Position numbers and translations under genes: made by a program. A stretch of DNA of 37,113 nt from Sulfurovum sp. (GTDB taxonomy: Bacteria; Campylobacterota; Campylobacteria; Campylobacterales; Sulfurovaceae): positions 1 through 37,113 of the forward strand of contig DYLZ01000008.1 in the NCBI GenBank assembly GCA_020721775.1, in the 5' to 3' direction. Shown one piece after another: positions 1 through 37,113 of the stretch. Under the pieces are notes generated by a model that searched no databases, was not told the origin of the DNA, and saw nothing but the letters and a program-made list of their open reading frames with translations. Position 1 is the first letter of the stretch. Each line of letters begins with the position of its first letter.

Positions 1-2
1 AA

Positions 3-424
3 GGCGGCTTTGAAAAAGCATTTTTGGAGTTTTTGGATAGTGATGGCAAAGTTTTAAAGTTTATTTAAATACTTGAATTTAAACATGACTTCGCAACAAT
101 TAGCTACTTTAGAGATGATGGGCTTATGGCGAGTTATTATCCTGATTTTATGGCGGAGACCGAAAAAATGTCTATTTGATAGAGACAAAATCGGACAAAG
201 ATTTAAAAGATATTAATGTCAAACAAAAGCAAAGGGCTACGCTTGATTTTGTAAGACGAATAAATTCACTTGATGATGATTTGCGCGATGGTAAAACTTG
301 GGCTTATCTACTTTTGGGCGAGACACAATTTTATAGCCTTCAAAAAAGCGGTGCCGATATAGAAGATATCGCAAGAAGTGCAAAAATCAATGAGAGCAGT
401 TTAAGCGGTAATTTGTTTGATTAA
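3..424 (+). pseudogene. Decayed 3' end of a type III restriction endonuclease (Res) gene
   Basis: Reading from base 3 gives GGFEKAFLEFLD...KFI, a TAA stop at 66-68, then ILEFKHDFATISYFRDDG...YYPDF. After about base 170 the homology moves to another frame (YLIETKSDKDLKDINVKQKQRATLDFV...GNLFD), which ends at 422-424. Joined together, this is the C-terminal nuclease tail of type III restriction subunits, whose core includes YYPDF and ETK. The TAA stands where the family usually has lysine, and the shift sits between EKM and YLIETK. At least two lesions make it non-functional here. The 82-residue ORF in the track is only the last piece, opened by a TTG. The 5' part lies outside the window, and no methyltransferase partner is visible. 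The family call rests on remembered motifs. Confidence 0.75.
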
Positions 425-433
425 TTAATACAA

Positions 434-496
434 TGGATTGCCACAGCTAAAGCTTCATTGTAATGATTATGGATCCACGCTTGCGTCAGAATGACG
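434..496. repeat. Relic of a dispersed palindromic intergenic repeat (two degenerate units)
   Basis: The stretch reads TGGATTGCCACAGC...CATTGTAATGA and then ATGGATCCACGCTTGCGTCAGAATGACG. Both halves resemble the widespread intergenic element that opens with GGATTGCCAC and closes with CAATGACG, in degenerate form. It lies directly after the dead restriction gene and before the toxin-antitoxin promoter. Identity as a mobile or repeated element is inferred from pattern memory; no second copy was seen in this window. Confidence 0.4.
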
Positions 497-512
497 AAAT
501 GTTTAAATTTAG

Positions 513-580
513 ACATATAAAATTCGTAAAATTATATGTATTTTATTGTATGTATGATATGATATGTAAAATTTATATGT
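513..580 (+). promoter_or_regulatory. Putative promoter and operator of the vapBC-like pair
   Basis: An imperfect inverted repeat ACATATAAAATTcgTAAAATTATATGT spans 513-539, and the half AAAATTTATATGT recurs at 568-580 as a direct repeat. Between them TATGAT at 553-558 is a good -10 hexamer. AGGAAA at 581-586 is the ribosome binding site for the ATG at 592. Ribbon-helix-helix antitoxins usually bind short repeated half-sites overlapping their own promoter, so autoregulation here is a reasonable inference. Confidence 0.5.
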
Positions 581-591
581 AGGAAATTATA

Positions 592-825
592 ATGACCATA
601 CGAAAAAATTTTTTATTTAGTGAAGAGATAGCTAGACATCTTGAAGAGTTAGCGGCAAGAGAACGCGTAAGTCAAACCGAAATCATCAGGGATATGATAG
701 AAGAGAGATATCAAAGATTGGCAAGAGAAGAAAAACTAAAAGCATTTAGAGCGATCATACCTATGCCGTCAGGCTCATTGGCAGGAAAAAGCGTACAGTC
801 GATCAAGGCAGAAAAGGATGTATAA
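592..825 (+). CDS. Ribbon-helix-helix antitoxin (CopG/VapB-like)
   Basis: This 77-residue protein begins with a beta strand (TIRKNFLFS), followed by helices HLEELAARERVSQTEIIRDMIEERYQRL. That is the RHH DNA-binding arrangement, with the strand at about residues 2-9 and the two helices at about 10-45. The remaining charged C-terminal tail is the likely toxin-neutralising segment. The start has a clear AGGAAA site five to six bases upstream. It overlaps the next gene by 8 bases (ATGTATAA), typical of translationally coupled antitoxin-toxin pairs. It should repress its own promoter and bind the PIN toxin. Fold and role are confident; assignment to a precise antitoxin family is not. Confidence 0.8.
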   Translation: MTIRKNFLFSEEIARHLEELAARERVSQTEIIRDMIEERYQRLAREEKLKAFRAIIPMPSGSLAGKSVQSIKAEKDV

Positions 826-1240
826 AAAAGTATTTTTAGATGCAAATGTCATACTTGATTGTTTTGATACGGATAGACCACATCATGCAAATAGTTACAA
901 AGTATATGAGTATCTAATCATAAATTCCCAAATCTTTACAAGCTGCGATATCATAACAACTTTGTACTATGTCGGCAAAAAAGTAGATAAACAAAATATC
1001 TTGCATAATATTAGAAATATCAATAAAACAGTAAAAGTCATAGAGTTTTCAAATAAAGAAGTTGAAGAGACATGTCAACTAATGGCGGATGACGAAAGAT
1101 TTGCGGACTTAGAAGATACACTACAGTTTGTGATGGCAAAGAAGTATGATTGTGATTTGATAATATCAAATGATAAAAATTTTGCAAGTTTGGAAATACC
1201 TATTTTGAGCAGCGAAGAGTTTTGTGAGTTGATAGGATAG
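818..1240 (+). CDS. PIN-domain toxin ribonuclease (VapC-like)
   Basis: The 140-residue protein opens with VFLDANVILD, the first PIN motif, with catalytic Asp8. A DLEDTLQ segment (about 97-103) and ISNDKNF (about 116-122) supply the later acidic and Asn/Asp residues expected around the metal site. D44, in the CDIITTLYY stretch, sits in the usual second-motif region but its role is less clear. Proteins of this layout are Mg2+-dependent endoribonucleases that cleave tRNA or other RNAs when the antitoxin is lost. The start is embedded in the antitoxin stop region, so translation is coupled. The acidic residues look intact, suggesting an active toxin. The RNA target cannot be read from the sequence. 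Confidence 0.8.
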   Translation: MYKKVFLDANVILDCFDTDRPHHANSYKVYEYLIINSQIFTSCDIITTLYYVGKKVDKQNILHNIRNINKTVKVIEFSNKEVEETCQLMADDERFADLEDTLQFVMAKKYDCDLIISNDKNFASLEIPILSSEEFCELIG

Positions 1241-1247
1241 AATAACC

Positions 1248-2522
1248 CTATTTTTGATAAAAAACTTCGCCGTTTTTGATGATATATGACGGGGACATAT
1301 TGATACTATGATAGATAGTAGTGCCGTATTTTTTACTGTAATATTTGAGCAATAGCTGCTGGAGCGTCGGTTCTATGGATGGCATAAACCATCCGTTATT
1401 GCTTATGGCTATCATATATCGCGGCGCATTTTTATAGAGTTTTTCGCTTGTTGCTTCATAACAGATAGCATTTCTTATCTCTTTGCCGTCAAGTTTATAA
1501 TCAATTATATCATCACTTGCGACATAGTCGATGACTCCTTCTTTGAAAAATATTTTATTTATATATTTTCCAAGCCATTGGGGCAGAGGGTTTGCTTCGC
1601 CAAACGGCACAAGCACCACTTTGTTTATAACCGTTATTTTATCATTTGCAAATACATATGTAGAGTTTCGAGGAATTGTTTTATCCCAATACAAGGCTCC
1701 TATGACCATATCTATTTTTTTAGCTTTTTCTTGAAGTTGAGACAATAGTTTGGGTTCCAGATTTAAAAACAGGGGAAAAACCGACTCGGGAAATACAACT
1801 ATTTTCTTTTTTTGGGCAATGGCTTTGTCTATTTCATAAAAAAAGGTTTTAAACATTGCATCTTGATGGGCTTGTTGCCATTTATCATCTACGCTGATAT
1901 TTGTTGTAACTATTTTTATATCTTTTATATCATCATTTTTATGATCTGTTATCCATCCGCTATATGCAAAAATAACAAGAGATAAAAATATAAGTTTATT
2001 TGATATTTTAGATAAGACAATAGCAATTAGAACAAAAGCAAATTGCCATTTATTGATACCTATATAACTATCTATAAATATAAGTTCCGGTTTGAACCAG
2101 TCAAATCCAAAAGGATGAATGTAACTAAAAACAAAAAGCCAAATAGCATGAAACAGATATAGCGGCAGTTTTGTAAATTGAGCCAATTTGTTTGAAGCGA
2201 AAGATCCAACCCAAAACAAAGATCCATAAACAAAAGCAACAAGAAATGTACCTATAGGTATCGCCCAGACCATACTGTAAAATCTAAAACTAAGGAGTAT
2301 CCACCAAAACCAAAGCAGAGCTATAAAAAAACCGCTCCAAAACCAAACTCTGTTTTTGCTTCCGACAAGGAGGTATAGACCAAGCAATCCAAAAATCGTA
2401 TTTGCAAATTTTGCCTCAATGTTTAAGTGTGAAAAGTATATAAACAAAGAGAGTAAAATAGCTACAGTTAAGCCCTTTAGTATATCATCGGTGGTAAAAT
2501 ATTTAAAAATTTTTTTAGACAA
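1248..2522 (-). CDS. lnt: Apolipoprotein N-acyltransferase
   Basis: This inner-membrane enzyme transfers the third acyl chain to the N-terminal cysteine of lipoproteins. The N-terminal half is a run of hydrophobic segments. The C-terminal half is a nitrilase domain with the triad, in ORF-track numbering, Glu256 (VFPES), Lys311 (NKVVLVPFGE) and Cys364 (ICYE). The ORF track starts at a TTG at 2552. I prefer the TTG at 2522 (LSKKIFKYF...) because GGAG lies eight bases upstream of it; this gives 424 residues. Its start is then 13 bases from the oppositely directed yajC start. As I recall, lnt also diverges from yajC in Campylobacter. Several lipobox proteins elsewhere in the window are candidate substrates. 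Confidence 0.92.
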   Translation of the reverse strand: MSKKIFKYFTTDDILKGLTVAILLSLFIYFSHLNIEAKFANTIFGLLGLYLLVGSKNRVWFWSGFFIALLWFWWILLSFRFYSMVWAIPIGTFLVAFVYGSLFWVGSFASNKLAQFTKLPLYLFHAIWLFVFSYIHPFGFDWFKPELIFIDSYIGINKWQFAFVLIAIVLSKISNKLIFLSLVIFAYSGWITDHKNDDIKDIKIVTTNISVDDKWQQAHQDAMFKTFFYEIDKAIAQKKKIVVFPESVFPLFLNLEPKLLSQLQEKAKKIDMVIGALYWDKTIPRNSTYVFANDKITVINKVVLVPFGEANPLPQWLGKYINKIFFKEGVIDYVASDDIIDYKLDGKEIRNAICYEATSEKLYKNAPRYMIAISNNGWFMPSIEPTLQQLLLKYYSKKYGTTIYHSINMSPSYIIKNGEVFYQK

Positions 2523-2534
2523 AAGGATAACTCC

Positions 2535-2828
2535 ATGAATGGTGCCGAACAAGGAAGTACATTGATGTCATTTATACCTCTGATCGCTCTATTTGCAATT
2601 TTTTATTTTTTGATCATTAGACCGCAACAAAAACAACAGCAAAAACACAAAGATATGATCAATGCTTTAGCCAAAGGTGATAATATCATCACAAACGGCG
2701 GACTGTATGCCGAAGTTGTTAAGGTTGAAGAGAATTTTATCAAAATAAAACTAAATGAAAATACGATAGTTAAAATTGATAAAGCGTTTGTAGCAAAAAA
2801 AGTAGATTTGGCTAATGAAGCAGTTTAA
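2535..2828 (+). CDS. yajC: Sec translocon accessory subunit YajC
   Basis: The 97-residue protein has one transmembrane helix (FIPLIALFAIFYFLII, about 11-27), immediately followed by RPQQKQQQKH, the hallmark of YajC. A small soluble domain (GDNIITNGGLYAEVVKVEENFIKIKL) completes the family profile. YajC associates with SecD-SecF at the translocon. AAGGA nine bases upstream supports the ATG start. It overlaps secD by 14 bases, so the three genes form one coupled operon. Its promoter must lie inside the 5' end of the divergent lnt gene. Confidence 0.95.
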   Translation: MNGAEQGSTLMSFIPLIALFAIFYFLIIRPQQKQQQKHKDMINALAKGDNIITNGGLYAEVVKVEENFIKIKLNENTIVKIDKAFVAKKVDLANEAV

Positions 2829-4386
2829 CTATAGATTGTTTATATTTGCCGCAGCTTTTCTTTTTGGTATATTGTTTTCAATGCCAACTATTTTACAGAC
2901 AAGTTGGGGCAAAAAGATAAATTTGGGGCTTGATCTCCAAGGCGGTTTGCATATGGTATTGGGCGTAAAAACTGATGTTGCGATAGAGTCTCGCGCCAAA
3001 TCAATAGCGACAAGCTTAAAGTTTTTGATGGATGAGAACGACATTATATATGATGAGCTTGCCATTAAGGGAAATTCGATAACTTTTGAATTGCTTGATA
3101 ATGACGATATAGCAAAACTAAAAGGTTTGGTTTCAAAAGATATTCAAGGCGTATCTTTGAAAGAAAACGGACTTAAATTTACCGTTACGCTAACTGCAGA
3201 AGAGATAGCAAAAACAAAACAAAATGCGATATCTCAAGCTGTCGAGACCATTAGAAATAGGCTTGATATGTACGGTCTTGCAGAGCCAACAGTTGCAAAA
3301 CAAGGCGAAGACAAGGTGCTTGTTGAAATCGCAGGCGTTAAAACAGGAGCCGATGAAGAGAGGATAAGAGATCTGATAGCAAAATCTGCACATTTGCAAA
3401 TGATGGCAGTTGATGAAGCCAGAGCAGCCAGAGTAGCTACTATGAGTGCGGAGGAAGCCGCAACTTTTGGTGATGTTATACTAAAAGATGTTGCAACTTC
3501 CCAACTGTATCTGCTCAAAGATGTGCCGATACTTGACGGGTCTATGCTCACAGATGCAAGTGTAGGATACAATCAAAGCAATCAGCCTGTTATAAACTTT
3601 GAGCTAAATAGTCAAGGCGCAAAGATATTCGGCGATTTTTCAGGTAAAAGCGTCGGTAAAAGAATGGCAATAGTTTTGGACAACAAAGTCTATTCTGCTC
3701 CTGTTATAAATGAGAGAATAGGCGGCGGCAAAGGTCAAATATCAGGCAACTTCACACAACAAGAAGCGCATGATATAGCCATAGCTCTTCGTTCAGGCGC
3801 ACTTTTGGCTCCTGTTGTTATCGAAGAAAAAAGAAGCATAGGACCAAGTTTGGGCGCTGATAGTATAAATGCAAGTTTGATGGCTTTGATCTTTGGCTTT
3901 TTGGCAGTTGTTATTTTTATGGCTGTTTACTATGGTGCTGCAGGTGTTATAGCAGATATTGCAGTTATTGTAAATATATTTTTAATTGTTGCGCTTATGT
4001 CTCTTTTTGGGGCAACTTTGACATTGCCGGGTATGGCAGGTATTGTTTTAACCATAGGTATAGCAGTTGATTCTAATATCATCATCAATGAGAGAGTAAG
4101 AGAAGCTCTCAGAGGAGGCATGAGTGTTAAAAAAGCTATTAATGATGGATATTCAAACGGAATGAGAGCTATTTTGGACTCAAATATTACCCAAATTTTA
4201 GCATGTACTATTTTGTATGCGTATGGAACGGGAGCGATAAAAGGATTTGCATTGACTCTTAGCATCGGCATACTCGCATCAATGTTGACAGCAATTCTTG
4301 GAACGCATGGCATATATGACATTTTGCTCTCAAAAATAGAAAAAACCAAAAATTATAATTTTTGGTTTGGCTTAGAGGGTAAGTAG
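2815..4386 (+). CDS. secD: Protein translocase subunit SecD
   Basis: SecD, with SecF, uses the proton-motive force to help pull proteins through SecYEG on the periplasmic side. The 523-residue sequence has an N-terminal membrane helix (about 7-24) and the family motif LGLDLQGGLHMVLGV (37-51). A large periplasmic region contains the P1 domain (QAVETIRNRLDMYGLAEPTV). Five C-terminal helices carry GIAVDSNIIINERVREAL. Length is normal for epsilonproteobacterial SecD. The ATG lies inside the yajC 3' end, and secF starts one base after the secD stop, so expression is strongly coupled. Confidence 0.96.
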   Translation: MKQFNYRLFIFAAAFLFGILFSMPTILQTSWGKKINLGLDLQGGLHMVLGVKTDVAIESRAKSIATSLKFLMDENDIIYDELAIKGNSITFELLDNDDIAKLKGLVSKDIQGVSLKENGLKFTVTLTAEEIAKTKQNAISQAVETIRNRLDMYGLAEPTVAKQGEDKVLVEIAGVKTGADEERIRDLIAKSAHLQMMAVDEARAARVATMSAEEAATFGDVILKDVATSQLYLLKDVPILDGSMLTDASVGYNQSNQPVINFELNSQGAKIFGDFSGKSVGKRMAIVLDNKVYSAPVINERIGGGKGQISGNFTQQEAHDIAIALRSGALLAPVVIEEKRSIGPSLGADSINASLMALIFGFLAVVIFMAVYYGAAGVIADIAVIVNIFLIVALMSLFGATLTLPGMAGIVLTIGIAVDSNIIINERVREALRGGMSVKKAINDGYSNGMRAILDSNITQILACTILYAYGTGAIKGFALTLSIGILASMLTAILGTHGIYDILLSKIEKTKNYNFWFGLEGK

Positions 4387-4387
4387 T

Positions 4388-5359
4388 ATGGAAGTTTTCA
4401 AATCACATAAAGTTTATAATATTTTAGAAAAAGGTAAAATATTTTTTGCTCTTTCGATCATTGCTTTTTTTGCTGCTATCGTATTGGTATTTACAAAAGG
4501 ATTGTCTTTTGGAATCGATTTTGCCGGAGGGACTGTGGTGCAGGTAAAATATCAAGGTGCTGCACCGATAGATGATGTAAGAAGCAGACTATCTAAAAAC
4601 GAACTTTTTTCAAAAGCTACTGTTACGCCGTTTGGAAATGAAGGCGAAATTGTTATAAAAAGCCCATCTACAAACTCAAATATACAAAACGATACAAGCG
4701 ACATAGTCAAAAAGCTGCTTGATGGAAGCGGTAAATTTGAAATTAGAAAAGTTGATATGGTTGGACCAAAAGTTGGAGATGAGCTTCGTAAAAAAGGACT
4801 TACTGCTTTTTTGCTTGCACTTGGCGTAATACTTTTATCAGTTACGGTTAGATATGAGTTTAGGTTTGCGTTAGCCGGAGTTATAGCGCTTTTGCATGAT
4901 ATAGTTATAACCATAGGAGCTATATCGTTATTTGAAATAGATGTAAATTTAGAAACTATTGCGGCAATATTGACAATTTTAGGATACTCGATACATGATA
5001 CAATTATCGTATTTGACAGGGTAAGAGAGTATGTTCAAGAGAGCAAAGAGAATGATTTTAAGCAAATTATAAACGAAGCGGTCTCAAGAACGCTTGCAAG
5101 AACCATGCTGACATCATTAACAGTATTTTTTGTGATACTGATGCTTTATATCTTTGGAGGCGAGATCATGCATGGATTTAGTTTCCCAATGCTTATAGGT
5201 GTATTGATAGGAAGCTATAGTTCTGTTTTTGTTGCCGCACAGCTTGTAATATGGACCGGATTTGATGTCAAAAAATACAGGGCCAAGATGGCAGAAAAGC
5301 AAAAAAGAGAAAAAGAAAAAGATAAACTTAGAGCTATGTATGAACAAGGAAGAGTTTAA
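4388..5359 (+). CDS. secF: Protein translocase subunit SecF
   Basis: The partner of SecD has 323 residues. The first helix is at about 17-36, followed by the D1 motif LSFGIDFAGGTVVQV (39-53), a short periplasmic domain, and helices bearing ILGYSIHDTIIVFDRVRE, the conserved SecF signature. The C-terminus is a charged cytosolic tail rich in K and E (AEKQKREKEKDKLRAMYEQGRV). It is the last gene of yajC-secD-secF. The 58-base gap to the next gene shows no convincing terminator, so some read-through into the PBP4-like gene is possible. Confidence 0.96.
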   Translation: MEVFKSHKVYNILEKGKIFFALSIIAFFAAIVLVFTKGLSFGIDFAGGTVVQVKYQGAAPIDDVRSRLSKNELFSKATVTPFGNEGEIVIKSPSTNSNIQNDTSDIVKKLLDGSGKFEIRKVDMVGPKVGDELRKKGLTAFLLALGVILLSVTVRYEFRFALAGVIALLHDIVITIGAISLFEIDVNLETIAAILTILGYSIHDTIIVFDRVREYVQESKENDFKQIINEAVSRTLARTMLTSLTVFFVILMLYIFGGEIMHGFSFPMLIGVLIGSYSSVFVAAQLVIWTGFDVKKYRAKMAEKQKREKEKDKLRAMYEQGRV

Positions 5360-5417
5360 AATAGCTATCTAACTCTTTTTCTTGATATTAAACAGATAAG
5401 ATGATATGGAATAATTA

Positions 5418-7064
5418 ATGACACTTAGAATGTTAGGAGTAATTGGAATATTTTTTTCTATCTCTTATGGCAATTTGGCTTTTGAGATCGAAGAGAGAAT
5501 AGAAAATTCAGGAATTCCAAAAGACAATATAAGCATATCTATAAAAGAGACCGGAAAATACGGAAAGAGGATATTTGGCATAAATGAAGATACGATGAGG
5601 GTGCCGGCTTCTGTTATAAAAGTTCCGACAACTTTGGCAGCTCTGCTAGAGCTTGGAGAAAGTTTTAGATGGAAAACTGAATTTTATGTTGATGGCAGTA
5701 TTAGTAACGGTGTTTTAAATGGGAACCTTATCATCAAAGGCGGCGGAGATCCGGATCTTAATACGGAAGATATTAAAAATATAGTATCAAAGCTTAAGCT
5801 TGCGGATCTAAGATCAATAAAAGGTAATATAATAATTGATAGAAACTATTTTGAGCCGTCAGAAAAAAGAAGCGCGTTTTTTGATGAAAACCCATATAGT
5901 CCATATAACGCTATGCCTGATGCTATGATGTTCAACCAAAATACAACGACGCTTGCAATTAACGGCAACTGTATAGATTGCGAAATTGATGATAAAAGTT
6001 TTGACATAGAAAACAATATAAACCGCGAAAGCAATAGATGTGATTGGCCTCATGTGAGAATTATTGACAGCTCAAGACCCAAAGTAGTTATAAGCGGTAA
6101 TATATCGCGAAAGTGCGGGACTAAAAAAATAACCAAGATAGTCTCTAAATCATATCAATCTTTTTATTATGCCCTTAAAGAAAATTTTCTTAAAAATGGG
6201 ATTGAATTTTATGGTAGATTAGTATTGGGTGAAATTCCGGAGGGTTCAAGAAAGATATTGACTCATTACTCAAGACCGCTTCTAGAAATTGTTGGAGAAA
6301 CAAATAAAAAAAGCAATAATCTATTTGCCAGACAGATATTTTTAACATTAGGCGCAGAAGTTATAGGAAGTCCTAGTAATTTAGAAAAATCCGGAATGGC
6401 TATTGGACAAATCTTGCAAAAGAATGGCATTTTGAGTGTGGATATGCTAAAAATAGAAAATGGAAGCGGACTTTCAAGAACAGCCAGAGCAACAACCGGT
6501 GTATTTGAAGAGATATTGGAAACCGCTTATGCAAGATTTGGTAACAAGTGGCTAAATGCTCTCTCAATAGCAGGAGTTGACGGCACTATAAAAACAAGAT
6601 TTCCAAGCGCTTTAAGAAACAGGGTATGGATGAAGACAGGAACTGTTAAAAATGCCAAAAATATAGTTGGATTTGTTAAGTCAAATGATGGAAAGCTTTA
6701 TACTGTTGCAATTTTTGTAAATGGTGCAAATGCAAGTTCGGCCGGATTTAGACTCGAAAATGAAATTATAAAACTTTTGGCAAATAGCGGTGGCAGTGAA
6801 TGTGAAGCTTATGAAAAAGTTTCGACATATACAAAACCGATAAGTGACGGCAATTACTTTATTCAAGTAGGCAGTTTTGTATCAAATACGAGCAGTTCTC
6901 TAGAGAGAAAATTAAAAAATTTAAATTATAACTACAAGATAGTAACAAATGGCGGGGTGAAAAAAATTCTTGTAGGTCCTTATATAACCAAAGAAAATGC
7001 CGGCAATTACTTGTATGATCTGCGAGAAAAGATAAATCCGGATGCTTTTGTTGTCACACAATAA
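5418..7064 (+). CDS. dacB: PBP4-type D-alanyl-D-alanine carboxypeptidase/endopeptidase with C-terminal SPOR domain
   Basis: This periplasmic peptidase of the S13 family (PBP4) trims or opens peptidoglycan peptide cross-links. The three penicillin-binding motifs are present: SVIK (Ser65-Lys68), SNN (299-301) and KTG (406-408). Between the first two lies the long insert typical of class C PBPs, here with a Cys-containing stretch (GNCIDCEID and later Cys residues). Residues 1-21 look like a signal peptide. Residues about 479-548 (YFIQVGSFVS...KKILVGPYITKENA) form a SPOR domain, which in other proteins binds glycan strands stripped of stem peptides at division sites. That suggests septal targeting. 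E. coli PBP4 lacks this domain. The ATG is preceded by a weak GGA. It follows secF without an obvious terminator. Confidence 0.88.
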   Translation: MTLRMLGVIGIFFSISYGNLAFEIEERIENSGIPKDNISISIKETGKYGKRIFGINEDTMRVPASVIKVPTTLAALLELGESFRWKTEFYVDGSISNGVLNGNLIIKGGGDPDLNTEDIKNIVSKLKLADLRSIKGNIIIDRNYFEPSEKRSAFFDENPYSPYNAMPDAMMFNQNTTTLAINGNCIDCEIDDKSFDIENNINRESNRCDWPHVRIIDSSRPKVVISGNISRKCGTKKITKIVSKSYQSFYYALKENFLKNGIEFYGRLVLGEIPEGSRKILTHYSRPLLEIVGETNKKSNNLFARQIFLTLGAEVIGSPSNLEKSGMAIGQILQKNGILSVDMLKIENGSGLSRTARATTGVFEEILETAYARFGNKWLNALSIAGVDGTIKTRFPSALRNRVWMKTGTVKNAKNIVGFVKSNDGKLYTVAIFVNGANASSAGFRLENEIIKLLANSGGSECEAYEKVSTYTKPISDGNYFIQVGSFVSNTSSSLERKLKNLNYNYKIVTNGGVKKILVGPYITKENAGNYLYDLREKINPDAFVVTQ

Positions 7065-7078
7065 AATGTACTTTTGGA

Positions 7079-7084
7079 TATAAT
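7079..7084 (+). promoter_or_regulatory. -10 element upstream of the dapC-like gene
   Basis: A perfect TATAAT sits in TTTTGGATATAATATAATA, 26 bases before the ATG at 7110, with no clear -35. AT-rich -10-only promoters are usual for the housekeeping sigma factor in this phylum. It probably drives the run dapC-like to mutS2. Confidence 0.55.
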
Positions 7085-7109
7085 ATAATAAAAATTAAGA
7101 GAAATTTAT

Positions 7110-8237
7110 ATGAACTTTGAACCATATCCGTTTGAAAAGTTAGCAACATTGCTTGATAAGATTGAACCAAATATTGACTATAGTCCATTGGCATTAACAA
7201 TTGGCGAGCCGCAGTTTGAAACACCTGATTTTATACAAAACGAACTACGGGATAAAGCATCACTTCTAAATAAATATCCAAAAAGCAGTGGCGAAGATTT
7301 TTTATATGATTCTATAAAAACATACTTTTTAAAGAGATTTGATCTAAGTCTTAAAAGCTCACAGATCATTCCGACATTCGGTACAAGAGAAGTTTTGTTT
7401 AATTTTCCGCAGTTTTTGCTATTTGATAAACCAAATCCTATAATAGCATTTCCAAATCCTTTTTATCAGATATATGAAGGAGCGGCAATTGCTTCAAGAG
7501 CAAAAGTAATTCATTTAGATCTAGACAAAGAAAATAATTTTTTGCCCAAAATCGATAAAGATAAACTGCAAGATGTAGACTTAGTAATACTCAATTCTCC
7601 AAACAATCCAACATCTTCGGTTATGGGTTTTGATGATATGAAAGAGTGGATAGAGTTGGCTTTGGAATATGATTTTGTGCTTTTAAATGATGAGTGCTAT
7701 ATCGATCTTTATATAGACAAACCATTGCCATCGCTGCTTAATGTGTCAAAAGAGATAGGAAATGTTGATCATAAAAACATACTTGTGGCAAATTCTATAT
7801 CCAAACGGTCAAGCGCGCCGGGCTTAAGAAGCGGTTTCTTGGCTGGCGATGAAAATATACTCAAAGAGTATATGAAATATAGAACATATGTCGGATGCGC
7901 TTCTCCTTTGCCTCTTCAGTATGCTTCAGCTTTGGCTTGGAGCGATAAAGATCATGCCGATTTTTTTAGAGATAAATATAAAAAGAACTTTGAAATTGCA
8001 AAAGAAATTTTAGGCATCAATCCACCTCTTGCTACATTTTATATCTGGTTGGAAGTAGAAGATGAATTGGAATTTGCAAAAAGAGTATATAAAGATTATA
8101 ATCTCAAAGTACTTCCGGGATCATTTTTGGGTAGAAGCGGCGCAGGGTGCGGTTATGTGAGGCTAGCGCTTGTTTACGACGAAGAGATAACAAAAGATGC
8201 ATTAAACAGACTTAAACAGGCGCTAAAAAAGGATTAA
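7110..8237 (+). CDS. dapC: Class I/II aminotransferase, probably succinyldiaminopimelate transaminase (DapC-like)
   Basis: A 375-residue fold-type I PLP enzyme. NSPNNPT (162-168), NDECY with Asp194, and the Schiff-base lysine Lys232 in NSISKRSSAPGLRSGFLAGD identify the family. Arg351 (GYVRLAL) is the substrate carboxylate-binding arginine. The SKRS..PGLRSGF context resembles DapC, which converts N-succinyl-2-amino-6-ketopimelate to the succinyl-diaminopimelate precursor of lysine and peptidoglycan. Placement just upstream of murC fits; as I recall, a related aminotransferase also lies near murC in Helicobacter pylori. A general aspartate-type aminotransferase cannot be excluded. The next gene starts five bases after the stop. 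Confidence 0.72.
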   Translation: MNFEPYPFEKLATLLDKIEPNIDYSPLALTIGEPQFETPDFIQNELRDKASLLNKYPKSSGEDFLYDSIKTYFLKRFDLSLKSSQIIPTFGTREVLFNFPQFLLFDKPNPIIAFPNPFYQIYEGAAIASRAKVIHLDLDKENNFLPKIDKDKLQDVDLVILNSPNNPTSSVMGFDDMKEWIELALEYDFVLLNDECYIDLYIDKPLPSLLNVSKEIGNVDHKNILVANSISKRSSAPGLRSGFLAGDENILKEYMKYRTYVGCASPLPLQYASALAWSDKDHADFFRDKYKKNFEIAKEILGINPPLATFYIWLEVEDELEFAKRVYKDYNLKVLPGSFLGRSGAGCGYVRLALVYDEEITKDALNRLKQALKKD

Positions 8238-8241
8238 CGGG

Positions 8242-8832
8242 ATGAATGAAGAGATAAACATAGAAGAGTTAAAGCAAAACAAAGAGTTTTTGGATTTTTT
8301 ACAAACGCTAGAAAAGCAGATGAAAGAAGAAGTAAGCGTAGCAAAAGGTTATCAGCTATTAGATGCAAAGATATTAATGGGCAATAGTGAAGATGAGATA
8401 AATGATATATTTACATTTTTGATTTCAACATCTTTTGATAAAATGAGTGAAAATCTAGCAAACAATATAAAGTTTAATATCAAAAACAGTGAAGACCTGG
8501 CAACTGCAAGAGCTATGTATGAGCATGCGATCGGGCTTTATAGCGAAGATGATAAAAAAAGCGCAAAAGAGCTGTTTTTGGCGCTTGCTCATACCATAGA
8601 TGACGAAGATCTAAGCGAATCGATGCTTATTCATGCTGCAATCGTAATGGCAGGATATAGTTTTGATGAATTTATCGAAAATTTAGTTGATAACAATATG
8701 GATACGATAAACGAAACATCATATTTCATTCAAAATTTTACTCAGCCAAATGATATCTTGCTCTCAATGCTTGCAAAGCATGTAAATGAAGCAAAAGAGA
8801 CACTTAAAAAATTAGAAGGAGCCGGCAAATGA
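8242..8832 (+). CDS. Conserved hypothetical acidic helical protein between dapC and murC
   Basis: I do not recognise this 196-residue protein. It is acidic and predicted mostly helical, with no signal peptide, membrane segment or Cys. The start MNEEINIEELKQNKEFLDFLQTLEKQMK suggests a short coiled coil. The middle (TARAMYEHAIGLYSEDDKKSAKELFLALAHTIDDEDLSESMLIHAAI) has the spacing of helix-turn-helix repeats such as TPR. Its stop overlaps the murC start by four bases (ATGA), so it is translated together with murC. It could be an adaptor in cell-wall precursor synthesis; that is inference from position only. Confidence 0.7.
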   Translation: MNEEINIEELKQNKEFLDFLQTLEKQMKEEVSVAKGYQLLDAKILMGNSEDEINDIFTFLISTSFDKMSENLANNIKFNIKNSEDLATARAMYEHAIGLYSEDDKKSAKELFLALAHTIDDEDLSESMLIHAAIVMAGYSFDEFIENLVDNNMDTINETSYFIQNFTQPNDILLSMLAKHVNEAKETLKKLEGAGK

Positions 8833-10145
8833 ATACACACTTTATAGGAATCGGCGGAATAGGTCTTTCAGCATTGGCTAAGTTTTTGGCAAGTGATGGA
8901 GACAATATAAGCGGTTCAGATATCAGACAAAGTGAGATCACAAATGATCTGGCGATAAATTTCCATGCAAAGATAACTATCCCTCACCATGAAGATGCTG
9001 TAATCGGCGCAGATAGAGTTATCTATTCGGCAGCAGTGCGACCAAATAATCCGGAGTTTCAAAATGCAAAAAAACTCGGCATTGATCTGTATTCGAGAAA
9101 AGATGCTTTAAAATTTATATTAGGGGATAAAGAGGTTTATGCGGTAGGAGGAGCACACGGTAAAAGTACAACTTCTGCCATTTTATCTTCTTTGATACCA
9201 AATTCAAATGCGCTAATAGGCGCCATAAGCAAGGAGTTTGGCTCAAATGTAAGACACTTTGACAATAAAAAAGTAGTTTTTGAAGCAGATGAGAGTGATG
9301 AGAGTTTTTTAAATTCAAATCCATATCTGGTAATTGTAACAAATGTAGAGCCTGAGCATATGGAGTATTATAAATATGACGAAGAGAGATTTTATAATGC
9401 CTATAAAAACTTTTTAAGTTTAGCAAAAATTCGCGTTATCAATGCAGAAGATGAATTTTTAAACTCACTTGATATGGAATCGGTCAAACTTTATCCGACA
9501 TCGGATATATCAAATATAGAGTATGTTTTAGTTGATAATAAGCCTTATACAAAATTTATACTAAAAGATCTTGGAAGTTTTGAAGTTTTTGGATTTGGTA
9601 AACATATAGCGCTTGATGCATCTTTGGCAATATTGGCTGCGCTTGAACTTGGAGAAGATCTCGAAGAGATAAGAGATAGACTTAGAAAATACAAAGGTAT
9701 TAAAAAAAGATTTGACATAATTCAAGATAATCAGAACTGTATCGTTGTGGATGATTATGGTCATCATCCGACAGAGATAAAAGCAACCATTGATGCTTTA
9801 AATGTATATAAAAATTTAAGAAATTTAAACAAGTTAAGCGTTATTTGGCAGCCGCATAAGTATAGTAGAACTATAGATAATTTAGCCGGATTTGTTAAGT
9901 GTTTTGAAGGTGTAGATGAGCTTATAATTTTGCCTATTTGGAGTGCAGGGGAACTTGAAGTTGTCATTGATCTTAAGGGGGCTTTTTCTTCTTACGGTCC
10001 TATAATGGCAGACAGAGTTACTAAAGAGGACGGTATAGTAAAAGTTTATAAAGATAACCATATTATAAAAGAGATAAATAGCGGGCTTATTACGGCCTTT
10101 GGAGCAGGCGATATAACATATCAGATCAGAGGGGAGCAACACTAA
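8829..10145 (+). CDS. murC: UDP-N-acetylmuramate--L-alanine ligase
   Basis: MurC adds L-alanine to UDP-MurNAc in the cytoplasm, the first amino acid of the peptidoglycan stem. The 438-residue protein shows the nucleotide-sugar motif HFIGIGGIGLSALA (residues 4-17), the ATP-binding loop GGAHGKSTTSA (107-117), the central TNVEPEHMEYY, and the C-terminal DDYGHHPTE and WQPHKYSR motifs that separate MurC from other Mur ligases. It is somewhat shorter than the E. coli enzyme. HGKS rather than HGKT in the P-loop is, as I recall, normal for this phylum. It overlaps the upstream gene by four bases and is followed within four bases by mutS2. Confidence 0.96.
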   Translation: MNTHFIGIGGIGLSALAKFLASDGDNISGSDIRQSEITNDLAINFHAKITIPHHEDAVIGADRVIYSAAVRPNNPEFQNAKKLGIDLYSRKDALKFILGDKEVYAVGGAHGKSTTSAILSSLIPNSNALIGAISKEFGSNVRHFDNKKVVFEADESDESFLNSNPYLVIVTNVEPEHMEYYKYDEERFYNAYKNFLSLAKIRVINAEDEFLNSLDMESVKLYPTSDISNIEYVLVDNKPYTKFILKDLGSFEVFGFGKHIALDASLAILAALELGEDLEEIRDRLRKYKGIKKRFDIIQDNQNCIVVDDYGHHPTEIKATIDALNVYKNLRNLNKLSVIWQPHKYSRTIDNLAGFVKCFEGVDELIILPIWSAGELEVVIDLKGAFSSYGPIMADRVTKEDGIVKVYKDNHIIKEINSGLITAFGAGDITYQIRGEQH

Positions 10146-10148
10146 TTT

Positions 10149-12353
10149 ATGTTTCGTTCCTCTTTGTACAAAAAACTTGATATCGAGGAGTATATAAAAG
10201 GCTTTAAAAATTTTTTAGCAAGAGATAAAGATATTGCAATGATCGGTGATACCAATTTGCATTTTAAATTTATCAAAGAGCTATCCTTGCTGGAGTTTAA
10301 ACCTCCTAAAAATGTTTTAAACTTGAACAATCAGTTAAACAGATTAAAAAAACAGGCAACTCTTTCAATAGATGAAATTTACTCTTTTGTTCAAATCATA
10401 GAGTATTTCAATTATTTAAAAAGCTTAACTCTTCCTCCGTTAGTGTCAAAATGGATAAATGATATCATTGTTCCACCACAAATTAGTAATATTGTAACTT
10501 ATTTTACCGACAAAGGCGAAATTAACAGCCAAAAAGACGAAGAGCTGCTTGGAATTGAAAATGCTATTGCTTCAAACAAAAAAGCCATAAAAGATTCTTT
10601 GTACAATATATTGAGATCATCGCATTTAAGTGAGTTCTTGGTGGATTCGCAAATACATTTTATAAATAATGAAGAGACGCTTTTGGTAAGAGGCGGATTT
10701 TCCAATGCCATAAAAGCAAGCGTTATTGCCAGAAGCAGCAGCGGATTTTTTTATATACTGCCACAAAGTCTAAGCGACCTAAAGGCTAAGGAATCAGCTC
10801 TTATAAGTCAAAAAGAGCTCATTATACTAAGATATTGCAAAGATTTTTCATCCATTATGAGCGAAAATGAAAGATTTTTGTCATTCATAAACAGAGAGTT
10901 CGATAGATTTGACCATTATCAGGCAAGAATATTTTTTGCAAAGTCAAAAGATTATGAGTTTGTTTTGCCGCAAAAAACCAACAAGGTGATACTTAGTGAT
11001 TTTGCTCATCCGGCACTTTTGGATCCTGTGCCGATCTCACTCTCTTTTGATAAAAAGATATTGCTTATAACAGGAGTCAACGCCGGCGGTAAAACAATGC
11101 TTTTAAAATCAATTTTAAGCGCAGTATTTATGAGCAAGTATCTACTCCCCTTTAGGTGCAATGTAGCAAAAACGCATATAGGTCATTTTGATATCATTGA
11201 TGCCATTATAGACGATCCGCAAAGCGTAAAAAATGATATATCGACATTTGCAGGAAGAATGGTTGAATTTGCAAAGCTTTTTGATAAAAAAAACGCAATT
11301 ATAGGAGTAGATGAGATAGAACTTGGTACAGATAGTGATGAAGCAGCGAGTCTGTTTAGGGTATTGCTTGAAGAGTTATCCAAAAAAGATATCTATTTTA
11401 TAGTAACGACACACCATAAAAGATTGGCTTATTTGCTTGCTCCAAATAAAGAGACAGGACTTATTGCAGCGCTATTTGATGAAGAAAAAAGGATTCCTAC
11501 TTATACTTTTTTAGAGGGCAGTATCGGTAAAAGTTATGCATTTGAAACTGCTTTAAGATACGGCATACCAAGAGATATTGTATCAAAAGTTGTAAAACTT
11601 CACGGTGAAGACAAAGAGCGCTTAAATGAACTCATAGAAAATCAAGCAATGCTTGAACTTAAAATGAGACAAAAGCTTGAAGATATAGATGCAGAACGCC
11701 AAAAATTAGAAAGAGAACATAAAAATCTTATAGAATTGGAAGAAAAGCTCAATAAAGAGTTTGAAAACCAAAAAACAAATCTTGAAGTTGCATATAGAGA
11801 TGCTCTGTATAAAGCGCAAGAAGCATTAAAACAACATGAATCAAAAGAGGGTAGAAGGCTGCTAAATGATGCAAACAAAATACTTCAACCTCTAAAACAA
11901 AAAAAGACAAAACCGATAGAGGCTTTAAGAGAAGGAGATAGGGTAAAATATCGCTCCCATAAAGGAACGGTACTCTCTATAACCGGCGATTATGCGACAA
12001 TAGATGTTGATGGGCTAAAGATCAAAGTTGATTTGGCAAATCTGAGAAAGATAAGCGATGAAGAAAAAAGCGTTAAACCAAAAAAACCACCGAAAGTTGT
12101 GGCTACGGTTGAGAAAGGAAGTGCGGCTGTTTCTGTGAAGCTAATAGGAATGTTTGGAGATGAAGCTATAGACAAATTAGATAGGTTTATATCTGACGCT
12201 CTTGTGCATAATTTTAGTGAAGTTCAAGTTATACACGGAGGAGGAGCAGGGATACTGGCAAAGTTGGTAGGCGAATTTTTAAAAAATCATCCGAAAATAA
12301 AAAAATTTTACAGAATGCCCGGCAATTTAGGCATAACGGTAGTTGAACTTTAG
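10149..12353 (+). CDS. mutS2: MutS2 ATPase with C-terminal Smr domain
   Basis: MutS2 proteins suppress recombination, handle oxidative DNA lesions, or act on collided ribosomes in different bacteria. The 734-residue protein has a MutS-like lever and clamp region (1-290) and an ATPase with Walker A ITGVNAGGKT (307-316). It also has the signature STFAGRM and a Walker B segment ending VDEIELGTDS. A long charged coiled coil (about 495-560), a KOW-like segment (EGDRVKYRSHKGTVLSI) and an Smr domain (about 662-734, VIHGGGAG) complete it. Walker B differs from the usual DELGxGTDP, and the LDxR motif normally opening the Smr domain reads VKLIG. The HGxG motif is kept. It begins three bases after murC. 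Confidence 0.93.
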   Translation: MFRSSLYKKLDIEEYIKGFKNFLARDKDIAMIGDTNLHFKFIKELSLLEFKPPKNVLNLNNQLNRLKKQATLSIDEIYSFVQIIEYFNYLKSLTLPPLVSKWINDIIVPPQISNIVTYFTDKGEINSQKDEELLGIENAIASNKKAIKDSLYNILRSSHLSEFLVDSQIHFINNEETLLVRGGFSNAIKASVIARSSSGFFYILPQSLSDLKAKESALISQKELIILRYCKDFSSIMSENERFLSFINREFDRFDHYQARIFFAKSKDYEFVLPQKTNKVILSDFAHPALLDPVPISLSFDKKILLITGVNAGGKTMLLKSILSAVFMSKYLLPFRCNVAKTHIGHFDIIDAIIDDPQSVKNDISTFAGRMVEFAKLFDKKNAIIGVDEIELGTDSDEAASLFRVLLEELSKKDIYFIVTTHHKRLAYLLAPNKETGLIAALFDEEKRIPTYTFLEGSIGKSYAFETALRYGIPRDIVSKVVKLHGEDKERLNELIENQAMLELKMRQKLEDIDAERQKLEREHKNLIELEEKLNKEFENQKTNLEVAYRDALYKAQEALKQHESKEGRRLLNDANKILQPLKQKKTKPIEALREGDRVKYRSHKGTVLSITGDYATIDVDGLKIKVDLANLRKISDEEKSVKPKKPPKVVATVEKGSAAVSVKLIGMFGDEAIDKLDRFISDALVHNFSEVQVIHGGGAGILAKLVGEFLKNHPKIKKFYRMPGNLGITVVEL

Positions 12354-12370
12354 ATTTTATCACATTTTGA

Positions 12371-12394
12371 TATAATTATCTTAATATTTAGGAG
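12371..12394 (+). promoter_or_regulatory. -10 element and ribosome binding site for the membrane-protein/xer/coaX/hisG run
   Basis: TTTTGATATAAT gives a perfect -10 hexamer at 12371-12376 inside the 47-base gap after mutS2. AGGAG follows at 12390-12394, six bases before the ATG at 12401. This is the best candidate promoter for the second plus-strand run, ending at the terminator near 15860. Confidence 0.6.
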
Positions 12395-12400
12395 TATGTA

Positions 12401-12985
12401 ATGGATATAAAAGAGATAAAGCAGTATGCAAAAGATGAGCTTAGCAGTGATGAAAAATTGCTTGAGAGTGTTTTGAAATTTGAAACAATATATAACAAAC
12501 ACAAGGCTAAATTATTCATAGTATTAGCCTTTGTGGCTTTATCGATAATTGCTTTTTGGGGTTACAATGAATATAAGGAATATAAATACGAAAAAGCAAA
12601 TGAAGCATTGATGAAATTGATTGAAAATCCTGATGATAAGGGGGCAATAGAGTCATTAAAAAGCAATAATAAAGCTCTTTATAATCTGTATAGTTATCAT
12701 ATGGCATCTGCAAAAAATGATACTAAAAGATTGCAAGAACTTAGCGGTTTGGAAGATAAATTGATTGCTGATCTTAGCAAATATACACTTGGTATTATAG
12801 AAAATAAGCCTGTTGATTCAGAGTATTATCATGATCTAAGTTTAATAATGCAAGTCAATGATGCAATATCAAAAAGAGAATATCAAAAAGCAAAAACTAT
12901 TTTAGACTCTATATCCCAAAATTCACCACTAATCAATATTGCAACACTATATAAACACTATACTTTAAGCGGTGTAAAAAGATAA
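12401..12985 (+). CDS. Single-pass membrane protein with YfgM-like (tetratricopeptide) layout
   Basis: No precise family is recognised. The 194-residue protein has a short acidic cytosolic N-terminus and a positive stretch YNKHKAK. One transmembrane helix follows (about 36-54, AKLFIVLAFVALSIIAFWGY), then a helical domain with repeated 30-40 residue units (YKYEKANEALMKLIE, KREYQKAKTILDSIS). This matches the arrangement of YfgM-like proteins that meet periplasmic clients at the translocon, but sequence similarity is not obvious to me. It has a good AGGAG site and its own -10. A tyrosine recombinase gene starts 10 bases downstream, so it heads that operon. Confidence 0.65.
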   Translation: MDIKEIKQYAKDELSSDEKLLESVLKFETIYNKHKAKLFIVLAFVALSIIAFWGYNEYKEYKYEKANEALMKLIENPDDKGAIESLKSNNKALYNLYSYHMASAKNDTKRLQELSGLEDKLIADLSKYTLGIIENKPVDSEYYHDLSLIMQVNDAISKREYQKAKTILDSISQNSPLINIATLYKHYTLSGVKR

Positions 12986-12995
12986 TCCTAAAAAA

Positions 12996-13826
12996 ATGAA
13001 CAATGAACTGCTTTTGTTATTTGAGGAATATTTAAGCATTTCAAAAATGCTTGGTTCAAATACTACAAGTTCATATCTCAGAGACTTATCCTCTTTGCAG
13101 GAATTTATAGGAGATAAAAGTTTGACGACGCTTGAAATGGAAGATGTTATAGGGTTTTTGTCTCAATTTTCCAATAAGCGAACATTAAATAGAAAACTTT
13201 CATCCATCAATACATTTTTTAAATTTTGTCATGAGTATAATTTTGAGCATTCCAAGATATCTTTACCTATGTCAAAATTGCCAAAAAATCTTCCCAAATA
13301 TCTTTCGTATGAAGAGATTATGAACAGTATAAAACTTATAGACAAAACCACGCAGAGCGGACTTAGAGATTATGCTCTTATTTTATTTTTATATGCAAGC
13401 GGATGCAGGATAAGCGAAGCATTGAATGCCCAAAAAACTGATATTGTTGACGGGTGGCTAAAGATTCGTTTTGCAAAAGGAGAAAAAGAGAGAATGGTTC
13501 CGCTAGCACCCATTGCCCTAGATGCCCTAAATGAATATCTGAAACATCATGATATGCGAAACAGTTTCTTGTGGTTAAATTACAAAGGCGAAAAACTTAG
13601 CCGCATAAGCGCATTTAAGATAGTTAAAAAGTATCTTGGAGTATCACCCCATGTGCTTCGCCACTCTTTTGCTTCATCGCTCATTATTGGCGGCGCAGAT
13701 CTGCGTGTCGTCCAAGAGCTTTTGGGACATAGTTCGCTTGTAACAACTCAAATTTACACGCATATTCAAAAGCAAAATCTAGCTGACACCATAAGGGCTT
13801 TTCATCCTCTAAGGGCTACATTATGA
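12996..13826 (+). CDS. xer: Tyrosine site-specific recombinase, XerC/XerD type
   Basis: The 276-residue protein has an N-terminal SAM-like core-binding domain (about 1-85) and a catalytic domain with the full set of active-site residues: Arg138 (SGCRIS), Lys161 (FAKGEKER), His219 and Arg222 (HVLRHSFA), His245 (LLGHSSLVTTQ) and nucleophile Tyr254 (IYTHI). Such enzymes resolve chromosome dimers at a dif site. Campylobacter and Helicobacter use a single, longer recombinase, XerH; this one lacks such an N-terminal extension. A dif-like site was not found in the window, and the housekeeping context argues against a phage integrase. Only a weak ribosome binding site precedes it. Its stop overlaps the next gene by four bases. 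Confidence 0.88.
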   Translation: MNNELLLLFEEYLSISKMLGSNTTSSYLRDLSSLQEFIGDKSLTTLEMEDVIGFLSQFSNKRTLNRKLSSINTFFKFCHEYNFEHSKISLPMSKLPKNLPKYLSYEEIMNSIKLIDKTTQSGLRDYALILFLYASGCRISEALNAQKTDIVDGWLKIRFAKGEKERMVPLAPIALDALNEYLKHHDMRNSFLWLNYKGEKLSRISAFKIVKKYLGVSPHVLRHSFASSLIIGGADLRVVQELLGHSSLVTTQIYTHIQKQNLADTIRAFHPLRATL

Positions 13827-14164
13827 AAGAGTTAGTGGAGCTGCTGGCAAAAAAAGGAATAGTTTTTAAAAGCCTTAAGAGCATTGATGCATCAAAACTT
13901 AAAAGTAGAAAAAAGATCGATATTTACATTGGTGTTGATTTGAAAAACAGCTACTGCGCTTTATTTCAAATATATAAAAAAAGCAGATTTATAAAAAAAG
14001 ATGCAAATGAAGTCGTTGAATTAGTTCAAAGATTAGAAACATTTAATGAAAGCAAGATAAAATTTAGATATATAATTATCAAGTCGCCGATATGCTCAAA
14101 AGCAAAACTGTTTTTAGAAGAGAATGATTTTAAGGTTGTGGAGAAAATAGATGCTGTTAGCTGA
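13823..14164 (+). CDS. Conserved hypothetical basic protein between xer and coaX
   Basis: Not recognised. This 113-residue, lysine-rich soluble protein starts MKELVELLAKKGIVFKSLKSIDASKLKSRKKIDIYIGVDLKNSYCALFQIYKKSRF. It appears to alternate short strands and helices and contains two Cys (about residues 45 and 92). It has no signal or membrane segment. It overlaps xer by four bases (ATGA) and coaX by 14 bases, so it is locked into the operon and almost certainly translated. The strand-rich centre followed by helices could be a small nucleic-acid or nucleotide-binding fold, but nothing in the sequence settles this. Confidence 0.65.
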   Translation: MKELVELLAKKGIVFKSLKSIDASKLKSRKKIDIYIGVDLKNSYCALFQIYKKSRFIKKDANEVVELVQRLETFNESKIKFRYIIIKSPICSKAKLFLEENDFKVVEKIDAVS

Positions 14165-14771
14165 TATAGGAAATACGCGAGCGCATATATATGACGGTAA
14201 AAGCATTATTCATATTTCTCACGAAGAGGCAATAAAGAGTTATAAAGATAAAGAGTTGTTTTATATCTGTGTCAGTATTGAAACAAAAGAGAAGATAAAA
14301 GAGTTTGCAGACTGGATAGATATATCTGATCATCTTCATATAAAAGGCGAATATGAGACTATGGGCATAGACAGAAAGGCATTATGTCTTAGTCATAAAA
14401 ATGGCGTTTTTGTAGATGCAGGAAGCGCAATTACTGTTGATATTGTAAGTAACGGAGAGTATCAAGGGGGTTTTATACTTCTTGGAATTGATGCTTGGCT
14501 AAAAGCCTATAAAGGCATATCAAATGCTCTTGATGTAGAAATAAACAGGCATTGTTCACTCACGGGCTTGCCAAAAACAACAAAAGACGGCATTAGCTAT
14601 GGTATAATTGCTTCAATAAAAGCCGTTATTGATAGCCAAACATCACATTTACCTCTTTACTTTACCGGCGGAGACGGCAAATGGCTCTCAAAATATTTTA
14701 AAAATAGTATATATGATGAGTTTTTGGTTTTTAAAGGTATGAAAACAGCACTAAAGGAAAATAAATGCTAA
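14151..14771 (+). CDS. coaX: Type III pantothenate kinase
   Basis: CoaX phosphorylates pantothenate, the first committed step of coenzyme A synthesis. Unlike CoaA it is generally not feedback-inhibited by CoA. The 206-residue protein shows the ASKHA-fold motifs: phosphate-1 loop ADIGNT (4-9), GIDR (72-75), DAGSAITVD (89-97) and FTGGDG near the end. Length is short but normal for epsilonproteobacterial members. Asp89 is the expected catalytic base. It overlaps the upstream hypothetical gene by 14 bases and hisG by seven, so the run xer to hisG is translationally continuous. Confidence 0.92.
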   Translation: MLLADIGNTRAHIYDGKSIIHISHEEAIKSYKDKELFYICVSIETKEKIKEFADWIDISDHLHIKGEYETMGIDRKALCLSHKNGVFVDAGSAITVDIVSNGEYQGGFILLGIDAWLKAYKGISNALDVEINRHCSLTGLPKTTKDGISYGIIASIKAVIDSQTSHLPLYFTGGDGKWLSKYFKNSIYDEFLVFKGMKTALKENKC

Positions 14772-15388
14772 CAATAGCTCTTCCAAAAGGAAGAATTGCA
14801 GATGAAACATTGGAAATTTTTTCTAAAATATTTAATACAAATTTTGCATTTGACAATAGAAAATTGATCTTAGAAGATCATGGATTTAGATTTTTAAATG
14901 TCAGAAACCAAGATGTTCCGACATATGTTGCCCATGGGGCGGCAGATTTGGGTGTAGTTGGGCTTGATGTTATAACAGAGCAGGGTTTAGATATCATAGA
15001 CTTGCTTGATATGCAACTTGGCAAGTGTAGAGTTTCCATTGGTATTAAAAATGAAGATGAGTTCGATTGGAGCAGACCAAATATAAAAGTTGCTTCAAAA
15101 ATGGTAAATATTACGAAAGACTATTTTGCTAAAAGAGCAGTAGGAGTTGAAGTTATAAAGCTTTACGGCTCTATAGAGCTTGCTCCATTGGTTGGATTGG
15201 TTGATGCAATCGTAGATATTGTTGATACCGGGGCAACTATGAGAGAAAATGGACTAAAGGTTGCAGAAGATATTATGCATTCTTCAGCACACTTAATAGC
15301 AAACAATAATAGTTTTTATGCCAAAAAAGGTGATATATTGTCTATTTACGAGAAAATAAAATCTGTAGTAGACGGACATCAAAGTTAA
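14765..15388 (+). CDS. hisG: ATP phosphoribosyltransferase, short form
   Basis: HisG joins ATP and PRPP to start histidine biosynthesis. The N-terminal LTIALPKGRIADETLEIF and the PRPP-binding VDAIVDIVDTGATMRENGL (about 158-176) are diagnostic. At 207 residues it is the short form, lacking the C-terminal regulatory domain of the roughly 300-residue enzyme. Short HisG works as a hetero-octamer with HisZ, a HisRS-like regulatory subunit, so a hisZ gene should exist elsewhere. C. jejuni, as I recall, has the long form, so this distinguishes the organism. It overlaps coaX by seven bases. Confidence 0.94.
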   Translation: MLTIALPKGRIADETLEIFSKIFNTNFAFDNRKLILEDHGFRFLNVRNQDVPTYVAHGAADLGVVGLDVITEQGLDIIDLLDMQLGKCRVSIGIKNEDEFDWSRPNIKVASKMVNITKDYFAKRAVGVEVIKLYGSIELAPLVGLVDAIVDIVDTGATMRENGLKVAEDIMHSSAHLIANNNSFYAKKGDILSIYEKIKSVVDGHQS

Positions 15389-15404
15389 TTATAAAGGAGT
15401 ATAA

Positions 15405-15779
15405 ATGGATGATAAAACTCTTCAAGATCATTTTCAAGATCCAAATAAAAATATTGCTTTAATAGTTTATGGACTGCAACTGATTGGAATATTAACAGCC
15501 GGAATTGCTTTCATTATAGCTATAGTTTTAAACTATATCAAAAAAGATGATGTGATCGGAACTTGTTTAGAGTCGCATTTTGAGTGGCAGATAAGAACTT
15601 TTTGGACGGCTCTTATTTGGAGCGCTATCGGCTTTATTTTGGCAATTACTGTCGTATTGCTTCCTGTTGCTTGGATAATATGGTTTGTTGTAACAGTTTG
15701 GGTAATATATAGAGCTCTAAAAGGCTTGTTAAATTTGCTTGAAAATAAACCTATGCTAATTCAAGCAAAAGTTGCTTAG
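15405..15779 (+). CDS. Small integral membrane protein, DUF4870-like
   Basis: The 124-residue protein has three hydrophobic helices (about 18-44, 65-85 and 85-106), with ESHFEWQIRTFWTALIW in the middle. That is the feature I associate with DUF4870/Tic20-like small membrane proteins, which have a helix, a loop with a conserved H/Q-containing segment, and two further helices. Function is unknown. AAAGGAG nine bases before the ATG is a strong ribosome binding site, stronger than those of the overlapping genes upstream. It is the last gene before the terminator at about 15850. Confidence 0.7.
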   Translation: MDDKTLQDHFQDPNKNIALIVYGLQLIGILTAGIAFIIAIVLNYIKKDDVIGTCLESHFEWQIRTFWTALIWSAIGFILAITVVLLPVAWIIWFVVTVWVIYRALKGLLNLLENKPMLIQAKVA

Positions 15780-15815
15780 TAAATAAAAGTAGATTTTGCC
15801 CATAAAGGGAAAGTT

Positions 15816-15867
15816 TTGTTGATTTGTTATTGTCTCAATTAAAATTGAGAATCAACAACATTTTTTC
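15816..15867 (+). terminator. Stem-loop terminator closing the plus-strand operon
   Basis: TTGTTGATT (15816-15824) pairs with AATCAACAA (15850-15858). Inside, CTCAATT pairs with AATTGAG around a two-base AA. CATTTTTTC follows on the plus strand, giving the U-run of an intrinsic terminator. The nine-base left bulge weakens it. It overlaps the 3' end of the convergent rpsR, so it may also stabilise that transcript end. Confidence 0.55.
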
Positions 15868-16090
15868 TATCAACTATATAAGGGATCAATGCAGTTTGTC
15901 TAGCTCTTTTTATAGCTATAGTAACTAGCTCTTGATGTTTTTTGCAGTTTCCTGTAAGGCGTCTTGGCATGATTTTAAATCTCTCGCTTAGCGAAAATTT
16001 TAAACCGTTAACATCTTTATAGTCTATAAAATCAACTTTCATTTCGCAATATTTGCAATGTCTTTTTTTAAATTTTCTTTCTTGTTTCAT
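15839..16090 (-). CDS. rpsR: 30S ribosomal protein S18
   Basis: The 83-residue S18 has the conserved core [29 protein letters not shown], which binds 16S rRNA beside S6. It carries a complete C-x2-C (Cys12, Cys15) and C-x2-H (Cys49, His52) set, so it is the zinc-binding C+ type rather than a Zn-free paralogue. It is last in the conserved rpsF-ssb-rpsR operon, 12 bases after ssb. Its 3' end overlaps the convergent terminator hairpin. Confidence 0.97.
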
Positions 16091-16102
16091 ATTTAAGTCC
16101 TT

Positions 16103-16558
16103 CTAAAATGGTATTTCATCATCGTCAATATCGATCTCAGGTATAGTGTGTTCTGCAGAACTTTCTTTTGTCTCTATGCTTTTTTCACTTGCTTTCGCAG
16201 GAGCATAGCTATCTGAGATACCCGCAGACTGATCTCTGCATCCTAGCATTTGAAGTGTTTCTACGGCAATTGCGTGTTTACTTCTTTTGCTTCCGTCTTG
16301 TGCTGTCCATTGCTCAAGAGTCAGGCGACCCTCAACTAAAACTTGGGAACCCTTTTTAAGGTATTGATTGGCTATTTCAGCAGTTCTTCCCCAAAAGGTC
16401 AGATCTATAAACATAGTTTCTTCCTTTTGAGTGCCATCGTTTGCTTTGTATCTTCTATTTGTAGCAATAGCTGTTGTCGCTACTGCTGTACCGCTTGGTA
16501 AATATCTGATTTCAATATCACGAGCCAAATTACCTGCCAATATAACCTTATTAAACAT
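16103..16558 (-). CDS. ssb: Single-stranded DNA-binding protein
   Basis: SSB coats single-stranded DNA in replication, repair and recombination. The 151-residue protein has an N-terminal OB fold (MFNKVILAGNLARDIEIRYLPSGTAVATTAIATNR...WGRTAEIANQYLKKGSQVLVEGRL, residues 1-105), a low-complexity linker, and the acidic tip DIDDDEIPF that recruits partner proteins. A strong AAAGGAG lies six bases before the ATG. The flanking rpsF and rpsR give the conserved operon order. Confidence 0.97.
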   Translation of the reverse strand: MFNKVILAGNLARDIEIRYLPSGTAVATTAIATNRRYKANDGTQKEETMFIDLTFWGRTAEIANQYLKKGSQVLVEGRLTLEQWTAQDGSKRSKHAIAVETLQMLGCRDQSAGISDSYAPAKASEKSIETKESSAEHTIPEIDIDDDEIPF

Positions 16559-16579
16559 TGAGAGCTCCTTTGTTTTAAA

Positions 16580-17008
16580 TTATTCAGTAACCTCTTGAGT
16601 TACTTCTGCTGCAACTTCTTCTACAACCGCTTCTTTTTTAGGAGCAGCTTCTTTAGAAGTTTTTTCATTTTTGCTTTTATCGATTGAAGCGATCATTTTT
16701 TCAAATTGTGCAACTTCTTTTTTAGAACTATATTTAACAGTTAAAAATTTAATGATATCTTCATTGATCTTTAGATTTCTTTCGATTTCAGCGATTTTGC
16801 TTCCGTCAGCTTTATAATAAAGTACCGTATAGTAACCTCTGTTTTGTTTAGCTACAGTATAAGCCAGTTTTCTCATACCCATATCATCGGTAGCGATAAG
16901 TTCAGCATTTTCTTTTGCTAAAACTTCTTTGATTTTAGCAACTTGTGATGCGATCTCTTGTTCAGTCAAAGTAGGTTTGACAACAAAAAGTGTTTCGTAA
17001 CAATTCAT
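16580..17008 (-). CDS. rpsF: 30S ribosomal protein S6
   Basis: S6 pairs with S18 on the platform of the small subunit. The first 95 residues (MNCYETLFVVKPTLTEQEI...GMRKLAYTVAKQNRGYYTVLYYKADGSKIAEIERNLKINEDIIKFLTVKY) are the canonical fold. Residues about 100-142 form a lysine- then glutamate-rich tail (KEAAPKKEAVVEEVAAEVTQEVTE), an extension of the kind some bacterial S6 proteins carry or modify with glutamate. AAAGGAAAA precedes the ATG. It is the first gene of rpsF-ssb-rpsR. Confidence 0.97.
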   Translation of the reverse strand: MNCYETLFVVKPTLTEQEIASQVAKIKEVLAKENAELIATDDMGMRKLAYTVAKQNRGYYTVLYYKADGSKIAEIERNLKINEDIIKFLTVKYSSKKEVAQFEKMIASIDKSKNEKTSKEAAPKKEAVVEEVAAEVTQEVTE

Positions 17009-17070
17009 TTTTTTCCTTTGGTTTTATAGCCCATTGCCTTTATGGCTTTGAGCAAGAATTTTGAATATAT

Positions 17071-17076
17071 ATTATA
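17071..17076 (-). promoter_or_regulatory. -10 element of the rpsF operon
   Basis: On the minus strand GCCGTATAATATATATTC gives a perfect TATAAT about 63 bases upstream of the rpsF ATG, just past the end of holA. The leader of about 55 bases has no obvious S6/S18-binding mimic that I can fold by eye. Confidence 0.5.
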
Positions 17077-17088
17077 CGGCAATATACC

Positions 17089-18063
17089 TTATAAAATATT
17101 TTGCAGTTCTATGAACATAGAGTACAGCAGTGTCTCTTTCTGTGGTGCTGATGCAGATTTTATTTCAAGTTCGCATTGCAGAACATATTCAAAAGCTTTT
17201 AAAAGTTTTGAAGATCTTATGCGGTTTGCCAATGTCGCTTTTTGTTCCTCTATTTTTTTGGGCAGTTTATAGCCAAGAATATTTTGTGAATTTACAGTAC
17301 CGTTTATTTTGATATATGCCTGAAAAAGCAATATTTCATTTAAAAATTTTTGTGTTGCTCTTAGTATGCTGTTGGCATCTTCGCCTGAGTCTAAAAGAGT
17401 ATTTATTTTATTTGGATCTAATTTTTTATTGCAAACATCGATAAAGAGTTTTTCTGCGGAGAGAGAAGTTTGGGGAAAAACCAATTCATTTATATCTTTA
17501 GTCGTTATTTCTCTATTTAGGATATTTAGTTTATCTAGTTCATTGCTGCATAATATCAGGTTGTTACCAAGCATTATTACCAGATATTCAAGCGCATAAG
17601 ATTCTATCTTTAAACCTATATGATTTGCTTTGTTTTGTAATATCATTATCGAATCTCTAATATCCGGTTCAAATAATCTAACTTCAACACTATCGTTGCT
17701 TTTAAATAGTGAAGTGGATGTTTTTATATCTTTTGATGATCCCAAAAAGATATAAAGAAGATAATTGTTTTGACTTTTTTGAGTCATCTCGAGCAGTGAT
17801 TCAAGCTCTTTTTTGGCAATAACTTTTTCCGATTTTATAATCAGAAGATTTGTATTGCCAAAAAGTGAATTTTGGGCAAGATAAGACTTTGCTTTTTCGA
17901 AATCATAATCGTCAAAATAGAGCTTCAATTTATCTTCATTTGCTTGCAGTTTTGTGATATAAAAATTTATATACTGTTCTATCGCATACTGATTTTCACC
18001 GTAAAAAAGAGCCGATTTTGGCAGCCTTGTTTTTAGTATCTGTTCAAATTCTTCTTTGTACAT
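17089..18063 (-). CDS. holA: DNA polymerase III delta subunit
   Basis: HolA opens the beta clamp as part of the clamp loader. The family is weakly conserved. Supporting features are the AAA+-like N-terminal region (SALFYGENQYAIEQYINFY...LYFDDYDFEKAKSYLAQNSLFGNTNLLIIKSEK), a helical lid, a C-terminal helical collar (SILRATQKFLNEILLFQAYIK), and the position directly after rnr and close to ilvC, as I recall from C. jejuni. The ORF track starts at a TTG; the adjacent ATG at 18063 is better, sharing one base with the rnr stop (TGATG) and giving 324 residues. Confidence 0.8.
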   Translation of the reverse strand: MYKEEFEQILKTRLPKSALFYGENQYAIEQYINFYITKLQANEDKLKLYFDDYDFEKAKSYLAQNSLFGNTNLLIIKSEKVIAKKELESLLEMTQKSQNNYLLYIFLGSSKDIKTSTSLFKSNDSVEVRLFEPDIRDSIMILQNKANHIGLKIESYALEYLVIMLGNNLILCSNELDKLNILNREITTKDINELVFPQTSLSAEKLFIDVCNKKLDPNKINTLLDSGEDANSILRATQKFLNEILLFQAYIKINGTVNSQNILGYKLPKKIEEQKATLANRIRSSKLLKAFEYVLQCELEIKSASAPQKETLLYSMFIELQNIL

Positions 18064-20033
18064 CAAAATTCCATAGGGTCTTTTGATAATTTTTGAACAA
18101 CTTTTGCCATGATCATGGCCATTGCTATATTGACTTCATAGATCGAGACTTGTACCCTTTCAAAAAGAAGTAAGCCGTCATTTTTTACATTTACAACGAC
18201 ACCGTTTATATCTGTTTTTAGCATAGCTTTTGCGTTATTGTCCTCTATCTCGATTATTTCAGCTTCAAATATTTCATCCTTATGAGCGGCTGCCCATCTG
18301 GCAAATTTTCTATCTCTAAAATCCCATTCACATTTTGTCGTTTTTCTCTCTAACTCACTTACTCTGGCGCACAATGGAGATATGTTTCTAAGTAGATATT
18401 CTCTCTCTTTTGAGTCACTGTTTAATTGTGTTTTTATAAGTCTATGCAGTATTAGATCGCTATATCTTCTAATCGGTGATGTAAAGTGGCTGTAATGCGT
18501 AAATCCAAGCCCAAAATGCCCCAAATTCTGAGGCGCATAAGAAGCTTGTTTTAGCGATTTTATGATCATGGAGTCAACTTCGTTTTCCAAGCCAAGTTTT
18601 ACCGCCTCTTTTTGTATAGCTCTAATGAGTGAAGGTGAGTCTTCATAGTCATCCACAAATAATCCGATAGTAGCAAGCTCTGCAAGAAGCTCTTCGAGTT
18701 TTGATATTTGAGGCGGTTCATGAATTCTAAAGATCCACTCTTCGCCGGTGGCTCTTTTTGCGGATGCTTGGTTCGCAAGGAGCATACACTCTTCTATCAG
18801 AGAATGGGATGGAGTGCCTGTTTCTATTTGAGTGCTTTTTAAAAGATGATTTTTATCGATCGATAACTTCATCTCTTCTGTTCTAAAATCAAAACCGTTT
18901 TTTAGTCTTTTGGCTCTTAGAGATTTTGTGATATCGTAAAGTTTTGAAAGATTTGTCCAAAGCCTTTTTACAACTCCGGAAGCCTCAGCCCCATTTGTTT
19001 CTATAAGCTTGTCGACTTCATCGTAATGAAATCTATGTTTGGAGTGTATTACAGCCTCAAAGAACTCTTCGCTTTTTGGAGTCAAAGAATTTCTATCAAG
19101 CGTTATTTTTGATACAAAAGCCAGTCTGTCAACACGAGGTTTTAAGGAACATACATTTTCACTAAGTTCACGCGGCAGCATAGGAAAAGCTTTGTGAGGC
19201 AGATATGTGGTAAATCCTCTCTTTTTTGCTTCTATGTCGATAGGAGAAAAATAATCGACATAATAACTTACATCTGCAATAGCAACATATAGTATAAAGT
19301 TATCCGCATCAAAATATATAGCATCGTCAAAATCTTTTGCTGTTACTGGGTCAATGGTACAAAAATCCAAATTTCTTAGATCAACTCTATCAGGGTATTT
19401 GTCCCCATCGACTTCAAGGGGCGTTGCTCTTGCCTGCTCTAAGCACGAAATTGGAAATTCATCTTCTCTATCATAGAGGATAAGAGATATTTTCTCATCT
19501 ATTTTTGGATCATCGATATTGCCTAAGATCTCTTTTACTTCATTATTATCAACATCTATTTTTAGAACTGTTCCACTTTTGAGCGTTTTCAGATCAAGTC
19601 CACTCATCCATGCAGATAACGGTTCATTTGTTCTTAGATTTAAAATGGAGAAATTTTTTGATTCGTCTATATTTATATATGCCAAATTATACAAAAATGC
19701 TTTTTTTGCGGTTAAGATTATTTTTCCGCTTACTCTGCCTCTTTTAGCAATAATTATTTTAGCGACTACTAGATCGCCTCTTTTTGCACCTTTTAAATTT
19801 TCAGGCTCTATAAGCAGGTCGTTCTCTGATTTTAGTATGGATTCTACAAACCCCGTACCATCTTTGCTTATATAAAGTTCACCTATGCGATAAAGAGAGG
19901 ATAATCTAAATAAACCGTCTTTATCTTCTTTGACGGCATCTATTTTTTTTAAATCATCAAAAGCTTTGATGTACTCTTCATCTATATCGCTTTTTTTGCA
20001 GCCGTTTGTAATTTGGAGTGCAAATTCATTCAT
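18063..20033 (-). CDS. rnr: Ribonuclease R family 3'-5' exoribonuclease
   Basis: RNase R degrades structured RNA from the 3' end. The catalytic RNB domain starts near residue 215 (PDRVDLRNLDFCTIDPVTAKDFDDAIYF), with metal-binding aspartates at about 228, 234, 236 and 237. It continues through HKAFPMLPRELSENVCSLKP, SLIEECMLLANQASA and HFTSPIRRYSDLILHR. Upstream are cold-shock-like OB segments. The C-terminus (residues about 570-656) is a shortened S1-like domain without the long basic tail of E. coli RNase R, so the protein is smaller (656 residues). AAGGGG lies upstream of the ATG. It is coupled to holA by a one-base overlap. Confidence 0.93.
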   Translation of the reverse strand: MNEFALQITNGCKKSDIDEEYIKAFDDLKKIDAVKEDKDGLFRLSSLYRIGELYISKDGTGFVESILKSENDLLIEPENLKGAKRGDLVVAKIIIAKRGRVSGKIILTAKKAFLYNLAYINIDESKNFSILNLRTNEPLSAWMSGLDLKTLKSGTVLKIDVDNNEVKEILGNIDDPKIDEKISLILYDREDEFPISCLEQARATPLEVDGDKYPDRVDLRNLDFCTIDPVTAKDFDDAIYFDADNFILYVAIADVSYYVDYFSPIDIEAKKRGFTTYLPHKAFPMLPRELSENVCSLKPRVDRLAFVSKITLDRNSLTPKSEEFFEAVIHSKHRFHYDEVDKLIETNGAEASGVVKRLWTNLSKLYDITKSLRAKRLKNGFDFRTEEMKLSIDKNHLLKSTQIETGTPSHSLIEECMLLANQASAKRATGEEWIFRIHEPPQISKLEELLAELATIGLFVDDYEDSPSLIRAIQKEAVKLGLENEVDSMIIKSLKQASYAPQNLGHFGLGFTHYSHFTSPIRRYSDLILHRLIKTQLNSDSKEREYLLRNISPLCARVSELERKTTKCEWDFRDRKFARWAAAHKDEIFEAEIIEIEDNNAKAMLKTDINGVVVNVKNDGLLLFERVQVSIYEVNIAMAMIMAKVVQKLSKDPMEF

Positions 20034-20106
20034 CTATTTGCATCCCCTTTGATATTATTTTTTTGTTTTTTTATTATTATCTTCATATAAAGATTATATT
20101 ACACTT

Positions 20107-20943
20107 TTATTTTAGCGCCTCTAATCTCTCTACCCTTTGCTCTGTACTTGGATGAGTACTGAAAAGTTCTCTTATATTTCCTCCTAAGCCTAAAAAAGGA
20201 TTTATGATAAACATATGGGCATTTTGCGGCTGCGCATCATGAAGTAGATTGCCATGCGCATAATTATCAAGTTTTATAAGCGCACTTTGCAGCCATTCGG
20301 GATGACCCGTAAGTTTTGCAGAGCCTTCATCCGCCATAAATTCTCTGCTTCTGCTGATAGTCATTTGAACTATGCTTGCTGCAAGCGGCATTATTAACAT
20401 TAAGATTATCGTTACTATCGGGTTTGGCCTATCTTCATCACTGCCGTTTCCGCCAAAAAACATACCAAAGTTAGCAAGCATGGAGATCGCTCCGGCCATT
20501 GTTGCAGCTACGGTTCCTATAAGCATATCATAGTGTTTGATGTGGCTTAGTTCATGTGCGATAACTGCTTTTACTTCATCGGCGCTTAAGAGGTCAAGTA
20601 AACCTTCCGTTACGGCAACTGCTGCATGCTCATAATTCCTTCCTGTTGCAAATGCATTTGGCACTTGATCTTGGATGATATAAAGTTTTGGCATAGGCAG
20701 ATTTGCTTTTGTTGTTAAGTCTCTTACTATCTTGTATAGACCGCTGGCAGAGCTTTCATCTACAGGTATCGCATGATAATGTTTTAAAACCTGCTCATCA
20801 CTATAATAGTATGCATAAAAGTTCATCCCTACGGCCATTAAAAATGCTATTATCATACCGGTTTTACCACCTATAAAACTTCCAAACCATACAAAAAGAA
20901 GTGTTAATCCTATCATTAAAAAATATGTTTTAAATTTTTCCAT
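20107..20943 (-). CDS. htpX: Membrane zinc metalloprotease HtpX (M48)
   Basis: HtpX degrades misfolded membrane proteins in the inner membrane, complementing FtsH. The 278-residue protein has two N-terminal helices (about 7-22 and 28-46) and the zinc motif HELSH (130-134, [13 protein letters not shown]). Two further hydrophobic segments follow ([37 protein letters not shown]), then [17 protein letters not shown], which supplies the third zinc ligand. AAGGA six bases before the ATG supports the start. It diverges from ilvC and is separated from rnr by 73 bases with no clear terminator. It sits beside the Sec/Tat-rich theme of the window but is not in their operons. Confidence 0.94.
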
Positions 20944-21024
20944 TATTTGTCCTTCGTATATTTGATATCAAGAATTATACAATAATAAACATATTTTACT
21001 ACATACAAAGGTAAGCAAAAATAA

Positions 21025-22089
<1,065 letters not shown>

Positions 22090-22091
22090 AA

Positions 22092-22193
22092 TAGTCTCAA
22101 ATTTGGAGCAAAGCTCCAAATTAGGTCTTCATGCGATAGCTATCGCGACTAGTCGCTCTTGTAAGCTCCTTTGCAACAACCTACAAGAGACTA
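22092..22193. repeat. Nested palindrome cluster downstream of ilvC
   Basis: The spacer after ilvC holds a perfect 10-bp stem AATTTGGAGC-AAA-GCTCCAAATT (22100-22122). Two overlapping perfect palindromes follow, GCGATAGCTATCGC (22133-22146) and GCGACTAGTCGC (22145-22156), and then an 8-bp stem CTCTTGTA/TACAAGAG (22156-22163 with 22182-22189). TAGTCTC (22092-22098) pairs with GAGACTA (22187-22193) to enclose the whole set. The first hairpin could terminate ilvC but lacks a U-run. Function unknown; candidates are a repeat element or a protein-binding region. Confidence 0.55.
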
Positions 22194-22202
22194 ATCAAAA
22201 AT

Positions 22203-22222
22203 TAAAAAAAGCAATTTTTGCT
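22203..22222 (-). terminator. Small intrinsic terminator of the peroxiredoxin gene
   Basis: On the minus strand AGCAA-AAA-TTGCT is followed by a run of T, 24 bases after the peroxiredoxin stop codon. The stem is only five base pairs, so it is probably a weak terminator. Confidence 0.45.
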
Positions 22223-22245
22223 CAAACGCCTAAATCAAATAGAGA

Positions 22246-22947
22246 TCAAGATAAGATCTCTTCAATAGTAATATAATCTCCAACATGACCGGTCATCTTT
22301 TCTGCGTCAGTGTTGACCGGAAGTGTTTTTTTGCCCGGTCTCCATCCTGCAGGGCAAACTTCACCTGTTTTTGTAGCATGTTGCCAAGCTTGTACTTGTC
22401 TTATAAATTCATTTACATTTCTACCTACCGAATCGGCTTGTACCTCTTGAGCTACGCATACTCCATCAGTGTTAAACAAAAATCTACCTCTAAGAGCCAC
22501 ACCCTCTTCTTCTATCAATACACCAAATGCACGACTTACCTCTTTATTTGTATCAGCACCTATTGTTAGCTCAAGACCTTTTAAAATAGGCTCAGTTTCT
22601 GCAAATCTTTTGTGTGAAAATTTAGTATCAGTTGATATGGCTAGTATCTCTACACCAAGCTCTTTAAACTCATTGGCATGCGCATTCATGGCAGCTATTT
22701 CAGTTGGGCATACAAATGTAAAGTCAGCGGGGTAAAAGCATATTACTGTCCATTTTCCTTTATAATCTTCACTTGAAACTGTTTTGTAATGACCTGTTTT
22801 AGCGTCATAAGCATCCATTGTAAATTGTGGCATCTCTCTTCTAACCATTGTTGAACTCATATTGTTATCCTTTTTTGTTATATTTTCTTCTGTTGTTGCA
22901 TTGTCTATTGTCTGTTTTCTAGGTTTTACACCTGTATCGCATCCCAT
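22246..22947 (-). CDS. tsaA: Typical 2-Cys peroxiredoxin (AhpC/TSA family) with N-terminal extension
   Basis: This enzyme reduces hydrogen peroxide and organic hydroperoxides. The peroxidatic cysteine is Cys80 (DFTFVCPTE) and the resolving cysteine Cys198 (TGEVCPAGW), both in full-length numbering, followed by the usual C-terminal tail. The ATG at 22947 has a strong AAAGGAG five bases upstream. A second in-frame ATG at 22860 (MSSTMVRREMPQFTM), where family homology starts, has its own AAGGA eight bases upstream. Residues 1-29 (MGCDTGVKPRKQTIDN...) are a charged extension of unknown use, so two isoforms are possible. An electron donor gene such as ahpF is not in the window. A Fur/PerR-like box precedes it. 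Confidence 0.92.
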   Translation of the reverse strand: MGCDTGVKPRKQTIDNATTEENITKKDNNMSSTMVRREMPQFTMDAYDAKTGHYKTVSSEDYKGKWTVICFYPADFTFVCPTEIAAMNAHANEFKELGVEILAISTDTKFSHKRFAETEPILKGLELTIGADTNKEVSRAFGVLIEEEGVALRGRFLFNTDGVCVAQEVQADSVGRNVNEFIRQVQAWQHATKTGEVCPAGWRPGKKTLPVNTDAEKMTGHVGDYITIEEILS

Positions 22948-23009
22948 GTTGTCTCCTTTATTGGTTGATACAATAGAATGATAACAAAGTTTAACTTAAA
23001 TAATTATTA

Positions 23010-23028
23010 GATAAGAATAATTATTATC
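23010..23028. promoter_or_regulatory. Fur/PerR-type operator
   Basis: GATAAGAATAATTATTATC is a 9-1-9 inverted repeat: the left arm GATAAGAAT matches GATAATAAT in eight of nine positions. It resembles the classical 19-base Fur box. It lies about 60 bases upstream of the peroxiredoxin start and about 110 upstream of dprA. PerR, a Fur paralogue, controls peroxide genes in Campylobacter, so peroxide-responsive repression is the likely role. Confidence 0.6.
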
Positions 23029-23121
23029 TAGTTTCAAAATTTAAATTTACTGCAATCTAACAAAAAATTTTTTACTAAAATATTGCATTATGACATATTT
23101 TCTTCACCACCTATTTTTTTA

Positions 23122-23137
23122 TGTTAAAATACAGTTA
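23122..23137 (+). promoter_or_regulatory. Extended -10 of dprA, predicting a leaderless transcript
   Basis: TGTTAAAAT (TG-N-TAAAAT, hexamer 23125-23130) ends seven bases before the A of the dprA ATG. Transcription would start at or next to the start codon, and no Shine-Dalgarno sequence is present upstream. Confidence 0.45.
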
Positions 23138-23913
23138 TGTATAAAATATTAGATGAACATATAAAAGAGTTGGAAGCTCTAAAGAAGTATCCGCAGCTTT
23201 ATTATAAGGGCAACATCTCTTTACTAAAAAGGACAAAGGTTTCGATTGTTGGAAGCAGAGATCCGACACCATATACCAGAGAATGTACATATAATCTTGC
23301 AAGAGCATTATCTAAAAGAGGTGTTTGCGTGGTAAGCGGCGGAGCAATTGGTGTTGATACGATCGCGCATGAGGGGGCAGGGGTGGAAAATACGATTTGC
23401 GTGCTTGGAAGCGGCATTGATATTTATTACCCAGCGACAAATAAAAAGCTCATAGGATCTATCGCAAATAATGGACTTTTGCTTAGTCAATTTGAGCCGC
23501 ATTTTAAAGCCACACAGTGGAGTTTTGTTAAGAGAAACGAGATAGTTGTGGCACTTAGCGATATTTTGATTGTAACTCAAGCTGATATTGATAGCGGCTC
23601 GATGAGATCGGTAGAATTTGCTTTGAAAATGGGCAAAAAAATATATGTTTTACCCCATAGGATAGATGAGAGCAGGGGAACAAATGCTATTTTAGCAAGA
23701 GGTGAGGCTATGATGATCTATGATGTGAATGAGTTTGCCGCACAGTTTGGAAAAGAGCTGAGGAACAAAAGCTATATAAATGATGATTTTTTTATTTTTT
23801 GTCAGCAAAATCCAACTTTGGATGATGCTGTTGCTAGATTTAAAAATAGAGTTTATGAAGCAGAACTCGAAGGGTTAATAACCATAATTAACGGAAAAAT
23901 AAGCCTTATTTAG
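23137..23913 (+). CDS. dprA: DNA processing protein DprA
   Basis: DprA loads RecA on incoming single-stranded DNA during natural transformation. The 258-residue protein has the Rossmann-type core KVSIVGSRDPTPYTRECTYNLARALSKRGVCVVSGGAIGVDTIAHEGA...CVLGSGIDIYYP, then GSMRSVEFALKMGKKIYVLPHR. A small winged-helix DML1-like domain ends it (NPTLDDAVARFKNRVYEAELEGLITIINGKISLI). Size and layout resemble H. pylori DprA. In Campylobacter and Helicobacter dprA adjoins ruvX; here about 7.4 kb separate them. There is no ribosome binding site, but a -10 sits right before the ATG. The 3' end overlaps the convergent thioredoxin-like gene by eight bases. Confidence 0.92.
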   Translation: MYKILDEHIKELEALKKYPQLYYKGNISLLKRTKVSIVGSRDPTPYTRECTYNLARALSKRGVCVVSGGAIGVDTIAHEGAGVENTICVLGSGIDIYYPATNKKLIGSIANNGLLLSQFEPHFKATQWSFVKRNEIVVALSDILIVTQADIDSGSMRSVEFALKMGKKIYVLPHRIDESRGTNAILARGEAMMIYDVNEFAAQFGKELRNKSYINDDFFIFCQQNPTLDDAVARFKNRVYEAELEGLITIINGKISLI

Positions 23914-24418
23914 AAAGCTCTTTTATAATAGTTTCAAGACCTGCTTGCCCAACAGAGCCTGCTTGCATATACTGGACAACACCTTTTTTATCTATTACTA
24001 TAAGATATGGTATAGCGCCGCTCCAGCCGGCTCTTGATGCAATATAATTAACAAAATTTCCCGCTTTCTCTTGAGATACGACTATATAATTTATCCCTTT
24101 TTGTGTAGCAAAAGCCTTAACCCCTGCATTGCTTAAGCCTTGCACTTCTATTGCAATTACTTGAACTTTGCCTTTATATTTTGCCTGTATATTTTTATAA
24201 TGTTGTATCGAGGCTAGGCAAGGGGGACACCTGTGACCAAAAAATTCTAAAAATATGATCTTATTTTTAGCTTCAGGGATTATAAGTCCATCTTTTGTAC
24301 CTACTGCGTGCAGCACTTTGCCGTTTACATCGGTAAAACTATAGTTTTCATTTGGTTTTGCTTCAAGCGCTGAAGCTATCAATAGCAATGAAAAAAAATA
24401 CAATATTATCTTTTTCAC
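23906..24418 (-). CDS. Exported thioredoxin-fold protein (TlpA-like)
   Basis: The 170-residue protein has a signal peptide (MKKIILYFFSLLLIASALEA) and a thioredoxin domain with the redox motif CPPC (64-67, FFGHRCPPCLAS) and the cis-proline at 137 (GAIPYLIVID). Exported TlpA/ResA-like proteins reduce or rearrange disulfides in periplasmic partners, for example during cytochrome c maturation. Which partner it serves is unknown; no cytochrome or ccm genes are nearby. It is convergent with dprA, sharing eight bases, and diverges from the NagZ-like gene. GWSGAIPYLIVIDKKG supports TlpA-like rather than DsbA-like assignment. Confidence 0.85.
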   Translation of the reverse strand: MKKIILYFFSLLLIASALEAKPNENYSFTDVNGKVLHAVGTKDGLIIPEAKNKIIFLEFFGHRCPPCLASIQHYKNIQAKYKGKVQVIAIEVQGLSNAGVKAFATQKGINYIVVSQEKAGNFVNYIASRAGWSGAIPYLIVIDKKGVVQYMQAGSVGQAGLETIIKELSK

Positions 24419-24500
24419 AAATCATCCTTTTTTTATTTTTGCCATTATATCAATTTTTAGTGAAAATAATGTGTAATATTTAATTTAAAGTATTTATTGT

Positions 24501-24506
24501 TAAAAT
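24501..24506 (+). promoter_or_regulatory. -10-like element of the nagZ-like gene
   Basis: TATTGTTAAAATGC supplies TAAAAT 21 bases upstream of the TTG start at 24528, with AAAGG in between as ribosome binding site. Convincing mainly because of its position in the 109-base divergent gap. Confidence 0.4.
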
Positions 24507-24527
24507 GCATAAAAAAAGGTTGTTGTT

Positions 24528-25622
24528 TTGAAAAAAATTATAAAAGTATTAGCTATTTCATCTTTATTCTTTGGATGTTCAAATGCAGATCCAATGGATA
24601 AAAAAATAGGCTCAATGCTAATGGTCGGCTTTTATGGTACTGAGGTCGGCAAAGATAGCCAAATATGTAAAGATATACGAGATTATGATCTTGCCGGTGT
24701 GATACTGTTTGATTATAATCCAACGGATAAGACAAAACCAAAAAATATATCTTCAGTTTCTCAAATTGCAAAACTTACAAAACAGCTTCAAAATTGTTCT
24801 CCCAATAAAAATCTTCTTATTGCAATTGATCAAGAGGGCGGAAAGGTACAAAGACTTAAAAGCGCTTATGGTTTTTTGGGTAATTTTCCAAGCGCATCAA
24901 CTGTTTGTGCAATGAATGACGCCCAAATTTCAGCTACTTATACAAAGATGGCAAAAGAGTTAAAAAGTGTTGGGATAAATTATGATTTGGCTCCTGTTGT
25001 TGATTTGGCGGTTAATCCACAAAACAGGGTTATCTTTGGGCTAGGAAGATCATACGGTAAAAATCCTATAGATGTTTCAAAAAAAGCAAAACTTTTTGTT
25101 GATGCCATGAATAAAGAGGGTATTTTGACTTCACTAAAACATTTTCCCGGACACGGCTCATCATTGGGGGATACGCACAAAGGCTATGTCGATGTTACAA
25201 ATACATGGAGTCCTGTAGAATTAAACCCGTATAAGGAGTTGAAAAACAGCGCAGACAGCGTAATGGTTGCCCATGTGTTCAATAGTAAAATTGATGAAAA
25301 ATATCCGGCTAGTTTGTCTAGCAAGACAGTTAATGGTTTGTTGAGAAATAAGCTTGGGTATAATGGAGTTGTTATAACTGATGATCTGCAAATGGGCGCA
25401 ATACAAAGTAAATATTCGCTTAGAGATACTTTAAAACTTGCGATAAAAGCCGGTGATGATATACTGCTTTTTGGCAATCAGCTAGATCCAAACAATACGG
25501 TTAAAACAAAAGTTTTAGTTGATACTATCAAAGCATTGATAGAAAATAATGAGCTTTCGGTAAATGATATAAATAGGGCATATGCCAGAATTCAAAAACT
25601 AAAAGCAAGATTGAACAAATAG
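24528..25622 (+). CDS. nagZ: GH3 beta-N-acetylglucosaminidase (NagZ-like), predicted lipoprotein
   Basis: NagZ-type enzymes remove terminal beta-N-acetylglucosamine from peptidoglycan fragments. Family motifs are AIDQEGGKVQRL (99-110), the catalytic loop KHFPGHGSSLGDTH (204-217) with its Asp-His dyad, MVAHVFN, and ITDDLQMGA with the nucleophile aspartate at 285 or 286. The N-terminus MKKIIKVLAISSLFFGC is a lipoprotein signal with the lipobox cysteine at 17, so the protein should be membrane-anchored and face the periplasm. E. coli NagZ is cytosolic, which makes the location notable. The start is a TTG with AAAGG upstream. A long stem-loop covers its stop codon. Confidence 0.87.
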   Translation: MKKIIKVLAISSLFFGCSNADPMDKKIGSMLMVGFYGTEVGKDSQICKDIRDYDLAGVILFDYNPTDKTKPKNISSVSQIAKLTKQLQNCSPNKNLLIAIDQEGGKVQRLKSAYGFLGNFPSASTVCAMNDAQISATYTKMAKELKSVGINYDLAPVVDLAVNPQNRVIFGLGRSYGKNPIDVSKKAKLFVDAMNKEGILTSLKHFPGHGSSLGDTHKGYVDVTNTWSPVELNPYKELKNSADSVMVAHVFNSKIDEKYPASLSSKTVNGLLRNKLGYNGVVITDDLQMGAIQSKYSLRDTLKLAIKAGDDILLFGNQLDPNNTVKTKVLVDTIKALIENNELSVNDINRAYARIQKLKARLNK

Positions 25623-25634
25623 CTAATCTTGCTT
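25603..25634 (+). terminator. Stem-loop at the end of the nagZ-like gene
   Basis: AAGCAAGATT and AATCTTGCTT form a perfect 10-bp stem around a 12-base loop that contains the TAG stop codon. No U-run follows, so it may act as a transcript-stabilising or weak termination structure ahead of the TetR promoter. Confidence 0.45.
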
Positions 25635-25645
25635 AAGTAAATATT

Positions 25646-25687
25646 TGTTATGATTCAGTTTTACAGTAATTGACCGACGGTCGGTCA
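25646..25687 (+). promoter_or_regulatory. Promoter and 17-bp TetR-type operator of the efflux operon
   Basis: TGTTATGAT is an extended -10 (hexamer 25649-25654). Seventeen bases downstream lies TGACCGACGGTCGGTCA (25671-25687), a perfect 8-1-8 palindrome covering the expected start of the transcript. This GACCGAC-type palindrome is common among operators of TetR-family repressors. It is immediately upstream of the TetR gene, so autorepression of the whole tetR-cmeDEF operon is the simplest reading. Confidence 0.75.
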
Positions 25688-25706
25688 TAAAGATTAGGAA
25701 TAAAAA

Positions 25707-26309
25707 ATGGCTATTACGATAGATAAAGATGAAAAAAGAAAGCAAATAGCATTTTCATGCAAAGAGTTACTTTTTCAAAATGGGATAAAAAATATTACAG
25801 TTTCTCAAATCGCAGCCCAAGCCGGCATAGGAAAAGGAACTGTTTATGAATATTTTTCGAATAAAGATGAAATTGTATTTGAAATATTAAATATATTAAT
25901 TGAGGATATGCAAAAATGGCTTGAAGAATTTTTCGATGAGCAAAAATTTAATTTTGAAGAAAAATTGAAATACTATTTATCATTTTTATTTTTACCTGAG
26001 TATGAAAAGAATCTTAAAATATATAAAGAGTTTTTGAGTATCGCAATTACAGAGGCTAGCAATGAGATGAGAGAACACGACAAGGAGTGCGTAAATAGTT
26101 TTGAGAAATTTTTGGGTAAGATGATTGAAGATGCCATTGTTATTGAAAAACTTAATTTAACAAATGATCTCATCCGAATAATTAGATTTTTTCATTTGGG
26201 TCTCGTTGTAAGAAGTTCTCTTGATGATTTTGACGCCAAAGAAGAGATAGAAAGATTTATATCTTTTGTATTGTGTAAAAATAGGGGGGGGCTGAATGAA
26301 AATAAATAA
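25707..26309 (+). CDS. TetR-family transcriptional repressor of the efflux operon
   Basis: The 200-residue protein has an N-terminal TetR helix-turn-helix (about 18-57: NGIKNITVSQIAAQAGIGKGTVYEYFSNKDEIVFEIL) and a divergent helical ligand domain. It should bind the 17-bp palindrome 20 bases upstream and release it when an effector, possibly a pump substrate, binds. AGGA precedes the ATG. The last codons contain an unbroken run of eight G. The reading frame runs through the start of the outer-membrane gene, overlapping it by 14 bases. The C-terminus would be KNRGGLNENK with eight G, KNRGG with seven, and KNRGGAE with nine, so slippage barely affects the repressor itself. Confidence 0.88.
   Translation: MAITIDKDEKRKQIAFSCKELLFQNGIKNITVSQIAAQAGIGKGTVYEYFSNKDEIVFEILNILIEDMQKWLEEFFDEQKFNFEEKLKYYLSFLFLPEYEKNLKIYKEFLSIAITEASNEMREHDKECVNSFEKFLGKMIEDAIVIEKLNLTNDLIRIIRFFHLGLVVRSSLDDFDAKEEIERFISFVLCKNRGGLNENK
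26284..26291 (+). repeat. Homopolymeric G8 tract at the tetR-cmeD junction
   Basis: Eight consecutive G, the longest G run I see in this AT-rich window, lie four bases before the cmeD ATG and inside the last codons of tetR. Homopolymeric G tracts are classic slippage sites (contingency loci) in Campylobacter and Helicobacter. Length change would alter stop-start spacing and the Shine-Dalgarno region of cmeD. Confidence 0.8.
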
Positions 26310-27549
26310 AAAAATATTATTCTTTTATGGCTTGATCAATGTTTGTTTTGCATCTGAAGTCGGACTTGACGAACTTTTAAACGGTATGATACAAAATAAT
26401 CAAACACTTAGATCATATAATTATCAAGCTCTCTCAAAAGAACAAGAACTTGAATCACAAAAGCGGTCATTTTTTCCAACTCTGGATATAGGGGCAACAT
26501 ACATAAACAGCAATCCTGCAAATATGATAAGCCCAAAAGAGACAAAAAGTATATACGGTGTCGCATCGCTTGATATATATGACGGAGGAAAGAAAAGTTC
26601 ACTTGTAAAATCCAAGTCATTTGACTATAAAGCCTCACTGTACGAGAAAGATGCATTTTCTAAAAATATGGCATTAGATATAATTCAGAGATATTTTCTC
26701 ATACAAAAACTCCAATCAAATTTGCTGGTATTGCAGATGAAATCAAAAGAGCTTGCTTATCAGATAAAAAGAGCAAAAAGTTTTGTTAAAGCAGGACTTA
26801 TGACCCAAGATGATGTCGATAAATTTCAAGCATCGTATGATGAAAATAATTATAATGTAGAAAATGTGCTTTTTTCCATAGATGAGCAAAAAGAGTATAT
26901 TCAAAGAGAAACAGGGATAGATTTTCAAGCTCTAAAAACATCATCATTGATAGAACCGGACTTAAATGTGCCTATGGATGATTTTGAAAAAACGAAAATA
27001 TTGGATGCTAGATCAAAGTCTATAAAAGAGATTGGAAATTCTGTTGGTTCCGTTACAACACCGCAGATAAAGATACAAGATACTTATACTAAATATTATT
27101 ATGATGATGATGTGTTGGCGGCAAATTCAGGTCTGTTGCTTGAGAAAAAAAATGTCCTTTCTGTTAATGCAACATGGAGAATATTTGACGGCGGGCAGAT
27201 AAGTAAACAAAAAGAAGCATACACTCTTCAAAGTCTGGCTCTACAAGAGCAAAAAATAGGCTCTATTAAAGAGCAAAAAAGTTCATTTGAACTTGCAAAG
27301 AAAAGACTAAATGCGATCAAGGCGCAAATAAAGAGTTCGATAAGCGCTCTTAGATCTGCTGATAGTACATATGAGATAGTTACTCAAAAATACGAAGCCG
27401 GCTTAGTTGATAATGTAGCATATCTTGATGCGCTAAACGCAAAAAGCGCTGCAATGTCTAGATATAAATCATCGTTGTATGATTATGAGATCGCAAAGTC
27501 ACTTTTCTACTATTTTGCCGGAAAAGATCCAAAGGAGTTTATTAAATGA
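26296..27549 (+). CDS. cmeD: Outer-membrane efflux channel (TolC family, CmeD-like)
   Basis: The 417-residue TolC-family protein has a signal peptide (MKINKKILFFYGLINVCFA) and two long coiled-coil repeats typical of the OEP fold (QNNQTLRSYNYQALSKEQELESQKRSFFPTLDIGATY and the second half ending YEAGLVDNVAYLDALNAKSAAMSRYKSSLYDYEIAKSLFYYFAG). It forms the outer-membrane duct of a tripartite pump. Gene order channel-adaptor-pump and the sizes 417/235/1014 match C. jejuni CmeD-CmeE-CmeF as I recall them. Start is four bases after the G8 tract, which doubles as the only Shine-Dalgarno-like sequence. It overlaps cmeE by four bases. Confidence 0.85.
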   Translation: MKINKKILFFYGLINVCFASEVGLDELLNGMIQNNQTLRSYNYQALSKEQELESQKRSFFPTLDIGATYINSNPANMISPKETKSIYGVASLDIYDGGKKSSLVKSKSFDYKASLYEKDAFSKNMALDIIQRYFLIQKLQSNLLVLQMKSKELAYQIKRAKSFVKAGLMTQDDVDKFQASYDENNYNVENVLFSIDEQKEYIQRETGIDFQALKTSSLIEPDLNVPMDDFEKTKILDARSKSIKEIGNSVGSVTTPQIKIQDTYTKYYYDDDVLAANSGLLLEKKNVLSVNATWRIFDGGQISKQKEAYTLQSLALQEQKIGSIKEQKSSFELAKKRLNAIKAQIKSSISALRSADSTYEIVTQKYEAGLVDNVAYLDALNAKSAAMSRYKSSLYDYEIAKSLFYYFAGKDPKEFIK

Positions 27550-28253
27550 AAAAAATATTACTTACAACTTTATTGATGTTAAATATTTCTTTTGGAGCAA
27601 ATGTATTTGCAACATTTGAAACAAAAGCGCAGAAGAGCGCAAAGCTTGCATTTAGCAGCAGCGGAATTGTGAAAAAAATATATGTAGATGTCGGCTCAAA
27701 TGTTAAAAAGGGTCAAATTTTGGCAAGTTTGCAAAATGATGATCTTTTAGCACTTGCAAATATGGCTAGATCGCAAGCTAAATTTGCATCTTTGGAGTAT
27801 CAAAGATATTCACAGGTAAAAGAGTATATCAATAAAAATCAATTGGACTCATACAAGCTCAAAAGGGACAATGCCATTACTCAGCAAAGGTATAGTGAAT
27901 CAATGTTAAATAAAACTGTTCTAAGAGCCCCGTTTAGCGGAGTAATTACATCAAAAAACATAGAGGAGGGCGATGTCGTAACATCACAGGGTGCTGCAAC
28001 AAATGCTTTTGGTATACAAAGTGTTGGATCTATGAAGCTTGTTATAAAATTTGATGCAAGATATTATGGGCTTGTAAAAGCCGGTCAGCCTTTTATTTTT
28101 CAGATAGGCGGCAAGGGAGCCAAACTAAAAACTACAATCTCTAAAGTTTATCCTAGCGTTGATGAAAAAACACAGATGGCAGTAGCAGAAGCCAAAATTG
28201 ATAACCTGCCGTCAGGATTGTTTGGCGCAGGCACTATAGTAACGGGAAAATAG
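27546..28253 (+). CDS. cmeE: Periplasmic membrane-fusion protein (CmeE-like)
   Basis: The adaptor links the RND pump to the outer-membrane channel. The 235-residue protein has a signal peptide (MKKILLTTLLMLNISFGA), a split biotinyl-lipoyl domain (SGIVKKIYVDVGSNVKKGQILASLQNDDL at the start, LRAPFSGVITSKNIEEGDVV after the hairpin), a short helical hairpin, and a beta-barrel region. It is clearly smaller than AcrA/CmeA-type adaptors, a trait shared with CmeE/HefE. It overlaps cmeD by four bases and ends immediately before the cmeF ATG, so all three are made together. Confidence 0.86.
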   Translation: MKKILLTTLLMLNISFGANVFATFETKAQKSAKLAFSSSGIVKKIYVDVGSNVKKGQILASLQNDDLLALANMARSQAKFASLEYQRYSQVKEYINKNQLDSYKLKRDNAITQQRYSESMLNKTVLRAPFSGVITSKNIEEGDVVTSQGAATNAFGIQSVGSMKLVIKFDARYYGLVKAGQPFIFQIGGKGAKLKTTISKVYPSVDEKTQMAVAEAKIDNLPSGLFGAGTIVTGK

Positions 28254-31200
28254 ATGTATAAATTTGCGATTAATAGACCTATTGCTACGCTTATGTATGC
28301 GGTAACACTGCTTATTATAGGCTCGATGGCATTTAAGAGCATGCCAACAGCACTATTTCCGAATATCGACTTTCCTATCATTACTATTCGTACTGCATAT
28401 CCCGGCGCAGAACCGTCAACGATAGAAACTCAAATTACGGACAAGATAGAAGAGGCAGTATCTGAGATATCAGGCATAGATATGATAAGCTCTACGAGCA
28501 GTAATGGTGTATCTGTAGTTGTGGTCAAATTTGTTTTAGAGAGAGATATTGAAGAGGCGGCAAATGATGTCAGAGATAAAATATCAGCAGTGCAGCTGCC
28601 TAGAGACGCTAAGCAGCCGCTCATTAGCAAGCTTGATGTGGGTAGTGCGCCGATTATAAATATATTTATAACAGCCAAAAAAGGTACTCAAAAAGAATTA
28701 ATGATGTTTGCTAATGATATAGTAAAACCTACGCTGCAAAAAGTTAACGGAGTAGGCAGAATAAATCTTATAGGCTATCAAGATAGAGCTATCAAGATAC
28801 TTCCAAATCCTTTTCTTTTAACACAGTTTGGGCTAAGCGTATCGGATTTGAACAATATAATGCTTAGTGAAAATATCAAATCTGCCGGCGGAAAACTTGT
28901 AAGCAAGACAGAAGAGTTGATCTTAAAGACAAAAAGCGATTCTTTGAGTGTCGAGGAACTTAAAAATGTAATTATCAAAGATGGTATAAGGCTTCAAGAT
29001 GTAGCAACCGTAGAAGATGGATTAAGTGATGCGCAAAGCTTTTCGTCTTACAATAATAAAAAAGGCGTTATGCTTGAAGTTCAAAAAATTTCAGGAACAA
29101 ATACCATAGAGATTATTGATACCATAAAAAATAAACTTCCGGATATTTATAAAAAAGCAGGAGACAAATATGAGATAAATATACTCAATGACACATCTGT
29201 TTACATCAAGCATTCACTAAAAGATGTTGAATTTGATCTTATTTACGGAGCATTCCTCGCAGCTGTTATAGTCTTTTTATTCCTAAGAAATTTTACTATC
29301 ACTTTGGTTTCAGCTCTTTCAATTCCTGTTTCTATAGTCGGAACATTTGCATTGATGGATTATATGGGCTATGATCTAAATAAGATGACCATGATAGGGT
29401 TAACGCTGGCAATAGGCATTATTATAGATGATGCCATCGTCGTAATAGAAAATATCAACAAAAAGATAGAAGAGGGGATGGACAAGTTTAGTGCGGCAGT
29501 CGAAGGAACAAAAGAGATGGCATTTGCGATCTTAGCAATTTCTGCAATGCTGTTAGCTGTTTTTATACCTGTTTCGTTTATGGGCGGCATTGTAGGCAGA
29601 TTTTTCAATTCATTTGCAATGACAGTCGGATTTGCCATTATTATCTCATACACGGTTGCTCTTAGTTTAATCCCAAGTCTAAGTGCTAGAGTTTTAAATA
29701 ATAAAGAAAACAGCTTCCATGTAAAAACAGAACATATATTTGTATGGCTGGAAACAAAGTATGAAAGTATTTTGAAGAGAATTTTAAATAATAGAAAAAA
29801 AACACTTTTGATCGTTTTTATTATTTTTATAGCCTCCTTAGCTCTTTTTCCAAAGATCGGTATGGATTTTATCCCAAAAGAAGATAAAAGCGAATTTGAG
29901 ATACAGGTAAAAGCAAATGCAGGAATATCCTTAGAGCAGATGATCAAAGAGTGCCAAGCGATACAAAATGTTGTCAAAAAAGACAAAAACATAGAGTTTA
30001 CAACGCTAGGTATCGGCTATAGTTCAGCTAGAGAGATACACAAAGGTTTGATCTATGTGAAATTAAAAGAAAAAGATCAAAGAAGCCTAAATCAAGAAGA
30101 GATCATCCAAGATTTGCGCAAAAAGCTCGAACCTTTCAAGAAAAAAATGTTCATAACAGTTGCGGCAATCCCAAATATTAAAGGCGCAGGCGTAAGCGTG
30201 CCTTATCAATTGGTTTTAAAATCAGATTCGCTAAAAGATCTATCAATTGCTAAAAACAATATTACAAGCTATTTATCTAAAAAAGAAGGAATTGTTGATA
30301 TAGATAGCAACCTTGAAGACACAAAGCCGCAATTAGAAATAACCATACTTAGAGAGCAGGCTGCTAGAATGGGCATCAGCGCAAAAGATATTGCAACGCT
30401 TATAAGAAATTCATTTTCAGGAGAGATTGAGATATCAAAACTAGAAGAAGACGGCAAAGAGTACAATATATTTTTAAGATTACCAGATGAGTATAGAACT
30501 GATGTAGCTAATTTGAAAATGCTCCAAATAAGATCTCCAAAAACAAATGAAATGGTATTTCTAGACGGACTTATAGACATAAAAAGAGAAAACTCTATGG
30601 CAACTATCAACAGAACTGACAGAGAAAGGCAGGTTACGGTTTTTGCAGATATTTACGGAACGGATCTGGCGAGCGCAGTGAGCTATACGGAATCAAAGAT
30701 AAAAACTCTGCTTCCGAAAGGTGTTGGATATAGATTTGTCGGTTTTGCAGAAGAGATGCAAAAAACGGCAAGCGCATTTGGTGCAGCGCTGTTTTTGTCT
30801 GTGATCTTTATGTATGTTATTTTGGCAATTCTTTATGAGTCTCTTGTTCAGCCTTTTATAATTATGGTTGCTCTGCCTCTAAGTATTTCCGGGGTATTGA
30901 TCGCTCTTTTATTAAGCGGAAATCACTTTAGCTTATTTGTTATGATAGGATTTATGCTTTTGATGGGAATGGTCGGTAAAAATGCAGTGCTTTTAGTCGA
31001 TTTTGCAAATCATGCAGTTGAAAATGGCAAAAGTATAAATGAGGCACTGCTTGAAGCAGGCAGAAAAAGACTTAGACCGATACTTATGACAACTATGGCG
31101 ATGATATTTGCAATGCTGCCTTTGGCATTTAGTAATGCCGTAGGGAGCGAAGTAAAATCACCCATGTCAATAGCCATTATCGGCGGACTCCTTAGCTCTA

Positions 31201-31298
31201 TGATATTAACATTGCTTGTTGTTCCTGCAATTTATTATATATTTTCACCATTTGACCGTTACCTAAGAAAGTGGTATGAGGGGAAAGTTAAAGAGTAG
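28254..31298 (+). CDS. cmeF: RND multidrug efflux pump, inner-membrane subunit (CmeF-like)
   Basis: The 1014-residue HAE1-type transporter has an N-terminal helix, a large periplasmic porter domain (LFPNIDFPIITIRTAYPGAEPSTIETQITDKIEEAV), and the proton-relay aspartates Asp392-Asp393 in helix 4 (LAIGIIIDDAIVVIEN). A second porter repeat follows, with the partner Lys909 in helix 10 (MGMVGKNAVLLVDFANHA). It uses proton influx to expel drugs, bile salts or dyes; the substrate range cannot be read from sequence. No frameshift is seen. It is the last gene of tetR-cmeDEF and converges with ruvX eight bases away. Confidence 0.92.
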   Translation: MYKFAINRPIATLMYAVTLLIIGSMAFKSMPTALFPNIDFPIITIRTAYPGAEPSTIETQITDKIEEAVSEISGIDMISSTSSNGVSVVVVKFVLERDIEEAANDVRDKISAVQLPRDAKQPLISKLDVGSAPIINIFITAKKGTQKELMMFANDIVKPTLQKVNGVGRINLIGYQDRAIKILPNPFLLTQFGLSVSDLNNIMLSENIKSAGGKLVSKTEELILKTKSDSLSVEELKNVIIKDGIRLQDVATVEDGLSDAQSFSSYNNKKGVMLEVQKISGTNTIEIIDTIKNKLPDIYKKAGDKYEINILNDTSVYIKHSLKDVEFDLIYGAFLAAVIVFLFLRNFTITLVSALSIPVSIVGTFALMDYMGYDLNKMTMIGLTLAIGIIIDDAIVVIENINKKIEEGMDKFSAAVEGTKEMAFAILAISAMLLAVFIPVSFMGGIVGRFFNSFAMTVGFAIIISYTVALSLIPSLSARVLNNKENSFHVKTEHIFVWLETKYESILKRILNNRKKTLLIVFIIFIASLALFPKIGMDFIPKEDKSEFEIQVKANAGISLEQMIKECQAIQNVVKKDKNIEFTTLGIGYSSAREIHKGLIYVKLKEKDQRSLNQEEIIQDLRKKLEPFKKKMFITVAAIPNIKGAGVSVPYQLVLKSDSLKDLSIAKNNITSYLSKKEGIVDIDSNLEDTKPQLEITILREQAARMGISAKDIATLIRNSFSGEIEISKLEEDGKEYNIFLRLPDEYRTDVANLKMLQIRSPKTNEMVFLDGLIDIKRENSMATINRTDRERQVTVFADIYGTDLASAVSYTESKIKTLLPKGVGYRFVGFAEEMQKTASAFGAALFLSVIFMYVILAILYESLVQPFIIMVALPLSISGVLIALLLSGNHFSLFVMIGFMLLMGMVGKNAVLLVDFANHAVENGKSINEALLEAGRKRLRPILMTTMAMIFAMLPLAFSNAVGSEVKSPMSIAIIGGLLSSMILTLLVVPAIYYIFSPFDRYLRKWYEGKVKE

Positions 31299-31303
31299 TA
31301 AGC

Positions 31304-31322
31304 AAACTAGCAGTTAGTTTTT
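31304..31322 (+). terminator. Weak stem-loop between convergent cmeF and ruvX
   Basis: AAACTA-GCAGT-TAGTTT is a six-base-pair stem followed by TT on the plus strand, lying across the ruvX stop codon. It is the only candidate terminator in the eight-base convergent gap. Confidence 0.35.
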
Positions 31323-31708
31323 ACGCTACTTAGATACCTTTCAAGTATAATTGCCGCTGCTAATGAGTCTATTTTGCCATCTCTTGAGTGCTTAAAGATA
31401 CCCACACTCATCTCTTTTGCTTCTTGTGAGCTATTTTGTTCATCTTGATATACGACAGGTATAGATAACTCAAGCAGATCCACAAAGTGCGTTATTCTGC
31501 GCATCATCTCATCAGTTGAACTTCCCTCCATTGGTACGCCGACTACGAGTTTTTCTATCTCCCAAGTCATAAGAAAATTTTTTAGATCATTTGAGGCTTG
31601 TTTTCTATTTTTTCTAATTATAGCATCTTGCGGTATCGCAGTTTTATCATCCAAACATATAGCAATGCCGATTCTTTTCAAACCGACATCAATGGAAGCC
31701 AACTTCAT
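31307..31708 (-). CDS. ruvX: Putative pre-16S rRNA nuclease / Holliday junction resolvase-like YqgF
   Basis: YqgF (RuvX) has an RNase H-like fold and processes the 5' end of 16S rRNA in E. coli. It is also annotated as a Holliday-junction resolvase. The 133-residue protein has the first acidic motif SIDVGLKRIGIAI (Asp7), the middle LVVGVPMEGS and VVYQDEQNSSQEA, and the last acidic motif GKIDSLAAAIILERYL. The usual DERxST motif is varied to DEQNSS but keeps its acidic pair. No ribosome binding site is evident; the start lies eight bases after the stop of the upstream NlpC/P60 gene, so coupling is likely. Its usual neighbour dprA lies about 7.4 kb away. Confidence 0.9.
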   Translation of the reverse strand: MKLASIDVGLKRIGIAICLDDKTAIPQDAIIRKNRKQASNDLKNFLMTWEIEKLVVGVPMEGSSTDEMMRRITHFVDLLELSIPVVYQDEQNSSQEAKEMSVGIFKHSRDGKIDSLAAAIILERYLSSVKTNC

Positions 31709-31716
31709 GCTATAAT

Positions 31717-32922
31717 CTATGAGTTAATTTTTGTTATAAAAGCTTCTTTTAAGATACTTTCTCTAACATCATTTAGTTTTCTATGCGCTTCAGTATTATT
31801 TTTAAAAGGACCTATTAAAATTTTAGAAGCCAATTTGCCGTTTTCAGATATAGGCATTATAGTGTAAGCATAACCTTTCGCTTTTATTTTGTTCAAGAAA
31901 TTTTTATCAGGGTTGCTTTTAAATTTTCCAACCTGCACATAGTACCCGCTACTAACATTTGAGGATTTTGTTTCTGTTTTAGCAATTTTTTTGGCAGGCA
32001 AGACCTCTGATCGTGCTATATGAGCTGTTGTATTTTGAATATCTGTTTTTAGAGAAGCTCTATCTTCAGCAGTTGCTTTAGTTTCCGGCTGTTTCGCAGC
32101 GCTTAAGTCTATTGTTTTAATTGGCGTGTTATTGATAGCCTCTGTACTTTTTATAACTATAGCCTCTTCTTTTATATTATGGCTATCTGTTATGGTATTC
32201 TCAATTTTTCCTGTTTGCAGATCTTCATAAGCAACCTCCCCGCTAATATCTGATTTTGTGTTTGATCTATAGTTGGAAGCTATCACAGCAACAGGCTTAT
32301 AGTCATTATTTGATGCTATCATTTGGGTAAATTCATTTTGCATTTTAGGCTGTAGTATCGTATACTTATCACCATTTTTTTCATAATATCTTCTAGCACC
32401 CATAAATCTTTTTCGATAGTATGCATCCGTGTTGAAGTTGCTATATGTTATCTGTTTGTGACTTGAGCTTGCGTGAGTAAACCAGCCATCCTTTAGATAC
32501 ATGCCTACATGGGTTATTTTACCCCTTCTGTTTCTCGTAGTGTCAAAAAAGACAAGGTCTCCAAATTTCAAATCTTCAAAAGCAACAGGTATGCCATGTT
32601 TAAATTGCTCCCTGGCAACTCTTGGTATATCTACTCCCATTTTGCCGAACATGTAGTATAAATAACCGGAACAATCAAAGCAGTATGGACCTTCTTCTGC
32701 CCAGACATACGGACGCCCCTCTAAATCTTTTATCATGGAAGCTAAGTTTTCTTCCGAAAATTCTTTATCTTTTGTAGGTTTTATAATTGCATAATTTGTA
32801 TTTTTAGGATATGTTTCATATTTATATGATTGAGGTCTTAAATTATCGTTATTTGTGCATCCTGTAAATAAAGCGACCGCAACCAAAGCAGATAGTTTGA
32901 TTATAATTTTTGATTTTATCAT
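31717..32922 (-). CDS. NlpC/P60 peptidoglycan endopeptidase lipoprotein with C-terminal SPOR domain
   Basis: This predicted lipoprotein cuts peptidoglycan stem peptides. The ORF track opens at a TTG; the ATG at 32922 has GGGAG eight bases upstream and gives 401 residues. The signal MIKSKIIIKLSALVAVALFTGC has its lipobox cysteine at 22. The NlpC/P60 domain follows (about 55-180), with catalytic Cys84 (YCFDCSGYL), His138 (ITHVGMYL) and His150 (WFTHASSS). A long low-complexity linker leads to a SPOR domain (about 325-401: YYVQVGKFKSNPDKNFLNKIKAKG...SKILIGPFKNN). SPOR domains recruit proteins to denuded septal glycan, so a division role is likely. It is probably an Lnt substrate. Confidence 0.88.
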   Translation of the reverse strand: MIKSKIIIKLSALVAVALFTGCTNNDNLRPQSYKYETYPKNTNYAIIKPTKDKEFSEENLASMIKDLEGRPYVWAEEGPYCFDCSGYLYYMFGKMGVDIPRVAREQFKHGIPVAFEDLKFGDLVFFDTTRNRRGKITHVGMYLKDGWFTHASSSHKQITYSNFNTDAYYRKRFMGARRYYEKNGDKYTILQPKMQNEFTQMIASNNDYKPVAVIASNYRSNTKSDISGEVAYEDLQTGKIENTITDSHNIKEEAIVIKSTEAINNTPIKTIDLSAAKQPETKATAEDRASLKTDIQNTTAHIARSEVLPAKKIAKTETKSSNVSSGYYVQVGKFKSNPDKNFLNKIKAKGYAYTIMPISENGKLASKILIGPFKNNTEAHRKLNDVRESILKEAFITKINS

Positions 32923-32982
32923 TTTTTTAGCTCCCAAAAAGTTTGGTTTATATATTATGACAAAGGATTTCTAAAAATATTA

Positions 32983-34005
32983 TTATAAAATCAACATAGC
33001 ATCTCCGTATGAGTAAAATTTATAGTTATTTCTTATCGCTTCATCGTATATTTCAAGGGTCTTTTCTCTGCCTATAAAACTTGATACCAGCATGATAAGA
33101 GTGCTTTTTGGCAGGTGAAAATTTGTCAACAGGTGATTGACTCTTTTTGGAGTATTTTGCGGATGCAAAAAGATATCACATTCGCCACTTCTTTTGCCTG
33201 TTTTATGGAAAAATTCTATCGTTCTTGTTACTGTTGTCCCGATCGCTAGTACCGGCTTACCGCTTTTTAGCGCTGACGCGGTATCTGCAGGTATATTAAA
33301 AGGCTCTGAGTGTATTTGATGTTCTTCTATTTTATCGCAATCTACAGGCTTGAAAGTCCCCGATCCTACATGAAGCGTTAGGGTGTATGTATCAAATTTT
33401 TGTTTTAACCCTGCTAAAAGTTCCGGAGTAAAATGGAGTGATGCCGTAGGAGCTGCTACAGCGCCTGCAACTTTAGCAAATAGACTTTGATATTCCATCA
33501 CATCTTCTTTTGTGTCCGCTCTTTGTATATAAGGAGGCAGCGGAACATGCCCTAATTTGTCAAGCAGAACTATCAGTCTGGCAAAGTCTATTTTTTTGTC
33601 ATTTTCAAAAAAATTTACTATTCTGCTTCCGTCTTCATTTAAAGCGATAACTTTTGCTTTTAGAACATTGTCAAAATCAAGTATTGTGTCAATACCGACC
33701 TTGCCTCTTATGTAAACAACAAATCTATCATTGGCTATCGGCTTATCAAGCAAAAGTTCTATTTTGCCGCCACTGCTTTTATGACCAAATATTCTAGCTT
33801 TTATGACTTTTGTATCATTTAAAAAAATAGAACAATCATTTGGTATAAAATCAAGTATATTGGAAAATACCGTATGCGTAACAGTATCTGTTTTTCTATC
33901 ATACACAAGCAATTTTGCGCTATCGGCAGGATGAGCGGGGTGTGATGCTATAAGCTCTTTTGGGAGCAGATAGTCATAACTTGAAGTAAGCAGATCAAGA
34001 TTCAT
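32983..34005 (-). CDS. queA: S-adenosylmethionine:tRNA ribosyltransferase-isomerase
   Basis: QueA moves the ribosyl moiety of SAM onto preQ1 in tRNA, forming epoxyqueuosine at wobble position 34. The 340-residue protein shows YDYLLPKELIASHPAHPADSAKLLVYDR, FLNDTKVIKARIFG, GAVAAPTASLHFTPELL, LHVGSGTFKPV and TNFHLPKSTLIMLVSSF, all QueA hallmarks, at normal length. It overlaps tatC by 11 bases, in the order tatB-tatC-queA that I recall from Campylobacter. No preQ1 riboswitch is visible upstream, as expected for a gene deep in an operon. Confidence 0.96.
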   Translation of the reverse strand: MNLDLLTSSYDYLLPKELIASHPAHPADSAKLLVYDRKTDTVTHTVFSNILDFIPNDCSIFLNDTKVIKARIFGHKSSGGKIELLLDKPIANDRFVVYIRGKVGIDTILDFDNVLKAKVIALNEDGSRIVNFFENDKKIDFARLIVLLDKLGHVPLPPYIQRADTKEDVMEYQSLFAKVAGAVAAPTASLHFTPELLAGLKQKFDTYTLTLHVGSGTFKPVDCDKIEEHQIHSEPFNIPADTASALKSGKPVLAIGTTVTRTIEFFHKTGKRSGECDIFLHPQNTPKRVNHLLTNFHLPKSTLIMLVSSFIGREKTLEIYDEAIRNNYKFYSYGDAMLIL

Positions 34006-34774
34006 TATTTACTTTAGTCGATAGATTTGATATCTCTTTTTCCTCAGGGTTTACAAATCTAACTATAAGTATGGAGATACCATACAGCCCAACCAGAGGC
34101 AAAGCCATAAGCAGTTGTGAGAGTATGTCCGGAGGTGTTAGAATCGCGGCAGCAACGAAAATTAAAACAACGGCATATTTAAAAAAATCGATTAAGGTTC
34201 TATCTGTTATAAGACCCATAGCTCCAAGCAAAAAAGCGATTACAGGCAATTCAAATGCCAAACCGAAACCTATCATTATTTTAGCAAAAAATCCCACATA
34301 ATCTTCAATATTTATCATAGGAAGATAAAGCTCTGAGCCGAATTTTATCAGAAATTCAAAACCGAAAGGAGTAACAACATAGTATGCAAAAAGTACACCG
34401 ACTAAAAACATAATAGTCCCTCCTATCACAAAAGGAATTACAAGTTTTTTTTCATTTTCATAAAGCCCCGGTGCAATAAAAAGCCATAGTTGATAGAGAA
34501 TATAGGGCAATGCTCCTATGAAGCCTGCAAAAAATGAAACTTTCAATGCTACAAAAAAAGCTCCTCCGACTTGTTGAGTAGTGACTGATCCGTTAGCTGC
34601 ATTTTTCATGGTTGCTGATGCGGTATTTAAAGCCTCTTTTAACGGTCCAATAACCCATGCCAATATCTCATTATGAAAAGAAAATGCTAGCGCAAACATA
34701 ATAAATACGGCTGCAACAGATAAAAAAAGTCTTTTTCTGAGTTCTACAAGATGCGGTTTTAGATCCTCAAACAT
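33995..34774 (-). CDS. tatC: Twin-arginine translocase subunit TatC
   Basis: TatC recognises twin-arginine signal peptides of folded export substrates. FEDLKPHLVELRKRLFLS at the N-terminus contains the conserved signal-peptide-binding region, followed by six hydrophobic helices. The periplasmic insert and LYENEKKLVIPFV match the family. The track begins at a TTG; the next codon ATG at 34774 is preceded by GAGGAGG four bases upstream, and gives 259 residues. The ATG shares one base with the tatB stop (TGATG). No tatA gene is in the window, so it must lie elsewhere. Confidence 0.96.
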   Translation of the reverse strand: MFEDLKPHLVELRKRLFLSVAAVFIMFALAFSFHNEILAWVIGPLKEALNTASATMKNAANGSVTTQQVGGAFFVALKVSFFAGFIGALPYILYQLWLFIAPGLYENEKKLVIPFVIGGTIMFLVGVLFAYYVVTPFGFEFLIKFGSELYLPMINIEDYVGFFAKIMIGFGLAFELPVIAFLLGAMGLITDRTLIDFFKYAVVLIFVAAAILTPPDILSQLLMALPLVGLYGISILIVRFVNPEEKEISNLSTKVNNES

Positions 34775-35175
34775 CAAACCTCCTCATTTTTCAAACTATT
34801 TTTTTTGAATGTGACGGTTTCTTTCAAAGGCTCGATAGTCTCTTTTGGAGTGCTTGTGGCATTGTTGTTAAAAGTATCTTTTGCTATGCCAATGGCATCA
34901 TTTATCTCTTTTGCCGGATTTGTGTTCACATTTTTAAATACATTAAGATCATTTGTTGCAGCGTCAAGTTGTTTTTTATATTTGAGTGCTTCTTCTTTTA
35001 AGTCGGCTATCTTTATCTCTGACTCAATAGAGTATTTTGCATCATTCATAACTTTTTTTACACTTTTTATAAATCTGCCTACTTTAACCATTGCTTCAGG
35101 CAGTTTGTCCGGTCCTAAAAATAGTATTGCTATGATAATAATAAGTAAAAACTCGTCAAATCCTATTCCAAACAC
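34774..35175 (-). CDS. tatB: Sec-independent translocase subunit TatB
   Basis: TatB binds TatC and passes substrates to TatA. The start is best placed at the GTG at 35175, giving MFGIGFDEFLLIIIIAILFLGPDKLPEAMVKVGRFIKSVKK, the canonical TatB opening: one membrane helix, the GPDKLPE hinge, then an amphipathic helix. The track's extra MCG residues come from an upstream GTG. AAGG eight bases upstream supports the chosen start. The acidic C-terminal half is typically variable. The length of 133 residues is usual. It heads tatB-tatC-queA. Confidence 0.92.
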   Translation of the reverse strand: MFGIGFDEFLLIIIIAILFLGPDKLPEAMVKVGRFIKSVKKVMNDAKYSIESEIKIADLKEEALKYKKQLDAATNDLNVFKNVNTNPAKEINDAIGIAKDTFNNNATSTPKETIEPLKETVTFKKNSLKNEEV

Positions 35176-35199
35176 GCCACACACCTTAAAATTTTAGAT

Positions 35200-35205
35200 A
35201 TTCTA
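35200..35205 (-). promoter_or_regulatory. -10-like element of the tatB-tatC-queA operon
   Basis: On the minus strand TTTTAGGATAGAATATC provides TAGAAT 25 bases upstream of the chosen tatB start, a plausible -10 in the style of the other promoters in this window. Confidence 0.45.
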
Positions 35206-35274
35206 TCCTAAAAATCTATAAATTAACTAGAAAAACTACTGCGTCAAAGATTTATTTTGCTACAACTTGTTTAA

Positions 35275-35390
35275 ATGAATCCTCTGAATAAATCCTGATA
35301 GACAATTTTGCCAGGCAGCTCGAAGGCGAAAGCTTCGGGGTTCCCGTCGTGGCAAACTCTTGGCTTGAATGGTTTGTTCAGAGGGTTCAA
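35275..35390 (+). ncRNA. Putative structured RNA or hairpin repeat element between tatB and the helicase gene
   Basis: ATGAATCCTCTGAATAAATC (35275-35294) pairs with GGTTTGTTCAGAGGGTTCAA (35371-35390). The three internal deviations are all U.G wobbles when read as plus-strand RNA. Inside, TTTGCCA (35307-35313) pairs with TGGCAAA (35350-35356). CGAAGGC-GAAA-GCTTCG (35321-35337) then forms a hairpin with a GNRA tetraloop and one bulged G. An alternative hairpin CGGG-GTT-CCCG (35136 offset: 35336-35346) overlaps it. The core is clearly GC-richer than its surroundings. No open reading frame or known RNA family is recognised. It starts 10 bases past the helicase stop. Alternatives are a MITE-like repeat or a 3' untranslated structure. 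Confidence 0.5.
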
Positions 35391-35399
35391 ATATTATCC

Positions 35400-36908
35400 T
35401 CATTTATCGCTTTTTGGCTTATTGCTTCTTTGTCCGCCTGAAGGCTTTCGATCTCTATCGCCTCTAGGTCTGTTATCTCCTCTTCTATCACCATCTCTGT
35501 CGTTTCTAGATCTGTTAAATGATGGCTTGCCTCTGCTGCCTCCGCTTCTGCCTCTTCTGTTTCTATCATCTCTTCCTGCTATTGCTTTTTGGAGAAGTTT
35601 TTCTACATCTTCGGCTTTGAAACCTATTTTTTCTTTACCTTTTATCTCTTGTTTTTCAACAAGCATACTTGCAAGCATATGGGCGATAGCTACGATGTCT
35701 ATCTTGTGCTGAAGGGTTTTAACTATCTCGATAGCATGTTCTGTGATCTTAGTAGATGCGATCTGCGCTATAAGCTCATCTTTTTTACCGGATTGTACTT
35801 CGCTTTTGCTTGGGATCGATTGGGTTACTATTTTTGTGCCTACATCTTTTTCGATGCGTTTTATAGTACGAAGCTCGTTTGGACTCACAAGTGTGATAGC
35901 TTCACCACTTTTTCCGCCTCTTCCTGTTCTACCGATTCTATGAACATAACTCTCGCTGTCAAATGGTATATGATAGTTAAACACATGGCTTACATCATTT
36001 ACATCAAGTCCACGCGCTGCAACATCAGTAGCTACAAATATATCTACGGCACCGCTTTTAAATCCTCTGATAGCAACTTCTCTTTGTCTTTGTTCCATAT
36101 CGCCGTGAAGTACGCCTACTTTGAAGCCTTGAGATGTTAGATGACTAGCAAGTCTATCAACTTCTTTTTTCATACGGCAAAAAATGATACACTTTGAAGG
36201 ATTTTTATAGTCTATAAGTCTTACAAGAGCATCATCTCTTTCGTATTCTTCTACTACATAATAGTGTTGAGCGATAGAAGTGTTTGTACTTTCGCTTTTA
36301 GTGATAGTTACAGTTTTTGGGTCTTTGAGTATTTTTTCAGCTAGTTTACGGATCTGTGGAGGCATAGTTGCTGAAAACATCAGAGTTTGTCTATCTTCGT
36401 TTTTGATATATTCAAAAATAGCAGTTATTTCATCCAAAAAGCCCATGTCCAGCATCTCATCTGCTTCATCAAGTACTACAAATTTAGGAGAAAGTTTGAT
36501 CCTGCCGCCTTGGAGCAAGTCTTGTAAACGGCCCGGAGTTGCAACAACAACGCTGGCTTGTTTTATTCTCTCTATTTGTTTGTCATATGATGTTCCGCCG
36601 TAAACCGTAGCAGTTTTAAGTCCTAAATTTTTACCGAAACGGTAAATTTCATCACTTACCTGCATAGCAAGTTCTCTTGTTGGCACTATTACTAGACCCT
36701 CAACACTGCCATCGCCTCTCATCATATTTAGCATCGGTAAGCCGAATGCAGCCGTTTTCCCTGTACCTGTTTGCGCTTGAGCTATGATATCATTACCTGC
36801 TAGTATCAGCGGTATCGCCTCTTTTTGGATCGGGCTCGGCTCTGTGAAGCCGGCTTCGTCTATTGCTTGAAGGATGGGTTGTTTTAGATTAAAATCTTTA
36901 AATGTCAT
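35400..36908 (-). CDS. deaD: DEAD-box ATP-dependent RNA helicase with RG-rich tail
   Basis: All helicase motifs are present in order: Q motif (FTEPSPIQ), AQTGTGKT, PTRELA, TPGRLQ, VLDEADEML, SATMP, IIFCRMKKEVDRLA, ATDVAARGLDV and HRIGRTGRGG. After the core, about 60 residues precede a strongly basic tail (GRDDRNRRGRSGGSRGKPSFNRSRNDRDGDRRGD...), a common RNA-binding extension in DeaD/CsdA/RhlE-like helicases. The track starts at a TTG at 36941; I prefer the ATG at 36908 (MTFKDFNLKQPIL), where family similarity begins, giving 502 residues, although its ribosome binding site is weak. Likely roles are ribosome assembly and mRNA unwinding at low temperature, possibly with RNase R. The exact DEAD subfamily is uncertain. 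Confidence 0.9.
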   Translation of the reverse strand: MTFKDFNLKQPILQAIDEAGFTEPSPIQKEAIPLILAGNDIIAQAQTGTGKTAAFGLPMLNMMRGDGSVEGLVIVPTRELAMQVSDEIYRFGKNLGLKTATVYGGTSYDKQIERIKQASVVVATPGRLQDLLQGGRIKLSPKFVVLDEADEMLDMGFLDEITAIFEYIKNEDRQTLMFSATMPPQIRKLAEKILKDPKTVTITKSESTNTSIAQHYYVVEEYERDDALVRLIDYKNPSKCIIFCRMKKEVDRLASHLTSQGFKVGVLHGDMEQRQREVAIRGFKSGAVDIFVATDVAARGLDVNDVSHVFNYHIPFDSESYVHRIGRTGRGGKSGEAITLVSPNELRTIKRIEKDVGTKIVTQSIPSKSEVQSGKKDELIAQIASTKITEHAIEIVKTLQHKIDIVAIAHMLASMLVEKQEIKGKEKIGFKAEDVEKLLQKAIAGRDDRNRRGRSGGSRGKPSFNRSRNDRDGDRRGDNRPRGDRDRKPSGGQRSNKPKSDK

Positions 36909-36972
36909 TTTGTTCTTTCTGTTTTTTTGATTTTCTATCAATATCTAGTTTTGTCATCTGAATTAGCTTTTG

Positions 36973-37113
36973 TTACTGTTTAAGCTCGATTGTTATTGAA
37001 TTTTGATCCAAAATCTCTTTTAGATCCTTAACTAATTCAGTCTGACACTTATTATCAGCGCAAACCAAATCTATTGTCGAATCTATATTTAATCAGATGA
37101 AATGATTAAATTT
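36973..37113 (-). other. C-terminal part of an unidentified reading frame cut by the window edge
   Basis: On the minus strand one frame reads LNIDSTIDLVCADNKCQTELVKDLKEILDQNSITIELKQ and then TAA. It has codon use like the neighbouring genes but no recognisable family. A TGA precedes it, lying inside a 9-bp hairpin ATTTAATCA/TGATTAAAT at 37087-37111. No good start codon with a ribosome binding site is visible, so it is either the tail of a disrupted gene or a chance open frame. The two Cys (CADNKC) are the only notable feature. Confidence 0.3.

Follow-up and report, generated by a model that had tools for sequence, protein, structure and literature searches.

A G8 homopolymer at the junction between a tetR regulator gene and the outer-membrane channel gene of an efflux pump operon probably serves as the Shine-Dalgarno (SD) sequence of the channel gene, placed inside the 3′ end of tetR, and would have arisen by the drift of a G-rich SD into a slip-prone homopolymer. 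We infer the SD role, the slippage and a modest influence on the coupling of the two genes. The most economical account of the locus is that of an SD turned homopolymer, at a gene junction whose overlap is of an ordinary kind, and its action as a phase-variable rheostat is unproven. The window, i.e. the whole stretch of 37,113 nucleotides that was analysed, belongs to a 67-contig draft MAG of 1.2 Mb of Sulfurovum type, the one available genome of its species, with Sulfurovum and Sulfurovaceae MAGs as nearest named relatives. Features of the locus are compiled in the table.

Features of the tetR-pump locus, with positions in the window
Feature	Position	Strand	Evidence and remarks
17-bp perfect palindrome TGACCGACGGTCGGTCA, upstream of tetR	25671..25687	.	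inverted repeat; near-invariant in 4 congeners
Segment of recombinant origin (G003/G010-like over tetR, the junction and the channel signal peptide; G001-like flanks)	25675..~26380	+	identity comparison
TetR-family regulator (200 aa), encoded by the leading gene of the pump operon	25707..26309	+	PF00440 E=2.9e-12; ORF
G8 homopolymer	26284..26291	+	part of TetR R193-G195 codons; at the SD position of the channel gene, where the nearest relatives have AGAGGAGG
TolC-type outer-membrane channel (OEP), 417 aa, "cmeD" of the preliminary description	26296..27549	+	PF02321 E=8e-31; ORF
Periplasmic adaptor (RND MFP)	27546..28253	+	PF16576, PF13437; TIGR01730 above cut-off; ORF
RND permease	28254..31298	+	PF00873 E=4e-287; best PDB match MdtB E=1.4e-150

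The Pfam content of the operon comprises TetR_N, OEP, HlyD_D23/HlyD_3 and ACR_tran. The adaptor ATG overlaps the channel stop (ATGA), and the permease starts directly 3′ of the adaptor stop. Operons of the CmeDEF type have the gene order OEP-MFP-RND, and the same order is present here under the TetR regulator; the likeness to the channel-adaptor-permease arrangement of Campylobacter is one of gene order. The solved structure closest to the permease is that of MdtB, and a family-model search with models at the level of CmeD, CmeE and CmeF gave no match to the operon proteins. "cmeD" is a name by analogy. The palindrome TGACCGACGGTCGGTCA is probably the operator through which TetR would act on the whole tetR-pump operon.

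The tract (26284-26291) is followed by CTGA and then by the channel ATG at 26296-26298. This agrees with the preliminary description, which had located a G8 run in the last tetR codons, four bases before the channel start, and the frames that it had derived for seven, eight and nine G were confirmed on the sequence. With G7 the frame reads AAT AGG GGG GGC TGA-ATG, so that the tetR stop abuts the channel ATG; with G8 tetR remains open to a TAA at 26307-26309 and overlaps the channel ORF by 14 nt; with G9 the reading GCT GAA TGA produces an ATGA overlap of 4 nt, and G10 has the same outcome as G7. TetR accordingly ends in NRGG (G7), NRGGLNENK (G8) or NRGGAE (G9), i.e. with 0–5 residues after NRGG. 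Conservation is absent from the TetR alignment past approximately residue 190, and in the AlphaFold2 model the last helix ends at 193 and residues 195–200 have pLDDT values below 50. Because the tail is without conservation and predicted to be disordered, and the changes are confined to it, the regulator should function in any frame of the tract, and the proposition that no frame breaks the repressor could be upheld.

As the sole G/C run of at least 7 in the window and the sole G8/C8 in the 1,198,114-base assembly, the tract is also the longest G/C run of the genome, which holds 27 G6, 2 G7 and 1 G8. A first-order model based on window composition predicts about 44 runs of at least 6, about 7 of at least 7 and about 1.2 of at least 8 in 1.2 Mb. 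One G8 per genome is unremarkable, and only its position is notable. Since G runs in this genome, G8 included, are about as many as chance would give, the tract provides no evidence for a repertoire of contingency loci, and the idea that such G tracts form a set spread over this genome was rejected, no second run reaching 8. Its length is above the threshold of 7 G/C that is used for phase variation by simple sequence repeats (PMC6321876), here in a reading frame and at a regulatory position. Other G6–G7 runs of this genome were also rejected as SDs: at none of 20 places inspected, each with one G6 or G7 run, does a gene clearly begin at the distance expected of an SD.

In the preliminary description, changes in tract length were expected to alter the SD spacing of the channel gene. 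This expectation was not supported, and spacing as the main effect was rejected: the 3′ edge of the run stays 4 nt from the ATG at every length, and the computed anti-SD ensemble energy is nearly flat, at −9.1 (G7), −9.4 (G8), −9.5 (G9) and −9.7 (G10) kcal/mol, for aligned spacings of 4–9 nt and assuming the usual CACCUCCU 16S tail for this genome. The flatness over 7–10 G comes from the immobile 3′ edge and from the several registers in which the run can pair. Refolding of the mRNA with tract length was also rejected, predicted local folds having energies of −10.1 to −10.2 kcal/mol throughout G7–G10. The G8 pairing computed for the window is weaker than that of the nearest relatives G003 and G010 (−11.6 kcal/mol) and stronger than that of G001 (−3.7 kcal/mol), with G005 at −8.6 kcal/mol. 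An SD-like sequence 4–9 nt before the start, with a pairing energy of −9.4 kcal/mol on the assumed 16S tail, is thus located in the 3′ end of tetR, within a gene pair whose stop and start overlap by 14 nt.

Conservation of the tract in relatives, proposed at the outset as a check, was not borne out, and was rejected: G8 is absent in every relative examined. In the two relatives whose TetR is closest (90% and 86% identical), this site holds the canonical SD AGAGGAGG, and the TTG start behind it shares bases with the TetR stop (TTGA), in the form AGAGGAGGTTC(G/A)AA-TTGA. In a second genome collection, which counts in again the genomes of the two closest relatives, 30 of the 45 tetR-channel junctions feature a 4-nt NTGA overlap and 6 of 45 TAATG, and a G run longer than 3 was found in 0/45. 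The window junction has a net gain of 5 nt relative to G003, or of 6 nt with G9. On this comparison the window appears as an outlier in which the SD has become a G run, TTG has become ATG, and tetR is one base short of the family-standard register.

The history of the locus involved exchange between species. The identity of tetR is 92% to G003 and 59% to G001; both flanks are 93–94% identical to G001 and 74–80% to G003. The tetR allele was thus swapped across species; one breakpoint lies in or adjoins the shared palindrome, and the other is in the region of the channel signal peptide. The exchanged piece includes the G8 tract, which its G003 and G010 versions lack.

G runs at SD positions are also evident elsewhere in the family. 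Runs of G9–G10 are found 4–6 nt before the ATG of genes for an RDD-family protein (L168, G010), a lipoprotein-like protein (L170, G009) and a response regulator with an HD domain (L185, G085), each near position 1501 of its locus. A LysM-protein gene has G9 at its SD position, just before position 1501, in one species, G005 (L195), and G5 in two others, G007 (L196) and G008 (L197), so that the length of a G-run SD differs here from species to species. This suggests that SDs of Sulfurovaceae occasionally drift into G runs. Among 30 loci examined with runs of G8 or more about 3–8 nt before an ATG, the window locus counted in, 14 have an ORF of at least 80 aa downstream. Across the family, the pattern G8-N3-8-ATG has 132 matches compared to 68 for the reversed pattern, which points the same way but is a weak, poorly controlled signal given that ATG and GTA backgrounds differ and longer runs were counted repeatedly. 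A query with the first 30 residues of the G010 RDD protein, whose gene has the G9 SD, retrieved no orthologues in the genus.

Other long G runs were encountered in the same survey. In G010, a G9 (L132 1501-1509; G010:C15:7548-7556) lies inside a C5-cytosine DNA methyltransferase gene with PF00145 matches in different frames on either side, as is typical of candidates for on/off phase variation. The longest G runs of the genus, a G13 (L127, G006:C2:311108-311120) and a G11 (L123, G007:C22:67752-67762), are located in short ORFs or intergenic DNA.

With respect to slippage, no match to MutL (PF01119) was found in the genome under study (G000) or in 20 relatives, the control set being matched in 11/14 genomes; these genomes apparently lack MutSL-type mismatch repair. 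In Campylobacter jejuni NCTC 11168, every poly-G/C tract of at least 8 varies (PMC6321876). Taken together, these two observations make slippage at the G8 tract plausible. We envisage, under the preferred reading of a drifted SD, that an ancestral start region of the form AGAGGAGG-TTG(A) would have been remodelled to AGGGGGGGG-ATG in this lineage, and that the remodelled SD would have drifted to a homopolymer for which several registers of pairing with the 16S tail may remain. The tract would probably slip at the rate to be expected as background for G8 where MutSL mismatch repair is lacking, and would thereby chiefly shift the tetR stop, which overlaps the channel start by 14 nt (G8), abuts the ATG (G7, G10) or overlaps it by the family-standard 4 nt (G9). 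TetR and the strength of the SD would presumably be little affected. Against this reading, the presence of the longest G/C run of the genome at a regulator-pump junction leaves room for selection.

An alternative is the phase-variable rheostat of the preliminary description. Slippage, being reversible, would here reset termination-reinitiation where the channel gene begins and so tune the pump while TetR remains intact. Altered tetR-channel coupling is possible, and that part of the original claim stood insofar as the stop does move relative to the ATG with tract length. In E. coli, reinitiation is strongly distance-dependent where the stop lies upstream of the start, dropping strongly with intergenic distance (PMC10666635), and 4-nt overlaps are coupled as a rule (PMC6728339). 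The channel-adaptor and adaptor-permease junctions are tight as well, so that an effect could spread along the operon, and the lack of a MutL match in G000 and 20 relatives and the variability of the C. jejuni tracts fit this alternative too. However, none of the three stop positions is more than 14 nt from the ATG, computed SD strength and local folding barely change, G8 runs are present at chance number, the tract is missing from all relatives examined, and the species is represented by a single sequence with one length. No published test of a 14-nt overlap for reinitiation was found, nor was any literature combining Sulfurovum, homopolymeric tracts and phase variation, or homopolymeric tracts, translational coupling and phase variation. 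On balance we consider the rheostat unlikely, with a modest residual chance of being correct.

Rather improbable, too, is that the true or majority allele has G9 or another length, and that G8 is an artefact of assembly or of consensus calling, or else one of several alleles in a mixed population. One additional G would return tetR to the usual register of the family, that of the nearest relatives and of the 30 junctions with the ordinary 4-nt overlap (here ATGA), and the genome is a 67-contig draft. The window register may reflect contraction, a different local history or consensus error. Nevertheless, short-read consensus is seldom wrong at homopolymers of 8 bases, and the bases flanking the tract were remodelled as well, so that the frame need not be ancestral.

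Slippage could also be non-genetic, polymerase or ribosome slipping on G8 such that mRNAs each give rise to mixed TetR ends and stop positions near the ATG. GGG-GGG is a possible slip site, and both +1 (TGA at 26293) and −1 (TGA at 26297) shifts would place a stop in contact with the channel ATG; but the tract is not conserved, and we regard this process as very unlikely to account for it. That phase variation at the C-terminus alters the function of TetR itself is the least credible proposal, as 3′-end poly-G tracts do change a few C-terminal residues in Helicobacter canadensis (PMC2823697) and Neisseria gonorrhoeae (PMC5320596) but the TetR tail past 194 is predicted to be disordered and is not conserved.

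By analogy, C-terminal phase variation would still be the closest named kind (PMC2823697; PMC5320596). The G8 tract, at the 3′ end of its gene, changes C-terminal residues with length; poly-G in the last codons with only the C-terminus altered is common to the H. canadensis and gonococcal cases, some of which also touch the junction with the next gene. The H. canadensis examples are G13–G14 and the gonococcal ones G6–G8, compared to G8 here, and several of these tracts vary in length between strains or within a population, whereas the window tract is known from one sequence. The preferred reading, a drifted SD, has its parallels in overlapping gene pairs with intragenic SDs (Huber et al. 2019, PMC6728339; 2023, PMC10666635), in which the SD is normally located inside the 3′ end of the upstream gene and start and stop overlap, as they do by 4 nt (NTGA) in relatives of the window. 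Unlike those pairs, with overlaps of 4 or 1, the window has a pure G run as its probable SD and an overlap of 14 nt. Two cases from Mycobacterium tuberculosis are also related. In the espR 5′UTR, a one-base change in a G run was proposed to alter translation via access to the ribosome site (PMC11898584), but that tract works through RNA folding from a position 144 bp upstream, whereas the window tract would be the SD itself, with a constant predicted fold. In Rv0678, indels in a G run affect an efflux-pump regulator (PMC9184757), but they knock out the repressor, which in the window is predicted to survive every frame.

A broader proposal would have a homopolymeric SD at an overlapping regulator-pump junction act as a three-state genetic rheostat with the repressor intact, and similar G-run SDs of unrelated genes in Sulfurovaceae as further instances of "SD phase variation"; we hold this to be quite improbable. 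If the tract did tune coupling, it would represent a graded phase variation at the level of translation that usual screens for ON/OFF frames miss, and one occurring in a free-living sulphur-oxidising relative of Campylobacter. At present the locus stands as one slip-prone SD in one draft genome, and the more useful outcome may be a testable set of G-run SDs at several unrelated genes of the family.
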